NCBI RefSeq assembly: GCF_003555545.1
Contig: NZ_CP032157.1
Coordinates: forward strand, 5,212,546-5,276,545
Direction: 5' to 3'
DNA: 64,000 nt
Source of the DNA: Paraflavitalea soli
Lineage (GTDB): Bacteria; Bacteroidota; Bacteroidia; Chitinophagales; Chitinophagaceae
Shown: positions 1 through 64,000 of the stretch, in pieces
Numbering within the stretch: position 1 is the first letter of the stretch
Layout: every line of letters starts with the position of its first letter
The notes under the pieces: generated by a model
Told to the model about the DNA's origin: nothing
The model's database searches: none
The model's input: only the letters and a program-made list of their open reading frames with translations
Translations under genes and position numbers: made by a program

Positions 1-296
1 GAATAAAACCGTCGCGAATGTAGAATTAATTTAAAAACAAAACATTCATTCAGAGTGCTTTTTAATGCTTTGCTAATCTGCCTGCACAAACCTTTTTGCT
101 ACCGGTTATCTTCAATACAAATCAAAAAGCCTACCCGCCCGAAGGGAGGTTTGGAACCTATCAATCAGCCTTAACTGTATACGGGTATCAGGCATCCGGA
201 AACCTACCCAAACACCGCATATATGACCAGTGGTACTTTCCTCTCCTATCCTTTGAAACCCTTTTCCTTATCTTCATTCCATAAATAACATTTAAC
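1..296. other. Upstream region with no convincing gene
   Basis: This stretch leads into the metalloprotease gene at 297. One 62-codon open frame (96-284) lacks any family resemblance and ends just before the real gene, so I do not call it. TATCCTTTG near 247-256 resembles the Bacteroidota -7 box TAnnTTTG with one extra base, which makes it only a weak promoter candidate. I see nothing else. Confidence 0.5.
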
Positions 297-2855
297 ATGG
301 AGAAAACCCCCAGTCTGAGAAGATCTATTTTTCTGATGGTGGTTGCCGGAACTTTGGTTACGTCCGTTTCTGCTCAAAACAGAAGACCGGTTACGACGCC
401 TTCTGCGACCGACACCACTAAACCCCGTACAGCGCTTACACCCCCTGTTCCCCCCAAGCCAGGCCCTAAGCCCTACAAAGAAATCATAACCGATAAAGCC
501 CTCAGCCGTCAAGGGCTCTTTACCGTTCATAAAGTAGAGGACAAATGGTATTTTGAAGTGGGCGACTCCCTCCTGGGCAGGGATGTACTGGTTGTAAACC
601 GCATTTCCAAAGCACCTGCCGATACCCGTTCCGGTTTCTTCGGATATGCAGGTGATGAGATCAACGAGAACGTGATCCGCTTTGAAAAAGGCCCCAACAA
701 CAAGATCTTCCTCCGTAATATCTCTTTCTCGGTTTATGCAAAGGATTCTACGAAACCGATGTATAAATCTGTACAGAATTCCAATATTCAGCCCATTAGT
801 GCCGCTTTTGATGTTAAAGCTTTCTCAAAGGACAGCACCGGTTCTGTGATAGATTTTACAGATTATATCTCCGGCGATAACGATATCTTCTTTTTCGCCC
901 CCTTCTTTAAAACCGCTCTCCGCGTAGGCGGCTTACAACCCGATAAGTCTTATATCGTTGATATAAAGTCTTATCCTATCAATACGGAGATCAAAACGGT
1001 TAAGACCTATAGCAAAATGGCCGCGCCCTCCCCTATCCCTGGCTTAATGCCATCCGGACCTACGGGAAATGCCACTTTTGAACTTAACACCTCCATCGTA
1101 CTGCTGCCCAAGGTTCCCATGCGCCCCAGATACTATGATGACAGAGTTGCTTATTTTACCACGGAATACACAGATTTTGATGCAGATCCACAGGGTGTTA
1201 AAGACATCAGCATGATCACCCGCTGGAAATTGGAGCCAAAACCGGCCGATCTGGAGAAATTCAAGCGCGGAGAACTGGTAGAGCCTCAAAAGCCTATCAT
1301 CTATTATATTGACCCCGCTACCCCGGCAAAATGGGTTCCCTACCTTATTCAGGGTGTAAATGACTGGCAGAAAGCCTTCGAAAAAGCTGGCTTTAAGAAT
1401 GCCATCATGGCTAAGGTAGCACCTACCAAAGCGGAAGACAGCACCTGGAGCCTGGAAGATGCCCGTTTCTCGGCTATGGTCTACAAACCTTCTGATATTC
1501 CCAATGCCAGCGGTCCTCACGTACATGATCCCCGCAGTGGTGAGATCCTGGAATCGCATATCAACTGGTACCACAATGTAATGCGCCTGCTGCGTGACTG
1601 GTACCTGATCCAGGCATCACCCAGCGATCCCCGTGCCCGTAAAGCTGAGTTTGACGACGAGTTAATGGGGCAACTGATCCGTTTCGTTTCTTCTCATGAA
1701 GTAGGCCATACGCTCGGATTACCGCATAATATGGGTTCATCTGCAGGTACACCTGTTGAGAAACTGCGTGACAAAGCCTGGGTGGAAGCCAATGGTCACA
1801 CAGCTTCCATTATGGACTATGCCCGTTTCAACTATGTAGCCCAACCAGAAGACAAGATCGGCCCTGCAGGTCTCTACCCCCGTATCGGAGAATATGACCT
1901 GTTTTCCATTGAATGGGGTTACAGACCCATCCTCGATAAAGATGAAGAGGGCGAAAAGGCTGTTCTTAATGAATGGGCAAAGAACAACTACAACAATCCC
2001 CGTCTTCGTTTCATTCATCAGAATGGTATCGATCCCCGTGCTCAAACAGAGTCTCTGGGCGATAACAACATGAAAGCCAATGAATATGGCATCAAGAACC
2101 TGAAATGGATATTACCTAAATTACCAAGTTGGCTCAACGAGAAGGGTGAAAATTATGAGAACCTGAATGAAGTATACAATGAATTGATCGGTCAATTCAG
2201 CCGTTACCTGGGCCATGCCGCTACTTATGTGGGCGGTGTTTATACAGATGCTAAAACTACGGAACAGGCTGGTGATGTTTATACTGTGGTGCCTAAAGCC
2301 CTGCAGAAAGAGGCCATGGCCTTTATCCAGAAGAATTACTTCGAAACACCTACCTGGCTGCTGGATAAGAATATCCTGGATAAGATCTCTGCTCCTACCA
2401 GCGACCGCGTGAGCACGCTACAGGACGGATGGTTGGGCACTTTGCTGAGCACCAGCCGTATGCAACGTCTTATTTCTTCTGCCAACCGTGATGCGTCAGC
2501 TTATCGTCTCGACGAGTTCATGGAAGACCTGAAGAAAGGCATCTGGGGTGAACTGGCAACCCGCAAGCCGATCGATAACTTCCGCCGTAACCTGCAGAAG
2601 TCTTATGTTGAACGGCTGGGTGCTATTATTGCCCCTGCTCCTGCAGCCGGCGGTGGTAGCTTTGGCGGTATCATTATTTCTTTCGGTCCGGTAACTGACC
2701 CTAAGAAATCGGATATCGTGTCAGTAGCCAAAGGAATACTTCGCTCACTGAAAGCAGAAATTGCTGCTGCAGTACCTGCCTATACAGATAAAATGAGCCG
2801 GTATCACCTGCAGGATCTGAATGATCGTATCGGTAAAATACTCGATCCTAAATAA
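297..2855 (+). CDS. Secreted zinc-dependent metalloprotease (DUF5117/DUF5118 type)
   Basis: The protein has 852 residues. An N-terminal signal peptide ends near SVSAQ (about residue 27) and is followed by a Pro/Thr-rich linker. A DUF5118-like segment (about 60-110) and a DUF5117-like segment (about 120-320) precede the catalytic region, where HEVGHTLGLPHN at about residue 467 gives the HExxHxxGxxH zinc ligands and catalytic Glu of metzincin-like proteases. Length and domain order fit the large Bacteroidota family. It probably acts in the periplasm or at the outer surface; the substrate is unknown. The ATG at 297 places the signal peptide correctly. It is a single gene that converges on the permease gene, with a terminator between them. 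Confidence 0.9.
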   Translation: MEKTPSLRRSIFLMVVAGTLVTSVSAQNRRPVTTPSATDTTKPRTALTPPVPPKPGPKPYKEIITDKALSRQGLFTVHKVEDKWYFEVGDSLLGRDVLVVNRISKAPADTRSGFFGYAGDEINENVIRFEKGPNNKIFLRNISFSVYAKDSTKPMYKSVQNSNIQPISAAFDVKAFSKDSTGSVIDFTDYISGDNDIFFFAPFFKTALRVGGLQPDKSYIVDIKSYPINTEIKTVKTYSKMAAPSPIPGLMPSGPTGNATFELNTSIVLLPKVPMRPRYYDDRVAYFTTEYTDFDADPQGVKDISMITRWKLEPKPADLEKFKRGELVEPQKPIIYYIDPATPAKWVPYLIQGVNDWQKAFEKAGFKNAIMAKVAPTKAEDSTWSLEDARFSAMVYKPSDIPNASGPHVHDPRSGEILESHINWYHNVMRLLRDWYLIQASPSDPRARKAEFDDELMGQLIRFVSSHEVGHTLGLPHNMGSSAGTPVEKLRDKAWVEANGHTASIMDYARFNYVAQPEDKIGPAGLYPRIGEYDLFSIEWGYRPILDKDEEGEKAVLNEWAKNNYNNPRLRFIHQNGIDPRAQTESLGDNNMKANEYGIKNLKWILPKLPSWLNEKGENYENLNEVYNELIGQFSRYLGHAATYVGGVYTDAKTTEQAGDVYTVVPKALQKEAMAFIQKNYFETPTWLLDKNILDKISAPTSDRVSTLQDGWLGTLLSTSRMQRLISSANRDASAYRLDEFMEDLKKGIWGELATRKPIDNFRRNLQKSYVERLGAIIAPAPAAGGGSFGGIIISFGPVTDPKKSDIVSVAKGILRSLKAEIAAAVPAYTDKMSRYHLQDLNDRIGKILDPK

Positions 2856-2879
2856 GTACCTGGATCAGGAATAAAAAAA

Positions 2880-2914
2880 GGGTGGGTTGCTATGAAAGCA
2901 GCCCACCCTTTTTT
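2880..2914. terminator. Bidirectional Rho-independent terminator
   Basis: GGGTGGGTTGC (2880-2890) pairs with GCAGCCCACCC (2898-2908), with one G-T wobble, around a 7-base loop. An A-run lies on the left and a T-run on the right, so it can stop both the metalloprotease transcript and the opposing permease transcript. Confidence 0.85.
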
Positions 2915-2930
2915 ATTGATTAAAATGAGG

Positions 2931-4208
2931 TTATTCGTAGCGTAAAGCTTCAATCGGGTTGAGCCTGGAAGCTTTAATAGCAGGATACAGGCCTGCGCCC
3001 AGCCCCACCAGAGAGCAGATCACCACACCAGCCACCACCCAGTTCCAGGGGATTACAAAGCTGGTAGAAAGCAACAGGCCGGCGATATTACCTACAATAA
3101 TACCCAACACAATACCAATAACAGCTCCCAATAAACTGATTATAATAGACTCCAGCAGAAACTGTGTTTGTATATTCCCACGCTTACCGCCAATGGCTTT
3201 TACCAGGCCGATCTCTTTCGTACGCTCGGTAACAGCCACGAGCATGATGTTCATAAGGCCGATGGCGGCGCCTGCGAGGGTAATGACACCTATCAATACG
3301 GCGGCGATGGTAATAAAGCTCAGGTTGCGCATCAGCATCTCAACAATACTGTCGCTTTTATCAATTACAAAATTGTCTTCTTCTGAAACATTAAGCCGGC
3401 GTATAGGTCTGAAGATACCGGTAGCTTCGCCAATAGCACCATCCATCAGTTTGATATCGGGCACTTTTACCTGAATGGAAAAAGAAGCATTGGCATTGGA
3501 GTTAAAATAACTGCGCACATTGGAATAGGAAGTGATCACGGCATTGTCGAGACTCCGGCCCAGGGTGGAGCCCTTGGATGCAAGGGAACCTACAATGAGA
3601 AAGGGAATATTATTGATCTTGATGGTCTTACCTACGGGTGCTTCTATATTATCACCGAAAAACTTTTTGGCCACATCCCTACCTATCAGGCAAACATTCC
3701 GGCCAGACTGGACATCCAGGGCATTGAGGTTGCGTCCATAGGAAATGGTGAATCCATTGAGGTCGGTGTAATTCTCATCACCGCCCATGACCCATACATT
3801 GGGATTGGTCTTTTTGCCATCAGCGGATACAATCGCGTTCCGGCTGCCAAACATGTTCATACTCACCTGCGAAGGAAACTGGAAGGCGGCCTTAAAAGAT
3901 TCTGCCTGTAACTTGGTAATGGGCTTGCCCTGGTTGGACTTCTTTTCTCTTTTCTTGCCCTTTTGTTCTTTTTTGAGTTGTGAGCCACCCCCGAAGAAAT
4001 TACGTGGCTCCCGGAACCGGATGGTAAAACCGGTGGCGCCCATGGAGGAAAAGCTCTCCAGGAACTTTTGCTGGATGGCTGCAATGGCGGTATTGATACC
4101 TATTAGCGCGGTAATACCCAGCGCAATAATAGCTACTGTAATACCCGTACGCAACCTGTTACCGCGCACAGTTCTGAAAGCTAAGGAGAAGGTATCCCGG
4201 AATGTCAT
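2931..4208 (-). CDS. MacB-type ABC transporter permease
   Basis: The protein has 425 residues. A first membrane helix lies near residues 20-45 (the GITVAIIALGITALIGI region). A periplasmic MacB_PCD-like domain (about 45-270) follows, then an FtsX domain with three helices (about 295-415) that ends in the family's typical tail, YPAIKASRLNPIEALRYE. Residues 75-100 are unusually Lys-rich. Such permeases form mechanotransmission exporters with a separate ATPase for lipoproteins, antibiotics or peptides. No ATPase gene is adjacent, so the partner must be elsewhere. It lies just downstream of the nuo operon on the same strand, with no clear terminator between, so read-through is possible. Confidence 0.88.
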   Translation of the reverse strand: MTFRDTFSLAFRTVRGNRLRTGITVAIIALGITALIGINTAIAAIQQKFLESFSSMGATGFTIRFREPRNFFGGGSQLKKEQKGKKREKKSNQGKPITKLQAESFKAAFQFPSQVSMNMFGSRNAIVSADGKKTNPNVWVMGGDENYTDLNGFTISYGRNLNALDVQSGRNVCLIGRDVAKKFFGDNIEAPVGKTIKINNIPFLIVGSLASKGSTLGRSLDNAVITSYSNVRSYFNSNANASFSIQVKVPDIKLMDGAIGEATGIFRPIRRLNVSEEDNFVIDKSDSIVEMLMRNLSFITIAAVLIGVITLAGAAIGLMNIMLVAVTERTKEIGLVKAIGGKRGNIQTQFLLESIIISLLGAVIGIVLGIIVGNIAGLLLSTSFVIPWNWVVAGVVICSLVGLGAGLYPAIKASRLNPIEALRYE

Positions 4209-4254
4209 ATAATATATGTCTCACTAAAGTAAGAAATATTACTGAACAGCGGGG

Positions 4255-4273
4255 TACCATTGGTTAAATGGTA
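4255..4273 (-). terminator. Weak hairpin after nuoN
   Basis: TACCATT and AATGGTA form a perfect 7-base stem with a 5-base loop, just beyond the nuoN stop. No T-run follows on the minus strand. It may be a processing or 3'-end stabilising hairpin rather than a true terminator. Confidence 0.3.
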
Positions 4274-4279
4274 TTCACA

Positions 4280-5659
4280 TTAAAAGAAGTAGTTAAGCTT
4301 GTCCAACAGCCATTGGGGGAAAAGGCCCAATAGCACCACAATGGCAGCCATAATGACCAAAAGCGCCTTGAAAATCGACGATACTTCCATTTCCTGGGCA
4401 TCGCCTTCTTTAAAATACATGGCCTGTATAACGCGGAAGTAATAGTATACACTAATGGCGGCACACAGCACCCCTACGATCACCAACCACATCACATGGC
4501 CATTGCTCACCGCGGCAGCCAGCATGTAGAACTTAGCCATAAAGCCCGCAGTACCGGGAATACCGGCCAGGGACAGCAAAAAGATGGCGGTGGTAGCAGC
4601 CAGTACAGGCTGACGTTTGGCCAAGCCGTTAAAGCCTTCAAAGGTATAGTCCTTCATTTTGATCAGCACAGCAAATACGCCGATGGTGGCCACGCTGTAA
4701 GCCGCCGTATAGAAGATCAGTCCCTGCCGGCCGAGGTTATTGAGGGCTACCAGGGCAAACATCATGAAGCCTGCCTGGGCAATGCTGGAGTAGGCCAGCA
4801 TGCGCTTAACACTTTGCTGGAATACGGCTGTAATATTTCCGATCAGCAGGGTTGCTGCGGTAACAATCGACACCACCAGCTGCCAGTGAGGATGCATTTC
4901 ACCGAAAGCATCATCAAACAGGCGGAGGAAGGCGATAAAGGCAGCGGACTTAATAATGGTAGCCATGAATGAGGTGAACACGGTAGGTGCGCCATCATAT
5001 ACATCGGGCGTCCAGAAATGGAAGGGCGCTGCAGATACTTTAAATGACATGGAGAATAACAACAGTAAGAGACCGGCACTCACCATGGGAGTCAATGCAC
5101 CGGTGCCCAGGCTGATCGTTTCGAGGTTGAAGCTGCCTTTGGCACCATAGATCAGGGTGATACCCATCAACATAAGACCCGTAGAAAAAGAGCCCATCAG
5201 GAAGTACTTCAGAGATGCCTCATTACTTTTCAGGTTCCGTTTATCAGTGCCGGTAAGAATATACAAGGGAATAGACATGATCTCGATACCCAGGAACAAC
5301 ATCAGCAAAGTGTTGAAGGAAGAAGAAATGGCAACACCACAAAGGATAAAGAAGATCAGTGCAAAATAATCAGACACGCTACGGCCTACTTTTTCCATAT
5401 CGCGGCCCGACAAGATAGCGTACAGGAACGTAGAACCAAAAGCGATGGTGTTAAAAAGCAGATTAAAGCTATCGAAGTAGAGCATGCCATGGAGGTTCAC
5501 CTTGAACAGGAGGACTCCATTCATCTCCAGTATATTAACCAGGATCAGTAAAGCAAGCCCGGTCAGTGCCGTGCCGCGGATCACAGTATTATTCTTGCTG
5601 AATATTCCGCTGAACATCATCACTACACCCCAGATAGCCGATATTACAATTGCATTCAT
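4280..5659 (-). CDS. nuoN: NADH-quinone oxidoreductase subunit N
   Basis: The protein has 459 residues and is an almost entirely hydrophobic, antiporter-like membrane subunit of complex I with about 13-14 predicted helices. The family signature VKRMLAYSSIAQAGFMM sits near residue 285, and the conserved helix with Lys in KSAAFIAFLRLF lies near 235. It belongs to the proton-pumping membrane arm. It is the last gene of the operon, 21 bases after nuoM. Confidence 0.95.
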   Translation of the reverse strand: MNAIVISAIWGVVMMFSGIFSKNNTVIRGTALTGLALLILVNILEMNGVLLFKVNLHGMLYFDSFNLLFNTIAFGSTFLYAILSGRDMEKVGRSVSDYFALIFFILCGVAISSSFNTLLMLFLGIEIMSIPLYILTGTDKRNLKSNEASLKYFLMGSFSTGLMLMGITLIYGAKGSFNLETISLGTGALTPMVSAGLLLLLFSMSFKVSAAPFHFWTPDVYDGAPTVFTSFMATIIKSAAFIAFLRLFDDAFGEMHPHWQLVVSIVTAATLLIGNITAVFQQSVKRMLAYSSIAQAGFMMFALVALNNLGRQGLIFYTAAYSVATIGVFAVLIKMKDYTFEGFNGLAKRQPVLAATTAIFLLSLAGIPGTAGFMAKFYMLAAAVSNGHVMWLVIVGVLCAAISVYYYFRVIQAMYFKEGDAQEMEVSSIFKALLVIMAAIVVLLGLFPQWLLDKLNYFF

Positions 5660-5680
5660 AACTAAAATCTATGCTTTCGC

Positions 5681-7150
5681 TTATGATGGATGTTTAATTA
5701 TCATTCTTGATAAAATAGTATCTACACTACCCTGTGTAAGTTCCAGGAATGGTCTGGGGTATACACCGATCACCAGGATGACGATGACGAGTACTCCCAA
5801 TACAAACCGTTCGTTGAACTTTATATCCCGCATAGCGCCGGTAAGGGTATTGGTATTACCAAAAAACACCCGTTGTATCATGTTCAAGGTATACACGGCA
5901 GAGAGGATGATGGTAACCCCGCCTGCTGCTGCAAACACATAACCTACTTTAGAAACGGTGGAGTTAAATACGCCACTGAATAACAGGAACTCACCAATGA
6001 ATGCATTGGTCAGGGGAAGGGCAACATTGGCCAGGGCTACTACCACCAGCATGATGGCCAGGCCCGGCGCTTTCTGTGCCAACCCGCCCAATTCAGATAT
6101 CTTACGGGTATGCATCTGGCGCTCTATCAGTTCTACCACGATCCACATGCCGATGATGTTGATGCCGTGGTTAAACATTTGGATCATCACGCCTTGCAAT
6201 CCCTGATCGGAGGTTACGAAAATAGCCATACACATCAATCCCATGTGGGCGATAGAGGAGTAGGCGATCAGGCGCTTCAGATCATCCTGCTGCATAGCAA
6301 TCAGGGAAGCATAGATCATTCCGATCACGCACAGGAGGGCAACTGTATCACCATTGAGCCAGGTGGCCATCGGCAATACGGGCGCCAGCCAGCGCAATAC
6401 ACCAAACAGACCCATTTTCACCATTACGCCGCTCAGCACCATGGTCACGGCCGTGGGCGATTGTTCGTAAGTATCGGGCTGCCAGGTGTGGAAAGGAAAT
6501 ACGGGCATCTTAATGGCAAACGCAATAAAGAACAGCCAGAAGATCCAGCCCTGTTCTTTGGAAGTAAGTACTGCCTTATAGAAAGACTCCAGTGCAAAGG
6601 ATTGATCAGGTGTATGCAGGTAGAGGTAAATGATACCTACCAGCATCAACAGGGATCCAATGAATGTATAAATGAAGAATTTGAAAGTAACAGCGATCCG
6701 TTTTTCACCACCCCATTGTGAACAAAGGAAGTAAGCGGGTATCAGCGCCAGTTCCCAGAAGAAGTAGAACAACAAGGCGTCATAAGCCAGGAATACGCCC
6801 ATCAGGCCTGCCTGCGACAGCAACATAAAGGCATAGAAATTATGGGCATTCTTATAACTGGAATTCCAGGTAGCCACAAAGATCATGGGGAAGGCAACAG
6901 CAGTGAGCAGGCAAAGTACCTGGCCCATGCCATCGAGCCCTACTGAAAACTTACTGCCCAGCAAGGGTAACCATTCTACTTCGGTATGCAGGTTCGCGGC
7001 TTTATTCAAGACCGTAAGGCCAAGCAGGGAAACAGCCAGCGTGATCACCGTGGATAACAAGGCCCAGGTCTTCACCCCTTTCTCCCCTTTAAGGAAGAAA
7101 GCCGCCAAACCACTCAGCAACGGGATAACGATTAGTAAAACAGGTATCAT
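5681..7150 (-). CDS. nuoM: NADH-quinone oxidoreductase subunit M
   Basis: The protein has 489 residues and is a polytopic Mrp-antiporter-like subunit. It shows FFWELALIPAYF with the conserved membrane Glu (about residue 130), FPFHTWQPDTYEQSP (about 217) and DDLKRLIAYSSIAHMG (about 290), all typical of NuoM. It carries one of the proton channels of complex I. It lies 27 bases after nuoL and 21 before nuoN. Confidence 0.96.
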   Translation of the reverse strand: MIPVLLIVIPLLSGLAAFFLKGEKGVKTWALLSTVITLAVSLLGLTVLNKAANLHTEVEWLPLLGSKFSVGLDGMGQVLCLLTAVAFPMIFVATWNSSYKNAHNFYAFMLLSQAGLMGVFLAYDALLFYFFWELALIPAYFLCSQWGGEKRIAVTFKFFIYTFIGSLLMLVGIIYLYLHTPDQSFALESFYKAVLTSKEQGWIFWLFFIAFAIKMPVFPFHTWQPDTYEQSPTAVTMVLSGVMVKMGLFGVLRWLAPVLPMATWLNGDTVALLCVIGMIYASLIAMQQDDLKRLIAYSSIAHMGLMCMAIFVTSDQGLQGVMIQMFNHGINIIGMWIVVELIERQMHTRKISELGGLAQKAPGLAIMLVVVALANVALPLTNAFIGEFLLFSGVFNSTVSKVGYVFAAAGGVTIILSAVYTLNMIQRVFFGNTNTLTGAMRDIKFNERFVLGVLVIVILVIGVYPRPFLELTQGSVDTILSRMIIKHPS

Positions 7151-7177
7151 TTCAGATTTCTAAGTTTCGTATTCAAG

Positions 7178-9097
7178 TTATTTCTTCACAAAAAACTGTA
7201 TCACAAAAAAGGCGAGTATGCCCAGTACCATCAGCAATACATAGCTGCCTACCTGGCCACTCTGTAAGAGGCGCACCTGTCGGCTGCTGTAGCCGATCAA
7301 TCGTCCCACTCCATTCACGGTCCAATCGAGCACATCTTTTTCTACGAAGTTATTCAGGAGCTTGCCCAACCAGTTGAGGGGCTTTACAATGATGAAATTG
7401 TACAGTTCGTCTACATACCATTTGTTGGCCAATACTTTTCCAAAGCCTGTAGGCTCTCCCAGCTCAGGGCGCTTGCTGTAGCGGCCAAGGGCATAGAAAA
7501 TAGCGATCACGGCAATACCCACAGAAACACCCATGAGCATGTATTCGGTATTATGGTCCAGGTGGTGTGCATGTGCATGTTTGGCTGATTCGGCAAAGAT
7601 GGGATCCAGGAAATGCTCCAGGGAGTGTGCATTAGGCATCAACACCTCCGGAATACCTATCCATCCTCCGATAACGCTCAGAATAGCCAGTACGATCAGG
7701 GGAATGGTCATGGCTGCCGGGCTTTCATGGGGATGATGTCCATGCAGCTGCTCGCCACCACGGAACTGCCCTAAGAAAGTAGTGGCATACAGGCGGAACA
7801 TATAAAAGGCGGTCATACCTGCGGTGATCACACCTACGATCCAGTATACTTTATTTGCGCCGTAAGCGGCAGCCAGTATTTCATCTTTGGAGAAGAAGCC
7901 GGAGAAAGGAGGAATACCTGCAATGGCTATACATCCCAGCAGGAAAGTAATATGGGTAATGGGCAGGTATTTTCTGAGGCCGCCCATCTTGCGGATATCC
8001 TGCTCATGGTGCATGGCATGGATCACGGAACCTGCACCAAGGAACAACAAGGCTTTGAAAAAAGCGTGTGTCATTACGTGGAATACGGCGCCGGTGTAAG
8101 CACCAACTCCAAGACCCAAGAACATATACCCCAACTGGCTCACTGTAGAATAGGCCAGTACTTTCTTAATATCATTTTGTTTTAAGGCAATGGATGCAGC
8201 AAATATGGCGGTTGCTAATCCGATCACTGCTACAATAGCCTGCGTGAAAGGAGCCAGTGTGTACAGGATGTTACTGCGGGCAATCATATAGATACCAGCT
8301 GTAACCATCGTAGCTGCGTGGATGAGGGCCGATACAGGAGTAGGGCCTGCCATGGCATCCGGCAACCAGGTGTATAAAGGTATCTGAGCGCTTTTACCGG
8401 TAGCACCAACAAACAGCAACAAGGTAATACCTACAATAGCAGCACTGCCATCGAGGGTTGCGGCACCGGCAGCCACCTGGCTAAATACACCACTATAAGT
8501 AACGGTACCAAATTTATTAACGAGCCAGAAGATGGCCAGCAGGAAGCCAAGGTCACCAATCCGGTTCATCACAAAGGCTTTCTTGGCAGCATTGGTATAT
8601 TCTGTATTCTTGAACCAGTAACCGATCAATAAATAAGAGCAAAGTCCCACACCTTCCCAACCGATGAACATGATCACATAGTTGGAGCCCAGTACGAGCA
8701 GCAACATGGAAAACACGAACAGGTTGAGGTAAGCAAAATAACGGGCATAGTGCTGTCCCTCTTCTTCGTGCATGTAAGCAGCAGAATATACATGTATCAG
8801 AAAACCCACACCGGTAATGATCAGCAGAAAAATAGAAGACAGCTGGTCTACCTGGAAGGAGAAAGGAATGGATAACTTACCTACACTGATAAAATCAAAC
8901 AGGTTTACGACAGCCGTATGGCCTTGCTTTACCTGCAGGAAGATAAGCAAGCTTACTACAAAAGAGCCCAGGATCACGCCGCTGCCAATAACGCTGGTGA
9001 GCGATTTGGAAAGCTGTTTACGCAACAGGCCATTGATCAAAAAGCCGATCAATGGAAGCAAGGGAATTAACCACACTAATTGTAAAACATTCTTCAT
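7178..9097 (-). CDS. nuoL: NADH-quinone oxidoreductase subunit L
   Basis: The protein has 639 residues and is the largest membrane subunit. The motifs LPDAMAGPTPVSALIHAAT (about residue 245) and NDIKKVLAYSTVSQLGYMF (about 305) identify it. A long C-terminal part (KPLNWLGKLLNNFVEKDVLD, then a final helix) matches the lateral amphipathic helix that bridges the pumping subunits. His-rich stretches near 440 and 510 (GHHPHES, HAHAHHLDH) lie in loops. The spacer to nuoK upstream is 83 bases. Confidence 0.96.
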   Translation of the reverse strand: MKNVLQLVWLIPLLPLIGFLINGLLRKQLSKSLTSVIGSGVILGSFVVSLLIFLQVKQGHTAVVNLFDFISVGKLSIPFSFQVDQLSSIFLLIITGVGFLIHVYSAAYMHEEEGQHYARYFAYLNLFVFSMLLLVLGSNYVIMFIGWEGVGLCSYLLIGYWFKNTEYTNAAKKAFVMNRIGDLGFLLAIFWLVNKFGTVTYSGVFSQVAAGAATLDGSAAIVGITLLLFVGATGKSAQIPLYTWLPDAMAGPTPVSALIHAATMVTAGIYMIARSNILYTLAPFTQAIVAVIGLATAIFAASIALKQNDIKKVLAYSTVSQLGYMFLGLGVGAYTGAVFHVMTHAFFKALLFLGAGSVIHAMHHEQDIRKMGGLRKYLPITHITFLLGCIAIAGIPPFSGFFSKDEILAAAYGANKVYWIVGVITAGMTAFYMFRLYATTFLGQFRGGEQLHGHHPHESPAAMTIPLIVLAILSVIGGWIGIPEVLMPNAHSLEHFLDPIFAESAKHAHAHHLDHNTEYMLMGVSVGIAVIAIFYALGRYSKRPELGEPTGFGKVLANKWYVDELYNFIIVKPLNWLGKLLNNFVEKDVLDWTVNGVGRLIGYSSRQVRLLQSGQVGSYVLLMVLGILAFFVIQFFVKK

Positions 9098-9180
9098 AAA
9101 GCCAAATTGGAAGTCTGAAGCCTGTGGTAAAGGGTCCGTGCATCAACTGTATGGCTGGACCTTACCACTGATTTCTGATC

Positions 9181-9510
9181 TCAGTGTTTCAACCGGTTAA
9201 GGAAATTAACGTCTACTGAATGCACATTCCGGTACATCATTACTATGATGGCCAGTCCCACACTTACCTCAGCGGCTGCAACCACCATGATAAAAAACAC
9301 AAACAGTTGTCCATCAATCCCTGCATTGGGATTGGCAGCCACCCCTTTGAGGTGGTGCATTTTTGAGAATGCCACCAACAGCAAATTCACGGCATTTAGC
9401 ATCAGCTCAATGCACATAAAGATGATAATGGCATTACGGCGTGTCAATACACCGGCAATACCGATGCAAAACAGCGCAATGGACAAAACGATATAATATT
9501 CAATATTCAT
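9181..9510 (-). CDS. nuoK: NADH-quinone oxidoreductase subunit K
   Basis: The protein has 109 residues and three membrane helices. The conserved Glu in [15 protein letters not shown] (about residue 35) and the second Glu in [11 protein letters not shown] (about 75) are both present; these form part of the proton path between NuoJ and NuoN. Length is normal for the family. It starts 16 bases after nuoJ. Confidence 0.96.
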
Positions 9511-9526
9511 AAATACAATATGCTAA

Positions 9527-10030
9527 TTAATCTCCCTTCTTACCAATCACTACGGCGCCTACCATGGCGCTCAGGAACAGTACGCTGCTTATTTCAAAAG
9601 GCACTACATACTCCGTGAACAATACGGTTCCTAATTGCTTGATCAAACCGATCTCGCCCTCTTTCAGCTGGACCATGGAATTCTTCACTTCGGCATCTTT
9701 GAGGGCAGCCACCAGTACCAGCAGTAAACAACCGCCGGCCACAATACCGGCCATCCGCAGCCACTTGTTCTTTTTGGGCTCTGTTTCTGCGTTGAGGTTC
9801 ATCAACATGATCACGAACAGGAACAATACCATGATGGCGCCTGCATAAACAATGAGGTTCACGATACCCAGGAACTGGGCATTCATCATGATATAATGTC
9901 CGGAAATAGCAAAAAATGTAACGATCAGCCACAGTACGCTGTGTACGGGGTTACGACTGATGACAACCATTAAGGCACTGCCGAGTGCCAGTACGCTTAA
10001 AAAGTAGAATAATATTTCAGATATGCTCAT
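9527..10030 (-). CDS. nuoJ: NADH-quinone oxidoreductase subunit J
   Basis: The protein has 167 residues and about five membrane helices. The family signature NLIVYAGAIMVLFLFVIMLM, containing the pi-bulge helix, lies at about residues 58-77. It follows nuoI by 17 bases and precedes nuoK by 16, as expected for a tightly packed operon. Confidence 0.95.
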   Translation of the reverse strand: MSISEILFYFLSVLALGSALMVVISRNPVHSVLWLIVTFFAISGHYIMMNAQFLGIVNLIVYAGAIMVLFLFVIMLMNLNAETEPKKNKWLRMAGIVAGGCLLLVLVAALKDAEVKNSMVQLKEGEIGLIKQLGTVLFTEYVVPFEISSVLFLSAMVGAVVIGKKGD

Positions 10031-10047
10031 TTGAAGTTTGCGGTGGT

Positions 10048-10605
10048 TTAGTTCGCCTGATGTTGCTTATTGGCCCGGTTGCCCAATGCTTGTTTATATT
10101 CTTCGGGTTGCTCCTGCGGATTGGGTATCAGCAGGTCCGGTTTACCATATATTAAACCTTTGCGCTGGTAGTTGGCCGGAGCAAAAGTTTCACTCAGATA
10201 GATAGCATCTTTTGGGCAGGCTTCTTCACACAAACCACAAAAGATACAACGCAACATATTGATCTCATACTTCGCCGCATACTTCTCTTCACGATACAGG
10301 TTCTCTTCACCTGGTTTACGCTCTGCTGCTTCCATGGTAATGGCTTCTGCAGGGCAGGCTACAGCACAGAGGCCGCAAGCTGTACAGCGTTCACGTCCTT
10401 GCTCATCGCGGTTCAATACGTGCAAACCGCGGAATACAGGGCTGAAGGGACGTGTTTGCTCCGGATAGCTGATAGTAGCTTTTCTTTTAAAGAAGTGCTT
10501 GAGGGTGATCAGCATACCCTTGAAAATATTCCAGAGGTATAACCGCTCCACAAAGGTCATGGGCTTACGCTCCACCGGTCTCGCTCTGTTCGTTAATGCT
10601 TGCAT
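10048..10605 (-). CDS. nuoI: NADH-quinone oxidoreductase subunit I
   Basis: The protein has 185 residues and carries two 4Fe-4S ferredoxin motifs, CTACGLCAVACP (about residue 79) and CIFCGLCEEACP (about 122), which hold clusters N6a and N6b. An N-terminal amphipathic segment docks it to the membrane arm. It passes electrons from the NuoG side to NuoB. The C-terminus (after about 165) is Gln/Asn-rich and looks disordered. Confidence 0.96.
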   Translation of the reverse strand: MQALTNRARPVERKPMTFVERLYLWNIFKGMLITLKHFFKRKATISYPEQTRPFSPVFRGLHVLNRDEQGRERCTACGLCAVACPAEAITMEAAERKPGEENLYREEKYAAKYEINMLRCIFCGLCEEACPKDAIYLSETFAPANYQRKGLIYGKPDLLIPNPQEQPEEYKQALGNRANKQHQAN

Positions 10606-10686
10606 ACAAATTAATTACATGTTTGACCAACTGCAAAGAAATCAAATTATTAGCTATTTACAGCATGGACACCAAATCCAACTCTT

Positions 10687-11748
10687 TTATTTTTTCAACC
10701 ACAGTACTACTGCGGCGGTAATGATCATATTGGCCAAAGCCAGGGGCACCAGTTTCTTCCAGCCCAGGTTCATCAGCTGATCATAGCGGAAGCGGGGGAT
10801 CGTCCACCGTACCCACATGAACAGGAAGATGAAAAAGCCGATCTTGGCAAAGAGAGTCAATGCCTGGAACAGGGCCATCAGGTTCACTCCCACTGTCTCG
10901 GTCAAATGCGCATCATTCACACCCGGAATATCATACCCGCCAAAGTAGAGGGTAGCCATTACCGCGCTGCTGATGAACATATTGATGTATTCCGCAAAAA
11001 GATAAAATCCCAGTTTCATGGAGGAGTACTCCTGGTGGTAACCAAAGTTCAGCTCATTCTCTGCCTCCGGCAAGTCAAAGGGGGTACGGTTACACTCGGC
11101 AAACGCACAGATCAGGAAGATCAGGAAACCAAGTGGCTGGTACACCACATTCCAGGTACCATCCAGTTGCTGACCTACAATGGCGCTCATCTTCAATGAG
11201 CCAGTCAGCATCAGCAAAGCGATCAGGGACAATCCCATGGGTAGTTCATAAGAGATGGCCTGGGAGGCGCCACGGAGGGCAGCCATCAGGGAGAACTTAT
11301 TGTTGGAAGCCCATCCGCCGATCATAATGCCAAATACACCCATACTCACCACTGCAAATATGTAAAGGATGCCAATATTGATATCAGCAATCTGCAAGTT
11401 TACTTCCCTGCCAAAGAAATCTATTTTTCCACCCCAGGGGATCACGGCCGATGTCATCATCGCAGCCAACATCGCGAGGCAAGGCCCCAGGATGAACAAC
11501 ATACGGTTGGAAGTGTTAGGTATGATCTCTTCTTTCATGAACAGTTTCAGACCGTCGGCCAGAGGCTGCAGCAGTCCCATGGGGCCTGCGCGGTTAGGAC
11601 CGCGGCGATCCTGCATAAACGCTGCTACCTTACGCTCGGCCCAGGTCTCATACATCGCTATGACCAGCGAAATAGAAACGATGCCTACGATCAATACCAG
11701 TTTCTCGATCAGAAATAACCAGTCAAATGCTAATAAGGTAGAATACAT
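10687..11748 (-). CDS. nuoH: NADH-quinone oxidoreductase subunit H
   Basis: The protein has 353 residues with about eight membrane helices. AERKVAAFMQDRRGPNRAGP (about residues 35-54) is the invariant first loop, and FDLPEAENELNFGYHQEYSS (about 235) is the acidic quinone-channel loop. NuoH joins the quinone site to the proton channels. The gap to nuoI is 81 bases. Confidence 0.96.
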   Translation of the reverse strand: MYSTLLAFDWLFLIEKLVLIVGIVSISLVIAMYETWAERKVAAFMQDRRGPNRAGPMGLLQPLADGLKLFMKEEIIPNTSNRMLFILGPCLAMLAAMMTSAVIPWGGKIDFFGREVNLQIADINIGILYIFAVVSMGVFGIMIGGWASNNKFSLMAALRGASQAISYELPMGLSLIALLMLTGSLKMSAIVGQQLDGTWNVVYQPLGFLIFLICAFAECNRTPFDLPEAENELNFGYHQEYSSMKLGFYLFAEYINMFISSAVMATLYFGGYDIPGVNDAHLTETVGVNLMALFQALTLFAKIGFFIFLFMWVRWTIPRFRYDQLMNLGWKKLVPLALANMIITAAVVLWLKK

Positions 11749-11797
11749 ATTATAAGAGTCTACTTTTTCTGTTCTTTATCAATTCTATGAATAGTCA

Positions 11798-12877
11798 CTA
11801 CTTAAAATCTTCCGAATGGGCAGGTCCTGCGATCTTTGACAGGTCTACATTCGGTTTATTTACTTCACTCACATCATGTATGTCCATTAATAACCGCGGT
11901 TTGCGGCCATCCATTACTTCTACTACTGTTTCTTTGGGCTTCTTTATGCCTACATAGTGTCCTTGTGAGATCACTGACTGACGGCTTATTTTGGTGGGGC
12001 CTTCAATTACCCAGTCGCTGGTTTGCTTTTTCTCAAAGCGGCATTCATTACAGATCCAGTCTTCCACTTCACCCCATTGGTCTTTGCGGGCGGTTACACG
12101 ATACACTTCATCGCCTCGGTTCCATAAGGTTACCTTACCGGAACATTTAGGGCAATCGCGGTGTGCATCTACGGGTTTCAGGAACCATACACGGTTCTTG
12201 AAACGGAAAGTTCTATCGGTGAGGGCACCTACGGGGCACACATCAATTACGTTTCCTATAAAATCATTGTCGAGAGACTTTTCGATATAGGTAGCGATCT
12301 CAGCATGGTCGCCCCTGTCCAGGATACCATGTACGCGTTTGTTGGTGAGCTGGTCGGCGGTGAATACGCAACGGTAGCACAGGATACAGCGTGTCATGTG
12401 CAGTTGGATGTAAGGCCCCAGGTCGTGTTTCTGGAAAGTGCGCCTGTTGAATTCATAACGGGTGCCTTCTTTGCCATGATCGTAGCTGAGGTCCTGCAGG
12501 TGACATTCGCCGGCCTGATCACAGATGGGGCAATCGAGGGGATGATTGATGAGCAGGAATTCCACTACACCATTACGGGCGTCAATAACACGCTCACTGG
12601 TAATATTCTTTACGACCATTCCATCCATCACATTGGTACGGCAGCTGGCTACCAGCTTGGGCATGGGGCGGGGATCGGCTGTAGAGCCTGCCGCTACTTC
12701 CACCAGGCAGGTACGGCATTTACCGCCGCTGCCTTTCAGTTTACTGTAATAGCACATTGCCGGGGGGGCTACATCGCCGCCAATCATACGCGCTGCATTC
12801 AGGATCGATGTTCCCGCCTCCACCTCAATGGTGATGTTATCAATGGTAACCTTAAATAATTTCTTTTCTTCGGCCAT
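11798..12877 (-). CDS. nuoG: Complex I iron-sulfur subunit, short NuoG without molybdopterin domain
   Basis: The protein has 359 residues. The N-terminal 2Fe-2S ferredoxin fold shows GGKCRTCLVEV (about residue 51). It is followed by the His/Cys loop DCPICDQAGECHLQD (about 115) and a 4Fe-4S domain, CILCYRC ... CPVGAL (about 165-215). CPKCSG (about 245) and WICNECRFE (about 275) give two further Cys pairs, possibly a zinc-like or vestigial site. The molybdopterin-oxidoreductase domain that makes many NuoG proteins 680-900 residues long is absent. The reading frame ends cleanly and nuoH follows, so this is the short form known in Bacteroidota rather than a broken gene. Confidence 0.93.
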   Translation of the reverse strand: MAEEKKLFKVTIDNITIEVEAGTSILNAARMIGGDVAPPAMCYYSKLKGSGGKCRTCLVEVAAGSTADPRPMPKLVASCRTNVMDGMVVKNITSERVIDARNGVVEFLLINHPLDCPICDQAGECHLQDLSYDHGKEGTRYEFNRRTFQKHDLGPYIQLHMTRCILCYRCVFTADQLTNKRVHGILDRGDHAEIATYIEKSLDNDFIGNVIDVCPVGALTDRTFRFKNRVWFLKPVDAHRDCPKCSGKVTLWNRGDEVYRVTARKDQWGEVEDWICNECRFEKKQTSDWVIEGPTKISRQSVISQGHYVGIKKPKETVVEVMDGRKPRLLMDIHDVSEVNKPNVDLSKIAGPAHSEDFK

Positions 12878-12920
12878 AATAATATTTCTTAACCGCTAAA
12901 AATGTACAGTTCGTTTAACC

Positions 12921-14276
12921 TTAAGCCACGGGTACGGGCCTTGGGTCGGCATAATGGGCCAATCCAAAATTCCTTGACTGGCTTTCTACAGGGTTCAGCA
13001 CATGCCATTCAAACTCATCCCGGAAGTGGCGGATAGCTGCTGCCACCGGCCAGGCGGCTGCATCACCCAGCGGGCAAATGGTATTGCCTTCGATCTTGCG
13101 CTGGATATCCCACAACAGGTCGATATCGCTCATCTTGCCTTTTCCGTATTCAATATTCTTTAAGATCTTCTCCATCCAGCCTGTTCCTTCACGGCAGGGT
13201 GAACATTGTCCACAGCTTTCGTGACGGTAGAAACGGGCCAGTGTTAAGGTATGGCGTACTACGCACTGGTCTTCATCAAATACGATGAAACCACCGCTAC
13301 CCATCATAGTGCCGGTAGCAAAGCCACCGTCGGCCAGGCTTTCGTAGTTCATCATCCGTGTATCTCCTTTGGCCGTTTTCAACAGCAGGTTGGTAGGGAG
13401 GATAGGAACAGATGATCCGCCAGGTATACAGGCTTTCAGTCTTTTACCTTTGGGAATACCACCACAATACTCATCACTGTAAATGAATTCTTCTACAGAG
13501 ATGGTCATATCGATCTCGTAAACGCCGGGTTTGTTGATGTTGCCACAGGCAGAGATCAGTTTGGTGCCGGTAGATTTCCCTACACCGATCTTGGCATACT
13601 CTTCTCCACCCAGGTTGATGATGGGCACTACTGCGGCTAAGGTCTCCACGTTGTTCACCACGGTAGGACAATCCCATACACCTTTCACGGCAGGGAAAGG
13701 AGGCTTGATACGGGGGTTGCCGCGCTTGCCTTCGAGTGATTCTATCAGGGCAGTTTCCTCGCCACAGATATAAGCACCGGCCCCACGCTGCACATAGATC
13801 TGGCAGTCGAAGCCTGTACCTAAAATGTTCTTTCCAAGCCAGCCGTTGGCATTTGCCTCAGCAATGGCTTGTTCCAGTATGTCAACGATCCAGGCGTATT
13901 CACCCCGGATATAAATGTAAGTTCTATTGGATCCCAGGGCATAAGAAGAAACGATCAGCCCTTCAATGAGCAGGTGGGGGATAAACTCCATCAGGTACCG
14001 GTCTTTGAAAGTACCGGGCTCTGATTCATCGGCATTACATACCAGGTAGCGGGGTACGCCTTCGGGTTTGGCCAGAAAGCTCCATTTCATACCGGTAGGG
14101 AAACCTGCACCACCACGGCCTCTCAAACCACTCTTCTTCACTTCTTCTGTTACCTGGTCGGGGCTCATGTTCTTAAACGCCTTTTCTACACTGGCATACC
14201 CACCCTCACGACGGTATACATCGTAGGTACGGATACCCTCTACATGCGCCTTTTCTAATAATAATTTTCTGCCCAT
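12921..14276 (-). CDS. nuoF: NADH-quinone oxidoreductase subunit F (NADH/FMN binding)
   Basis: The protein has 451 residues. GRGGAGFPTGMKW (about residue 53) is the FMN/NADH glycine-rich loop, and GAYICGEETALIESLEGKRG (about 167) is the second flavin motif. The 4Fe-4S N3 ligands are SCGQCSPCREGTGW (about 355) and the later Cys in NTICPLGDAAAWP (about 400). It oxidises NADH at the tip of the peripheral arm. It lies between nuoE and nuoG, which build the same module. Confidence 0.97.
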   Translation of the reverse strand: MGRKLLLEKAHVEGIRTYDVYRREGGYASVEKAFKNMSPDQVTEEVKKSGLRGRGGAGFPTGMKWSFLAKPEGVPRYLVCNADESEPGTFKDRYLMEFIPHLLIEGLIVSSYALGSNRTYIYIRGEYAWIVDILEQAIAEANANGWLGKNILGTGFDCQIYVQRGAGAYICGEETALIESLEGKRGNPRIKPPFPAVKGVWDCPTVVNNVETLAAVVPIINLGGEEYAKIGVGKSTGTKLISACGNINKPGVYEIDMTISVEEFIYSDEYCGGIPKGKRLKACIPGGSSVPILPTNLLLKTAKGDTRMMNYESLADGGFATGTMMGSGGFIVFDEDQCVVRHTLTLARFYRHESCGQCSPCREGTGWMEKILKNIEYGKGKMSDIDLLWDIQRKIEGNTICPLGDAAAWPVAAAIRHFRDEFEWHVLNPVESQSRNFGLAHYADPRPVPVA

Positions 14277-14346
14277 TGCTTAATTTGAAATTAGTGTGTT
14301 TGCTTCAACACGTACTTATTAGCCAGTTACCCCGGTAATATGCTGA

Positions 14347-14844
14347 TCAGTTCAGTGAAGTAGTTCTGTTACGGCATTCTTCAATGATCTGGTCTACTTT
14401 CTCCTTTGTGAGATGCTCGCGAAAATGTTTGCCCAATTGCATCATCGGCGCGTAGCCACAGGCTCCCAGGCATTCCACGGTTTTGAGGGTAAACAAGCCA
14501 TCGGTGGTAGTTTCACCTACACCAATGCCCAGTTTTTCTTTTATATAGTCAATGATCTGGTCACTGCCATTTAACATACAGGGGCCGGTTTGGCATACTT
14601 CAAACAAGTAACGGCCTACCGGTTTCAGATTGTACATACTATAGAAAGTAGCCACCTCATACACCTCAATAGGCTCAATGCTCAGCAGGGAGGCCACATA
14701 GTCCATGGCTTCCGCACTCAACCAGCCACCAAACTCTTCCTGCGCCAGGTGCAATACAGGTATCAAAGCACTCTTCTGCTTACCATCGGGATAACGGGCA
14801 ATGATCTCCTGTACTTTCTTTAGTTTGTCCTCTGTAAAAACCAT
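14347..14844 (-). CDS. nuoE: NADH-quinone oxidoreductase subunit E
   Basis: The protein has 165 residues from the ATG at 14844; a TTG two codons upstream is a less likely start. It has a thioredoxin-like 2Fe-2S fold with ligands in CQTGPC (about residue 84) and ECLGACG (about 125), which hold cluster N1a. The N-terminal helical region (IPVLHLAQEEFGGWLS) is typical. It pairs with NuoF. It follows nuoD by about 16 bases. Confidence 0.95.
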   Translation of the reverse strand: MVFTEDKLKKVQEIIARYPDGKQKSALIPVLHLAQEEFGGWLSAEAMDYVASLLSIEPIEVYEVATFYSMYNLKPVGRYLFEVCQTGPCMLNGSDQIIDYIKEKLGIGVGETTTDGLFTLKTVECLGACGYAPMMQLGKHFREHLTKEKVDQIIEECRNRTTSLN

Positions 14845-14866
14845 AATCAATTCGAAAATTTGATAA

Positions 14867-16102
14867 TTAAGCGTCTAACTCTCCTGCAATCAGGTTCAGG
14901 CTACTCATCACAATGATGGCATCACTCAGCATGGCGCCCTTGGTCAGCTCTTCATAAGCCTGGTAATAAATAAAGCAAGGGCGACGGAAATGCAGGCGAT
15001 ACGGTGTACGGCCTCCATCACTGATGAGGTAAAAGCCCAGTTCACCATTGCCTCCCTCTACGGGGAAATACAATTCGCCCTTTGGTATATCAATCTCACC
15101 CATGATGATCTTGAAATGCCAGATGAGGGCTTCCATCTTGGTGTATACATCTTTCTTCTCCGGTAAGTAATATTCGGGTACATCGGCATGGAATACTTCT
15201 GCTTCTGCGCCTTTGAATGACTGTACCTTCTGGTAAGCCTGTTCAATAATGCGCAGTGATTGCCACATTTCCTGGTTGCGCACCAGGTAACGATCGTAAC
15301 AATCACCGGTAGAGCCTACGGGTACTTCGAAATCGAAATCTTCATAGCTGCTATAGGGAGAATGAACACGCACATCATAATCAACGCCGGCAGCCCGCAG
15401 GTTGGGGCCAGTGAAGCCATAGTTCAGGGCTCTTTCAGCGCCGATAGGTCCGGCACCGATGGTACGCTCCATGAAGATGCGGTTGCGGGTGAAGAGGTTT
15501 TCAAACTCTTTCAACACAGCCGGGTATTCTTTCAGGAACTTCTCCAGTTTTTCAAAAGCCAGGGGGGTAAAGTTTCTTTCGAAACCACCAATACGACCCA
15601 TATTGGTAGTGAGGCGTGATCCGCAGATCTCTTCATAGATCTCATAGATCAGCTCACGGTATTGCATTACGTAGAGGAAGCCGGTATAGGCGCCACTGTC
15701 CACACCCACAATAGAGTTACAGATCAGGTGATCTGAAATACGTGCCAGCTCCATCACGATCACCCGCAGGTAATCTACACGTTTGGGCGTTTTAACACCC
15801 AACAGCTTTTCGCAGGTGAGGTGCCAGCCCATGTTATTGATGGGAGAAGAACAATAATTGAGACGGTCCGTGAGGGTGGTGATCTGGTATAAGGGTCTGC
15901 GTTCTGCCAGCTTTTCAAAAGCACGGTGGATATACCCCACGGTTTGTTCGGCAGAGATAATGCGTTCACCATCCAGTTCTAGGATATTCTGAAATACACC
16001 GTGTGTAGCCGGGTGGGTAGGCCCCAGGTTCAACGTGGTGGTTTGCTTTTCAATGGAGCCTTCCGGAAGCCGGATATTTGAATGTTGTATTACGTCAGAC
16101 AT
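14867..16102 (-). CDS. nuoD: NADH-quinone oxidoreductase subunit D
   Basis: The protein has 411 residues and is the 49-kDa, hydrogenase-large-subunit-like component. LNLGPTHPATHGVF (about residue 25) carries the quinone-site His of the beta-hairpin, and TDRLNYCSSPINNMGW (about 83) is the family motif. The C-terminus ending in SLNLIAGELDA replaces the hydrogenase Ni ligands. With NuoB it forms the quinone-reduction chamber. NuoC and NuoD are separate genes here, not fused. Confidence 0.97.
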   Translation of the reverse strand: MSDVIQHSNIRLPEGSIEKQTTTLNLGPTHPATHGVFQNILELDGERIISAEQTVGYIHRAFEKLAERRPLYQITTLTDRLNYCSSPINNMGWHLTCEKLLGVKTPKRVDYLRVIVMELARISDHLICNSIVGVDSGAYTGFLYVMQYRELIYEIYEEICGSRLTTNMGRIGGFERNFTPLAFEKLEKFLKEYPAVLKEFENLFTRNRIFMERTIGAGPIGAERALNYGFTGPNLRAAGVDYDVRVHSPYSSYEDFDFEVPVGSTGDCYDRYLVRNQEMWQSLRIIEQAYQKVQSFKGAEAEVFHADVPEYYLPEKKDVYTKMEALIWHFKIIMGEIDIPKGELYFPVEGGNGELGFYLISDGGRTPYRLHFRRPCFIYYQAYEELTKGAMLSDAIIVMSSLNLIAGELDA

Positions 16103-16182
16103 TACTGTCTTGTTAGTTTATTCGTGAATCGGCAGTCGACAATCGGCCATTATTACCATCATGCTTTCTACCTGTAAATACT

Positions 16183-16701
16183 TTATATTATTGATCCGCC
16201 TCTTCCAAACATCTCATCGTCCTTATCGATCCTGGTCTGGTCTTCCAACGGAAACTCTTTCCGCATGGGGAAGTAATCCATTTCATCCACGTTCAGGATA
16301 CGCTTGAGATTGGGATGGCCTACAAAGTTTACTCCAAAGAAATCATAGGTTTCCCTTTCCATCCAGTTGGCAGCTGCATATAAAGTAGCTGCGCTGAATA
16401 CATCGGGCCTGCTGATCTCTGTAAATACTTTGAAGCGGAGGCGTATATTTTCAGTAAGGTTGTGCAGGTGATAAACTACTGCCAGTTCACGGCCGGCATC
16501 ATCCGGATAATGTACAGCCTGCAGATCGGTCAGAAAACGGAATTGCAGCTCTGCATCATCATACAGAAACTGCAATACTTTTAAGTTCAGTTCCTTTGGC
16601 GCTTCAAAGGTCAGCATACCATAGGGTTCCTCAAAACCTTTAACCTGTTCGCCAAATTTTTCTACCAGTCGTTGTTTAATATGTTCGTAGGTCAATGCCA
16701 T
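16183..16701 (-). CDS. nuoC: NADH-quinone oxidoreductase subunit C
   Basis: The protein has 172 residues and is the 30-kDa subunit. The signature ERETYDFFGVNFVGHPNLKR lies at about residues 116-135, and DYFPMRKEFPLED follows. It is a structural partner of NuoD. It is separated from nuoB by an 82-base spacer filled with a TTAGC-rich repeat. Confidence 0.95.
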   Translation of the reverse strand: MALTYEHIKQRLVEKFGEQVKGFEEPYGMLTFEAPKELNLKVLQFLYDDAELQFRFLTDLQAVHYPDDAGRELAVVYHLHNLTENIRLRFKVFTEISRPDVFSAATLYAAANWMERETYDFFGVNFVGHPNLKRILNVDEMDYFPMRKEFPLEDQTRIDKDDEMFGRGGSII

Positions 16702-16705
16702 ATTC

Positions 16706-16785
16706 AGCTTTTAGCTTTTAGCCTTTAGGTGTTAGCCAAGGGCGGGGTCGACTGCTAACTGCTAATACCTAGCAGCTAACAGCTT
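16706..16785. repeat. TTAGC-rich dispersed repeat, copy 1
   Basis: The stretch AGCTTTTAGCTTTTAGCC plus GGTGTTAGCC on the left is partly complementary to GCTAACTGCTAATACC and AGCAGCTAACAGCTT on the right, so transcripts can fold. Related sequence lies at 29971-30000, 32645-32665 and 38917-39021. It fills the nuoC-nuoB spacer and touches the nuoB stop codon. Confidence 0.65.
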
Positions 16786-17362
16786 ATTGTATTCCGTAAC
16801 TTTCCATCAACTGTTTGTACTTATCACTGTTTCTTCTGCGCAGGCTTTCTTTGCCTACGAGGTCCTGCACCCGCATAAATCCATCCAGCACTGCTTCGGG
16901 ACGGGGTGGGCATCCGGGAATGTATACATCTACGGGGATGATCTGGTCAATACCCTGCAATACACTGTAAGTATCGAAGATACCGCCACTGGAAGCGCAG
17001 GCGCCCATGGCCAGTACCCACCGGGGTTCTGCCATTTGAAGGTATACCTGTTTTACAACGGGGCCCATTTTCTTGGCAATGGTACCCATTACCATCAGCA
17101 GATCGCACTGGCGGGGGGAGAATCCTACCCGCTCAGCACCAAACCTGGCCAGATCATAATGCGCACCCATGGTAGCCATAAATTCAATTCCACAACAGGA
17201 AGTAGCAAATGGCAGGGGCCAGAGGGAGTTTTTACGCGCCAGACCCACCACCTGTTCCAGTGTGGTAGCCATAAACGCTTCACCCATATAGCCTTCCGGG
17301 CCTTCCTTCACCAACTTCACGTCGGTTTTACCATAAATATTATATTGAACAGGACGTGCCAT
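16784..17362 (-). CDS. nuoB: NADH-quinone oxidoreductase subunit B
   Basis: The protein has 192 residues. The N2 cluster ligands are the tandem Cys in TSCCGIEFMA (about residue 55), the Cys in GACASSGGIFDTYS (about 120) and YIPGCPPRPEA (about 150). N2 is the last iron-sulfur cluster before quinone. An unusually long 158-base spacer with a hairpin separates it from nuoA. Confidence 0.97.
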   Translation of the reverse strand: MARPVQYNIYGKTDVKLVKEGPEGYMGEAFMATTLEQVVGLARKNSLWPLPFATSCCGIEFMATMGAHYDLARFGAERVGFSPRQCDLLMVMGTIAKKMGPVVKQVYLQMAEPRWVLAMGACASSGGIFDTYSVLQGIDQIIPVDVYIPGCPPRPEAVLDGFMRVQDLVGKESLRRRNSDKYKQLMESYGIQ

Positions 17363-17483
17363 ACAATTGATAATTTGAATTGATCAACCTGAAATTCTAC
17401 CCTTTAATAACAACTGCCAGCGGGTTAAGTTTCCGCTCAACGCCGGTGGTGTTGGATATCACGGGTTATAACAATTTCAAACT

Positions 17484-17517
17484 CACATTATTGATCCCGG
17501 CAAACGGGATTAATGTG
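17484..17517 (-). other. Intercistronic hairpin between nuoA and nuoB
   Basis: CACATTA plus ATCCCG (17484-17499) pairs with CGGGAT plus TAATGTG (17505-17517), with a three-base bulge. It lies immediately downstream of the nuoA stop. On the minus strand no T-run follows, so an mRNA-processing or stabilising role fits better than termination. Confidence 0.45.
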
Positions 17518-17520
17518 TTT

Positions 17521-17925
17521 TTAATCTTCCCAGGTTAACGCTCCTTTCTTAATTATATATATAAACCCACAAAGGAAAAATCCAACAAACATAAGTACAG
17601 CCCAAAAACCATCCCAATCCAGTGCTCTGAAATTGACAGCATAAGGATAGAAGAAGATCACTTCCACATCAAATAATACGAACAGGATAGCAACGAGGAA
17701 GTACTTAATGGCCATAGGCTGGCGCGCATCTCCATGACTTTTGATACCGCTGGCGAAATTCTCCAGCTTATCAGCCGTGTTACGTTTGGGACCAAGCCAG
17801 TGGGTTACACCCATCATAGCACCCACAAACACGATCGCGAATAAGAGTTGTAGACCGATAGGGAAATACCAGAAGGAGTTGTCCGGATTCTGGGCAACAG
17901 AAGAAACTTGCAACAGGTACATCAT
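17521..17925 (-). CDS. nuoA: NADH-quinone oxidoreductase subunit A
   Basis: The protein has 134 residues from the ATG at 17925 (the ATG at 17922 is equally possible). It has three membrane helices, with the conserved motif KYFLVAILFVLFDVEVIFFY at about residues 72-91, whose Asp and Glu residues line the quinone/proton junction. An in-frame ATG at 17979 exists, but a promoter lies between it and 17925, so I reject the longer form. It is the first gene of the operon. Confidence 0.93.
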   Translation of the reverse strand: MMYLLQVSSVAQNPDNSFWYFPIGLQLLFAIVFVGAMMGVTHWLGPKRNTADKLENFASGIKSHGDARQPMAIKYFLVAILFVLFDVEVIFFYPYAVNFRALDWDGFWAVLMFVGFFLCGFIYIIKKGALTWED

Positions 17926-17949
17926 CAAAAACCCGTTTTTGTTTAGGGG

Positions 17950-17979
17950 CAAAAGTAATACAGCCTCCGCAATTTCCAA
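17950..17979 (-). promoter_or_regulatory. Promoter of the nuo operon
   Basis: On the minus strand TACTTTTG (17957-17950) matches the Bacteroidota -7 consensus TAnnTTTG. TTG (17979-17977) lies 19 bases upstream as the -33 element. The predicted start is close to 17944, giving a leader of about 20 bases before nuoA. The TPR-gene terminator just upstream isolates this promoter. Confidence 0.75.
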
Positions 17980-18000
17980 TTTTGAAACTCCAAATTCAAG

Positions 18001-18038
18001 AAAATAAAAAAATCCCTGTTATCACAATAACAGGGATT
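18001..18038 (-). terminator. Rho-independent terminator of the TPR gene
   Basis: AATCCCTGTTAT (18011-18022) and ATAACAGGGATT (18027-18038) form a perfect 12-base stem with a 4-base loop. On the minus strand a T-rich tract (complement of 18001-18010) follows. It ends the tonB-pstS-TPR transcript. Confidence 0.9.
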
Positions 18039-18072
18039 TAGTATCAAAAATACGATTTATGTTATCAACTCG

Positions 18073-19773
18073 TTATCGGCCTGCAGGTCTTGCGCCGTTT
18101 GTTCCGGCCGCATTACCACCAGTTCTGGGGCGGTTGGCAGGCGGTGTTGCGGGACGTGATGCAGGCTTTGAAAGGATGCCCTGAATACGTACTGCTTCTG
18201 AGTTGGCAGGATCAAACTCTACAAATTTATTAGCATAGAAGAGAGCAGTTTCCCGGTCTTTTTTAATGTCATTATAATAAGGGATCAGGTAATAATAAGA
18301 CTCTACTACCTGGGATTTGAACTTCACCGAGTCGATCTGACGCGCTTTTTCGGCCAGTGTCTTATAGGCTTCTACTGCCAATCCCTGGGAATTGGTGGAA
18401 TCGTCCATGGCTTTTTTAGCACGGGCACACCACAAATAGCCATATATCTGATCGGGGAATTTAGTCTGGTAAACACCACAGAATAAGCTATCAGCCACGG
18501 GATAGTTCTTAGCCTGGTACACCGCATAAGCATAATTGTACAGGTCTGTTTGAGTAGGATTGGGCTTCAGTTTATAAGCTTCGGCCAGCCAATTGGACTC
18601 CTCCAGACGGTCGCCTTTGGCCTTGGCCAATGCAGCACCTTTGCTGATGTACTTTATTTTATTCTCCAGTACGGTGTCCAATTGTATTGCTTTCCTTAGG
18701 TTAGCAAACACTTCTGCTTCAGCGCCAGGTATCTTACTGTTGATCTTTGCCAGCTCTTCATAGTCAGTTCCTTTAACAGGATACTCTTCATTGGCCTTCG
18801 TGAGGAAGGTTTCCATTGACTTTTTGGCTGCATTTACATCACCCAGTGTGTCAGCTGCAAAAGCTACGAGGCGGTACATACGGGGCGTCACCTTATCACC
18901 ATACTGGGCGATCAGGCTTTCGGCCTTGGTCTTTGCTTCGGCTGGTTTTCCGGAAGAATACAGGAAGTCGGTCTTCAGGTATTCCATTTCAGGCCCCTGG
19001 TCGGCGTTCGCGATGTATTTATCCAGGTAAGGAGCTGCTTTATTTACGTCCCTGGAATACCAGTAGTAGAACAGTTCGTAGTAAGCAGGTGTATAAGCAG
19101 GATCCACTGTGATAGCTTCTTCAAAAGCGGGCAGGAAATAATCCTTGTTACCCTGGGTAAGGTATACCTTACCTGTTTTGAATTTGGCTGCGGCCAGTTT
19201 GGGATCGAGTGCGAATGCTTTGTTATAGGATTGTACCGCATTACCACCGTCGATCAACTTCCTGTAGGCATCGCCCAGTAACAGGTAAGTATCAGGATCT
19301 TTGAAGTTCTTTACGGCGGTAGCCTGGTTCAGTTTCTCGATAGCATAATTGGCATCGCCTGTTCTTGCTTTCACGTTGGCGCGACCCACGGCATTGAATA
19401 CATCCACATCCTTTCCTTTGGTAAGGGTAATAGCTGTTTCAAAACGCTGGCGGGCATCATTGGCTTTGCCTTCCATTAATTCTATCTGACCTATACCTGC
19501 CAGTAACAGGGGCGCATTACCATTTTGGGTCAGCGATTTCTGATACAGGTTCTTAGCGCCTACAGAGTCTTTCACCTCCAGTAAGGTTTGCCCTAACCAG
19601 TATACAGCATCGATATTGTTTGGGTTGGCGGCGAGTACTTTTTCAAATGTTTCCTGCGCACTTTTCCAACGCTCATAATAGAAAAACTTTCTGCCCTGCT
19701 CTACACTCTGGGCAAAAAGGACGTTGCCTCCCGTGACAACCGTTGCTACTAATAGAATGAATGATCTTTTCAT
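18073..19773 (-). CDS. Secreted tetratricopeptide-repeat protein
   Basis: The protein has 566 residues. A signal peptide ends near LFAQS (about residue 22). Repeated 34-residue helical units of TPR type follow through most of the chain, for example NPNNIDAVYWLGQTLLEV (about 51) and DPDTYLLLGDAYRKL. The C-terminal 35 residues are a Pro/Arg/Gly/Asn-rich disordered tail. It lies in a run with a PstS-like lipoprotein and TonB, so it may be a periplasmic scaffold for an energised outer-membrane uptake system; that role is inferred from position only. Confidence 0.85.
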   Translation of the reverse strand: MKRSFILLVATVVTGGNVLFAQSVEQGRKFFYYERWKSAQETFEKVLAANPNNIDAVYWLGQTLLEVKDSVGAKNLYQKSLTQNGNAPLLLAGIGQIELMEGKANDARQRFETAITLTKGKDVDVFNAVGRANVKARTGDANYAIEKLNQATAVKNFKDPDTYLLLGDAYRKLIDGGNAVQSYNKAFALDPKLAAAKFKTGKVYLTQGNKDYFLPAFEEAITVDPAYTPAYYELFYYWYSRDVNKAAPYLDKYIANADQGPEMEYLKTDFLYSSGKPAEAKTKAESLIAQYGDKVTPRMYRLVAFAADTLGDVNAAKKSMETFLTKANEEYPVKGTDYEELAKINSKIPGAEAEVFANLRKAIQLDTVLENKIKYISKGAALAKAKGDRLEESNWLAEAYKLKPNPTQTDLYNYAYAVYQAKNYPVADSLFCGVYQTKFPDQIYGYLWCARAKKAMDDSTNSQGLAVEAYKTLAEKARQIDSVKFKSQVVESYYYLIPYYNDIKKDRETALFYANKFVEFDPANSEAVRIQGILSKPASRPATPPANRPRTGGNAAGTNGARPAGR

Positions 19774-19831
19774 CTTCTCGATTGCTGATTTTAGAGTTGT
19801 TAAATGTACGGAATATCCCTAATTGGTTGTT

Positions 19832-20773
19832 TTATTCAGTGATCTGCATAGGTCTTACTTCGAATGAACTCCTGCCTGGTAACAAATATGCCCTGTAAAA
19901 TATCTTCTGTCCCTTATCCACATTGACGAGAAAATTCTTAAATCCGCTGCCAAGGCCTTCATAATTTTCCTTTAAAATATAGTAAAGTGGCCTTACCATC
20001 GGGTAGCGGTGTGCGGCAATATTATACTGCACGGGGGCTACATAAATACCTTCACATCCTTTGCATTCTACCTTGGCCATTTTTATCTTCTGTAAAAAAC
20101 TTTGCTGGGTGGAATCATCCTTATCGCCGATCCAGCTCACCCCTATCAGTCCGACCGCGTCGGTGTTTTTTGATACATAGTCGATTACACCTTCACTGCT
20201 GGCAGCGGCTACCACATTTTTACCCATGGGCTGCCCTTTTAACAGGGAATCGACGACGAACCGCACGGTACTGGTAGCGGTGGTGCCATCCAGCAATACT
20301 TTGTATTTAAAACCGCTGATCCCTTTTACCATCCCACGGATATCCTGCATGGTAAAGAGGGTATCCCGCACCTGGTTATTGACGATGACGGCGATAGCGT
20401 CGTACGCCAATATCCCGAATACAGGAGTGAAGGACAATTTTGTTGCCAGCGTCTTTGCTTCCTCATCTTGCAGACCTCGGGTAACAATTACCATGCGGAT
20501 ACTGTCCTGATTCAGATCACGCAGACATTCCGCTTCCGGTTTATAGTGTACAATGATCTTAGCGTTAGCATTTTGCGACTCAAAAACCTTGATCTGTGAA
20601 TCAATAACCGGCTTAAAGGACTCATCCACACTGATGTGAATAGTACCCGTTTTAAGCGTATCCTGATAAATTGGTCCGGTACCATTTTGGCAACCCACTA
20701 TCCAAAACACTCCCAATGCTGCGATGGCCAAACCTATTTTATATATCCGATTGATTATCCTGTTGCGTTTCAT
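19832..20773 (-). CDS. PstS-like phosphate/anion-binding lipoprotein
   Basis: The protein has 313 residues from the ATG at 20773. A lipoprotein signal follows, with Cys near residue 28 in FWIVGCQNG. An upstream in-frame ATG at 20887 would put 38 residues before the lipobox, so I choose the internal start. The fold is PBP-II type: GTIHISVDESFKPVI near the start, and then LDGTTATSTVRFVVDSLL resembling PstS anion-binding loops. The protein sits beside TonB rather than with pstCAB, a common Bacteroidota arrangement. The ligand is uncertain. Confidence 0.8.
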   Translation of the reverse strand: MKRNRIINRIYKIGLAIAALGVFWIVGCQNGTGPIYQDTLKTGTIHISVDESFKPVIDSQIKVFESQNANAKIIVHYKPEAECLRDLNQDSIRMVIVTRGLQDEEAKTLATKLSFTPVFGILAYDAIAVIVNNQVRDTLFTMQDIRGMVKGISGFKYKVLLDGTTATSTVRFVVDSLLKGQPMGKNVVAAASSEGVIDYVSKNTDAVGLIGVSWIGDKDDSTQQSFLQKIKMAKVECKGCEGIYVAPVQYNIAAHRYPMVRPLYYILKENYEGLGSGFKNFLVNVDKGQKIFYRAYLLPGRSSFEVRPMQITE

Positions 20774-20947
20774 CCCTAAATGATTTTCTTTTCCCCGGTA
20801 TTCAAAACCTTTCTCAGTCAACGGAATACCCGCTGCAAACGATTTTTTTGAAGGATTGGATAATGGCCGACTGCAGAAATCTTTCAAATACCTTACCGGA
20901 AATGGTATTTAGCGTACCAGGTGATTGGATTTATTGATGCGTTTCTT

Positions 20948-21199
20948 TTACTTGAAATAGTTTTTCTTATAGCCCCTGTATATTCTAAACCCCCCGTACA
21001 ACAAACAGATCCCTGCAAAAATGTAGGAAAATGGTTTGGTGGGAAACTCCAGTGTTACCCCCAACTGATCGGAAAACACGAAAAAAAGGCCCATGGCGGT
21101 ATAAATAATTCCCATACCAAAGTCCATTACCGCCCGTCTGTTTGAATAGGCCTTCTGCCGTTTGTCTTCTATTCTTTTTTCTTCTGATTCCACTGTCAT
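20948..21199 (-). CDS. Small two-helix membrane protein of unknown function
   Basis: The protein has 83 residues from the ATG at 21199. A charged N-terminus (EEKRIEDKRQK) is followed by two hydrophobic helices (about 27-42 and 52-70) and a basic tail ending KKNYFK. An upstream in-frame start at 21331 would overlap the tonB end with a low-quality extension and is not preferred. TTATCTTGCC just upstream is a near match to the -7 box. Its place between tonB and the pstS-like gene suggests a shared transcript. I do not recognise the family. Confidence 0.65.
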   Translation of the reverse strand: MTVESEEKRIEDKRQKAYSNRRAVMDFGMGIIYTAMGLFFVFSDQLGVTLEFPTKPFSYIFAGICLLYGGFRIYRGYKKNYFK

Positions 21200-21314
21200 C
21201 CGATTTGTTAATGGGTTCGGGCAAGATAAGAAATAACCTTCAATTGATGATCGCGGGTAAGATTTTACCCAAAAATTAATGCACTTACTACAATGAATCA
21301 TATAGTGAAAGCTT

Positions 21315-22136
21315 TTATTCAGACACTTCAAAAATGATCGGGATCATGCAGTAAACGGCCACCGTTTTTCCTCCCTGCGATCCCGGGATCCAACGGGGCA
21401 TTTTAGCCACTACGCGCATGATCTCTTTTTTGAAGGCTTCATCGGCTGTTCCCATAAATTCCACACCGGATAGCTGACCGTCCTTACTTACGACAAAACG
21501 TACCGGCACTTTCACGCGCTGCCCAGGCTCCAGGGCTTCTTCCGGCACCCGCAGGTGTCTTCCCAGGAACCGGCGCAGGGCATCCTGTCCGCCGGGGAAT
21601 TCGGGCATTTTCTCGGCTACCGGCAGTATCCGGTCCTCTTCTACCGGTACAGGGGCGGGTGCTGTACCAGTACCGCTTGGTTCAGTAGCAGGCGGGGGAG
21701 ATACAGGCCCGGTAGGGGTCTCCCCTTCCTGCGTTTTGGTACCAATAGCGGCGGTTTCCTTTTCCAGTTCATCGATCGAGGGGGGCGGATCGGCCTGTAC
21801 ATGATCGGGTACAATGACGGGCACCACGCTTTTGATGGTAGCTACTTTTTTGGGTTGCTCCTGTGGCGGCTTGAGCTCCTCCGGCTTGTTGGGCTCCACC
21901 ACGTTCAACACCACGGCTGTTTCGACCGGCGGAGGTATAAAAACCGCCTCTTTTCCCATTTTTCCTGCCCAGTAATAACCTCCGATAAAGAGCAGCACCA
22001 GCAGCAAAGTGCCGCACATGGCCTTCATTAGCCGCCTGTTATAGTCCTTGCGCAGGTTGTATGCTCCATAGTCTTTGTTTCTTCCTTCAAATAATATGTC
22101 GAGCATGTCCGATTGCAATATCATATCTGGTTTCAT
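21315..22136 (-). CDS. tonB: TonB-type energy transducer
   Basis: The protein has 273 residues from the ATG at 22136 (22172 is possible). The N-terminal ILFEGRNKDYGAYNLRKDYN motif lies on the cytoplasmic side. One helix follows (about 40-58), then a Pro/Glu-rich periplasmic spacer (about 75-180) and a TonB_C domain (about 185-273: FPGGQDALRRFLGRHLRVPE, then PVRFVVSKDGQLSGVEF). It transmits proton-motive force to outer-membrane receptors. No exbB or exbD is adjacent in this window. Confidence 0.9.
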   Translation of the reverse strand: MKPDMILQSDMLDILFEGRNKDYGAYNLRKDYNRRLMKAMCGTLLLVLLFIGGYYWAGKMGKEAVFIPPPVETAVVLNVVEPNKPEELKPPQEQPKKVATIKSVVPVIVPDHVQADPPPSIDELEKETAAIGTKTQEGETPTGPVSPPPATEPSGTGTAPAPVPVEEDRILPVAEKMPEFPGGQDALRRFLGRHLRVPEEALEPGQRVKVPVRFVVSKDGQLSGVEFMGTADEAFKKEIMRVVAKMPRWIPGSQGGKTVAVYCMIPIIFEVSE

Positions 22137-22344
22137 CGCAGTTGATTTTAAGCCCGATGCCCGTGAGGGCAATTGGGCGTGAATAAATCGGAAAAGACGA
22201 TTTGATCAGTATGACTTGCGCAAGTCCTTGTTATTGAGATGCACGAAGTGGAAAAAATCCATAACTGTCTGAACCAGGATTGGGAGGATTTTAAGGATTA
22301 CAATAATACGCTTTTGGCCCGCGGAGGGGCCATACTAGAGTTTT

Positions 22345-22377
22345 GTTCGGTATTTGTTCGGTACTCGTTCGGTATTC
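22345..22377. repeat. Three 11-base tandem repeats
   Basis: GTTCGGTATTT, GTTCGGTACTC and GTTCGGTATTC follow each other without spacers. The period is one DNA helical turn, so a protein could bind all three on one face. They lie about 130 bases upstream of the phosphatase promoter. Confidence 0.75.
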
Positions 22378-22503
22378 GCTTGGGAGGGCTTTGCTAAATA
22401 CCGAAGAAACCTCGAAGAAGAAACGGCTACGGTACGACCTTGCTAATACGAAGGCCCGAACAAGACCCGGCTGAAACCACACCAAAACCTGCTCCTGCCT
22501 GAT

Positions 22504-22511
22504 TATCTTTG
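22504..22511 (+). promoter_or_regulatory. -7 box of the phosphatase gene
   Basis: TATCTTTG matches TAnnTTTG exactly and ends five bases before the ATG at 22517, so the mRNA is probably leaderless or nearly so. No clear -33 TTG is visible at the expected distance. Confidence 0.6.
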
Positions 22512-22516
22512 CAGCC

Positions 22517-22993
22517 ATGAAGATCTTAATGGTTTGCCTGGGGAATATATGCCGCAGTCCCCTGGCGGAAGGAATTTTACAGCACAAGGTCCGGCAGGCC
22601 GGGCTCAACTGGACGGTGGAGAGTGCCGGCACGAATAGCTATCACACGGGTGACGCGCCCCACCCTTTATCGCAGAAGGTAGCACTGCTGCATGGCATCG
22701 ACATCAGCCAGCAACGGGCGCGCCGCCTTATGGGGGTCGATTTTGAGCGCTATGACAAGATCTATGCGCTGGCAGGCAATGTGATCGCGGACATGCGATC
22801 GCTGGCCCGGCAGCAATTTCAGCCTGCCAAGGTAGACCTCCTGATGAATGAGCTGTATCCTGGCAGCAATATAGATGTTCCGGACCCCTATTATGGTGAG
22901 GAACCCGGCTACCATGAAGTATTTAAGATGATCGACGAGGCCTGCGATATGATCATAAGCCGATACGCGACATTGAACACTAAGAGAAGCTAG
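22517..22993 (+). CDS. Low-molecular-weight protein-tyrosine phosphatase
   Basis: The protein has 158 residues. MVCLGNICRSPLAEG gives the catalytic CX5R(S) loop, with the nucleophile Cys at residue 7 and Arg at 13. VPDPYYGEEPGYHEVF (about 120-135) carries the general-acid Asp and the conserved Tyr pair. It removes phosphate from tyrosine or arginine residues. No tyrosine-kinase or exopolysaccharide gene is adjacent, so a housekeeping role is likely. hisS follows 59 bases later. Confidence 0.92.
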   Translation: MKILMVCLGNICRSPLAEGILQHKVRQAGLNWTVESAGTNSYHTGDAPHPLSQKVALLHGIDISQQRARRLMGVDFERYDKIYALAGNVIADMRSLARQQFQPAKVDLLMNELYPGSNIDVPDPYYGEEPGYHEVFKMIDEACDMIISRYATLNTKRS

Positions 22994-23052
22994 TGGCAAA
23001 TGGCGCGTGGCCAGAGAATTTCCACCATTATTAAAAGATACTAACGCACAAT

Positions 23053-24441
23053 ATGACCAAACCATCACTACCACAGGGAACAAGGGATTTCGGACCGGAA
23101 GTAGTTCGCAAGCGACAATATATCCTCAACACCATCCGCACCACGTTTGAATTGTACGGGTTTCAGCCATTGGAAACACCTGCTATGGAAAACCTGGAAA
23201 CACTGATGGGCAAGTACGGGGAAGAAGGAGATAAGCTGATCTTCAAAATCCTCAATAATGGCCTGAATGATGCAAAAAACATTGATAAGGCTAAAGCAGC
23301 TTTTGATAACGTGTTGCTGGGAAAAAATGATAAGAACCTTACGGAAAGGGCCTTGCGGTATGATCTTACCATTCCGTTTGCCCGCTACGTGGCCATGAAC
23401 CATGGGCAATTGACCTTTCCCTTTAAACGGTACCAGATACAACCGGTATGGCGGGCCGACCGGCCCCAGAAAGGCCGTTATCGCGAGTTTTACCAGTGTG
23501 ATGCGGATGTGGTAGGCAGCAATGGGCTGCTGAACGAAGTAGAGCTGGCGGCGATCTATTGGCAGGTATTCAGCAAACTGGGCATTACGGTAGAGATCAA
23601 GATCAATAGCCGGAAAATACTGGCAGCGCTGGCGGAAGCCTGTGGCGGCAGTGATAAGATGGTAGATATTACAGTGGCGATCGACAAGCTGGATAAGATA
23701 GGTATCGACAAAGTGAAGGAAGAATTACTCACCCGCGGACTGGATGAGCACCAGGTAGCGATCATTGTTCAATATCTCGACATTAGTGGCAGCAATACGG
23801 AAAAGCTCAATAAACTGAAAGAGCTGGTAGGTAGCCTGCCTGCAGGCGCCAAGGGAATTGAAGAGCTGGAATTTGTGATCGGTCATTTTGCTACGCTGGT
23901 ATTGGCAGATCCGGCAGCGGCCTCTCCCCTGCTGGTGGACTTTACGCTGGCGCGTGGCCTTAACTATTATACAGGGATCATTTTCGAAGTAAAAGCGCAG
24001 GGTGTTCAAATGGGCAGTATCGGCGGCGGCGGCCGTTATGATGACCTCACGGGCCTGTTTGGCGTGCCCAATATTCCCGGGGTAGGTATCTCCTTTGGGG
24101 TAGACCGGATCTATGATGTACTGGAAGAACTGAAGTTATTCCCGCAGGAGGTACAAACGGGCACACAGGTATTGTTCTTTAACCTGGGAGATGCAGAAAG
24201 CAAGAGCGCCTTTAGCCTCATGCAATCTTTGCGCAACAGTGGTATCCGTTGTGAGCTATACCATGAGCAAGCCAAGTTTGAGAAGCAATTCAAATACGCG
24301 GATAAAAAGAACATTCCCTTTGCGGTCATTATCGGCAGTAAGGAGCTCGAGGCCAAAACCTGTGTGGTTAAGCACCTGGGCAAAGGGGAACAGCAGGAAG
24401 TAAAGTGGGAGGCGCTGGAAGAGGCAGTATCGGGACTTTAA
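23053..24441 (+). CDS. hisS: Histidine--tRNA ligase
   Basis: The protein has 462 residues and is a class II synthetase. Motif 2 reads RADRPQKGRYREFYQCDAD (about residues 135-153). The histidine-A signature ARGLNYYTGIIFE is near residue 300, and motif 3 (GGGRYDDLTGLFG ... GISFGVDRIYDVL) is near 325-355. The C-terminal anticodon-binding domain (about 370-455) is complete. The start TKPSLPQGTRDFGP matches the family N-terminus, which fixes the ATG at 23053. Confidence 0.97.
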   Translation: MTKPSLPQGTRDFGPEVVRKRQYILNTIRTTFELYGFQPLETPAMENLETLMGKYGEEGDKLIFKILNNGLNDAKNIDKAKAAFDNVLLGKNDKNLTERALRYDLTIPFARYVAMNHGQLTFPFKRYQIQPVWRADRPQKGRYREFYQCDADVVGSNGLLNEVELAAIYWQVFSKLGITVEIKINSRKILAALAEACGGSDKMVDITVAIDKLDKIGIDKVKEELLTRGLDEHQVAIIVQYLDISGSNTEKLNKLKELVGSLPAGAKGIEELEFVIGHFATLVLADPAAASPLLVDFTLARGLNYYTGIIFEVKAQGVQMGSIGGGGRYDDLTGLFGVPNIPGVGISFGVDRIYDVLEELKLFPQEVQTGTQVLFFNLGDAESKSAFSLMQSLRNSGIRCELYHEQAKFEKQFKYADKKNIPFAVIIGSKELEAKTCVVKHLGKGEQQEVKWEALEEAVSGL

Positions 24442-24612
24442 GATATAATCAGGCACCGGCCATTTGCCGGATTGACCGAAAAGGTGGCGCCCAACCGGGA
24501 CAACTACACGGGTTTTCCCTCATCTGATTGGTTATTTTAGGCCAATGACGTATAAACACTGGCAAATGCCGTAACAATTTTGTTTATTTGAGACTGATTA
24601 ATAAAACCCTTT

Positions 24613-26226
24613 ATGCAACGTACTTCCTTATTTGGCCTTTGCGCGATAGCGCTGTTGTTGATCACCTCTTGTAGCAGTGGCGATAAATCGGCCATTGCGA
24701 TCCCCAAAGATGCCGGACTGGTACTTTACTTAAATACAGCTTCTTTATCCTCCAAGCTGAGCTGGAAAGAGATTCAGCAAACGAACTGGTTCAAAGAAGC
24801 ATATGATGAAGCGGATGATTCGCTGGCTAAAAAACTATTGACTGATCCGGATAATTCGGGTGTAAATACAGATGCGGACCTGGTAATGTTTGTTAAACGC
24901 CAGGGAAGAAATGGATATGCTGTGTTTTCAGGAGGTCTGAAAGATGCGGCGGCCTTTGAAGCATTTAATAAAAAAATGAAGCCGCAGGCTACGGCTTCCA
25001 AAGATGGCGACCTGAATGTGCTGAGCCTGGAAAGAGGCACTGTTGCTACCTGGAAGGACAACCGGTTTATTTACGTATTCGACGCGCACATGGATAGCCC
25101 ACGCAGCTTTTCGGATGGGGATGGCAGCACAGAAAACACCAAGTTGACCAAGGACAGCCTGATCAACTTTGCCAAGGGGCTCTATGACCTGAAATCTTCC
25201 AACAGCCTCACAAACGAAGATAAATTTGCCGCTCTGCTGAAAGAGAGTGGAGATGTACACATCTGGTTGAACTCAGAGAACCTCTCGGGCAATGTGCTGG
25301 GTGATATGTTCTCTGTCACTAAACTAAGCGACCTCACCAAGGGCAACGCTACTGCCATGACGCTCACTTTCGATAATGGCAAAATAGATGTGAAGTCAAA
25401 GAGTTATTACAATGAGAAAATAGCTGAGTTGCTGGAGAAATATAAAATGAAGAATATCGATGCAGATGCGCTGGCACGTATTCCTTCTGACAACCTGGTA
25501 GGTGTCCTTAGCTGGAACTATCCTCCCGAAGGATTGAAAGAGTTCCTGAAACTGGGTGGCCTCGATGGTATGGTCAACGGATTCCTGGGAGAAGCAGGCT
25601 ATAGCATCGATGAGTTTGTAAAAGCCAATAAAGGGGATGTACTGGTAGCGGTTTCTGATTTTGTGATCGAAACCAAGACAGAAACCTATCCCAGTTATGA
25701 AGAAGGCGGCGCTCCGATAACTAATACCAGGACCAACCCCAGCGCCAAGGTATTGTTTGCCGTGTCTGTAAACGACAGGGCTGCATTTGATAAAATGATC
25801 GGTGTGGTGAAAGCCAAGATGGGCAATATGGCGAATGATACTTCTTTCAAGATCAGCTATTCCCTGAACGACAAATGGTTTGCTGCCGGTAATTCAGAAG
25901 AGCAGGTGAACAAGTTCCTGGCTGGCGGGGCTAATAATAAACATGCCGGCATCAGCAAGCTGGCCGGTCATCCGGGCGGCATGTATATAGACCTGCAAAA
26001 AATACTGAAGACCTCCGAAGCTGCCGCTACAGACAGCACGACCAAAGTAATACTCGGAGAATCAGTGAAGATGTGGGAAGATGTAATAGCCACTGGCGGA
26101 GAATTCAGCAACGGTACTTTAACAGGGCACTTTGAGGTGAACCTGGTAGATAAAGGCACCAACAGTCTAAAGCAACTGAACCAGTATGCGGACAAGTTAG
26201 CAGCTACCCGCAAGAAAGGATTTTAA
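24613..26226 (+). CDS. DUF4836 family lipoprotein
   Basis: The protein has 537 residues. The lipobox LLLITSCSSG places the lipidated Cys at about residue 20. The following IPKDAGLVLYLNTASLSSKL is the N-terminal signature of DUF4836, a Bacteroidota family of exported proteins with no established function. The rest is two related alpha/beta halves (about 30-270 and 290-500) with no catalytic motif I can recognise. It is a single gene ended by a strong terminator. Confidence 0.85.
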   Translation: MQRTSLFGLCAIALLLITSCSSGDKSAIAIPKDAGLVLYLNTASLSSKLSWKEIQQTNWFKEAYDEADDSLAKKLLTDPDNSGVNTDADLVMFVKRQGRNGYAVFSGGLKDAAAFEAFNKKMKPQATASKDGDLNVLSLERGTVATWKDNRFIYVFDAHMDSPRSFSDGDGSTENTKLTKDSLINFAKGLYDLKSSNSLTNEDKFAALLKESGDVHIWLNSENLSGNVLGDMFSVTKLSDLTKGNATAMTLTFDNGKIDVKSKSYYNEKIAELLEKYKMKNIDADALARIPSDNLVGVLSWNYPPEGLKEFLKLGGLDGMVNGFLGEAGYSIDEFVKANKGDVLVAVSDFVIETKTETYPSYEEGGAPITNTRTNPSAKVLFAVSVNDRAAFDKMIGVVKAKMGNMANDTSFKISYSLNDKWFAAGNSEEQVNKFLAGGANNKHAGISKLAGHPGGMYIDLQKILKTSEAAATDSTTKVILGESVKMWEDVIATGGEFSNGTLTGHFEVNLVDKGTNSLKQLNQYADKLAATRKKGF

Positions 26227-26244
26227 TAAATTAACGCTTATATC

Positions 26245-26274
26245 AGGCAGGGCTCACCCCCCTGCCTTTTTTTT
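26245..26274 (+). terminator. Rho-independent terminator
   Basis: AGGCAGGG (26245-26252) and CCCTGCCT (26260-26267) form a perfect 8-base stem with a 7-base loop, followed by a T8 run. It ends the DUF4836 transcript. Confidence 0.9.
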
Positions 26275-26291
26275 GTTGATACGTTAAACCC

Positions 26292-26299
26292 TACTTTTG
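26292..26299 (+). promoter_or_regulatory. -7 box of the ABC transporter pair
   Basis: TACTTTTG matches TAnnTTTG and lies seven bases before the ATG at 26307. It sits between the preceding terminator and the ATPase gene, so the pair has its own promoter with a very short leader. Confidence 0.6.
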
Positions 26300-26306
26300 A
26301 ACTGTC

Positions 26307-26948
26307 ATGACTATTACCCTCCAGGATGTATTACCATCCTATTTTGAAGAAAGCCGGCGCCATCAATCGGAAGTTTGGGGAAAGCAACTGGTATTCAATA
26401 AAGGAGAATACATCAAGATCGTGGCGCCCTCCGGAAGCGGCAAATCGTCGCTCACGCATTTTCTCTACGGCATGCGCCATGAGTACAATGGTAATCTACT
26501 TTACGATAAGGCCAATCTTCATTCGTTTACTGTAGAAGACTTCGCCCGGTACCGGAAGGATCATATCAGTATTGTATTCCAGGACCTGCGGCTGTTTCCG
26601 GAGCAAACGGTACGGGAGAACCTGGAATTGAAACGGCAGTTAAATCCCTTTCATCCGCCGGAAAAGATCACGGAAATGGCAGAAAGGCTGGGCATCGGTA
26701 ATAAGCTCTCTACGAAGAGCCGTATCTGTTCGTATGGGGAGCAACAACGGGTAGCCATCATCCGGTCGCTGCTGCAGCCCTTCGATTTTTTGTTATTGGA
26801 TGAGCCATTCAGTCACCTGGACGACAACAATTCGAAGAAGGCGATGGAACTGATGCTGGAAGAAGCCAAGGCGCGTAATGCAGGTATCCTGTTTGCCGAC
26901 CTGGAGCGTGTAGATTTTTTTCCCTGGACAAGGTTGTATCATTTATAA
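26307..26948 (+). CDS. ABC transporter ATP-binding protein
   Basis: The protein has 213 residues. The Walker A motif is APSGSGKSSLTHFLYG (about residue 38), the Q-loop is in FQDLRLFPEQ (about 93), a variant signature is CSYGEQQRVAIIRSLL (about 143) and Walker B is FLLLDEPFSHLDD (about 163). The signature is SYGEQ rather than LSGGQ. The residue after the D-loop region is normal, so it should hydrolyse ATP. It resembles LolD/FtsE-like ATPases and is followed 24 bases later by a permease. Confidence 0.88.
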   Translation: MTITLQDVLPSYFEESRRHQSEVWGKQLVFNKGEYIKIVAPSGSGKSSLTHFLYGMRHEYNGNLLYDKANLHSFTVEDFARYRKDHISIVFQDLRLFPEQTVRENLELKRQLNPFHPPEKITEMAERLGIGNKLSTKSRICSYGEQQRVAIIRSLLQPFDFLLLDEPFSHLDDNNSKKAMELMLEEAKARNAGILFADLERVDFFPWTRLYHL

Positions 26949-26972
26949 GCTAACCTGTAAAAATATTAAGCT

Positions 26973-28169
26973 GTGGCATTATCCTTCCAACCCGTAAAGC
27001 CGCTGTTACAAACAGGCACCAACGCCTGGTCGCGCTGGTTTTCCTATGCAGGACTGGGTATCGGTGTATTACTGCTGCTCTGTTCTATCCAGATGTATAT
27101 TAATATACAGCAGTTGCTGGGTGGCGATTCGCCGCGTAAGGATGGCTATGATTTCATTTCGATCTCCAAAACGATCACGAATGAAACGATGGGGCAGCTG
27201 GACAAGAACCTGTTTACGGAAGCGGACATGAAGGAACTGGGCTCCAAACCCTTTGTGGAAGGGGTATCACCCCTGCTGGCCAATAATTTTCGTTTCCAAC
27301 TTAGTGGCGGTTCGTTGGTGCCTTTTGTGAGTGATTTCTTTGTGGAATCTTTGGATGATAGTTTCATAGACACTGTACCACCTACTTTCAAGTGGCAGAC
27401 CGGCGATGAAGTGGTACCCATTATAATCGCCTCTGACTTCCTGGAGATATACAATGTATTTGCGCCCGGCTATGGATTGCCGCAGATATCAGAAGCGACG
27501 GCCACACAATTGGGCCTGCAGTTGATCTGTTATCATCCTGATGGTACACGGGAAACCTTCCGTGGACGGGTGGTAGCGCTGAGCGACCGGGTCAACTCGA
27601 TCATTGTTCCCAAGAATTTTCTCGACTGGGCCAATAACAAGTTTGGCACTACGAAGGATATCCGGGCATCGCGCCTGTATGTAAAAACGAAAGATGCCAA
27701 CAATCCGGACTTTCTCAGCTTTTTGCAGCAGAAGAATTACAAGGTCAATAAAGACAAGACAAAGTTTGGCCGTGTGAAGCAGGTATTGCAGGGTGTTTTC
27801 AGCGGGCTGGGGATATTTGGCTTGCTGGTAGTGGTACTGGCGCTGATGCTGTTTTCTTTTTACCTGCAATTGATGATCGCCCGCAGTAAGGATAATCTGC
27901 AATTGTTGCTGGTGCTGGGATATTCTCCCAACTGGCTTAGCAAGAACGTAGCCCGCCGATTTATTCCGGTCTATATACTGGTAGTGGTCTGTGCGGTAGT
28001 GTTAACGCAGCTGATGCAATGGGCCTTTCATCACTTTGCCATGTTTGACCGCGAAGAACTTTCTACACCGCTACACTGGAGTGTATTTGCGGTAGCAGCC
28101 TTTCTGATAATGCTTTCGCTGGTGACGAATTACAGGATGGTAAAGCGGTTACTTTATAAGATGGTGTGA
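26973..28169 (+). CDS. FtsX-like ABC permease partner
   Basis: The protein has 398 residues from a GTG start at 26973. It has one helix near residues 27-47, a large extracytoplasmic domain (about 50-270), then three helices (about 275-300, 325-350, 365-385). This 1+3 topology is that of MacB/FtsX/LolC-type permeases. Sequence identity to named families is too weak for me to give a substrate. It is co-transcribed with the ATPase at 26307 and ends four bases before the opposing DinB-fold gene. Confidence 0.75.
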   Translation: MALSFQPVKPLLQTGTNAWSRWFSYAGLGIGVLLLLCSIQMYINIQQLLGGDSPRKDGYDFISISKTITNETMGQLDKNLFTEADMKELGSKPFVEGVSPLLANNFRFQLSGGSLVPFVSDFFVESLDDSFIDTVPPTFKWQTGDEVVPIIIASDFLEIYNVFAPGYGLPQISEATATQLGLQLICYHPDGTRETFRGRVVALSDRVNSIIVPKNFLDWANNKFGTTKDIRASRLYVKTKDANNPDFLSFLQQKNYKVNKDKTKFGRVKQVLQGVFSGLGIFGLLVVVLALMLFSFYLQLMIARSKDNLQLLLVLGYSPNWLSKNVARRFIPVYILVVVCAVVLTQLMQWAFHHFAMFDREELSTPLHWSVFAVAAFLIMLSLVTNYRMVKRLLYKMV

Positions 28170-28173
28170 GGGC

Positions 28174-28626
28174 CTATTCCCCAAACACCTGCTTCCAGTG
28201 GTGGTCCATGTGCTCGATGTAGTCGATGACCAGCCACTCGAGGGTCTGGTGGTCACCGGCAGGAGTGATCACTTTATAGGGAAACTTTTCCACAGGAATA
28301 GCACTGATCACGTATACGATCTGTTGGTTGAGGGTTTTCCATAAGAGCAGCATATGGTCTAATGGCAGATCCTGGTAGCGGTTGATGGTTACCAGTTCAT
28401 CCTGCATATAGCGGAGTATGGTGTAAGGTTGTGGCTGACTTTGCACATCTACAAAACGCTTGAGGTTGTTGATGGCAGAATCGATCAGGTGGCCCAGTAT
28501 TTCCTTCTTTGACCATTTACCTGGCGCTGGTCTTTGCAGCAGCTCTTCTGCAGGTATCTCACTGTACCGGAAAGGAATATTGTTGATGTGGGCGGTAATG
28601 TCGATGATCACTTGTTCGATGGTCAT
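28174..28626 (-). CDS. DinB/YfiT-fold putative metal-dependent protein
   Basis: The protein has 150 residues. The motif PAPGKWSKKEILGHLIDSAINNLKRF (central part, about residues 33-58) and a later HMDHHWKQVFG (about 138-148) provide the spaced His residues of the DinB-like four-helix metal site. Such proteins include thiol-dependent transferases, but no substrate can be named. The last bases nearly touch the permease gene on the opposite strand. Confidence 0.8.
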   Translation of the reverse strand: MTIEQVIIDITAHINNIPFRYSEIPAEELLQRPAPGKWSKKEILGHLIDSAINNLKRFVDVQSQPQPYTILRYMQDELVTINRYQDLPLDHMLLLWKTLNQQIVYVISAIPVEKFPYKVITPAGDHQTLEWLVIDYIEHMDHHWKQVFGE

Positions 28627-28727
28627 ACCTACTGATTTTGATATGGACGAATTTGTTCCCTTATATAATCACGGGTGAACTGTTCTTTCAATACAAAAGA
28701 TTTGCCACTCTTCTGCCCCGCCACCTA

Positions 28728-29930
28728 TCATACTCCCTCATACACAATGGCGGCTCCCTGGCCTACGCCTACGCACATGGTGGCCAGGCCACGTTTGGCA
28801 CCCCGGCGTTTCATTTCGTGCAATAAAGTGGCAGATATACGCGCACCGCTACAACCCAGGGGATGGCCAATGGCGATAGAACCGCCGTTAACATTTACTT
28901 TGGCAGGATCGAGTTCCAGATCGCGCATGCAGGCTATGGATTGGGAAGCAAATGCCTCATTGAGTTCTATGAGGTCGAGGTCTTTGGTGGTGATACCCGC
29001 ACGCTGCAGGGCCTTGCGGGAAGCGGGCACGGGACCAATGCCCATAATAGCGGGATCAACACCGGCAACGGCCATGGAACGAATGGTGGCCATGGGCTGC
29101 AAGTTGTACTTCTTTACAGCGGCTTCACTGGCCAGCAACAAAGCTGCGGCCCCATCATTGATACCGGAAGAGTTGCCAGCGGTTACAGAACCATCTTTAA
29201 TAAAAGCAGGGCGCAGGCTGGCCAGCTTTTCCAGGGAAGTCTTACGGGGTGGCTCATCTGTTTCGAGGTAGATCTTTTCGCTTTCATTCTTGCCGCCCAG
29301 TATCTCAATACCACTGATCTCGTGTTTCCAGATGCCTTTATCCTGGGCAGCGAAATATTTCTCCTGGCTTTGCAGGGCAAATGCATCCTGCTCTTCGCGG
29401 CTAACGTTCCATTGCTTAGCTACATTCTCCGCGGTTTCGCCCATGGAATAAGGATGGTATTTATCGGTGAGGCGTTTATTCACAAAGCGCCAGCCAATGG
29501 TACTGTCGTGCATTTCGGTGGTCCTACTCCAGCCGGTACCAGCTTTGGCCATCACAAAGGGGGCGCGGGTCATGCTTTCCACACCGCCTGCTATGTAAAA
29601 TTCGCCTTCATCGCACATGATGGCGCGGGCAGCATCCATGATGGCCTGGAGTCCGGAAGCGCATAAGCGGTTGACGGTATTACCGGCTACTGTTACAGGT
29701 AAGCCAGCCAGCAAAGCAGCCATGCGGGCCACATTGCGGTTATCTTCACCGGCCTGGTTGGCATCGCCGGCAATAATATCTTCAATGGCATTTACATCAA
29801 TACCGGTATTGCGTTGTAAGAGTGACCTGACCACATGGGCCAGGAGATCGTCGGGACGAATGGTGCTGAGGGCGCCACCATATTTGCCGATAGGGGTGCG
29901 TACGGCATCGATAACATACACTTTGTTCAT
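28728..29930 (-). CDS. Acetyl-CoA C-acyltransferase (thiolase)
   Basis: The protein has 400 residues and is full length for a thiolase. The acylated Cys lies in NRLCASGLQAIMDAARA (about residue 89), the His in IAIGHPLGCSGARI (about 355) and the second Cys in ATMCVGVGQGAAIVYE (about 387). It cleaves or forms 3-ketoacyl-CoA. The sequence style (CASGLQAI, GGVESMTRAP) resembles degradative thiolases such as FadA or PcaF. No other beta-oxidation gene is adjacent, so the exact pathway is unclear. Confidence 0.92.
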   Translation of the reverse strand: MNKVYVIDAVRTPIGKYGGALSTIRPDDLLAHVVRSLLQRNTGIDVNAIEDIIAGDANQAGEDNRNVARMAALLAGLPVTVAGNTVNRLCASGLQAIMDAARAIMCDEGEFYIAGGVESMTRAPFVMAKAGTGWSRTTEMHDSTIGWRFVNKRLTDKYHPYSMGETAENVAKQWNVSREEQDAFALQSQEKYFAAQDKGIWKHEISGIEILGGKNESEKIYLETDEPPRKTSLEKLASLRPAFIKDGSVTAGNSSGINDGAAALLLASEAAVKKYNLQPMATIRSMAVAGVDPAIMGIGPVPASRKALQRAGITTKDLDLIELNEAFASQSIACMRDLELDPAKVNVNGGSIAIGHPLGCSGARISATLLHEMKRRGAKRGLATMCVGVGQGAAIVYEGV

Positions 29931-29947
29931 ATAGCTATATTGAGGGG

Positions 29948-29955
29948 CAAATATA
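29948..29955 (-). promoter_or_regulatory. -7 box of the thiolase gene
   Basis: On the minus strand TATATTTG matches TAnnTTTG and lies 17 bases before the ATG at 29930. The TTAGC-type repeat fragment (29971-30000) lies just upstream, at about the -33 region. Confidence 0.55.
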
Positions 29956-29970
29956 AAGGCATTTTAACAG

Positions 29971-30000
29971 GTATTAGCTTTTAGGAGTTAGGTGTTGGCC
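29971..30000. repeat. TTAGC-rich dispersed repeat, fragment
   Basis: GTATTAGCTTTTAGGAGTTA followed by GGTGTTGGCC is related to the repeats at 16706-16785 and 38917-39021. It is a partial copy between the thiolase and an amidohydrolase gene. Confidence 0.5.
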
Positions 30001-30116
30001 TGAGGGACGGACATGGATGAACTGCCCCGATTGAAGGGTAAAACGGCCAAAGACAAGGACCGGTTTTTGAATTCATCCTGTTTAGGTATTATCTTGTGGC
30101 GTAACCAAAACCAGCC

Positions 30117-31517
30117 ATGAGAACGATTATCCTATCTCTTTGCCTGATGATCAGCACAGGCAGCTTCGCCCAGTCAAAAAGACTTATTCTCCAAAACATT
30201 AATGTGGTAGATGTGGAGAAAGGCAAGATCCTTTCGGGGCAAACGGTATCCATTACGGGGGACCGTATCAGCTCGATCACGAAAGCCTCCTCTTTTAAAG
30301 CTGCCGCCACGGACAGCGTGGTGGAAAGCACCGGCCAATACCTGATCCCCGGTCTGTGGGATATGCATACGCATGTATGGGCGCCGGATTATTTCTTTTC
30401 GCTATTCATTGCGAATGGTATTACAGGCATCCGGGGTATGTTTGAACAGGCCCAGTTTGCCACTCAGTGGCGGCAACGGGGCCTAACAGCCGGAGACCTG
30501 GCACCCAGGGGCTTTTATGCAGGGCCGATTGTAGACGGTCCCAAACCGATCTGGCCGGGCAGTGTAGCGGTTTCGGATGCCGCCCAGGGTCGCAAGGTGG
30601 TAGATTCCTTGAAAAACCAGTTGAAGGTAGATTTTATAAAAGTGTATTCTTTACTTGAAAGGGAGCCCTTCTTTGCCATTGCAGACGAATCGAAGAAAGC
30701 GGGGATCGTATTTGCCGGACATGTACCCAATAAAGTGACGCTGCTGGAAGCAGCGAAAGCAGGGCAAAAAAGCATGGAGCACCTCTATGGATTTATAGAA
30801 GGAGCCTCTGACAGCAGTGATTATTATTATGGACTGGTTCAGGGTACGATCAAAGACACTACGCTGGCCACCCGGCTAGCCCGCCGTGCATTCCTGCGCC
30901 GCACGTTCAGTGAAAAAAAACTGGCGGCTATGGTCAAAGAATTGAAGGGATATGGTACCTGGATATGCCCTACGATGACGGTGAACAGGGGGATTGCCTA
31001 TCTCACTGATTCGGCTTTTAGAAAAGATGACCGCCTGGTGTATGTGGCAGCGATGATAAAGAATATGTGGGACCCCAGGAATGATTTCCGGCTGAGGACG
31101 GCTGGACCGGAGTATTTTAACGGCGAAAAGCTGGAATATGAGTTGAAAAAGAAGATCATCCGGGCGCTGAACCAGGCAGGCATCCCGCTCCTGGCCGGAA
31201 CGGATACGCCCAACCCCTATTGTTTCCCCGGCTTCTCTTTACAAGACGAATTACAAATTTTCACGGAATGTGGTCTTTCGCCGCTCCAGGCGCTCCAAAC
31301 GGCTACGCTGAACCCGGCGCTCTATTTTGGCATCCAAAAAGACCTGGGAACGGTGGCCAACGGCAAAATTGCCGACCTGGTGGTATTGAAAGCCAATCCT
31401 TTAGACGATATTGGCAATACCCGGAAAATAGGGGCGGTAATCCTGAAAGGGCGCTTTATAGGCAGTGCAGAGGTGGACGGACTGCTGCAAAAGGCCCGGA
31501 AAATAGCCGGCAACTAA
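30117..31517 (+). CDS. Secreted amidohydrolase family protein
   Basis: The protein has 466 residues. A signal peptide ends at GSFAQS (about residue 19). The metal-binding HxH lies in IPGLWDMHTHVW (about 85) and a further His in IVFAGHVPN (about 203). The metal Asp is in LLAGTDTPNPY (about 362), and the C-terminal small beta domain has GKIADLVVLKANPL. These features place it in the imidazolonepropionase/prolidase-like branch of metal-dependent hydrolases. The substrate is unknown. The nearby TATCTTGT (30090-30097) is a near-consensus -7 box. Confidence 0.87.
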   Translation: MRTIILSLCLMISTGSFAQSKRLILQNINVVDVEKGKILSGQTVSITGDRISSITKASSFKAAATDSVVESTGQYLIPGLWDMHTHVWAPDYFFSLFIANGITGIRGMFEQAQFATQWRQRGLTAGDLAPRGFYAGPIVDGPKPIWPGSVAVSDAAQGRKVVDSLKNQLKVDFIKVYSLLEREPFFAIADESKKAGIVFAGHVPNKVTLLEAAKAGQKSMEHLYGFIEGASDSSDYYYGLVQGTIKDTTLATRLARRAFLRRTFSEKKLAAMVKELKGYGTWICPTMTVNRGIAYLTDSAFRKDDRLVYVAAMIKNMWDPRNDFRLRTAGPEYFNGEKLEYELKKKIIRALNQAGIPLLAGTDTPNPYCFPGFSLQDELQIFTECGLSPLQALQTATLNPALYFGIQKDLGTVANGKIADLVVLKANPLDDIGNTRKIGAVILKGRFIGSAEVDGLLQKARKIAGN

Positions 31518-31535
31518 ACTATGGGCCGGTTAGAT

Positions 31536-31543
31536 TACTTTTG
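31536..31543 (+). promoter_or_regulatory. -7 box of rlmN
   Basis: TACTTTTG matches TAnnTTTG and ends five bases before the rlmN ATG at 31549, which suggests a leaderless or nearly leaderless mRNA. Confidence 0.6.
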
Positions 31544-31548
31544 CAGGG

Positions 31549-32604
31549 ATGAAAACGGCGAAGAAAAATATCCGGCACCTCACGCTGGATGAATTGAACA
31601 GTTACTTTGAAACACTGGGGGAAAAGAAGTTCCGCGCAAAACAGGTGTATGAATGGCTTTGGCTGAAGCAAGCGCAACAGTTTGAGGCGATGACAAACCT
31701 GAGCAAGGAACTACGTGTCAAACTCGCCGACAATTTCTCTCTTCCTGCACTCAGGGTAGATGCCACGCAATATTCTGCAGACGGCACGGTTAAATCACGT
31801 TTTAAGACGCATGACGGACACCTGGTTGAAGGTGTGCTGATCCCTACGGATGACCGCAAAACAGCCTGTGTATCCTCGCAGATCGGCTGCTCACTGAGCT
31901 GCAAGTTCTGCGCTACGGGATATATGGACCGCAAACGCAACCTCGATTTTGATGAGATATATGATGAAGTGGTGTTGATCAACCAGCAAAGTGAGCGGGT
32001 ATACGAGAAGAAACTTTCGAATATTGTGTTCATGGGTATGGGGGAACCACTGCTCAATTACCGCAATGTGCTGAAGGCGATCGAGCGTATCACCTCTCCC
32101 GATGGCCTTGGCATGAGCCCCCGCCGAATCACGGTATCTACAGCAGGCGTAGCCAAGCAGATCAAACAACTGGGGGATGATGGGGTGCGGTTTAAACTGG
32201 CGCTCTCTTTACATGCAGCCAACGATACGAAGCGCAATGAGATCATGCCAATCAATGAAAGCAATAACCTGCAGGCATTGATAGAAGCGCTGAACTATTT
32301 TTATAAGAAGACGGAGAACGAGATCACTTTCGAATATATCCTGTTCAACAATTTCAATGACAGTCTCAAGGATGCCGATGAGCTGATCAAGATCTGCCGG
32401 CAGGTACCTGCAGACCTGGTGAACATCATAGAATACAATCCTATTGATATGGCTACTTTCCGCAAGCCGGATGAAAAAGTAGTCAACACGTTTATGCAGT
32501 ACCTCGAAAAGAACCGGGTGAACGCCCGCCTGAGAAGAAGCCGGGGTAAGGATATCGATGCGGCCTGTGGTCAGTTGGCCAATAAGGAAGGCATTGTGGG
32601 GTAA
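31549..32604 (+). CDS. rlmN: 23S rRNA (adenine(2503)-C(2))-methyltransferase
   Basis: The protein has 351 residues. The radical-SAM Cys triad is CSLSCKFCATG (about residue 112). The C-terminal catalytic Cys lies in IDAACGQLANKEG (about 340), and the mid-chain Cys residues are as in RlmN/Cfr. An N-terminal helix-hairpin domain (RAKQVYEWLWLKQAQQFEAM) matches the family. It methylates A2503 of 23S rRNA and often A37 of some tRNAs. Two pseudouridine synthases follow, so this is an RNA-modification cluster. Confidence 0.95.
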   Translation: MKTAKKNIRHLTLDELNSYFETLGEKKFRAKQVYEWLWLKQAQQFEAMTNLSKELRVKLADNFSLPALRVDATQYSADGTVKSRFKTHDGHLVEGVLIPTDDRKTACVSSQIGCSLSCKFCATGYMDRKRNLDFDEIYDEVVLINQQSERVYEKKLSNIVFMGMGEPLLNYRNVLKAIERITSPDGLGMSPRRITVSTAGVAKQIKQLGDDGVRFKLALSLHAANDTKRNEIMPINESNNLQALIEALNYFYKKTENEITFEYILFNNFNDSLKDADELIKICRQVPADLVNIIEYNPIDMATFRKPDEKVVNTFMQYLEKNRVNARLRRSRGKDIDAACGQLANKEGIVG

Positions 32605-32665
32605 AGGCAACGGGGCATCGAGGCAGCAAGGCAACGAGAAGGCAGGTATTAGCTTTTAGCTATTG
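32605..32665. repeat. GGCA-phrase repeat followed by TTAGC repeat fragment
   Basis: From 32605 to 32645 the units GGCAACG, GGCATCGAGGCAGCAA and GGCAACGAGAA recur. The TTAGC-type fragment GGTATTAGCTTTTAGCTATT (32645-32665) follows directly. Similar GGCAACAAGGCATC phrases occur at 45194-45229, 60319-60341 and 60917-60960. Confidence 0.5.
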
Positions 32666-32710
32666 AGTTTTTTATTTTATCATACTGTTGTAAAACAGCA
32701 AATCACATTT

Positions 32711-34237
32711 ATGAGTAAGAGTAGTAAAGCTCCGTTTGGGAAGTTTATCCAACAAAAAGAAACGGGCGCCAAGAAGAAAGAGCGCATCCGCCAGGAGAAG
32801 AAAGCGCAGCGCCAGGAAACAAAAGCCTATTTTGATAAGAAGAAAGCAGATGCCAGGGCATTTCGTGAGGGCAGGGCTGCCAGTGCAGCTGCTGCGCCCC
32901 CCAAAACACCCAAGGGAGGATTTCCCAGTGCAGTAGGCAGAAAGCCCAAATCGGCAGATCAGGGAACGGATGACTGGCAAAGCGGAAGGGACGCCATGCG
33001 TGAAGGTGCAAAAGGCAAGAATACAGAATACAGAATACAGCATACAGAAGAAAGGCGAAGGGCCAATAGCGAGGGACAAAGTGGAAAGGGCAAGAAGTTT
33101 GTGAACAAGGGCTATAACCGCATGAGCTATATGGAGCGGAAGAAGAAGCAGGCGGAGAAAAATACAGAAGAATATAGAATACAGCATACAGAAGCCAGAA
33201 GCCCTAAGTCGGCAGATGGAGGCAAGAAGGCGGGCTATACACCGCAGGGTGAAGGTTACCGGACGGTAAGAGGGCCCAAAAAGAAAACAGGGGCAGGATA
33301 TAAACCAGCAGACACCAGAGCGCCAAGAGAAGATGCTGGCAGCAAACCATCCTATAGCAAAGCTCCGGCAAGCAAACCAACCTACGGTAAGCCTTCAACA
33401 GGAGGCTCCTCCTATGCTAAAGCTCCAGTGGACAAGCGCAGTAAGATCACGATCAGCAAGGCAGGCGCTGAGGCGAATAAACCAGCCAGCGGAAAAGCAG
33501 CCTCGAACATTATTCCCCTTAATAAATTCATTGCACACGCTGGCATCACCTCCCGCAGGGATGCAGCAGATATTGTTAAATCGGGACTGGTAGTAGTGAA
33601 TGGTAAAGTGATCACAGAACCAGGCTTTAAAGTAACGGCACAGGATGAGGTGAAATACAATGGTAAGCAGATCACGATCCGCAAGAACATGGTGTATATC
33701 CTGATCAACAAACCCAAAGATTTCATCACTACCACGGAAGACCCCCAAGGGCGTAAAACGGTACTGGACATCATAAAAAATGCCACTACAGAAAGGGTAT
33801 ACCCCATTGGCCGCCTCGATAGAAATACCACGGGGGTACTGCTGCTCACCAATGATGGTGAACTGGCGCAAAAGCTGGCGCACCCCAGCTATATGGTGAA
33901 GAAGATCTATGAAGTAAAGCTGGATAAGCCACTGGTGAAAAAAGACTTTGACACGATCATTGGGGGTATTGAACTGGAAGATGGCTTTATTGCCCCTGAT
34001 GTACTGGCCTATGCAGACACGAAGGATAAAAGCGTGATCGGTATTGAAATACACAGCGGGCGCAACCGTATTGTACGCCGCATATTTGAACATATGGGCT
34101 ACGATGTGCGCAACCTGGACCGGGTAATGTATGCCAACCTCACGAAGAAGAATGTAGACCGGGGTAAATGGCGTTTCCTGTCGGAAAAAGAAGTGCGCCT
34201 ACTGAAATACCTCAATACTTCGTACACTAAAAAATAA
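32711..34237 (+). CDS. Pseudouridine synthase, RsuA/RluB family, with long basic N-terminal extension
   Basis: The protein has 508 residues from the ATG at 32711; an upstream in-frame start at 32663 adds only a poor extension. The first ~275 residues are Lys/Arg/Ala/Pro-rich and look disordered. They include two copies of an RIQHTE phrase that come from heptanucleotide DNA repeats. An S4 domain (about 277-330, LNKFIAHAGITSRRDAADIV) precedes the catalytic domain with the nucleophile Asp in GRLDRNTTGVLLLTNDG (about 374). It probably modifies 23S or 16S rRNA. The extension is longer than in most relatives, but Bacteroidota members often carry basic tails. Confidence 0.92.
   Translation: MSKSSKAPFGKFIQQKETGAKKKERIRQEKKAQRQETKAYFDKKKADARAFREGRAASAAAAPPKTPKGGFPSAVGRKPKSADQGTDDWQSGRDAMREGAKGKNTEYRIQHTEERRRANSEGQSGKGKKFVNKGYNRMSYMERKKKQAEKNTEEYRIQHTEARSPKSADGGKKAGYTPQGEGYRTVRGPKKKTGAGYKPADTRAPREDAGSKPSYSKAPASKPTYGKPSTGGSSYAKAPVDKRSKITISKAGAEANKPASGKAASNIIPLNKFIAHAGITSRRDAADIVKSGLVVVNGKVITEPGFKVTAQDEVKYNGKQITIRKNMVYILINKPKDFITTTEDPQGRKTVLDIIKNATTERVYPIGRLDRNTTGVLLLTNDGELAQKLAHPSYMVKKIYEVKLDKPLVKKDFDTIIGGIELEDGFIAPDVLAYADTKDKSVIGIEIHSGRNRIVRRIFEHMGYDVRNLDRVMYANLTKKNVDRGKWRFLSEKEVRLLKYLNTSYTKK
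33020..33050 (+). repeat. Heptanucleotide tandem repeat inside the RsuA/RluB-type gene, copy 1
   Basis: Four units ATACAGA, ATACAGA, ATACAGC, ATACAGA (33021-33048) lie within the disordered extension and encode NTEYRIQHTE. A seven-base unit shifts frame if one copy is lost or gained. Confidence 0.8.
33161..33194 (+). repeat. Heptanucleotide tandem repeat inside the RsuA/RluB-type gene, copy 2
   Basis: ATACAGA, AGA, ATATAGA, ATACAGC, ATACAGA resembles copy 1 with a three-base insertion and one substitution, and encodes NTEEYRIQHTE. It lies 110 bases downstream of copy 1 in the same frame. Confidence 0.75.
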
Positions 34238-34247
34238 ATCCGAGCAC

Positions 34248-34967
34248 GTGGTCAAGACATCGCCCGAGATATTGATCGAGAACGATCATTTCATTGTACT
34301 CAATAAACCATCGGGTTTATTGAGTATTCCTGACCGGGAAGGAAAAGAAATCTCGCTGAAGCAAATGCTGCAGGAAAAATATGGACAGATATTCACGGTT
34401 CACCGCCTGGACCGTGATACCAGCGGGATCATCGTATTTGCCAAAGATGAGGATACGCACAAATACCTCTCGCAGGCTTTTGAAGAAAGAACTGTGGAAA
34501 AGTATTACCTGGGTATTGTAAATGGAGTTCCTCCTGAAAAGAAAATGACGATCGATGAACCGATCGCAGAGAATACCACCAAACGAGGGGTGATGCTGAT
34601 ACACCAACGGGGAAAGCAATCCATCACAGATTATGAAGTGCTGGAAGAGTTTGGCAAATTCTCCTTACTGCGGTTCCGCATCCATACGGGACGCACGCAC
34701 CAGATAAGGGTGCATATGCAACATGTGGGTCACCCGATTGTAGTAGATCCCCTGTATGGTGATGGTAGTCCGATCCTGGTCTCTTCGTTTAAGAAGAAAT
34801 ACAATCTCTCCAAATCAGAAGAAGAAGAGCGCCCCATCCTGGGCCGACTGGGACTCCATGCAGAAAAGCTGTTGTTCCAGGATGCGCAGGGGAATAGTCA
34901 TACAGTGGAAGCTCCTTTGCATAAGGATATGCGGGCTTTGGTGCAGCAGTTGAGGAAGAGGAAGTAG
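34248..34967 (+). CDS. RluA-family pseudouridine synthase
   Basis: The protein has 239 residues from a GTG at 34248, ten bases after the preceding stop. The catalytic Asp lies in TVHRLDRDTSGIIVFAKDE (about residue 52), and RIHTGRTHQIRVHMQHVGHP (about 145) is the second family motif. There is no S4 domain, so it belongs to the RluA/RluC-like short group. It is probably co-transcribed with the upstream synthase. The exact RNA target cannot be assigned. Confidence 0.92.
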   Translation: MVKTSPEILIENDHFIVLNKPSGLLSIPDREGKEISLKQMLQEKYGQIFTVHRLDRDTSGIIVFAKDEDTHKYLSQAFEERTVEKYYLGIVNGVPPEKKMTIDEPIAENTTKRGVMLIHQRGKQSITDYEVLEEFGKFSLLRFRIHTGRTHQIRVHMQHVGHPIVVDPLYGDGSPILVSSFKKKYNLSKSEEEERPILGRLGLHAEKLLFQDAQGNSHTVEAPLHKDMRALVQQLRKRK

Positions 34968-34970
34968 GAA

Positions 34971-35013
34971 AGCCGCGAGCTACGAGCTGCGAGCCGTTTG
35001 CTTCGATAGCGGA
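34971..35013. repeat. GAGCTACGAGCTGCGAGCC dispersed repeat, copy 1
   Basis: GCGAGCTACGAGCTGCGAGC followed by a GTTTGCTTCGATA stretch recurs in variant form at 40474-40520. It lies just after a gene in both places. Confidence 0.6.
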
Positions 35014-35035
35014 TTTCTCACTCCGCTGCGCTCCG

Positions 35036-35138
35036 TTCGAAATGACAAAGAAGGGTGGTCCGAAATGACAAAGAAGAGTGATCCGAAATAACAAAGTAGG
35101 GTGGTCCAAAATGACAAAGAAGGGTAATTCGAAATGAA
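35036..35138. repeat. 23-base tandem repeat, about 4.5 copies
   Basis: Units begin at 35036, 35059, 35082, 35105 and 35128, an exact 23-base period. The core is TTCGAAATGACAAAGAAGGG, with few substitutions. It follows an inverted CTCCGCTGCGCTCCG sequence and lies between the RluA-family gene and a terminator. Confidence 0.85.
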
Positions 35139-35140
35139 CA

Positions 35141-35179
35141 AAGGGTGAACTATCTTTTAAAGACGGTTCGCCCTTTTTT
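35141..35179 (+). terminator. Rho-independent terminator after the RluA-family gene
   Basis: AAGGGTGAAC (35141-35150) pairs with GTTCGCCCTT, with one G-T wobble, and a T6 run follows. A short T-run on the other strand may also help end the opposing amidohydrolase transcript. Confidence 0.75.
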
Positions 35180-35223
35180 GTTGAAATATTCAGTGATTAT
35201 TATTTATTACGATCTTTAGTTTG

Positions 35224-36582
35224 TTATTCGTTTTTATAGACTACCCCGTCTTTCATTACGAATTTCATCTTCCCCATGGCTTGTACATCTTTGATGGGAT
35301 CACCTTCTACGGCGACGATATCGGCCAGTTTACCTTTTTCGATACTGCCTATCACCTCACTCATGCCCAGCAGGTCGGCAGCGGCTACGGTGGCGGACTG
35401 GATGGTTTCCATCACGGGCATGCCTGCTTCATTCATGTACACAAATTCAAGCCAGTTCTTACCATGCATGTACACACCGGCATCGGTACCGAAGGCGATC
35501 TTTACGCCGGCTTTGTAAGCCTTGCCGAAAGTGGATTGTATTTTAGGTCCGATGGCCAGGGCCTTGGGCGTAACCAGATCAGGATAGTAACCAGGCTTCT
35601 TAGCTGAGTCGCCTACTGATTTACCAGCTGTAATGGTGGGTACATAATAAGTACCGTTCTGCTTCATGAGGGCCATCACTTCCTCATCCATATAGGTACC
35701 ATGCTCAATGCTGTTGACACCTGCTTTCACGGCACGCTTCATGGCCTCGGCGCCATGGCAATGGGCTGCTACTTTGAAACCATAATCCTTGGCAGTAGAT
35801 ACGATGGCTTTAATTTCTTCTTCGGTGAACTGTGGGTTTTCGCCGCTCTTGGCTACGCTCAATACACCACCGGAAGCGGTGATCTTGATGAGGTCGGAGC
35901 CATCTTTGTAGCGTTGGCGCACGGCCTGCATGCATTCAGAAGGGCCATTAGCTACACCTGCTTCAGGACCGGGATTGCCCATCAGGTCTTTGCGGTAACC
36001 ATTGGTAGGATCGGCATGACCACCGGTGGTAGCAATGGATTTGCCGGCAGTGATCACGCGCGGGCCTTCAATGAGCTTTTTATTAATGGCATTGCGCAGG
36101 GAAATATTAACGCCTGTACCGCCCAGGTCGCGCACGGTAGTGAATCCAATGGCCAGGGTGCGCTTTGCAAATACGACAGATTGAAAAGCGTAATCGGCCT
36201 GGTTGAAAATAAAACGCTGCATGTACTGGTTGGGGCTTGTCTCATCTTCCAGGTGCACGTGGCAGTCAATTAAGCCGGGCATCACGGTCTTATCTTTCAG
36301 GTCGATGACCTTATCAGTACCTGCTGCTTTGGTATAACCCGCCTGCACATCAGTGATCTTATTGCCTTCGATGATGATGGAGTATTGTGAAAGGACCTGC
36401 CCTTTGGCAACATCGATCAGTTTACCACAGTGGAGGATGGTACGCTGGGCCAATAAAGCAACAGGAGTTACGAGGATCAGTAACAGGAAGAAAAGAGACT
36501 TCGACAAGCTCAGCCTGACAGAATTCAGGATGACATGGCTCGGTCTGACAGGGCTCAGGACGGCATTAACAGGTTTTCTCAT
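35224..36582 (-). CDS. Secreted amidohydrolase family protein
   Basis: The protein has 452 residues from the ATG at 36582. The hydrophobic signal core (FFLLLILVTPVALLAQ) lies unusually far in, at about residues 30-45, because the preceding bases contain a dispersed repeat. The metal HxH is in MPGLIDCHVHLED (about 105). Further His residues lie in KVAAHCHGAEAM (about 265) and SIEHGTYMD (about 285), the metal Asp is in IAFGTDAGVYMHG (about 375), and GKLADIVAVEGDP closes the small domain. An earlier start at 36696 would read through the peroxiredoxin terminator and is rejected. It resembles Xaa-Pro dipeptidase-like amidohydrolases. Confidence 0.87.
   Translation of the reverse strand: MRKPVNAVLSPVRPSHVILNSVRLSLSKSLFFLLLILVTPVALLAQRTILHCGKLIDVAKGQVLSQYSIIIEGNKITDVQAGYTKAAGTDKVIDLKDKTVMPGLIDCHVHLEDETSPNQYMQRFIFNQADYAFQSVVFAKRTLAIGFTTVRDLGGTGVNISLRNAINKKLIEGPRVITAGKSIATTGGHADPTNGYRKDLMGNPGPEAGVANGPSECMQAVRQRYKDGSDLIKITASGGVLSVAKSGENPQFTEEEIKAIVSTAKDYGFKVAAHCHGAEAMKRAVKAGVNSIEHGTYMDEEVMALMKQNGTYYVPTITAGKSVGDSAKKPGYYPDLVTPKALAIGPKIQSTFGKAYKAGVKIAFGTDAGVYMHGKNWLEFVYMNEAGMPVMETIQSATVAAADLLGMSEVIGSIEKGKLADIVAVEGDPIKDVQAMGKMKFVMKDGVVYKNE
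36499..36518. repeat. Dispersed repeat core inside the amidohydrolase signal region
   Basis: CTTCGACAAGCTCAGCCTGA followed by CA is the same core seen at 36687, 42529, 58845 and 60407. Here it is translated as part of the protein's N-terminus (SVRLSLSK on the coding strand). Confidence 0.75.
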
Positions 36583-36631
36583 GCAGGTTAATTTACAGTA
36601 AGATATTCTGAAAAGGGGGAAAAACAAAAAA

Positions 36632-36653
36632 CCTTCCCGCAAAAGCGGGAAGG
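36632..36653 (-). terminator. Rho-independent terminator of the peroxiredoxin gene
   Basis: CCTTCCCGC (36632-36640) and GCGGGAAGG (36645-36653) form a perfect 9-base stem with an AAAA loop. On the minus strand a T6 run follows. Confidence 0.88.
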
Positions 36654-36686
36654 CTATATAAAGTTTAACTGACAAAATCCAAAAAG

Positions 36687-36708
36687 GCTTCGACAAGCTC
36701 AGCCTGAC
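36687..36708. repeat. Dispersed repeat core between peroxiredoxin and its terminator
   Basis: TTCGACAAGCTCAGCCTGAC lies in the 3' untranslated region of the peroxiredoxin gene. A flanking CTGACA/TTGTCAG pair could form a weak outer stem. Confidence 0.7.
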
Positions 36709-36736
36709 ATTTCTTGTCAGAAATCACCACTAAAAA

Positions 36737-37378
36737 CTATTTGTCGAGGTTGGGCTGTGGCGTATAACGCAGGTAAGGTTTTACCACTTGCACACCCTTC
36801 GGGAATTTCTTGATAGCATCTTCGGTAGAAACTGCAGGCACCACGATCACATCTTCGCCATGTTTCCAATCGGCTGGTGTAGCTACGCTGTAATCAGCAG
36901 TCAACTGTAATGATTCTATTACACGCAATACTTCAAAGAAATTTCTTCCGGTAGAAGCAGGGTAAGTAATAGTCAGCTTTACTTTCTTATCGGGTCCGAT
37001 CACAAACAGTGAACGAACGGTTACTGTTGCGGAAGCATTGGGGTGGATCATGTCGTACAGGGTCGCTACGTTGCGATCTGTATCGGCGATGATGGGGAAG
37101 CCCACGCTACAGTTTTGAGTTTCGTTTATATCATTAACCCAGCTGTTGTGGTGATCCAGTGTATCAACACTAACAGCCAGTACTTTTACATTGCGTTTTT
37201 CGAATTCACCCTGCAATAAAGCGGTCTTACCCAATTCAGTTGTACACACAGGAGTGAAGTCGGCGGGGTGTGAAAACAGGATGCCCCAGCTATCACCCAG
37301 GAACTCGTAGAAGTCGATATCGCCAACAGTCGTTTTCGCTTGGAAATTTGGAGCGATGTCTCCCAATCTTAAACTCAT
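36737..37378 (-). CDS. 1-Cys peroxiredoxin (AhpC/TSA, Prx6-type)
   Basis: The protein has 213 residues from the ATG at 37378; a TTG two codons earlier lies inside the -7 box. The peroxidatic Cys is in HPADFTPVCTTELG (about residue 45), with the conserved Thr and Arg of the family. No resolving Cys is seen in the usual C-terminal place, and the long C-terminal region (KKFPKGVQVVKPYLRYTPQP) is typical of Prx6-type enzymes. It reduces peroxides in the cytoplasm. Confidence 0.93.
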   Translation of the reverse strand: MSLRLGDIAPNFQAKTTVGDIDFYEFLGDSWGILFSHPADFTPVCTTELGKTALLQGEFEKRNVKVLAVSVDTLDHHNSWVNDINETQNCSVGFPIIADTDRNVATLYDMIHPNASATVTVRSLFVIGPDKKVKLTITYPASTGRNFFEVLRVIESLQLTADYSVATPADWKHGEDVIVVPAVSTEDAIKKFPKGVQVVKPYLRYTPQPNLDK

Positions 37379-37381
37379 ATA

Positions 37382-37389
37382 CAAAGATA
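37382..37389 (-). promoter_or_regulatory. -7 box of the peroxiredoxin gene
   Basis: On the minus strand TATCTTTG matches TAnnTTTG and ends three bases before the ATG at 37378. This is the closest spacing in the window. Confidence 0.6.
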
Positions 37390-37740
37390 TTTATGGTTAA
37401 AAAAATCCGTGGACAGACTACGAAGATACATGTTCCCTACTTAACGAGTAGACTAAATTGTTAAATTTATCTTATGTCAGTCACCAATTTCCCTTTTGCA
37501 ATAGTATTGCCGTTTTGCATCATTGTAACGAGCAAGAGACCTACGGGGTTACGCTAATTGTGCGCACATCTTCCTACTTTCTATTTTGCCAATGTGTCCT
37601 AGAGGGGCTGAGGCAGGTAATCCATTGATAATGTACGGGTAATCGCCGGCTGATCTTCTCTGAAGGTCCCCTGTACGTTCTCTGAAGGTTCTCTGTAGGT
37701 TCTCTGTAGCTATTGTCATATATAATTAACAAATAATATA
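37390..37740. other. Gene-free region between DNA polymerase IV and peroxiredoxin
   Basis: No coding potential is seen. The only structure is the 11-base tandem array at 37655-37709; the rest shows no clear promoter or hairpin. Confidence 0.5.
37655..37709. repeat. Five 11-base tandem repeats
   Basis: The units are CTTCTCTGAAG, GTCCCCTGTAC, GTTCTCTGAAG, GTTCTCTGTAG and GTTCTCTGTAG. The last two are identical. They lie 32 bases beyond the end of the DNA polymerase IV gene. Like the array at 22345-22377, the period is 11 and most units begin with GTTC. Confidence 0.8.
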
Positions 37741-38886
37741 TTATTTACCAGTAGCCTTGGTAATAGCATATTTCCCAAAACGGTTTTTCACGTCATCAAT
37801 GGCTTTGTAGAGCCCATTTTTCTTTTCGGTATCGGTGAAGAGGTTGGTTTGTACGGCCTCATCGGTTAGCTCGCTGAGCCTTACGCCCAGGAGGCGTACG
37901 GGGTGGCCTTTTCGCCAGAGCTTGTGGAACAATTCTTTAGCCTTGGGAATCAGCTCATCATCATAAAAAGTGTAGGGAATGCTGGTTTGTTTGGAGGTGG
38001 TCTCAAAATCGGGGTAGCGGATCTTGACGGTGATGCATCCGGAGGTTTTGTTATCCTGCCGCAGTTCATAGGCCACGCGTTCTGTCATGTGTACCAGTTC
38101 GGTCATGATCTGGTTGACATCTGTGAGGTTTTCTTCAAATGTATTTTCGGTGGAGATGGATTTGGCTTCATGGTAGGGTGTTACCTCACCATGGTGAATG
38201 CCCTGTGACTTATTCCAGAGTTCAATACCATATTTCCCCAGGCGTTTTTCCAGCATGTCGGGCGATTGCTCGCTCAGGTCGCGGATGGTGAATATGCCAA
38301 GGGCTTTGAGGTTTTCATAGGTGTGTTCGCCCACGCCGGGTATTTTATTGACAGTGAGGGGGGCCAGGTATTCTTTTTCCTTTCCAAAAGGTATGTGGAG
38401 GTAGCCATTGGGCTTGGCCTGGTCGGTGGCTATCTTGGCGACCATCTTATTGGAAGCAAGGGCAAAAGAAATGGGTAATCCTGTTTTGTCGATGATCTCC
38501 TGCCGCAGGTCGATGGTCCACTGATAGGGCTGGAAGTATTTTTCCATCCCGGTGAGGTCGAGGTAGAACTCATCGATGGAGGCTTTTTCAAACAAGGGGG
38601 CTTTTTCGGCAATGATATTGGTAACGATGCGGGAATATTTGCTGTAGTCGCTCCGGCTGTTGTTGGTTACAATGGCCTGGGGGCAGAGGCGCAGGGCGGT
38701 TTTCATGGGCATGGCGGAATGGATACCAAATTTCCGGGCCTCATAACTGCAGGCTGCCACCACCCCTCTCTCCCGCCCTCCTACGAGGAGGGGCTTCCCC
38801 TTGAGGGAAGGGTTGTTGAGGCACTCTACGGATACGAAGAATGCATCGAGGTCGAAATGGGCTATGATGCGTTGTTGAGCGGCCAT
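37741..38886 (-). CDS. dinB: DNA polymerase IV (Y-family)
   Basis: The protein has 381 residues. HFDLDAFFVSVECLNN (about residue 10) holds the first catalytic Asp and steric-gate region, YEARKFGIHSAMP (about 49) is the fingers motif and KASIDEFYLDLTGM (about 101) holds the second catalytic acidic pair. The helix-hairpin-helix KIPGVGEHTYENLKALG is near 187, and the little-finger domain completes the C-terminus. It performs translesion synthesis. The C-terminus lacks a recognisable beta-clamp motif, and I cannot judge whether that is real. Confidence 0.95.
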   Translation of the reverse strand: MAAQQRIIAHFDLDAFFVSVECLNNPSLKGKPLLVGGRERGVVAACSYEARKFGIHSAMPMKTALRLCPQAIVTNNSRSDYSKYSRIVTNIIAEKAPLFEKASIDEFYLDLTGMEKYFQPYQWTIDLRQEIIDKTGLPISFALASNKMVAKIATDQAKPNGYLHIPFGKEKEYLAPLTVNKIPGVGEHTYENLKALGIFTIRDLSEQSPDMLEKRLGKYGIELWNKSQGIHHGEVTPYHEAKSISTENTFEENLTDVNQIMTELVHMTERVAYELRQDNKTSGCITVKIRYPDFETTSKQTSIPYTFYDDELIPKAKELFHKLWRKGHPVRLLGVRLSELTDEAVQTNLFTDTEKKNGLYKAIDDVKNRFGKYAITKATGK

Positions 38887-38916
38887 GAATGCGAAGGTAC
38901 GAAGAAGGGGGAAGCT

Positions 38917-39021
38917 GCTAGCTTTTAGGTATTAGCCTTTAGGCATTAGCTGTTAGCTCCTAGGAGTTAGCTGTTAGCGACACAGCAATCGCTAAAGGCT
39001 AATACCTAACGGCTAATAGCT
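38917..39021. repeat. TTAGC-rich dispersed repeat, copy 2
   Basis: The left half (GCTTTTAGGTATTAGCC and relatives) is complementary to the right half (GCTAATACCTAACGGCTAAT), with further TTAGCTCC/GGAGTTAGC pairing in between. The whole 105-base unit can fold into a long stem. It lies between the divergent dinB and Crp-like genes. Confidence 0.7.
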
Positions 39022-39039
39022 TTTTTATATTTTTACTCC

Positions 39040-39627
39040 ATGGAGCAGGAACTGGCTTTGCTACGGAAACAAATTTTTGCCTTACATCCTTTATCGGAGG
39101 AAGAGTGGGCGGATTTTTCGGCTATCTGGCAGCCGGTCCAATACAAACGCAAAACGATCCTTACGACGGCCGGAGAAACGGAACGATACCTGTACTTTGT
39201 GACGGAAGGGGTGCAGCGGGCTTTTTATATTGATGACAAACATCCCGAAGCCACGGTGGTATTTAGTTATGCGCCCTCCTTTTCGGGCATCGTCGATTCT
39301 TTTCTTACACAGCAACCTTCGCGTTATTTCCTGGAAACATTAACGACCAGTAAGATGCTGCGCACCTCCTATCAGCAGGTGCAGCAACTGATGGACAAAT
39401 ACCACAATATTGAACGCTGGGTACGGTTGTCGGTATCCTGGGTAATGATGGGTTTGTTGGAAAGGCAGATCGAATTGCTAAGCTACAGTGCGGAAGAGAA
39501 ATTCCGGATCTTACTAAAGCGCAGCCCGCATGTGCTGCAACTGATACCACATAAATACCTGGCTTCCTATATGGGTATAGATGCCAGTACTTTCAGTAAG
39601 CTGATGGCGAGTGTGAAGATAAGTTGA
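39040..39627 (+). CDS. Crp/Fnr-family transcriptional regulator
   Basis: The protein has 195 residues. The N-terminal cyclic-nucleotide-binding-like barrel (about 25-115) includes KRKTILTTAGETERYLYFVT. A long helix follows and then a C-terminal helix-turn-helix (about 160-190, IPHKYLASYMGIDASTFSKL). The Glu and Arg that contact cAMP are not evident, as is common in Bacteroidota members. No ligand or target can be named. The ATG at 39040 is next to the repeat at 38917-39021, so its promoter probably lies at the edge of that repeat. Confidence 0.85.
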   Translation: MEQELALLRKQIFALHPLSEEEWADFSAIWQPVQYKRKTILTTAGETERYLYFVTEGVQRAFYIDDKHPEATVVFSYAPSFSGIVDSFLTQQPSRYFLETLTTSKMLRTSYQQVQQLMDKYHNIERWVRLSVSWVMMGLLERQIELLSYSAEEKFRILLKRSPHVLQLIPHKYLASYMGIDASTFSKLMASVKIS

Positions 39628-39771
39628 CCAGTTAAAAAGGGGGTGGTTGAAAAGGGGGCCTCTTAAGCAGGCATTATTGCACTTCATGTACGGAATTGGT
39701 TATTTCGTCCGATTTTAGAATTTTCCTTTGACAGCTCTTCAGTAGCATTGACCCCTAAATATATTTCCCTG

Positions 39772-40470
39772 ATGACCCGATTTATTACCTGCTGCTTTTG
39801 CCTGTTAACCGTTATGGCTTCCTGGGCTCAAAATACGACGCATATTGGTGCTGAGGTAGCCTATTCAAATGATTTCTTCAAGATCAGCGACCCGGCTGGC
39901 CGTCTTACGCAGCCGGATATCAACAGCGCGCTATGGGGTGTAAATATCCGCCGCACCTTTAACAAGAAAGTATTCCTGGAAACGGGTATTTATGCGCGGG
40001 CCTATAAAGTGGGACTGGCCTTTGACCATGAGTTTGGTTCAAGCGGTACGGACCGTACGGGTTACCTGGTACCACTGCGTGCAGGTATCCGGCTACCGAT
40101 CCTGAAGGGGGCCGTGACGCTTTGCCCTGTTGCAGGCGTCACCTTTGGCGTTACAGATGAAGGGTATGGGGGCAAAGTGGAGGGTACACGTCAATGGGAT
40201 GGTGTGGAAACGATCCGGTATTCCTATACGGTGCAATACCCTTCGCAGGTATTTGCACTATTCCAGGCAGGGGCAGGTATCGATATACGGCTTTGGCCCA
40301 AAACTTTACTCTGCCTTAGTACAAATTTTTATGGAGGCATCAGCAAGATCATGATGCAACGCATTGAATATGTAGCGGGCGCCGGCATGCCCAATAAAGC
40401 TACGCAACATACGAATGGAGGATTTTATACGGTAGGGGTTGGGTTTAAGTATGAGGTGAATTGGTTTTAA
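39772..40470 (+). CDS. Exported outer-membrane beta-barrel-like protein
   Basis: The protein has 232 residues from the ATG at 39772; a TTG at 39748 is less likely. A signal peptide ends near ASWAQN (about residue 21). The rest is short alternating beta segments with Gly/aromatic patterning (HIGAEVAYSNDFFK, FLETGIYARAYKVGL, GFYTVGVGFKYEVNWF), ending in an aromatic residue, as in OmpA-like barrels. No domain name can be assigned with certainty. Confidence 0.65.
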   Translation: MTRFITCCFCLLTVMASWAQNTTHIGAEVAYSNDFFKISDPAGRLTQPDINSALWGVNIRRTFNKKVFLETGIYARAYKVGLAFDHEFGSSGTDRTGYLVPLRAGIRLPILKGAVTLCPVAGVTFGVTDEGYGGKVEGTRQWDGVETIRYSYTVQYPSQVFALFQAGAGIDIRLWPKTLLCLSTNFYGGISKIMMQRIEYVAGAGMPNKATQHTNGGFYTVGVGFKYEVNWF

Positions 40471-40473
40471 AAA

Positions 40474-40520
40474 TGAGCTGCGAGCTTTGAGCTACGAGCT
40501 GCGAGCCATTTGCCTCGATA
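40474..40520. repeat. GAGCTACGAGCTGCGAGCC dispersed repeat, copy 2
   Basis: GAGCTGCGAGCTTTGAGCTA and CGAGCTGCGAGCCATTTGCC resemble 34971-35013. It is intergenic, just after the barrel gene. Confidence 0.6.
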
Positions 40521-40562
40521 AAAATCTTGGCGAATACCAAGAATTATGAAAAGGGGGGCTGG

Positions 40563-40570
40563 TAGTTTTG
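40563..40570 (+). promoter_or_regulatory. -7 box of the second DinB-fold gene
   Basis: TAGTTTTG matches TAnnTTTG and lies 21 bases before the ATG at 40592. A TTG at 40568 lies inside this box and so is not the start codon. Confidence 0.6.
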
Positions 40571-40591
40571 TGGTATCAAAAAAGTATAGCC

Positions 40592-41200
40592 ATGAAAAAT
40601 ATGCAAAGTGGACAGTTACTGGATCAACTGGAATCAGATACGAAACAGATCATTCTCACGCTGCACTACCTGCTGCAGGAAGATCCGGGGATATTGCTGC
40701 AACAACCAGCAAGCGGTAAATGGAGTGTAGCGCAGGTCATTGAACACCTAAACTCGTATGGGCGCTATTACCTTCCGCTGATGCAGCAAGGTTTGAATGA
40801 CAACACGTTTGCTGCAAATGCCTCTTTTACGCCGGGCTGGCTGGGCAATTATTTTACCAAGTCGATGCTGCCCAAAGAGAATGGGCAAATTGCGAATAAG
40901 ATGCAATCGCCCAAAGATCACCGGCCTTCACCGGATGTGGATAGCCTTACTGTACTGAATGAATTTATGGCGCAGGAAAAACTACTGCTCGATCTTCTTC
41001 AGCAAGCACGCAGCAATGATCTCAATAAGATCAGGATACCTATATCCATTGCGAAGTTCATTAAACTGAAGCTGGGTGACACCTTCCGGTTCCTAATAGC
41101 GCATCATCAGCGGCATTTTGTGCAAGTGGCCAACACACTGGAAGCTGTAAGAGGTAACCATGGCTATACTTTCCCTGCTCCTGACTTCACAGCGCGATGA
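40592..41200 (+). CDS. DinB-fold protein
   Basis: The protein has 202 residues from the ATG at 40592. The motif QQPASGKWSVAQVIEHLNSY (about residues 37-56) carries the first His, and FLIAHHQRHFVQVANTLEA (about 170-188) carries the later His residues of the DinB_2-type metal site. It is distinct from the protein at 28174 but of the same fold. Function is unknown; it probably is a small metal-dependent enzyme. Confidence 0.8.
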   Translation: MKNMQSGQLLDQLESDTKQIILTLHYLLQEDPGILLQQPASGKWSVAQVIEHLNSYGRYYLPLMQQGLNDNTFAANASFTPGWLGNYFTKSMLPKENGQIANKMQSPKDHRPSPDVDSLTVLNEFMAQEKLLLDLLQQARSNDLNKIRIPISIAKFIKLKLGDTFRFLIAHHQRHFVQVANTLEAVRGNHGYTFPAPDFTAR

Positions 41201-41214
41201 ACCATCTTAGTATC

Positions 41215-42402
41215 TTAGTGCTGATCGTAAATTCCCAACCATTTGAGGGGAGACCAGGTATCTCCTATTGTAGTTTCCAATATTTCACCGGTAGCGTGTT
41301 CAAAATTATCGCTGTTGCTTAGCAGGATAACGGAGAGTCCTTTATCAGGATAGTTGACGCAATAATTCTGCCAGCCATCGGCATGGCCTGTATGGAAAAA
41401 GGCTTTCCCATGCGGTGTTTTAAATAAGCCCCATCCAAGGCCCCAGGATAACTGAATATTGCTGAATTCGCCTTTTTCAGTCAAGCTATCGCGCAAAGGT
41501 CCAAAACCTCTTTTACTGGTCACTTTGATCTGGGGAGTGAACATTTCTTTATACAGTTTAGCGGACAGTCCTTTTTTATTCAGCACATCGCTGACAAATA
41601 AGCTATAGTCGGTGGCTGTGGTAACCATGGAACCGGCTCCCCTTGCACTGACACGTTTCTCAGCACCGAGTACTTTGCCATCTTTATCGTGGCCTACAGC
41701 ATAATCGGCATCAAATTCCTTTTGCCATACCATGGCGGTATTTTTCATGCCGAGGGGATCATAGATGTATTCCTTGCACAAGGATTGCAGGTCTTTGCCA
41801 GTATGCTCTTCTACTATAAAACCCAGCAGGTTCATGCCTTCATTGGAATAATACATGGCTTTGCCTGGCTCGTTTATCAGGGTGAGTGTTTTGCCATCAC
41901 CAACGAAGTACCGTAATACAGGCAAGCCTGAACTGTGACTTAACAACATCCGTGCAGTGATCTTTTTAAAGTTGGGCTCTTTATCGAGGTCTTGCCATTT
42001 CTCATAAGCGGCAATGGGCTTGCTCAGATAAGTATATACAGGTTTATCGAGATCGAACATGCCTTTATCAACCAGTTTCAGAAACAGGTAAGAGAATAGT
42101 GGTTTTGTCAGAGAAGCTGCATAAGATATGGTACCATCAGAGAACTGCTCACCGGTTGATGCATTCTTGACGCCGAAGTAATTACGATAAATAATTACCT
42201 GATTTTTCATAACTACCACTGAAAGGCCGGTGATCTTCTGTGCGTCTACAATGGCTTTGAGTTTTTTGGTCAACACTTCACCGCTGGTAGTTGAATGTCC
42301 ATCCAGTTTGGGAACTTCTTCCTGGTTGGGAGCAAATCCTGTCAATGAAAGGGTCATGCCAAGCAGTAGTATAACGAGGGTTTTCATTTTATCTATTTTC
42401 AT
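41215..42402 (-). CDS. Serine hydrolase, class C beta-lactamase-like
   Basis: The protein has 395 residues from the ATG at 42402; the ATG at 42387 is also possible. A signal peptide ends near LTGFAPN. The catalytic SxxK is SLTK in YAASLTKPLFSYLF (about residue 95), the YxN is YYSNEGMNLLG (about 183) and the HxG-type motif is FFHTGHADGW (about 350). These are the three motifs of penicillin-binding-protein-like esterases and peptidases. It is probably a periplasmic peptidase or esterase; resistance cannot be inferred. Confidence 0.88.
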   Translation of the reverse strand: MKIDKMKTLVILLLGMTLSLTGFAPNQEEVPKLDGHSTTSGEVLTKKLKAIVDAQKITGLSVVVMKNQVIIYRNYFGVKNASTGEQFSDGTISYAASLTKPLFSYLFLKLVDKGMFDLDKPVYTYLSKPIAAYEKWQDLDKEPNFKKITARMLLSHSSGLPVLRYFVGDGKTLTLINEPGKAMYYSNEGMNLLGFIVEEHTGKDLQSLCKEYIYDPLGMKNTAMVWQKEFDADYAVGHDKDGKVLGAEKRVSARGAGSMVTTATDYSLFVSDVLNKKGLSAKLYKEMFTPQIKVTSKRGFGPLRDSLTEKGEFSNIQLSWGLGWGLFKTPHGKAFFHTGHADGWQNYCVNYPDKGLSVILLSNSDNFEHATGEILETTIGDTWSPLKWLGIYDQH

Positions 42403-42527
42403 ACCATTGGTTAAAAAGCGTGCCATAGTTATGCGCTATTGATATTGAGGGTTTTATAACCGAAAAGGTAATAAGGTGTTCGTTTACGTACAGTAGTTGT
42501 TTTGTTTTGGTACAATTATGATTGAAG

Positions 42528-42570
42528 GCTTCGACAAGCTCAGCCCCGCTAAGGCGGGGTAAACTCTGAC
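42528..42570. repeat. Dispersed repeat core with hairpin
   Basis: GGCTTCGACAAGCTCAGC is followed by CCCCGC TAAG GCGGGG, which forms a 6-base stem, and then a CTCTGACA end. It is a variant copy of the family at 36687, 45289, 58845 and 60407. Confidence 0.65.
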
Positions 42571-42717
42571 AACTCTTATTGCATTCTGCGGCTTTTGCTG
42601 TATGTTGGTTGTCGTTTTCATCTGTTTGATTTATGACCCAAAACAAAAACATTGGGCGCATGGGTGCTGGCAGGTTTCCACTACCCGGGATGAATTTTCT
42701 ACATAATTTCACAGGCT

Positions 42718-42788
42718 TGATTACGTCGAAAGAAAGGGTGATTACATCGAAGGAGGTGATTATTTGGGATCAGGCTATTTTATCCTTG
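42718..42788 (+). promoter_or_regulatory. Direct repeats and promoter of the LytS/LytTR operon
   Basis: TGATTACGTCGAA (42718-42730) and TGATTACATCGAA (42739-42751) differ at one base and are spaced 21 bases apart. A partial third copy TGATTAT begins at 42757. LytTR proteins are known to bind pairs of direct repeats with about this spacing. TATCCTTG (42781-42788) is a one-mismatch -7 box four bases before the ATG. The arrangement suggests autoregulation. Confidence 0.6.
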
Positions 42789-42792
42789 CAGC

Positions 42793-43896
42793 ATGGACAA
42801 GAAACAAGGTATTGACCGGAAAAGCCGTTTCCCGTATGTATATGAACTATTTATATGGTTAATATATGTATGCCTGTTTAAGTATTCCTTTTATGTAGAG
42901 GCGGCACCGCACCAAAAGATGTATCAGAACTTCCCTTTTCCGCAGCTGATATTGTATTCGATCGGCATGACGTTGTATACGATCCCTTTTTACCGCTGGC
43001 TGGCGCCGCTCTTGTTGCGGAAAAAGAGATATGGCTGGTTTTTCGTGGCGGCCATTCTTTATTTTGGATTCGTAGCTAAATGGGCGGGATGGCTGATCAG
43101 TATTATTTTTTATGGATTGAGCAATGAACCGGTGCTTCGGAGCTACTACGAATTTCAATACCAGAATTTCGCCTTACGGGCCTGGGGTATTGCCTTTTGG
43201 GATGTCAATATCCTGGTGATGGACCTGATCGCTTTCCTGTCGCTTACGTTTACCTGGTTTGCTTTTGAGAATGAGCGGAAGCGGCACTTGCTGGAAAAGG
43301 ATAATCTTGTATTACAATTGGATTCGCTGAAGGCGCAGCTACACCCGCATTTCCTGTTCAATACACTCAACAATATATATGGGATGGCGCTTACGGGCAA
43401 TAAGGAGACGCCGGCTTTTATATTGCGGCTGTCGGATATGATGCGTTTTATCTTGTACGATTGTCAGCAGAACCAGGTAACGCTGGAAAAGGATATCGAG
43501 TTCCTGGAGAACTACCTGGAGATGGAAAAGAGAAGGTATCCGGAAGCAACAATTGAGTTTACGGTAAGTGGTGATGCGGCGGGCAAACAAATAGCGCCGC
43601 TCCTGTTCATTCAATTCCTGGAGAATAGTTTTAAGCATGGCGCGCACCGGCTGAATGATACGGGATTTATTCGCGGTTCTCTGACGGTTACAGGCCATGT
43701 GCTGAGCTTTGAATTGCGGAATGATGTGTTTGTAGCCCCCCCAATTAAAGAGAAAGGAGAAAAAACGCAGTATGGCGGAGTGGGCATTGAGAATGTGCGG
43801 AAGCGCCTGGCTTTGTATTATCCGGGCAGGCATACACTGGCGATCAATAGTACCAACCAGATATTTGAAGTAACACTTACTATAACCTTGCAATAA
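42793..43896 (+). CDS. LytS/YehU-type sensor histidine kinase
   Basis: The protein has 367 residues. Four membrane helices (about 10-155) are followed by the His_kinase domain with the phospho-acceptor in KAQLHPHFLFNTLNNIYGM (about residues 186-204). The ATPase part is reduced (NSFKHGAHR, GGVGIENVRKRL at about 320). There is no large sensory domain, so the membrane part probably senses the signal. It overlaps in function with the regulator gene that starts two bases after its stop codon. Confidence 0.93.
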   Translation: MDKKQGIDRKSRFPYVYELFIWLIYVCLFKYSFYVEAAPHQKMYQNFPFPQLILYSIGMTLYTIPFYRWLAPLLLRKKRYGWFFVAAILYFGFVAKWAGWLISIIFYGLSNEPVLRSYYEFQYQNFALRAWGIAFWDVNILVMDLIAFLSLTFTWFAFENERKRHLLEKDNLVLQLDSLKAQLHPHFLFNTLNNIYGMALTGNKETPAFILRLSDMMRFILYDCQQNQVTLEKDIEFLENYLEMEKRRYPEATIEFTVSGDAAGKQIAPLLFIQFLENSFKHGAHRLNDTGFIRGSLTVTGHVLSFELRNDVFVAPPIKEKGEKTQYGGVGIENVRKRLALYYPGRHTLAINSTNQIFEVTLTITLQ

Positions 43897-43897
43897 T

Positions 43898-44629
43898 ATG
43901 ATGACGAATACACAGGCTGCGGTACCGGTGATCCGCTGTTTAGTGGCGGATGATGAACTGATGGCACATCAGATACTGGAACAATATATTCTACAAACCC
44001 CGGGGTTGCTATTGGTAGCCAAGTGCCGGAATGCACTGGAAGCATTTGCCAAACTGGAGCAGCATGCGATCGACCTGATCTTCCTGGATATAGAAATGCC
44101 GCTGGTGAATGGTATTACCTTTCTTAAAACATTGAGCAATCCGCCTAAGGTTATTTTTACGACAGCCTATGCCAATTATGCGCTGGAGGGTTATGACCTG
44201 AATGTAACGGATTACCTGTTGAAGCCCTTCTCTTATGACCGGTTTTTAAAGGCTGTTGAAAAGGTAAAGCTATTATTGCAGCCAGGGGTAGCCCCTACTG
44301 AGGCTGGCGGAGAAAATGATTACCTGCTGGTAAAAGAAAAGGAAGGGTTGATGAAGATCGCTTACGATGATATTGTATTTATAGAGGCTTCACGCGATTA
44401 TATGAAGGTCATTACGGTTTCGGGACAACACCTGATACACCAGACGATGAAAAAGCTGGAGGAGTTATTACCGGCTGATCGTTTTATCCGCACGCACAAA
44501 TCATTTATTGTTGCGCTTCGGCAGATCAAACTGCTCAAGCCTGATGGGATGGTATTAATGAATAAAGCAGAGATACCCGTAAGCGTCAATTATGCTGAAG
44601 GGGTTAAAGAACAGTTCATGCGGAAATGA
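43898..44629 (+). CDS. LytTR-family response regulator
   Basis: The protein has 243 residues from 43898 (an ATG at 43901 is also possible). A receiver domain (about 10-125) has the acidic pair in VADDELMAHQ, the phospho-acceptor Asp in LIFLDIEMPLVNG (about 62) and Lys in TDYLLKPFSYDR (about 110). A LytTR DNA-binding domain (about 145-243, VFIEASRDYMKVITVSGQ, RTHKSFIVALRQI) follows. It is the cognate partner of the upstream kinase. Direct repeats suited to LytTR binding lie upstream of the operon. Confidence 0.94.
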   Translation: MMTNTQAAVPVIRCLVADDELMAHQILEQYILQTPGLLLVAKCRNALEAFAKLEQHAIDLIFLDIEMPLVNGITFLKTLSNPPKVIFTTAYANYALEGYDLNVTDYLLKPFSYDRFLKAVEKVKLLLQPGVAPTEAGGENDYLLVKEKEGLMKIAYDDIVFIEASRDYMKVITVSGQHLIHQTMKKLEELLPADRFIRTHKSFIVALRQIKLLKPDGMVLMNKAEIPVSVNYAEGVKEQFMRK

Positions 44630-44665
44630 GCTGAGCTTTGTGTTGGATCGCCGTATAATACCGGA

Positions 44666-45181
44666 TCAACGGAAGATATCGAGCAGGCCATCGGGGAGGT
44701 CTACTTCTATTTGTTTTTTCTTTTTATCCATCTTCAGGAGGGTTTCCTGGTGAATGGGAATGAGGGCTTCCTTTCCGTCGAGGTCAATGCGGGCAAGCAC
44801 CTGGTGGGGCTGTTCGATGACTTCGAGTATCTCTCCTATATCGGTGCCATTGTCGATGATGTGAAAGCCAAGCAGGGATATGGGGGCTGATTTACCGGCA
44901 TACTGGTGAAATGCCTGTTCTTCGAGCCAGATCTGTTTTTGTGTGAGCTTTTGAGCGGCTTCTTTGGTGTTGATATTCTCCAGCTTCAGGAATATTTCCT
45001 GTTCGCTTTTGACGCGGGTGGCTTCTATGAAGTAAGGCAGCATTTCATCTTTCTTATCTTCAATAAAGATAGTTTCGAGGCCTTTGAGGGATGTTTTTTT
45101 GCCCAGTTCATGGCGCAATACCAATTCGCCTCCTACGCCGAAGGTGGCCACCAGTTTTCCGATGCTGTTGTACTTGGTCAT
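44666..45181 (-). CDS. rimM: Ribosome maturation factor RimM
   Basis: The protein has 171 residues from the ATG at 45181. The N-terminal RimM barrel (KYNSIGKLVATFGVGGELVL) and the C-terminal PRC-barrel (SLLGFHIIDNGTDIGEILEV at about 98-117, then EALIPIHQETLLKMDKKKKQ) are both present. It binds S19 and helps 16S rRNA 3'-domain maturation. It lies downstream of rpsP, but a terminator and a repeat lie between them. Confidence 0.9.
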   Translation of the reverse strand: MTKYNSIGKLVATFGVGGELVLRHELGKKTSLKGLETIFIEDKKDEMLPYFIEATRVKSEQEIFLKLENINTKEAAQKLTQKQIWLEEQAFHQYAGKSAPISLLGFHIIDNGTDIGEILEVIEQPHQVLARIDLDGKEALIPIHQETLLKMDKKKKQIEVDLPDGLLDIFR

Positions 45182-45193
45182 ATTATTTTTTTT

Positions 45194-45310
45194 GAGGCAA
45201 AGAGGCATCGAGGCAACAAGGCATCAACAAGCTCCTTTAGATCAGGGTGAGCCGCCCTTTGAGGGCGCCCCACCCTCAAGCCGCCTTCGACAGGCTCAGG
45301 CAGACATTCG
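45194..45310. repeat. Composite intergenic repeat (GGCA phrase plus dispersed element)
   Basis: From 45194 GAGGCAAAGAGGCATCGAGG and AACAAGGCATC form the GGCA-phrase part. From 45229 CTCCTTTAGATCAGGGTGAG, CCGCCCTTTGAGGGCG and CCACCC follow, then CTTCGACAGGCTCAGGCAGAC. The middle can fold as a GGGTGAG/CCACCC stem-loop. The same composite is at 58789 and 60339. Confidence 0.75.
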
Positions 45311-45320
45311 TTATTATAAA

Positions 45321-45353
45321 AAATCCCGATGACAAAGATAATCATCGGGATTT
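45321..45353 (-). terminator. Rho-independent terminator of rpsP
   Basis: AAATCCCGATGA (45321-45332) and TCATCGGGATTT (45342-45353) form a perfect 12-base stem with a 9-base loop. On the minus strand a T-rich tract follows. It separates rpsP from rimM. Confidence 0.88.
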
Positions 45354-45382
45354 AATGAGTTTGGCTTTAGCTATACTGCTGC

Positions 45383-45820
45383 TTAGGATGCTTCTCCCTC
45401 GCTTCTCCTTTTGATAGGAGCGCCAACACCACCACGGCGAACTCTTCTGTCTTTGGCATTTGCTTCCTGGCGTTTCTTAACATGAACCTCATGTTCTGAG
45501 TGCCATGTTTGGAACTTCACCATTGCAGCAGCCTCGTCGAACAGACCAAGTTTAACACCGCGTAATAAGTGCTTCAGATACAGTACTCCCTTGAACGACA
45601 AAATTCTGCGTACAGTGTCCGTAGGTTGAGCGCCTTTATGCAGCCAATCGAGGGCTTTCTGGCGGTCAAGCTGAATAGTAGCCGGAACTGTAAGCGGATT
45701 GTACGTACCTAATTTTTGGATGAATTTACCATCTCTGGGGGAGCGGGCGTCTGCCACTACGATGAAATAAAATGGTCTTTTCTTAGACCCGTGACGTTGC
45801 AGTCTGATTTTAACTGGCAT
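45383..45820 (-). CDS. rpsP: 30S ribosomal protein S16
   Basis: The protein has 145 residues. The N-terminus [20 protein letters not shown] and [20 protein letters not shown] (about residues 23-42) are the S16 signature. The last ~50 residues form a charged extension ([20 protein letters not shown]) that is typical of Bacteroidota S16. It has its own promoter and terminator. Confidence 0.97.
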
Positions 45821-45880
45821 TTTAAATAGAAATTTAAATGCGTGAACAAATAGGGTTACTTTCTACTTTTTCAAGGATTG

Positions 45881-45910
45881 CAAAGGTAGCAATCCGGTTG
45901 ATTTTTCCAA
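45881..45910 (-). promoter_or_regulatory. Promoter of rpsP
   Basis: On the minus strand TACCTTTG (45888-45881) is a -7 box and TTG (45910-45908) lies 19 bases upstream as -33 element, the same spacing as the nuo promoter. The start should be near 45875, which leaves a leader of about 55 bases before the ATG at 45820. Confidence 0.72.
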
Positions 45911-46023
45911 ATATAATAATTCGTTTGAAAACGCAGCCTACTTCTCAAAAAATTATAATTAAAAAAATATTAAGCCCTAAAACGGTGCTATTTTTTGAAT
46001 TTCGGCAACATTTCCGGGTGTTA

Positions 46024-47343
46024 CTATTTTCTGCCTAATCCCATCCGGCCCATGGGCATTTTGTTCATCATCTTCATCATTTCCTTCATTTGCTCAAACT
46101 GCTTGAGGAAGGCATTCAATTCGGTCAATTCCTTTCCTGCGCCCTTGGCAATCCGTGCTTTACGGCTGGCGGTGATCAGATCGGGGTTATTGCGTTCCTG
46201 GGGTGTCATAGAATTGATGAGGGCTTCGATGCCTTTGAAGGAATCGTCGCTTATGTCGATGTCTTTCACGGCTTTACCTACACCGGGTATCATTCCCAGG
46301 AGGTCCTTGATGTTACCCATCTTCTTGATCTGCTCCAGTTGCTGCTTAAAGTCCTCAAAATCAAACTGGTTCTTGCGTATCTTCTTTTCCAGCTTCTTGG
46401 CCTGGGCTTCATCGAACTGGGCCTGGGCTTTTTCCACGAGGGTAGTAATATCACCCATGCCGAGGATACGCTGGGCCATCCGCTCGGGGTAAAACACGTC
46501 CAGGGTGTCCATTTTCTCGCCACTGCTTACAAACTTGATGGGTTTGTTGACGGTGTATTTGATGGACAGAGCTGCCCCCCCACGGGTATCACCATCGAGC
46601 TTGGTAAGGACCACGCCCGAGAAATCGAGGCGGTCATTAAAGGCTTTGGCGGTGTTTACAGCATCCTGACCGGTCATGGAATCCACCACAAAGAGTATCT
46701 CATTGGGGGAAACAGCGGATTTGATATTGGCGACTTCGGTCATCATCGCTTCATCTACGGCCAGACGGCCGGCTGTATCGATGATGAGCACGTTCTTATT
46801 CTTGCTTCTGGCTTCTTTGATGGCGTTGGTAGCGATGGCTACGGCGTCTTTGTTTTCGGGCTCGCTGTACACATCTATGCCGATCTGCTCACCCAGTACC
46901 TTCAACTGGTCGATGGCGGCTGGGCGGTAAATATCTGCGGCAACCAGCAGGGGCGACAGGCCCTTCTTGGTTTTGAGAAAGTTGGCCAGTTTGCCGCTGA
47001 AGGTGGTTTTACCCGAACCCTGCAGGCCGGCGATGAGGATGATGGCGGGATTGCCCTTGGTATTGAAGGTGCTTTCTGTGCCGCCCATGAGGTCTACCAG
47101 CTCATCTTTTACGATCTTGACCATGAGTTGGCCGGGACTTACGGCGTTGATCACTTTCTGACCGAGGGCAGTTTCCCGAATCTTATCGGTAAATTCTTTG
47201 GCTATTTTATAGTTCACGTCGGCATCCACCAAAGCGCGGCGGATATCTTTGACGGTAGCAGCAATATTGAGTTCGGTAATCCTGCCTTCCCCTTTTATCT
47301 GCTTAAAGGCGGATTCGAGCTTCTCGGATAAACTTTCAAACAT
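46024..47343 (-). CDS. ffh: Signal recognition particle protein
   Basis: The protein has 439 residues. It has an N-domain helix bundle (about 1-90), the G-domain P-loop GLQGSGKTTFSGKLANF (about 105), DTAGRL (about 190) and TKLDGDTRGGAAL (about 245). The methionine-rich M-domain (about 325-439) ends with many Met residues in FEQMKEMMKMMNKMP and PMGRMGLG. It targets nascent membrane proteins with 4.5S RNA. The gene begins only 49 bases after the rpoD terminator. Confidence 0.97.
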   Translation of the reverse strand: MFESLSEKLESAFKQIKGEGRITELNIAATVKDIRRALVDADVNYKIAKEFTDKIRETALGQKVINAVSPGQLMVKIVKDELVDLMGGTESTFNTKGNPAIILIAGLQGSGKTTFSGKLANFLKTKKGLSPLLVAADIYRPAAIDQLKVLGEQIGIDVYSEPENKDAVAIATNAIKEARSKNKNVLIIDTAGRLAVDEAMMTEVANIKSAVSPNEILFVVDSMTGQDAVNTAKAFNDRLDFSGVVLTKLDGDTRGGAALSIKYTVNKPIKFVSSGEKMDTLDVFYPERMAQRILGMGDITTLVEKAQAQFDEAQAKKLEKKIRKNQFDFEDFKQQLEQIKKMGNIKDLLGMIPGVGKAVKDIDISDDSFKGIEALINSMTPQERNNPDLITASRKARIAKGAGKELTELNAFLKQFEQMKEMMKMMNKMPMGRMGLGRK

Positions 47344-47387
47344 AAATGACTGATTTTACAATGCCCGGGCTGGCCGGGGGTATTACC

Positions 47388-47430
47388 AAAAAGTTCAAAG
47401 GTGAATGTATGGATACATTCACCTTTGAAC
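47388..47430 (-). terminator. Rho-independent terminator of rpoD
   Basis: Arms 47393-47410 and 47413-47430 are perfectly complementary over 18 bases (GTTCAAAGGTGAATGTAT on the left). On the minus strand T5 follows. It is the longest perfect stem in the window. ffh must have its own promoter in the 45 bases that remain. Confidence 0.88.
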
Positions 47431-47502
47431 GGACTGCAAATTTACAGTAAGATTAGCTTATAAAGTGTAAAGTTTTCTTTGGGTGGCCCTACATTTTTAA
47501 AG

Positions 47503-48378
47503 TTAAACACCTAAATATCCCCGTAATTCTCTGGAACGGGAGTTGGTGCGCAATTTAGTGATGGCTTTGTCCTTGATCTGGCGGACCCTTTCGCGGGTAA
47601 GGTTGAACTTATCCCCGATGTCTTCCAGGCTCATGGGATGGTCTACACCAATGCCAAAGAAATAACAGATCACCTCCTTTTGCCTTTCGGTAAGCATACG
47701 CATGGAGCGTTCGATCTCCTGTTTAAGGGATTCCTTATGCTCGATGTTGGCGTTGGCCATTTCGGCGTTGGGATTGGCCAGTACGTCTACCAGGGTGTTG
47801 TCTTCCCCTTCGGAGAGTGGCGTATCCATGCTTACGTGGCGGGCTGCAATGCCCAGTGTGGCAGAAACCTCCTCCGTTTCGAGTTCCAGCAATTCGGCCA
47901 GTTCTTCAGGTGAGGGTTCCCGTTCATACTCCTGTTCCAGCTGCGAGAAGGCTTTCTGGATCTTGTTGGTGAGCCCTACTTTGTTGAGTGGAAGGCGTAC
48001 AATGCGGGATTGCTCGGCCAGGGCCTGCAAAATGCTTTGACGGATCCACCATACAGCGTAGGAAATGAATTTAAAACCGCGGGTTTCATCAAAGCGTTGT
48101 GCTGCTTTGATAAGCCCCAGATTGCCCTCATTGATGAGGTCTGGTAAGGAGAGACCCTGATTTTGGTACTGCTTGGCCACGGACACCACAAAACGCAAGT
48201 TTGCCTTGGTGAGTTTGTCAAGTGCCGGCTGATCGCCTTGTTTGATCTTTCGCGCCAATCTCACTTCTTCTTCAGGGCTGATCAGTTCAACTTTGCCAAT
48301 TTCCTGCAGGTACTTTTCAAGGCTCTGAGATTCACGATTCGTGATCGATTTCGTGATCTTGAGTTGACGCATACTCAT
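47503..48378 (-). CDS. rpoD: Primary RNA polymerase sigma factor (RpoD/SigA type)
   Basis: The protein has 291 residues. Region 1.2 ([20 protein letters not shown], about 20-39), region 2 ([30 protein letters not shown] and the -10 contact segment [20 protein letters not shown]), region 3 and region 4 ([17 protein letters not shown] near 260-276) are all present. The acidic region 1.1 is almost absent, as in Bacteroidota. The ATG at 48372 is an alternative start. It should recognise the TAnnTTTG/TTG promoters seen here. Confidence 0.95.
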
Positions 48379-48689
48379 AGGTAGGTCATTTAAAGGGTTT
48401 TTAAGGTTTAAAGGCTACAAGTCAGACAGAAGAAAAACGTATAATGGACTGTTTTCTTATATCCGGACGACCAACTTATAAAAGTTCGTGTTCAGCAATT
48501 TAATGATTTCCGGCCCGGAAACCAAATATTTGTACTCTAAATTGCTGGTTGTCAGTAGCTTTAAAGTATTTCGGATTATATATGTCTTTCCCTACCTTTA
48601 ACGGGAGTTGCAACAAAAAAATTTTGGGGGTTCCATTATTTTTCTATTATTGCGCATTGGTATTACAAAAAGATCAATACAAGGAGTAG
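48379..48689. other. Divergent region between rpoD and the START-like gene
   Basis: No gene is supported. It contains a nested inverted repeat (48493-48547). TACCTTTA (48592-48599) is a one-mismatch -7 box on the plus strand. AAGGAG (48681-48686) is a rare clear ribosome-binding site four bases before the ATG at 48690. Confidence 0.55.
48493..48547. promoter_or_regulatory. Nested inverted repeat in the rpoD upstream region
   Basis: Outer arms CAGCAATTTA (48493-48502) and TAAATTGCTG (48538-48547) are perfect. Inside lies TTTCCGG C CCGGAAA (48507-48521), a separate perfect palindrome. It could be a double operator or a cruciform, and is placed to affect both genes. Confidence 0.55.
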
Positions 48690-49070
48690 ATGAGTAAGAA
48701 ACAACAATTTACGTTAGAGTATCCGTTAAGATGTTCTCCTTCCATTTTATATGAATTCCTTAGTACAGCTGCTGGTTTGCAGGAATGGTTTGCTGATAAA
48801 GTGGATGAGCGGGATAATGTTTTTAGTTTTTCCTGGAATGGGACAACAGATAGGGCTGAAGTATTAGAGACTGAGCAGGATAAATACATCCGGTTTCATT
48901 GGTTACACCAACCTACTGATGAATTTTTTGAGTTTCGCATTGAGAAATCAGAAGTTACTAATCAGACTATTTTGGTGATCCGTGATTTTGCAGAGAAAGG
49001 GGAAGTGAAAGATCAAAGCCAGTTATGGGCTTATCAGGTTAAGGACTTATTTCACCGCCTGGGCAATTAA
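48690..49070 (+). CDS. START-like (SRPBCC-fold) domain protein
   Basis: The protein has 126 residues. The N-terminus FTLEYPLRCSPSILYEFLST and GLQEWFADKVDERDNVFSFSW (about residues 32-52) match the helix-grip fold of activator of Hsp90-like/START-like proteins. No catalytic motif is seen. An AAGGAG site four bases upstream of the ATG suggests strong translation. It is transcribed divergently from rpoD; function unknown. Its stop overlaps the 3' end of the opposing gene by four bases. Confidence 0.82.
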   Translation: MSKKQQFTLEYPLRCSPSILYEFLSTAAGLQEWFADKVDERDNVFSFSWNGTTDRAEVLETEQDKYIRFHWLHQPTDEFFEFRIEKSEVTNQTILVIRDFAEKGEVKDQSQLWAYQVKDLFHRLGN

Positions 49071-49678
49071 TGACCCAGCGCTTGCAATATCACCTGGTAC
49101 AGGTGCAGTAATTTTCCGTGAGCCAGCTCCCACTGCTCCAACGGAATGTTAGCGGATAACTTACAGAAGTCACTACCCGATAGCCATTTTTCTATCGTGG
49201 GCTTATCTAATTGATGTAGCGGGACATAATTGTCTTCCCTAAAATGATGCTGCCATTCGTTATTCGCTATGCAAATGTAAAAGTCATGCTGTGTCAGCAG
49301 CGGAATGTTTTCTATTAGTACAGCGCTGTATTGTTGCTGATACGTTCCTTTCAAGTGGAGCGTAATACTGAAAAAATGCCCCCACCAGAAGAAGGTGCGG
49401 ATGGCGCAGGTATCTTCTTTACCAAATACACGTGGAAAATCAAGGACGGCCCAGGGCAATCCTTCATATTTTTCTCCTTTGGATATTTTGGGAGCAGAAG
49501 TTGCAACGGCTACCGGTAAACACACCCTTAAATGATCAAGGGTGTGTTTTACAGGAGAGATCAGTTGCCCTAATAGGGCCACCACTTTTTCCATAATTGT
49601 ATTCTTTGTTAAAAGCCAGTGAGCATTCTGTACCAGGGTTGATTCCTCTGTTGAAAGCTGTATTTTTGCCGCGTCCAT
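49067..49678 (-). CDS. Conserved-looking cytoplasmic protein of unknown function
   Basis: The protein has 203 residues from the ATG at 49678; an earlier ATG at 49726 adds a weak extension. It has no signal peptide or membrane helix. The middle has GEKYEGLPWAVLDFPRVFG, then TFFWWGHFFSITLHLKGTYQ, both rich in aromatic residues. I do not recognise a family. A terminator-like hairpin lies inside the coding region at 49518-49549. Upstream lies the divergent LptF/G-type gene. Confidence 0.7.
   Translation of the reverse strand: MDAAKIQLSTEESTLVQNAHWLLTKNTIMEKVVALLGQLISPVKHTLDHLRVCLPVAVATSAPKISKGEKYEGLPWAVLDFPRVFGKEDTCAIRTFFWWGHFFSITLHLKGTYQQQYSAVLIENIPLLTQHDFYICIANNEWQHHFREDNYVPLHQLDKPTIEKWLSGSDFCKLSANIPLEQWELAHGKLLHLYQVILQALGH
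49518..49549. other. Perfect hairpin inside a coding region
   Basis: AAACACACCCTT (49518-49529) and AAGGGTGTGTTT (49538-49549) form a 12-base stem with an 8-base loop and short T/A runs at the ends. It lies within the gene at 49067-49678 and could attenuate its transcription. Confidence 0.5.
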
Positions 49679-49797
49679 AATGAAAATTATTTCGGATTTA
49701 GAATTTAGGGTTCCGGATTGCTGCAAGACAGGAGCGCAGATAAGCAGATACGAACTTTAATCCTAAATTCGGAATTCTACATACGAAATTAGCTATC

Positions 49798-51612
49798 GTG
49801 ATCAAAAAACTGGATTTATTGGTATTGAAGGCCTTTATAGGCCCCTTCATTGCCACCTTTTTCCTCACGCTGTTTGTATTGATACTACAGTTCTTCTGGC
49901 TGTGGATCGATGATTTTGTGGGTAAGGGTATCGATGGGCTCACCATCCTGCGCCTGATCATTTACCTGAGTGCTACGCTGGTGCCGCTGGCACTGCCGCT
50001 GGCGGTATTACTTTCCTCTATCATGACCTTTGGCAACCTGGGTGAAACATTTGAACTGGTAGCCATTAAATCGGCCGGCATTGGCCTGTTGCGCTTTATG
50101 CGCTCCCTGCTGGTGACCACCATCCTCCTGGCGGGACTGGCTTTCTACTTCAACAACAACGTGATACCGATAGCCAACCTGAAGATGAAAACACTTCAGT
50201 ATGACCTGGTGAATAAAAAGCCGGCCTTCGACCTGAAGGAAGGTACTTTCTACAACATGATCCCGGGGTATTCGATCAAGGTGGCCAAAAAGGTCAACGA
50301 TTCGATCCTGAATGATATCATTATTTATGAAAGCAGCCCGAATGTGCAGGACAATATGATCGCCGCCAAACGGGGCATCATGCGCATGTCGGACGATAAA
50401 CACTCGCTGGAGTTTACCCTGCAGAATGGCTGGCGCTATGAGGAAGAAGGAGAAAGGAATAGCACCAATAGCCGGTTTTACCGGCTGGGCTTTAAGGAAT
50501 ACAAGAAGGTGCTTGATCTCAGTTCACTAACGACGCTGAACTTTACTTCAGACAGTGTGTACAAAGACCGGGCAGAGATGCTGAGTATCGGGCAACTGAA
50601 TAAGTCGATCGATTCCCTGCGCAGGACACTGAATCAGTTTCACCAGCGGCATAAGGCGGAATTAAAGTCTTACCTGCCTTTCATGCAATACATAGATAGC
50701 GGCTGGACGAAGGTTGCTATACCTGATGTGAAAAAAGATACGATTCTCAAAAAGGATACGCTGGTAAAAAAGGATACGGTAGCGAAGAAGGATGCCGTGG
50801 TGAAAAAGGACACAGGGGTAAAAAAGGATTCGGCGACGATCAGGGAACGGTTGTTGAAAAGGAATGCGCTTATAAAAAAGATGGCGGCGGCAAGAAAGGA
50901 TACGGCTGCCAGGCAGGATACGGTGGCGAAAAAGGATACGACGGTACAGAAAGATACAGCAGTGAAAAAGGACGCACCCGTGAAAAAGCTTACGGCAGCC
51001 CAACAGGATTCGGTAGCTAAAAGGAATGCAGCAGCGCAGGCAGATATGGCTTTCCGGAAAATGCTGCCAGACAGCGCCCGCTCAAGTGTACTGGACCAAA
51101 GTATTTCCTTTGCCAATTCGATTAAGTCTACGATGGAAGGCGCTTCTGCTGAATATGAGAACAGGCGTAAAGAACTACGGGTGCACCTGATGACCTGGCA
51201 CGAAAAGTTTACGATGTCGATCGCTGTACTGGTATTGTTCCTGATAGGGGCTCCGCTGGGTTCTATTGTGCGCAAAGGAGGTATCGGTACGCCTGTTGTA
51301 TTTGCGGTGGCCTTTTTCGTGATCTTCTTCCTGCTGAATAACTTCGGAAGGAAGTTTGTGAAGGAGGATGTACTGCAACCCTTTGCGGGGATGTGGCTGG
51401 CTACGATCGTGCTGCTGCCTATTGGCTTTTTCCTGATCTATAAAGCACTACACGACTCCCAGTTGTTTAACAAGGAATTCTATTCCCGCATCATACGGAT
51501 GTTCCGCAAAAAGAATAGTCGCAAAGCTACAGACAAACTAACCTCTGAACAGGTAGAAGTGACAGAAGAAGAAGTAATAGCTGCGATGAAAGACGAGACG
51601 GAGAAGCATTAA
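49798..51612 (+). CDS. LptF/LptG-family permease with KKDT-repeat insertion
   Basis: The protein has 604 residues from a GTG at 49798. The N-terminal helices (LDLLVLKAFIGPFIATFFLT, about residues 4-23) and two more, then a periplasmic jellyroll (about 125-260), and three C-terminal helices (about 470-560) give the usual LptF/G plan. Relatives are about 350-500 residues; here an insertion of about 100 residues (about 311-414) holds a run of degenerate KKDT/KKDA/RKDT units. It likely exports lipopolysaccharide with LptB. No lptB gene is adjacent. Confidence 0.88.
   Translation: MIKKLDLLVLKAFIGPFIATFFLTLFVLILQFFWLWIDDFVGKGIDGLTILRLIIYLSATLVPLALPLAVLLSSIMTFGNLGETFELVAIKSAGIGLLRFMRSLLVTTILLAGLAFYFNNNVIPIANLKMKTLQYDLVNKKPAFDLKEGTFYNMIPGYSIKVAKKVNDSILNDIIIYESSPNVQDNMIAAKRGIMRMSDDKHSLEFTLQNGWRYEEEGERNSTNSRFYRLGFKEYKKVLDLSSLTTLNFTSDSVYKDRAEMLSIGQLNKSIDSLRRTLNQFHQRHKAELKSYLPFMQYIDSGWTKVAIPDVKKDTILKKDTLVKKDTVAKKDAVVKKDTGVKKDSATIRERLLKRNALIKKMAAARKDTAARQDTVAKKDTTVQKDTAVKKDAPVKKLTAAQQDSVAKRNAAAQADMAFRKMLPDSARSSVLDQSISFANSIKSTMEGASAEYENRRKELRVHLMTWHEKFTMSIAVLVLFLIGAPLGSIVRKGGIGTPVVFAVAFFVIFFLLNNFGRKFVKEDVLQPFAGMWLATIVLLPIGFFLIYKALHDSQLFNKEFYSRIIRMFRKKNSRKATDKLTSEQVEVTEEEVIAAMKDETEKH
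50728..51040 (+). repeat. Degenerate KKDT-coding repeat inside the LptF/G gene
   Basis: About 13-15 units of roughly 5-8 codons coding VKKDT, LKKDT, AKKDT, VQKDT and similar are arranged in tandem. The DNA repeats AAAAAGGATACG-type words. The product is a strongly charged, probably disordered or helical periplasmic stretch. Confidence 0.75.
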
Positions 51613-51641
51613 AAGCAGCACTACCAGTTTTACGCAGTTAC

Positions 51642-52361
51642 CTAATTTCTGTCTTCATTGGCGGAGGAAGATTGATAAGGTTGTTCTGTATATCCTTTGG
51701 AAGGCACTTTCAGGATTCCCTGGTCGATCTGTTTTTTGCTTACAGCAGTAGCTGTGTAGGTTATCTTTCCCTTTTTGTATTCATAGGTATACTTTAATAC
51801 GAGGCCGGGAATACAGGAGAAAACGGGCTCTACAGCCGCGAGTTCCGAACGCTGGATCTGCTTCGTATAAAATGCGGTAATATTTCTGCCATCTGCCAGG
51901 GTAATAATGGCCTTATTACAAGGATAACCCGAAATGACGGCGGTATCATCCAGCAGGCGGCAGGTAGCCTGGTCATATTTCGCGTTGTATTGCTTCCACT
52001 GTGTGGCGGTTAAATATACCTTGTTTTTGTTCTTACCTGATTCTTTTACAATGACAGCTGTGCGTTCTTCATTGCCGGGAGGTAAAATAAAAATGCTTTG
52101 CATCCGCATCAGGCTTACCAGGCGCAACCTTGCGAGGCCATTGCTCACAAAGATGGTCTTGGTGCCACCATTATAGGTCTCTCCTATTCCGATGCTTTTC
52201 TTTCTTGCTTTCGTTAATTCAATGGTATAGGTGATCGTCAGGTCATCACCAGCCTTATGGCCGGCGGGGGACGATGGAGCAGGGGTTGAACCAGGCACTT
52301 GCTTGAAGGACAAACTTCCTACGGCAACCACCACAATACAAACAAACCGGATTAGTGACAT
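51642..52361 (-). CDS. Exported GLPGLI-like protein of unknown function
   Basis: The protein has 239 residues. A signal peptide covers about the first 20 residues (MSLIRFVCIVVVAVGSLSF). The second half, with TAVISGYPCNKAIITLADGR (about residue 140) and VFSCIPGLVLKYTYEYKKG (about 180), resembles the GLPGLI-type exported family of Bacteroidota. The function is unknown. It lies 29 bases from the convergent LptF/G gene. Confidence 0.6.
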   Translation of the reverse strand: MSLIRFVCIVVVAVGSLSFKQVPGSTPAPSSPAGHKAGDDLTITYTIELTKARKKSIGIGETYNGGTKTIFVSNGLARLRLVSLMRMQSIFILPPGNEERTAVIVKESGKNKNKVYLTATQWKQYNAKYDQATCRLLDDTAVISGYPCNKAIITLADGRNITAFYTKQIQRSELAAVEPVFSCIPGLVLKYTYEYKKGKITYTATAVSKKQIDQGILKVPSKGYTEQPYQSSSANEDRN

Positions 52362-52404
52362 GATCTAAAATTAAGCAGTGACAAACACTTGCATCAATGA
52401 ACTA

Positions 52405-53319
52405 TTATTTAAAAATGAATTCGGCGAGATCGATAGGGTCCAGTGGATTATGGATACGTTTATGGTCAAACCAGGTCTCATCGGCCAGCTTCCATTGTTC
52501 CAGTTTTTGCTTCTCCTTCCTGGCCCTCCTGGTTGGTGTACCTCTGGATCTGCGCTGGTACATCCTTTTCAGGCTGCTCATCATATTTTCGGAGATGGTG
52601 AAATAGCTGTATTGATCCAGCCTGATCATCATTTCACTGTCCTCTTCCTCTGTTAAAAAAGCAGGCAATTGCTCATACTGATAACTGGCAAATGTGACTA
52701 TAAAGTCATTGTCCACCATTGTCATGCCAGCCCCTCCGGCAGTAAACCTGTTGTTCTTAAAATAGTTCTCGGTTTTTACATTATCATATTCCCGGTACCG
52801 GGCGATGGCTGTGACCCCAGGCGCAGGTGATGATGGATGAACTGCTGCGGTTTCCGGTAAGGCAGCCGGGATGGTGGTTTGGACCAACTCAGGGGATGGA
52901 TGGGCAGGCGGCCGGTGATTGAAACGGTATATACCCCACCCTGCTATCACCAGGAGCAGTACGGCAGCGATGGCGCCGTAACGTAGGTACAGCTTTCTGA
53001 TGGGTGCGATGGAAGGGGGTGTTTTGCCTTCGCGGGGAGCGGCCTCCCGGAGTATGCGGTCAAATGCGCCCGCGGGTGGTGCAACAACCATTTCCTGTAA
53101 AGCAGCAAACAGAGGGTTTTCTTTAACGGCATTGGCGATGGCCACGGACATAAAAGGAGGTGGCGATACTTCCAGCTCCTGCAGGTTCTGCCAGGCGCCC
53201 AGCCACTGCTGGTCATCTGACCCGGCCTCCAACCTGGCCAGCAGGTTGTGGAATGCCTCCGGCGGAGGTTGTACCTCGTATTCCCGTAGCTTACTCAGTA
53301 TGTCAGATCTGTTCGCCAT
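52405..53319 (-). CDS. Single-pass membrane protein, putative anti-sigma partner
   Basis: The protein has 304 residues. The N-terminal ~115 residues are cytoplasmic and contain three similar short segments (VQPPPEAFHNLLARLE, VSPPFMSVAIANAV, VAPPAGAFDRILRE), an internal repeat. One helix (AIAAVLLLVIAGWGIY, about 133-148) is followed by a Pro-rich linker and a basic C-terminal domain. It overlaps the ECF sigma gene by 17 bases, the typical place of an anti-sigma factor. It has no zinc-binding anti-sigma motif that I can see, so the role is inferred from position. Confidence 0.72.
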   Translation of the reverse strand: MANRSDILSKLREYEVQPPPEAFHNLLARLEAGSDDQQWLGAWQNLQELEVSPPPFMSVAIANAVKENPLFAALQEMVVAPPAGAFDRILREAAPREGKTPPSIAPIRKLYLRYGAIAAVLLLVIAGWGIYRFNHRPPAHPSPELVQTTIPAALPETAAVHPSSPAPGVTAIARYREYDNVKTENYFKNNRFTAGGAGMTMVDNDFIVTFASYQYEQLPAFLTEEEDSEMMIRLDQYSYFTISENMMSSLKRMYQRRSRGTPTRRARKEKQKLEQWKLADETWFDHKRIHNPLDPIDLAEFIFK

Positions 53320-53860
53320 GGGCTTCTTTAAATTGTTTTTGGAGGTACACCCTTGCCCTGAACAACTGTGACCGGCTGCCTTCTTCCGAAATATTCAGCA
53401 GTTCACCTATTTCTTTATGGTTATACCCTTCTACCAGGTATAGGTTGATAACGGTACGGTAGCCATCGGGCATAGCGCTGATGGTCTTCATCAGGTCATC
53501 ATTGGTCAGCTTATCGTACCCATTCAATCCATCAGCTGCAATGTCCATATCATCGCTGATCACTGTAAAAACGGCCTTCTTTTTCTTGATGAAATCAATA
53601 CAGGTTCCCACAAAGATCCTGCGTGCCCACCCCTCGAAGGAACCCTCACCCCTGAAACCGGAAAGGTGCCTGTAAAGTTTTACAAAACCCTCCTGGAAAC
53701 AGTCGTTGGCATCATTGGAATTTCCGGCATAGCGCAGACATAAGCTATACATCCTGCCTGCTATAAGGTCATAGAGTTGTTGAAAGGCCCTGTTATCACC
53801 ATTAGCAGCCTTTTGAGTCAAGACCTCAAAAAGAGGAGGGGCGTTGCGTAGAGGTTCCAT
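53303..53860 (-). CDS. ECF-family RNA polymerase sigma factor
   Basis: The protein has 185 residues. Region 2 (FQQLYDLIAGRMYSLCLRYA, NDCFQEGFVKLYRHLSGFRG, about residues 23-70) and region 4 (SAMPDGYRTVINLYLVEGYN, HKEIGELLNISEEGSRSQLF, about 128-170) are both complete. It is co-transcribed with the overlapping membrane protein. The upstream GATATTTG is a one-mismatch -7 box. Confidence 0.93.
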   Translation of the reverse strand: MEPLRNAPPLFEVLTQKAANGDNRAFQQLYDLIAGRMYSLCLRYAGNSNDANDCFQEGFVKLYRHLSGFRGEGSFEGWARRIFVGTCIDFIKKKKAVFTVISDDMDIAADGLNGYDKLTNDDLMKTISAMPDGYRTVINLYLVEGYNHKEIGELLNISEEGSRSQLFRARVYLQKQFKEAHGEQI

Positions 53861-54435
53861 CGGACAAATATCTGATTTTTCCGATTACCCCGGCCTTCCA
53901 TTACGTTAACACCCACTTGCCCTGGCCAGAAAAAAAGTTTGATTTTTTTTGGGATCGACGAAACGCCCGGGATCAATTACGGGTCTAAGAGATAGAAACG
54001 ACATTGTTAACAGGTTATAGCTTGTTGATCAAACTCTTGCACATCAGTGCTTACCTCTTTTTTTCCTGTGGAGTCAGTTAGTGTTGAGCAGCGGTCGGAT
54101 GCTGTTTGCATCCGGGCAGGCAAAATGTGTGTTGCCCGGATACAAAAACGCTTACAATGATACAGGTGGTGGTTTTTCAGTAAATGTTTAGTTCACCCGA
54201 GTGAATCCCATGCCGGCGAGGTAGGGGGAGTGGTTTTTTCCTGCCCCCGGCATTTTCACTCTTGTTACATTAATTATTGCACCCTTCACTATCCTCGTTG
54301 CTCAAGCATGTGTTTCGGAGCACGGGGCATGTCCGTACCCAATCTTTCCCTTGTCATTATTGCCAGCACGCACCAGGCATGTGTGCTGGCAGTGGTGACT
54401 GTTTATATCCTGTATGCCCCCTATTAAAACAAATT
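53861..54435. other. 575-base gene-free region with several stem-loops
   Basis: No coding frame here is convincing; a 65-codon frame at 54230 is rejected. Visible hairpins are CGGATGC/GCATCCG (54096-54114), ATCCGGGCA/TGCCCGGAT (54110-54141), TTCAC/GTGAA (54192-54205), GTGAA...ATGCCGG with CCGGCAT...TTCAC (54201-54259) and TGCCAGCAC/GTGCTGGCA (54361-54391). Pairs one and two exclude each other, as do three and four. See the findings for a possible leader RNA. Confidence 0.6.
54096..54391 (+). ncRNA. Possible structured leader RNA with alternative stems
   Basis: Five stems as listed for 53861-54435 lie on the plus strand before the region-2-only sigma gene. Two sets are mutually exclusive, the pattern of an attenuator or regulatory leader. 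No known riboswitch consensus is recognised. The class is undefined and the call rests on folding by eye only. Confidence 0.35.
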
Positions 54436-54720
54436 ATGAGTACGAAACTGAGTGGTATGGACCACGCTGATTTTGAAGATGAATTGACGCTGCTGGAAGG
54501 ACTGAAGAATAAAAATATTAAAGCTTTCGCTGCCCTCTACAAAGAATACTCGGAAGACCTGTTGTTATTTGCTTACACGTTAACGGGCGATCCTGCCCTT
54601 TGCCACGAGGTGGTAGACGGTCTATTTATTGAGTTATGGGAAAAAGGGGATTTTACGCAAATAACGCCTCCCATCCATCATTTCCTGTATTCGGAATTGC
54701 GGATCAAATGCAAAAAGTAA
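54436..54720 (+). CDS. Sigma-70 region 2-only small protein
   Basis: The protein has 94 residues from the ATG at 54436. LLEGLKNKNIKAFAALYKEY (about residues 18-37), LLLFAYTLTGDPALCHEVVD and GLFIELWEKGDFTQ (about 60-73) match sigma-70 region 2 of ECF factors. The chain ends at SELRIKCKK, just where region 2 would join the linker to region 4. No region 4 lies downstream in any frame. It is thus either a stand-alone region 2 or a remnant. Clean flanking structure and an immediately following regulator argue for a functional unit. Confidence 0.7.
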   Translation: MSTKLSGMDHADFEDELTLLEGLKNKNIKAFAALYKEYSEDLLLFAYTLTGDPALCHEVVDGLFIELWEKGDFTQITPPIHHFLYSELRIKCKK

Positions 54721-54732
54721 CAAACCGGCTGT

Positions 54733-54780
54733 ACTACATGATAATGTAGTGGGCGCTTTTGTTTTGTTGTCTTACTTTTA
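54733..54780 (+). promoter_or_regulatory. Palindromic operator and promoter of the response regulator gene
   Basis: ACTACATGATAATGTAGT (54733-54750) has perfect ACTACAT/ATGTAGT arms. After 22 bases comes TACTTTTA (54773-54780), a -7 box with one mismatch. There is no TTG at -33; the palindrome takes that place. The ATG at 54789 is nine bases beyond the box. A matching site lies at 55429-55450. Confidence 0.7.
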
Positions 54781-54788
54781 ATTTGCTA

Positions 54789-55424
54789 ATGGCGGTAAAG
54801 ATCCTATTATACGACGACAATGAAGCACTGCGGCAAAGCATGGAAACCTTGTTGGGAGAAGAGCCTGACCTGGAATTCATAGCGGGCATCCCCAATGCGG
54901 AAACGGTGGAAACGGATGTCCGGGAACTGAAACCTGAGGTAGTGCTGATGGACATCGACATGCCGGGGGTGAATGGGGTGGAAGCGGTGCGGCGGATCCG
55001 CCGGATCGATGCACAGCTTCCGATCATTATGCTGACTGTTTTTGATGACAACGAAAACATCTTCCGCGCCATTTGTGCGGGGGCCAGTGGTTATATCTTA
55101 AAGCGCTATGCTTCTATAGAAGTTCCTTCAGCTATCCGTAATGTACTGACAGGTGGTGCGCCTATGACTGGTTCGGTGGCGCGTAAGGTATTGCTGATGA
55201 TACCGCCCGCGCACAACAGTGACCAGGAGAAAACGGACCTTTCGGAAAAAGAGATCAGCATACTTCAATTACTGGTGCAGGGGTTCAGTTATAAAATGAT
55301 CGCCGCCCAACTCAAGATCAGTCACGATACGGTTCGCTTCTATATAAAGAAGATCTACGACAAGCTGCACGTACATTCAGCTACAGAAGCGGTTTCGAAA
55401 GCCATTAAGGATGGCCTGGTCTGA
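54789..55424 (+). CDS. NarL/FixJ-type response regulator
   Basis: The protein has 211 residues from the ATG at 54789. The receiver domain (about 1-120) has the acidic pair in LLYDDNEALRQ, phospho-Asp in VVLMDIDMPGVNGVEAV (about residue 55) and Lys in GYILKRYAS (about 105). The C-terminal LuxR HTH (about 148-205) has LSEKEISILQLLVQGFSYK and LKISHDTVRFYIKKIYDKL. No kinase gene is adjacent. It is flanked by two related palindromes that are likely its binding sites. Confidence 0.93.
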   Translation: MAVKILLYDDNEALRQSMETLLGEEPDLEFIAGIPNAETVETDVRELKPEVVLMDIDMPGVNGVEAVRRIRRIDAQLPIIMLTVFDDNENIFRAICAGASGYILKRYASIEVPSAIRNVLTGGAPMTGSVARKVLLMIPPAHNSDQEKTDLSEKEISILQLLVQGFSYKMIAAQLKISHDTVRFYIKKIYDKLHVHSATEAVSKAIKDGLV

Positions 55425-55428
55425 TGTT

Positions 55429-55477
55429 TTACTACATGATCATGTAGTAAATTCTTCTTTTCGGCAGAGTAGTTTTG
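55429..55477 (+). promoter_or_regulatory. Perfect palindrome and promoter of the exported-protein gene
   Basis: ACTACATGATCATGTAGT (55431-55448) is a perfect 18-base palindrome, extended by TT and AA to 22 bases (55429-55450). After 21 bases from the core comes TAGTTTTG (55470-55477), an exact -7 box. There is no -33 TTG. The layout matches that of 54733-54780. Confidence 0.75.
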
Positions 55478-55495
55478 GGTAAAATAGTAACTGCA

Positions 55496-56140
55496 ATGAA
55501 ACAACTACTCACCTTCCTCCTCCTGTTATCATCCCTGATCAGCAAAAGCCAGAATGTAGGCATCGGTATTCCCAATCCACTTTACAAACTGGATGTATGG
55601 AGCCCTGAATCTTTTGTAGCGCGTTTTAACGGCGCTGCCAATATGTACCTGGCTATCTATGAGACGAATGTTTACCGGGGTTATATTGGTTCTTTTGCCG
55701 GCAGTCCAGAAGATGTGGATTTTGGAACAGGCTTCGGCAATGCCACCGGCAAAGTGCATCTAACCATCCAGGGAACGCCGATGCTTACGGTAAACAGCAC
55801 AGGGAGTATAGATATTACCAATGAGTTGACCCGCACAAGCAAGACAGGCACAGCCAACCTGCTGCCAATTGCCTATGGCAATGTAAGTTCAACGGGCTTC
55901 GCAAACACTGGCAGTGGCAATTTCACGGTATCGCATACTTCAACAGGCTTTTACGAGATCACCATTACGGGTGAAAATTACCAGTTTCAGCAATACATCA
56001 CGGTGGTGACGCCCATTGGCACCATCGCTCCCATCATTGCAGCTACGGGCAGCGGCGCAGGAAAGCTGCAGGTGAGCACGTATAACATTACCGGTGCAGA
56101 TACGGATAGCAACTTCCACTTTGTAGTGTATAAACCATAA
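55496..56140 (+). CDS. Exported tail-fibre-like protein
   Basis: The protein has 214 residues from the ATG at 55496; a TTG at 55475 lies in the -7 box. The signal peptide ends near ISKSQN (about residue 18). NVGIGIPNPLYKLDVWSPES (about 18-37) is the N-terminal phrase found in Bacteroidota exported proteins related to phage-tail fibres and endosialidase-chaperone proteins. The rest is Gly/Thr/Ser-rich beta-type sequence. No intramolecular chaperone domain is seen at the C-terminus. It is probably a surface or secreted protein. Confidence 0.7.
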   Translation: MKQLLTFLLLLSSLISKSQNVGIGIPNPLYKLDVWSPESFVARFNGAANMYLAIYETNVYRGYIGSFAGSPEDVDFGTGFGNATGKVHLTIQGTPMLTVNSTGSIDITNELTRTSKTGTANLLPIAYGNVSSTGFANTGSGNFTVSHTSTGFYEITITGENYQFQQYITVVTPIGTIAPIIAATGSGAGKLQVSTYNITGADTDSNFHFVVYKP

Positions 56141-56207
56141 GTGTGAGTGGCGAGTAGAGCGTGTGTTACTCCTGGCATTTGAATCATCAGACTTTCAAGA
56201 ATATATT

Positions 56208-57734
56208 ATGAGTAAGCAAACCTTCATTACTGGCATCCTTGTAATTGGCATGCTGAAAGGCTATACGCAGATAACGGTCCAGTCTGGCGCTGCGGTGTAT
56301 ATTCAGGCTGGCGCCAATGTTACTATAGAAGGGGATATCCTGCTAGGCGATGGCAGCAACCTGGTGAATGATGGAACGATACGGATTGGCAATAGCAGCG
56401 GGATTGGCTCAGCCTTTACGGATAACACGGTTACGGGTTATCTGTATGGTAATGGCAGCTTTATTTTTAACAGTACGAGCAATCAATCGCTCAGCAGCTC
56501 CAATGCCTTTGGACGTATTGATGTGGACGGCAGCAGTCTTATGCTTGGCAGCAATATCATTTCCAATAAATGGTATCTGATAAAGGGTATTATACATACG
56601 GGCTCTTTTATGGCGGTGACGCCGGCCAACGCTCAACTGGCGATAGAGGCGGATGCCAGTAATCCCAATTTCAGCAATGGCTGGTTCAACGGCACCTTAC
56701 GGCGTACGGTAAGCCCTGCTACGGTCAACAGTTATGTTTTCCCGGTAGGCAATACGACTCAACCGCATCTGGCAGTATTGAGCAATCTAACGGCTAATGC
56801 ACTGAACAATGTAACCTATATCGATGCTTCCTTTGGGCCCAAAGCCGGAACGGATGCCGGCCTGCTGGTTACAGAGCAGGGATCGGCCTACGTAAGCATC
56901 CACAATGGCGGCGTCTGGCACCTTACGCCCAATGCTGCTCCTTCTGCAGGCAAGTACAACCTTACCTTATACCTGAATGGATTTGCGAGCCTGGCAGACA
57001 ACCAGTTTACGATCCTGCGCAGGCCGGAAGGATCTACGAACGGAGCGGACTGGTCGGTACCGGCAGGCAGTACGGTCAATGCCAATGGAGGAGCTGGCCG
57101 CTTAGCGGCACAAGGCTATGCTATCCGGAATAACCTGGGGGGCTTCAGTGAATTTGGTATCGGTCTATTATCTACGGCATTGCCGGTACGCCTCACCAAT
57201 TTCAATGTAAGGCGTCTGACGATCAGTAATGTGCAGGTGAGCTGGCAAACACAAACGGAACAAAACAATAAAGGGTTTGATATCGAGCGCAGGCTGGACA
57301 ATGAAACGAATTTTGTTTCAAAAGGATTTGTGGCTTCGCAGGCATCCAATGGCAATAGTACGGTGGCGCTTGATTATTCGTTTGCAGATGGCAATGCTTA
57401 TAAAGGGGTAAGCTATTACCGCCTGCGGCAGGTTGACCTGGACGACAGGGCCTATTATTCGCTGATAAAGGCCGTGCGGGGTGAAACGAGTGTCAATGTG
57501 CTCATCTGGCCCAATCCGAATGAAGGGCAATTCAGCATACGGCTGGAAGGGGTAGATGGCCAGAAAGAAGCGCAGATCATGGACCTCCATGGCAAGCTTG
57601 TTCAAAAAATAAGGATCAAAGGCACGCAACAGGTAAACATACGCCAGTTACAATCCGGCACTTATATACTCTCTATTCCCGACGCATTTGGACCCGGCGC
57701 TCATTTTAAGGAAAAAGTAATGGTGGTACGGTAG
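56208..57734 (+). CDS. Secreted protein with type IX sorting domain
   Basis: The protein has 508 residues from the ATG at 56208. A signal peptide ends near KGYTQIT (about residue 22). A repetitive beta-rich region (about 25-330) follows, then a fibronectin-like part (about 345-420, VRLTNFNVRRLTISNVQVSW). The C-terminal domain (about 430-508, VNVLIWPNPNEGQFSIRLEG, LQSGTYILSI) is a type A T9SS sorting signal. It is probably attached to or released from the cell surface. It is likely co-transcribed with the exported protein 67 bases upstream. Confidence 0.88.
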   Translation: MSKQTFITGILVIGMLKGYTQITVQSGAAVYIQAGANVTIEGDILLGDGSNLVNDGTIRIGNSSGIGSAFTDNTVTGYLYGNGSFIFNSTSNQSLSSSNAFGRIDVDGSSLMLGSNIISNKWYLIKGIIHTGSFMAVTPANAQLAIEADASNPNFSNGWFNGTLRRTVSPATVNSYVFPVGNTTQPHLAVLSNLTANALNNVTYIDASFGPKAGTDAGLLVTEQGSAYVSIHNGGVWHLTPNAAPSAGKYNLTLYLNGFASLADNQFTILRRPEGSTNGADWSVPAGSTVNANGGAGRLAAQGYAIRNNLGGFSEFGIGLLSTALPVRLTNFNVRRLTISNVQVSWQTQTEQNNKGFDIERRLDNETNFVSKGFVASQASNGNSTVALDYSFADGNAYKGVSYYRLRQVDLDDRAYYSLIKAVRGETSVNVLIWPNPNEGQFSIRLEGVDGQKEAQIMDLHGKLVQKIRIKGTQQVNIRQLQSGTYILSIPDAFGPGAHFKEKVMVVR

Positions 57735-57753
57735 CTGGCGCTAAGGAATAAAT

Positions 57754-57761
57754 TACTTTTG
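57754..57761 (+). promoter_or_regulatory. -7 box of the CDF transporter gene
   Basis: TACTTTTG matches TAnnTTTG. The earliest in-frame start (TTG at 57759) lies inside it and so cannot be the true start codon. The next TTG is at 57777. Confidence 0.55.
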
Positions 57762-57776
57762 CGCAAACCGGTTGAT

Positions 57777-58772
57777 TTGGAAACAGGCAGGGAAAATCTT
57801 CGTATACAGAAATGGGTGGTAGCAATAGGGGTATGCCTGTTCCTCATTAAGATCGTAGCTTATTTTTTAACCCGCTCGGTAGCCATCCTTACGGATGCGT
57901 TGGAAAGCACGGTCAATGTAACAGCAGGCTTTATTGGCCTGTACAGCTTGTTTGTGGCAGCGAAGCCACGGGATGAAAATCACCCTTATGGTCATGGTAA
58001 AGCGGAATTTCTTTCTGCCGCTGTAGAAGGGACACTGATCGGCGTAGCCGGGGTCATCATCATCTATGAAGCAGTAGACAACCTGCTGCATCCACAACCG
58101 CTTCAAAAACTGGATTACGGTATTATCCTGGTAGCTCTTACGGCGCTCATCAACTTTGTGATGGGATATATCTGCATTCAAAAAGGAAAGAAAAACAACT
58201 CGCTGGCGTTGATTGCCAGCGGCAAACACCTGCAGTCGGACACCTACTCTACCATCGGCATCATTGCGGGCCTGGCCCTAATCTATTTTACGGATATACC
58301 CTGGCTGGATGGGGCCGTAGCCTTGCTATTTGCCGGTATACTGATCTTTACGGGCTACCGCATCCTGCGAAGCTCGATAGCGGGTATTATGGATGAAGCA
58401 GATAAGGAACTGCTGTTAAAAATGGTAGAAGTGCTGAACAAGAACCGGCGTGAAAATTGGATAGACCTGCACAACCTGCGGGTGATCAAATATGGCGGGC
58501 AGCTGCACGTGGATTGTCACCTTACGGTACCCTGGTATTTTAATGTGCATGAGGCGCACCGGGAAATCGATGAACTGTCCGACCTCATCAGGCGGGAGTT
58601 TGGCGATACGCTGGAGCTATTTGTGCATTCGGATGGCTGTCTTGATTTCTCCTGCAGCATTTGTACCAAAAAAGATTGTACGGTGCGTAAGAAGCCCTTC
58701 GAAAGGCAATTGCCCTGGACGCTGGAGAATCTTCCACTCAATAAGAAACACCAATTGGCTACTGATCAATAA
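57777..58772 (+). CDS. Cation diffusion facilitator (CDF) metal transporter
   Basis: The protein has about 331 residues if it starts at the TTG at 57777; no ATG is available upstream of the first helix. Six membrane helices (about 15-205) include ILTDALESTVNVTAGFIG (about 36) and HLQSDTYSTIGIIAGLALI (about 150), with the metal Asp residues of the HxxxD/DxxxD sites. The cytoplasmic C-terminal domain (about 210-300) is present, then a Cys cluster CLDFSCSICTKKDC. It exports divalent metals such as zinc or iron in exchange for protons; the specific metal is unclear. Confidence 0.88.
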   Translation: METGRENLRIQKWVVAIGVCLFLIKIVAYFLTRSVAILTDALESTVNVTAGFIGLYSLFVAAKPRDENHPYGHGKAEFLSAAVEGTLIGVAGVIIIYEAVDNLLHPQPLQKLDYGIILVALTALINFVMGYICIQKGKKNNSLALIASGKHLQSDTYSTIGIIAGLALIYFTDIPWLDGAVALLFAGILIFTGYRILRSSIAGIMDEADKELLLKMVEVLNKNRRENWIDLHNLRVIKYGGQLHVDCHLTVPWYFNVHEAHREIDELSDLIRREFGDTLELFVHSDGCLDFSCSICTKKDCTVRKKPFERQLPWTLENLPLNKKHQLATDQ

Positions 58773-58788
58773 AAAGCCTGATAAGTGA

Positions 58789-58865
58789 GGCCCCGACAAG
58801 CTCCTTTAGATCAGGGTGAGCCGCCCTTTGAGGGCGACCCACCCTTCGACAAGCTTAGCCTGACA
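58789..58865. repeat. Composite dispersed repeat between the CDF and dipeptidase genes
   Basis: CTCCTTTAGATCAGGGTGAG, CCGCCCTTTGAGGGCGACCC and ACCCTTCGACAAGCTTAGCC are followed by TGACA. The middle can form a GGGTGAGCCGCCC/GGGCGACCCACCC stem. It matches 45229-45306 and 60339-60426. Confidence 0.8.
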
Positions 58866-58944
58866 AAGGGGCAAAACCAGTTCGGGAAAACAGCCTATAT
58901 TCGCTTCCCGATCATCTATTGTAATACTTATTAAATCTGTCAAT

Positions 58945-60318
58945 ATGCAAGCCTGGAAAGAATATCAGGAAAAGAATAAGGACCGCTTTTTGAATGAGTT
59001 GCTGGACTTGTTGCGCATTCCTTCGATCAGTTCGAATAGTGCGAATAAGGAGGATATGAAAAGGTGTGCAGCAGCGGTAAAACAAAGTTTACTGAATGCC
59101 GGCGCTGCTACTGCCACAGTGTATGAAACGGATGGTCACCCGGTGGTATATGCAGAAAAGATCGTGGATGCTTCGAAACCAACGGTGCTGGTGTATGGGC
59201 ATTATGATGTACAGCCGCCTGATCCGTTGAACTTATGGCATAGCGGCCCTTTTGAGCCGGTGATCAAAGATGGGCGTATTTATGCACGGGGATCGGCAGA
59301 TGACAAAGGACAGTTCTATATGCATGTGAAAGCGCTGGAATTAATGACGAACACGAATTCGCAGCCTACGAATATTAAATTCCTGATAGAAGGAGAAGAA
59401 GAAGTAGGATCACCCAACCTAGGCAAGTTTGTAGCCGCCCATAAAGACCTGCTGAAATGTGATGTGATCCTGATCAGTGATACGGCTATGATCAGTATGG
59501 AAAACCCATCGATGGATATTGGGGTACGGGGACTGGCTTATATCCAGGTGGAAGTGACCGGGGCCAACCGTGATCTGCACAGTGGTGTATATGGTGGTGC
59601 GGTAGCCAATCCGATCACGATACTGGCCAAGATGATCGCTTCCTGCCATGATGAGAACAATCATATTACGATTCCCGGATTTTACAATGATGTGGTAGAA
59701 GCGGGACAGGAAGAACGCAACCTGATGGCGCAGGCACCTTTCGATGAAGCGGAGTACAAAAAAGACCTGGGTGTACAAGAACTGTGGGGAGAAAAAGGAT
59801 TTACCACGAATGAACGCACGGGCATTCGTCCTACGCTTGAACTGAATGGCATCTGGGGGGGCTTTACGGGTGAAGGCGCCAAGACGGTATTGCCTTCCAA
59901 AGCTTTTGCCAAGATATCGGCCAGGCTGGTTCCCAACCAGTCATCAGACAACATCACGGAGATGCTGTTGAATTATTTCCGCAAGATAGCACCGGCCTCT
60001 GTGACTGTACACGCGGAGAACCTGCACGGCGGTGAAGCCTATATGACACCGATCGATTCACTGGCTTACCAGGCAGCGGCCAAAGCGATTGAAACTACGT
60101 TTGGAAAGAAACCGATTCCGGTACGCGGCGGCGGCAGCATTCCTATCTGCTCGATCCTGGAGCGTGAACTGGGTGTAAAGATCGTGTTCATGGGCTTTGG
60201 GCTGGATAGTGATAACCTGCACTCTCCCAATGAGAAATTTGACCTGGTGAACTTTTATAAGGGTATCGAAACGATCCCTTATTTCCATCAATATTTTGCA
60301 GCAATCAACAAGGGGTAA
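58945..60318 (+). CDS. M20-family dipeptidase
   Basis: The protein has 457 residues. VLVYGHYDVQPPDPLNLWHS (about 84-103) has the first metal His, and YARGSADDKGQFY (about 112) has the bridging Asp. The catalytic Glu pair is in LIEGEEEVGSPN (about 150), the later metal Asp region is in VILISDTAM and the final His is near LDSDNLHSPNEKFDL (about 428). It cleaves dipeptides or similar amides with two zinc ions. It has no signal peptide, so it is cytoplasmic. Confidence 0.93.
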   Translation: MQAWKEYQEKNKDRFLNELLDLLRIPSISSNSANKEDMKRCAAAVKQSLLNAGAATATVYETDGHPVVYAEKIVDASKPTVLVYGHYDVQPPDPLNLWHSGPFEPVIKDGRIYARGSADDKGQFYMHVKALELMTNTNSQPTNIKFLIEGEEEVGSPNLGKFVAAHKDLLKCDVILISDTAMISMENPSMDIGVRGLAYIQVEVTGANRDLHSGVYGGAVANPITILAKMIASCHDENNHITIPGFYNDVVEAGQEERNLMAQAPFDEAEYKKDLGVQELWGEKGFTTNERTGIRPTLELNGIWGGFTGEGAKTVLPSKAFAKISARLVPNQSSDNITEMLLNYFRKIAPASVTVHAENLHGGEAYMTPIDSLAYQAAAKAIETTFGKKPIPVRGGGSIPICSILERELGVKIVFMGFGLDSDNLHSPNEKFDLVNFYKGIETIPYFHQYFAAINKG

Positions 60319-60470
60319 GAAGGCATAGAGGCAGCGAGGGCCTTCGACAGGTTCCTTTAGATCAGGGTGAGCCGCCCCGGGAGGGCGACCCACCCTTTAG
60401 ACGGCTTCGACAAGCTCAGCCTGACAGTCGTATTCTTTAGATGCCTGCGACAGGCTTAGGGCAGCATTAT
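60319..60470. repeat. Composite dispersed repeat after the dipeptidase gene
   Basis: A GGCA-phrase part (60319-60341) is followed by CTTCGACAGGTTCCTTTAGA, TCAGGGTGAGCCGCC, CCGGGAGGGCGACCCACCC and TTCGACAAGCTCAGCCTGAC (to about 60426). A degenerate third core, TGCGACAGGCTTAGGGCAG, ends near 60465. It is the longest composite copy in the window. Confidence 0.75.
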
Positions 60471-60484
60471 CTTAAATTTTACAG

Positions 60485-60515
60485 ATCCCGGCAGCGAATA
60501 GCTCCGGGATTTTTT
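60485..60515 (+). terminator. Rho-independent terminator of the dipeptidase transcript
   Basis: ATCCCGG (60485-60491) and CCGGGAT (60504-60510) form a 7-base stem with a 12-base loop, followed by a T6 run. The next gene's -7 box overlaps the end of the T-run. Confidence 0.78.
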
Positions 60516-60522
60516 ACTTTTA
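60515..60522 (+). promoter_or_regulatory. -7 box of the Hsp15-like gene
   Basis: TACTTTTA is a one-mismatch -7 box that ends four bases before the ATG at 60527. Confidence 0.5.
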
Positions 60523-60526
60523 CAGT

Positions 60527-60916
60527 ATGGGCAGTGAAAAAGAAAAATTACGCATTGATAAATACCTGTGGGCTATCCGTTTGTTCAAAACGAGAGCGCT
60601 GGCAGCAGCAGCCTGCGACAGCGGCAAGGTGAAGCTCAACGATATGCAGGTAAAACCATCCAAAACGGTATCTATTGGGGATGAATACCATGTAAAAACT
60701 GAGGCGCGGCGCTGGCGGGTAAAAGTGACGGCGCTTTTGCACAACCGGGTGGCGTATACTGAAGCGATCAAATACTACACGGATATTACGCCACCGGAAG
60801 AGCTGGACAAGGTTGAATACCAGGCAGCCAGTTTTCATACGGGTAAACGCCAAAGCAAGATAGGGCGGCCCACGAAAAAAGAAAGAAGGGACCTTGGGGG
60901 GTTTATGGAAGAGTAG
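60527..60916 (+). CDS. S4-domain RNA-binding protein (Hsp15/HslR-like)
   Basis: The protein has 129 residues. The S4 fold covers about residues 7-60 (LRIDKYLWAIRLFKTRALAA, GKVKLNDMQVKPSKTVSIGD). The C-terminal ~70 residues are basic (RPTKKERRDLGGF). Hsp15 family members bind stalled 50S subunits with nascent chains. It follows the dipeptidase gene after a terminator. The sequence is short for a pseudouridine synthase and has no catalytic domain. Confidence 0.85.
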   Translation: MGSEKEKLRIDKYLWAIRLFKTRALAAAACDSGKVKLNDMQVKPSKTVSIGDEYHVKTEARRWRVKVTALLHNRVAYTEAIKYYTDITPPEELDKVEYQAASFHTGKRQSKIGRPTKKERRDLGGFMEE

Positions 60917-60960
60917 GAAAAGGCAACAAGGCATCAAGGCAAAAGGCAGCGAGGGGGAGG
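60917..60960. repeat. GGCA-phrase repeat
   Basis: AAAAGGCAACAAGGCATCAA followed by GGCAAAAGGCAGCGAGGG is related to the copies at 32605, 45194 and 60319. It starts at the end of the Hsp15-like gene. Confidence 0.55.
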
Positions 60961-61054
60961 AATAAGCCGGAAAGACCGGAAGAGTAAAGCAGCGTTCAGC
61001 GTGAGGAGTTCAGAGTCGGGAGGTTAGCGTGGGGAGGTAAAAAATAAACTAATA

Positions 61055-61086
61055 AAAAAGCCCACCGGACGAATCCGGGGGCTTTT
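61055..61086. terminator. Bidirectional Rho-independent terminator
   Basis: AAAAAGCCCACCGGA and TCCGGGGGCTTTT pair around a CGAA tetraloop, with one bulge or mismatch. T- and A-runs flank both sides. It can serve the Hsp15-like gene and the opposing DUF5723 gene. Confidence 0.85.
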
Positions 61087-61113
61087 GTCTTACCTATACC
61101 TTTGATCAGAAAA

Positions 61114-62619
61114 CTATTGGTTAGCAGGTTCAGGTTTCTTTTCTTCTTTCTCTTTCTTTTTCTTCTTGCCATCCTTACTCTTGTGCAATACGCCAAACCG
61201 GATACCGATATGAAGATCGGCCTGCTTAGACTCTCCTACCAGGGCTGTCAACACGCTACCTGACCCTACAAATACAGGTCCGAAGCGAAGGGACACACCT
61301 GCATTCAATTTGGTGAGCTCATTGTAGTTGATGGGTAAATAAGCACCAAACCTACCGGTCTCATAACGGGGTGTAAGGGTAAATGTATTCTTGTATTGGC
61401 TGTTGTATGGCTTGCTGTCGTTGTTTACCAGGGAGAACTGACCGGCAAAGCTGAGGTAAAAATTGCGGTAGAGGTTATAGTCTACATCGAGTTGCATAGT
61501 AGTAGGGAGGCCTACTTTGTATTCATTTTCTGTGTTACCTGCAACAGGGGTAAAGAACTGGGGCCTGCTATCGAAGAACTTTTTATAATCATCCAGGTCT
61601 ACATTGGACAATTCTGACAGGTAGAATCTTTCGCCACCTGTAACACCCAGGTCATAAGCGCCGCTGCGGGTCATATCGCGTTTGTATTTTAAAGAGCCGA
61701 TATCCAGTAAAGCTACACCTATGCGCAGTTTGTACTTGTTCTCATATCTTTTCCACTCATAATTATCTCCGGTCCTGTATTTGGCCTGGTCGGGCCTGAA
61801 CTCATACACAAAGCCGATATCGGCACCGAAACCTTTGCTATCAAAAGAAGTAAGGTCATCGGCTTCAAAGTTATCAAAGCTGGCCCCGCCAAATCCGGTG
61901 CCAATGCGGCCGGTGGTATTAGACAGGTAGGCTTTGTCGGCCACTTTATCTTCATTGATGGTGGTTGTCAGGTTTTTGATCTGCAGGTAGGCATTGCCTA
62001 CGCCGGCGAGGTATTTGAAGGTAATACCTCCTTTGAGAAAGTGTTTGTCTTTATCGATGAGCACCTGTCCTACGCTGGCGCCAAATTCGGTCCAGGCATT
62101 CATATTGACGAACATATTCTTAGCAGAAGTGATGGTGTAAGGAAGACCAGCCTCACTGTTGTAGCCATCTACGACCTGCTGCAGCAAGGTGCCATCAATC
62201 TCCTCTACATTGGCCATCACGCGGCTACGGGTGGTAATAGCGATGGCTGTTTTTTTGGTGGCATTGAACATGAAGGAAGGGCCTATCAGGTTAGCGCTCA
62301 TGAGGCCGCTGGTAGGGCCGGCATTTCTGCCATAAAGCTGGTTTTCCAGGCTGTCGGCGTTGAAAGACTCACTGAGGTTTTTCAGCTTGAAGGAAGCCTG
62401 GTTATTGCCACCCAGGGCGCTCACGGAGATCAGGTTCACATCCCAGCGATAGCGGCTATCGGCAATATTGGCGGGATTGAAGAAAACGCTGTTTACGCCG
62501 GTATAATTACCGGTACGATAGCCAGTATAATCCTGGGAAAAAGTAATAAATGAACTACACAGCAGGGAGGGTAGGATCATTTTACGCAATAGAAACTGAC
62601 CGTTTAATTGCTTAAACAT
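61114..62619 (-). CDS. DUF5723 family exported protein
   Basis: The protein has 501 residues. The signal peptide ends near ITFSQ (about residue 29). [20 protein letters not shown] and [20 protein letters not shown] (about 30-70) are the N-terminal signature of DUF5723, a Bacteroidota outer-membrane-type family with many beta strands and a function not yet known. The C-terminus is a Lys/Glu-rich tail ([17 protein letters not shown]), which is odd for a barrel and may lie in the periplasm. Confidence 0.85.
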
Positions 62620-62753
62620 GCGGTATAGAGGGTTTAGGGGTTAAATGGTCACTGATCAAATTGATACACTACGCTTTAAACGTAAAAGCACGCATTATAT
62701 TTGATGACCCTGGGCAGGAAATTTCGGGTAGGCGGTTTCCGGTTGCTCTTATT

Positions 62754-62761
62754 TATCTTTG
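62754..62761 (+). promoter_or_regulatory. -7 box of trmD
   Basis: TATCTTTG matches TAnnTTTG and ends four bases before the ATG at 62766. An in-frame ATG at 62661 upstream of this box is therefore not the start. Confidence 0.6.
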
Positions 62762-62765
62762 TGCC

Positions 62766-63443
62766 ATGCGCATTGATATTATCTCGGTTTTACCGGAATT
62801 ATTGGAAAGCCCGCTCAATCATTCTATTATGAAACGTGCGAAAGACAAGGGGCTGCTGGAGATCCATATTCATCACCTGCGGCAATGGGCGGTCAATGAG
62901 TATGGGCAGGTGGATGACTACCAGTATGGAGGGGGCGCGGGTATGGTGATGATGCCGGAACCGCTGGCCAATGCTATTGAAGCATTGTCGAAAGATGTGG
63001 GCTATGATGAAATTATCTATATGACGCCAGACGGGGAAGATTTTAGCCAGGGGATGGCCAACCAGTTTTCGATGAAAGAAAGGCTGTTGATTATCTGTGG
63101 TCATTATAAAGGGATAGACCAGCGGATACGGGATCATTTTGTGACGAGGGAAGTATCGATCGGCAATTATGTATTGAGTGGTGGTGAACTGGCAGCTGCT
63201 GTAGTGGTGGACGCTATAGGCAGGTTGTTGCCGGGGGTATTGAACAATGAAACCTCGGCTCTTTTCGACTCGTTCCAGGACAATTTACTGGCCCCACCGG
63301 TATACACGCGCCCGGCGGACTTCCGGGGCTGGAAAGTACCGGATATACTACTGAGCGGTGATCTGAAAAAGATCGAGGAATGGCGCTATGAACAGGCTGT
63401 ACAACGCACTACGGAAAGAAAACCTGACCTCCTTAAAGATTAG
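62766..63443 (+). CDS. trmD: tRNA (guanine(37)-N(1))-methyltransferase
   Basis: The protein has 225 residues from the ATG at 62766. [20 protein letters not shown] is the usual start. [18 protein letters not shown] (about 57-74), [12 protein letters not shown] (about 112-123) and [20 protein letters not shown] (about 130-149) form the knotted SAM-binding site. Length is normal. In many bacteria rpsP-rimM-trmD are one operon, but here trmD is 17 kb from rpsP and rimM. Confidence 0.96.
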
Positions 63444-63450
63444 GAGGTCA
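63425..63450. other. Hairpin overlapping the trmD stop codon
   Basis: TGACCTCCT (63425-63433) and AGGAGGTCA (63442-63450) are perfectly complementary over nine bases with an 8-base loop. There is no T-run, so it may act as an mRNA end or translation-linked structure rather than a terminator. Confidence 0.5.
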
Positions 63451-63463
63451 GTACATCCATTTA

Positions 63464-63541
63464 CTACCAGGATGCAATCAGATATACCAGCGCATAAAAT
63501 ACCAATTGCATAAGGAGGTTGACGAGGATTGTTTTTTTCAT
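63464..63541 (-). CDS. Possible 25-residue membrane peptide
   Basis: The start is an ATG at 63541 and the stop a TAG at 63464. The sequence is one hydrophobic helix with a basic N-terminus (KKTILVNLLMQLVFYALVYL, then IASW). No ribosome-binding site or -7 box is clear. It may be a small membrane protein, but the length gives little statistical support. Confidence 0.35.
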   Translation of the reverse strand: MKKTILVNLLMQLVFYALVYLIASW

Positions 63542-64000
63542 AGAGGTGGATTTTGGCTGCTGCTATAAATGCACGCTTCATGCCAAAAGCTTCTTATCCA
63601 CATCGCAAAACTACCTCCCTTGTTCCGCGACATCTACGAATGCATTCTATAAGATGGCTACTCATATAGTTACACTTCTCTAATTAGCAGCATACCAAAA
63701 GATTTTCAAACCTATGGCAAGACGGGATCAAATTGCAACCAGGGCCGACAAAAACACCGCTGCTGCGACTCTCCGCCGCAAAAAGCCGCAACCCAACATC
63801 CTTGCTCAATATGTGATGACCTTTGTTGGGGCAAAAAAAAGTCCGGATAGAAATCCAGACGATTTATAATCCAATATCCTATGAAAAACCGGGTAGCTTA
63901 AGGCAAATGGTGTACCAAGTCGTTTTAACCTAAAAAAGGTCAAATTCGGATACCCGGTTACGGTATTTTGATGATTTACCTCCGCATTTCATTTTTTTAC
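63542..64000. other. Mostly gene-free right end
   Basis: A 51-codon frame at 63714-63869 is possible but unsupported. AACCGGGTA (63887-63895) and TACCCGGTT (63951-63959) form a perfect 9-base inverted repeat with a 55-base interior that contains an ACCT/AGGT mini-hairpin. No promoter or RNA gene is recognised. Confidence 0.4.
63714..63869 (+). CDS. Possible 51-residue basic protein
   Basis: The frame starts MARRDQIATRADKNTAA and ends SPDRNPDDL. It is Arg/Lys/Ala-rich with no recognisable domain, and no good -7 box or ribosome-binding site lies upstream. It could be a spurious frame. Confidence 0.22.
   Translation: MARRDQIATRADKNTAAATLRRKKPQPNILAQYVMTFVGAKKSPDRNPDDL

Follow-up and report, generated by a model that had tools for sequence, protein, structure and literature searches.

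A NarL-type response regulator of Paraflavitalea soli is predicted to act at four promoters through palindromic operators placed 21-22 bases ahead of the -7 box

In the window, the whole 64,000-nucleotide stretch of DNA analysed here, a NarL/FixJ-type response regulator gene is flanked by two palindromic operators, each followed at nearly the same distance by a -7 box, and exact copies of the operator precede two further genes elsewhere in the genome. An earlier note on this DNA had proposed that the regulator activates its own gene and the exported-protein gene through these sites, and this reading is supported by the phasing of the sites, their conservation, their co-occurrence with the regulator and their variation with the recognition helix. 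From the sequence, we predict with high confidence that the regulator binds these palindromes, and we consider it likely that its effect there is activation, in the manner of NarL at napF; the preference for activation over repression is drawn from the operator position and the missing -33 element. The regulator is a further member of the NarL/FixJ family with an unusual operator pattern, and its four-promoter regulon is readable from one genome and checkable against relatives. The features concerned are as follows.

54733..54750, plus strand: operator 1, 18-mer ACTACATGATAATGTAGT with one mismatched palindrome pair, in the regulator promoter
54773..54780, plus strand: -7 box TACTTTTA of the regulator promoter, 22 bases past operator 1
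54789..55424, plus strand: NarL/FixJ-type response regulator of 211 aa (Pfam Response_reg and GerE; solved relatives)
55428..55451, plus strand: operator 2, a perfect 24-bp palindrome containing the 18-mer ACTACATGATCATGTAGT at 55431-55448
55470..55477, plus strand: -7 box TAGTTTTG of the exported-protein gene promoter, 21 bases past the 18-mer
55496..56140, plus strand: target gene for a 214-aa exported protein without a Pfam match above the cut-off
56208..57734, plus strand: next gene, with a Por_Secre_tail domain (type IX secretion signal)
L005:3098-4411, minus strand (G000:C1:4573097-4574410): OmpA-domain protein gene, preceded by the third exact site
L006:4672-5253 (G000:C1:7163671-7164252): collagen-like protein gene (Collagen match under the Pfam cut-off), preceded by the fourth exact site

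The regulator gene starts at 54789, as the earlier note had it, with an ATG, and its product matches Response_reg at 82.7 bits and GerE at 63.6 bits, both exceeding the Pfam cut-off; no LuxR-type autoinducer-binding domain was present among the nine Pfam matches listed. Across 10 aligned orthologues and relatives, the receiver residues D10, D55, T83 and K105 are invariant and D9 is nearly so, and we take these to be the phosphorylation-site residues of the receiver. VraR, DevR and NarL are among the best solved relatives, with VraR and DevR matching over nearly the full length and the NarL structure 1a04 matching residues 4-202 (E 3e-24). The likeness to VraR and DevR/DosR, which consists in this near-full-length structural match, concerns the proteins only; LiaR-type regulators are grouped with these two on the basis of a literature excerpt.

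Both 18-mers lie where they had been reported, at 54733-54750 and 55431-55448. Operator 2 is a perfect palindrome, as claimed, and is longer than the 22 bases then given, measuring 24 bp (55428-55451) and starting just past the regulator stop codon. Compared by eye with the NarL 7-2-7 site, its dyad consists of inverted heptamers with two bases between them, CTACATG-AT-CATGTAG (within 55431-55448), and in the window sequence the operator arms have neither a loop nor a following T-run. A scan of the window allowing up to 3 mismatches returned 4 strand matches against 0.04 expected, a number reached in 0 of 100 shuffles. These matches fall in two places only, which agrees with the claim that the window holds no third copy; two more copies lie elsewhere in the genome.

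Besides its -7 box, the Bacteroidota sigma-A promoter has a -33 TTG element. This TTG had been described as missing, and it is absent from the operator downstream edge in both promoters; the gaps of 22 and 21 bases between operator and box were likewise recovered. In the excerpted text of PMC9723704, the Bacteroidota -7 box has the consensus TAnnTTTG and spans -12 to -5; TAGTTTTG agrees with it exactly and TACTTTTA deviates in the last base. If the -7 box is taken as -12 to -5, the 18-mers fall at -52 to -35 and -51 to -34, and the operator centres at -43.5 in the regulator promoter and -42.5 in the exported-protein promoter. Transcription is predicted to start near 54785 for the regulator and near 55482 for the exported-protein gene, and the gene at 56208..57734 possibly forms one operon with the latter, judging from strand and closeness. 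A structure model of the 214-aa exported protein was poor (mean pLDDT 38.6, two sequences).

Over the 8,443,189 bases of the window's genome (G000 in our genome numbering), CTACAT-N4-ATGTAG occurs in exactly four copies, two in the window and two far away, and TAnnTTT follows all four at 21 or 22 bases. The genome-wide motif search, a check set beforehand, thus found exact sites only ahead of -7 boxes at 21-22. Among one-mismatch sites in the genome, 0 of 11 have a box at 18-25, and in one a box stands at 26. When exact and one-mismatch sites are pooled, there are 15 per strand vs 18 with the reversed control, so that only the exact sites stand out. The background rate of TAnnTTT, per position, is 0.0015 over four stretches of the genome and 0.004 upstream of regulators, and with so low a rate a box at 21 or 22 in both of the sites that had not set the rule is very unlikely to be due to chance. 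Besides the regulator, the operator-bearing genes look exported (the 214-aa protein, the OmpA-domain protein and the collagen-like protein; signal peptides judged by eye), and a role of the regulon at the cell surface is likely.

Compared across orthologous loci, as the earlier note had suggested, the sites are conserved and the spacer mostly is not. In three congeners with regulators 91-96% identical to the window's (the figure for locus L054 is 96%), each operator keeps 16 of 18 bases invariant over the four species, both -7 boxes are conserved and TAGTTTTG is invariant in all four, and most spacer bases around the operators and boxes differ. Orthologues of the 214-aa protein, 64-69% identical, occupy the same place in the three congeners. 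On a wider scale, 14 of 195 family genomes contain an exact copy of the 16-mer CTACATGATNATGTAG and 2 contain its reversed control. Of the 195, 11 encode an orthologue of the regulator at 69% identity or more (the next best match being 50%), and the exact site occurs in 8 of these 11 vs 6 of the 184 others (Fisher p 1e-8). By our tally, the orthologue-bearing genomes have 18 exact sites, 17 of them followed by TAnnTTT at 20-23, vs 1 of 8 elsewhere; since 7 of the 8 exact sites in orthologue-lacking genomes are boxless, the 16-mer alone is not diagnostic. The lone boxed site elsewhere (G058, L028) precedes another regulator, whose helix also reads TVRFYI. In G178, a regulator whose helix has Y in place of this F is preceded by a one-mismatch site and followed by an exact site, both with near-consensus boxes at 21-22 (boxes by eye).

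Several loci depart from this arrangement. Of the three orthologue-bearing genomes that have no exact site, G102 and G163 carry one-mismatch sites ahead of the regulator, that of G163 without a box, and the G048 contig starts 27 bases upstream of the regulator, with two near-sites further down. The TAnnTTT box was not found in the two promoters of G170 or the regulator promoter of G163, the regulator box of L055 is off consensus, and in L058 (G100) the operator lies 180 bases upstream of the assigned start. Locus L061 has an F helix and an adjacent kinase, yet no operator was found there. At least one of the boxless exact sites in orthologue-lacking genomes, that in L014, is kinase coding sequence (by eye). 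In the 13 plasmid records, the only regulator homologues are below 60% identity. Loci L010 and L011 (in G192 and G031, which lack a regulator orthologue) share an exact palindrome in nearly identical sequence context, with no -7 box in either orientation.

Paralogous regulators of about 50% identity also have operators at this place, with different outer bases. With a match in 7 or more of 8 bases and a box at 20-23 required, ACAT/ATGT ranked best of the 256 four-base half-sites, occurring in 40 of 98 upstream regions (the average half-site scored 0.47); these 98 exclude L056, in which only 27 bases of contig precede the gene, and L049, which has a shifted start. When boxes were allowed at 16-29, 16 regions had one, all at 20-24 and, in 13 of these regions, solely at 21 or 22. 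When boxes were sought at 20-23 only, with 15 of L205-L221 added (L207, a contig end, and L208, at the place of L058, being left out), the spacing was 22 in 39, 21 in 8 and 20 in 2; some rows duplicate a genome region that was found in two ways (L035/L054 and L059/L211, for example). Motif-like paralogue hits at about -616 to -663 were discarded as coding sequence of the kinase LHDD motif (by eye).

The outer bases vary with residue 184 of the regulator. In a tally of 99 rows, with identical proteins removed and four operator profiles applied to every region whatever its helix, operator bases 16-17 (+7/+8 from the dyad) were AG in 13 and GG in 3 for F at 184; GA in 37, GG in 17, AG in 4, TA in 3 and CA in 1 for S; TA in 17 and GA in 2 for T; TA in 1 for A; and GA in 1 for E. 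When the 211 alignment columns are ordered by mutual information over the same rows, position 184 comes 2nd after entropy normalisation and 5th on the raw values. A tree-based test of independent co-variation gave two supported pairs each for F and T and was not significant; because it had too few independent cases, the relation between residue and operator is a clade-level association. A small S clade (L039, L066 and L073) is nested in the F clade, and the operators of L039 and L066 end in GGGAT and GGCAT, which fits the helix relation; none was found for L073. In its own genome, the window's regulator is the only one with F at 184 among the 22 related regulators looked at (of 23 related matches, one receiver-only match was left out; most helices were read by eye).

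The promoters of these paralogues also differ in the -33 region. TTG stands at the operator downstream edge in 27 of 46 rows of S-type regulator promoters with spacing 22; for F-type regulator promoters (spacing 21-22), the count is 1 of 12. The F-type regulator promoters, the window's included, thus have no -33 element and look activator-dependent. Several F-type target promoters carry GTAGTTG at the operator edge, so the missing -33 element is not general across the regulon. In T-type regulator promoters (L084, L090, L093, L095, L101 and L045), the boxes are often TAnnTTGC, not TAnnTTTG, similar to the SM5 motif TAnnTTGY of Flavobacterium psychrophilum in the excerpts of PMC9723704.

In G195 and other genera, the gene order is a kinase of about 740 aa, the regulator, and then commonly an exported protein, OmpA/LamG-like or other. 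In the one such kinase scanned, the linked P0002 of G195, TPR, HisKA_3 and HATPase_c were present. The kinase TGA falls within the regulator operator in the 8 loci examined. Across the 102 operators assigned among 113 regulator rows, a frame of at least 150 codons stops at operator base 7 in 47 (mostly ACA TGA or ACA TAA), three frames stop elsewhere inside, and 52 operators have no frame ending there; because the consensus itself contains TGA/TAA, chance alone would end roughly one in three of the frames that enter it at this base. In G000, G162, G085 and G196, the kinase is absent from the regulator locus. All four have a same-family kinase, 39-41% identical to that of G195 and 47-48% to that of G170, behind a phosphoglycerate kinase-like gene (named by eye) and with no regulator found within about 4 kb. 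This unlinked HisKA_3-family kinase (G000:C1:4971276-4973453 in the window's genome) is the candidate partner of the regulator.

One target has moved as well. The OmpA-domain gene lies beside the regulator in G195 (79% identity) but is unlinked in G000 and G085 (81%), where it keeps the exact operator; the site before it in G195 is degenerate, with a box at 22 (by eye), and G162 and G196 have only 37-38% homologues. Two other genes bear the operator in G162, both encoding exported NHL-repeat-like proteins (named by eye), and in G021 a DUF3108_like gene follows the regulator. As species carry differing targets, the operator-promoter unit persists while target genes change. The regulon can thus be seen coming apart, with the kinase and one target elsewhere and the operator remaining with each promoter. 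Downstream of the regulator in G021 there is also a Thiol_cytolysin match (92.5 bits, L138:12365-14095), and ORFs of the Thiol_cytolysin cluster lie downstream of the regulator in L139 and L055 as well.

Cumulatively, these observations lead us to propose that a regulator dimer, presumably phosphorylated by the unlinked sensor kinase, would bind the inverted heptamers (7-2-7) centred 42.5-43.5 bases upstream of the start, at the place of the missing -33 element, and would recruit RNA polymerase to a promoter that has a -7 box only. The regulator would in this way raise its own expression and switch on three further promoters, those of the adjacent exported-protein gene, the OmpA-domain gene and the collagen-like gene. 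Site position and dyad geometry fit a NarL-type activator. All evidence for binding would apply equally if the same regulator repressed from the same sites, with a dimer at -52 to -34 blocking RNA polymerase in negative autoregulation, and NarL too represses some promoters, e.g. frdA, via a site near the transcription start (excerpts of PMC4549865). We nevertheless hold repression to be unlikely, since the missing -33 TTG (present in 1 of the 12 F-type promoters with a box at 21-22) suggests activator dependence, and the box spacing is held at 21-22, a position from which NarL activates according to the same excerpts.

Two other accounts deny the regulator this part altogether. Binding by the regulator is predicted from sequence and 2 of the 4 sites lie away from its gene, as would be expected if another transcription factor bound the palindromes and the regulator gene were merely one of its targets. 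Against this, the sites co-occur with the regulator over 195 genomes, they stand at the regulator's own promoter in other genera, and operator variants go with its recognition helix, which makes such a factor very improbable. It is scarcely credible that the palindromes lack a regulatory role and represent a repeat element, a terminator or a coincidental pair. The second copy does lie just after the regulator stop codon, a possible place for a terminator, but its arms are loopless and no T-run follows; the genome has four copies only, all phased to -7 boxes, the sites are conserved islands within diverged spacers, and 0.04 matches were expected in the window. On copy number, phasing and conservation, we rejected the chance, repeat and terminator readings.

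The preferred reading, binding with activation, has its closest parallel in E. coli NarL at napF and yeaR, which NarL activates from 7-2-7 sites spanning -40 to -49 and -38 to -47, respectively (excerpts of PMC4549865): the family is the same, the dyad is 7-2-7 and the site is centred near -43. Unlike NarL sites, whose heptamers resemble TACCCCT (the excerpts give the engineered palindrome TACCCCTAAAGGGGTA with this heptamer), the operator described here has the heptamer CTACATG. It also differs in standing at a promoter of the Bacteroidota kind without a -33 element and, in relatives, in overlapping the kinase stop codon. A NarL-like GGGTA half-site was found only in the operators of T-type paralogues, where, by eye, it is as far from the dyad as in the excerpted engineered NarL site. 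Within the phylum, operators have been predicted too for the hybrid two-component systems of Bacteroides (excerpts of PMC3878776), and FimS/FimR of Porphyromonas gingivalis is, according to published abstracts, a two-component system controlling surface structures, namely fimbriae; those abstracts showed no operator of the present kind. In the full-text literature searched, we found no description of such an operator for a NarL-type Bacteroidota regulator, and no precedent for the operator sequence, the overlap with the kinase stop or the helix-operator relation.

A general wiring rule for NarL-type regulators in Bacteroidota may lie behind these patterns, and we regard the chances for and against it as evenly balanced. 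Under this rule, the operator would be built into the end of the kinase gene, with the last kinase codon (often Thr, ACA) and the stop (TGA/TAA) forming the left half-site; it would stand 21-22 bases ahead of the -7 box; and residue 184 would be matched to the outer base pairs, with F or Y, S and T corresponding to AG, GA and TA at +7/+8. If the rule is true, the operators and regulons of many uncharacterised regulators would be readable from sequence, and regulons would be traceable as genes move, because operators travel with target genes. If the helix-operator relation holds, it would offer a testable way of assigning regulons across the phylum.

Some further observations concern neighbouring sequences and paralogues. 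A 94-aa ORF at 54436-54720 ends 12 bases short of operator 1, at the position of the kinase in relatives. Its only match is a weak one to sigma-70 region 2 (E 0.017, under the Pfam cut-off), G162 carries a similar ORF, and it may be what is left of an ECF sigma gene. On the minus strand at 53303-53860, the ORF list shows what looks by eye like a complete gene for an ECF-type sigma factor, adjoined by a 304-aa ORF on the same strand. In a regulator clade with the helix VRSHV (L047, L048, L050, L051 and L131), GGGGAT-like half-sites occur at the same distance from the gene start and possibly represent another operator class.
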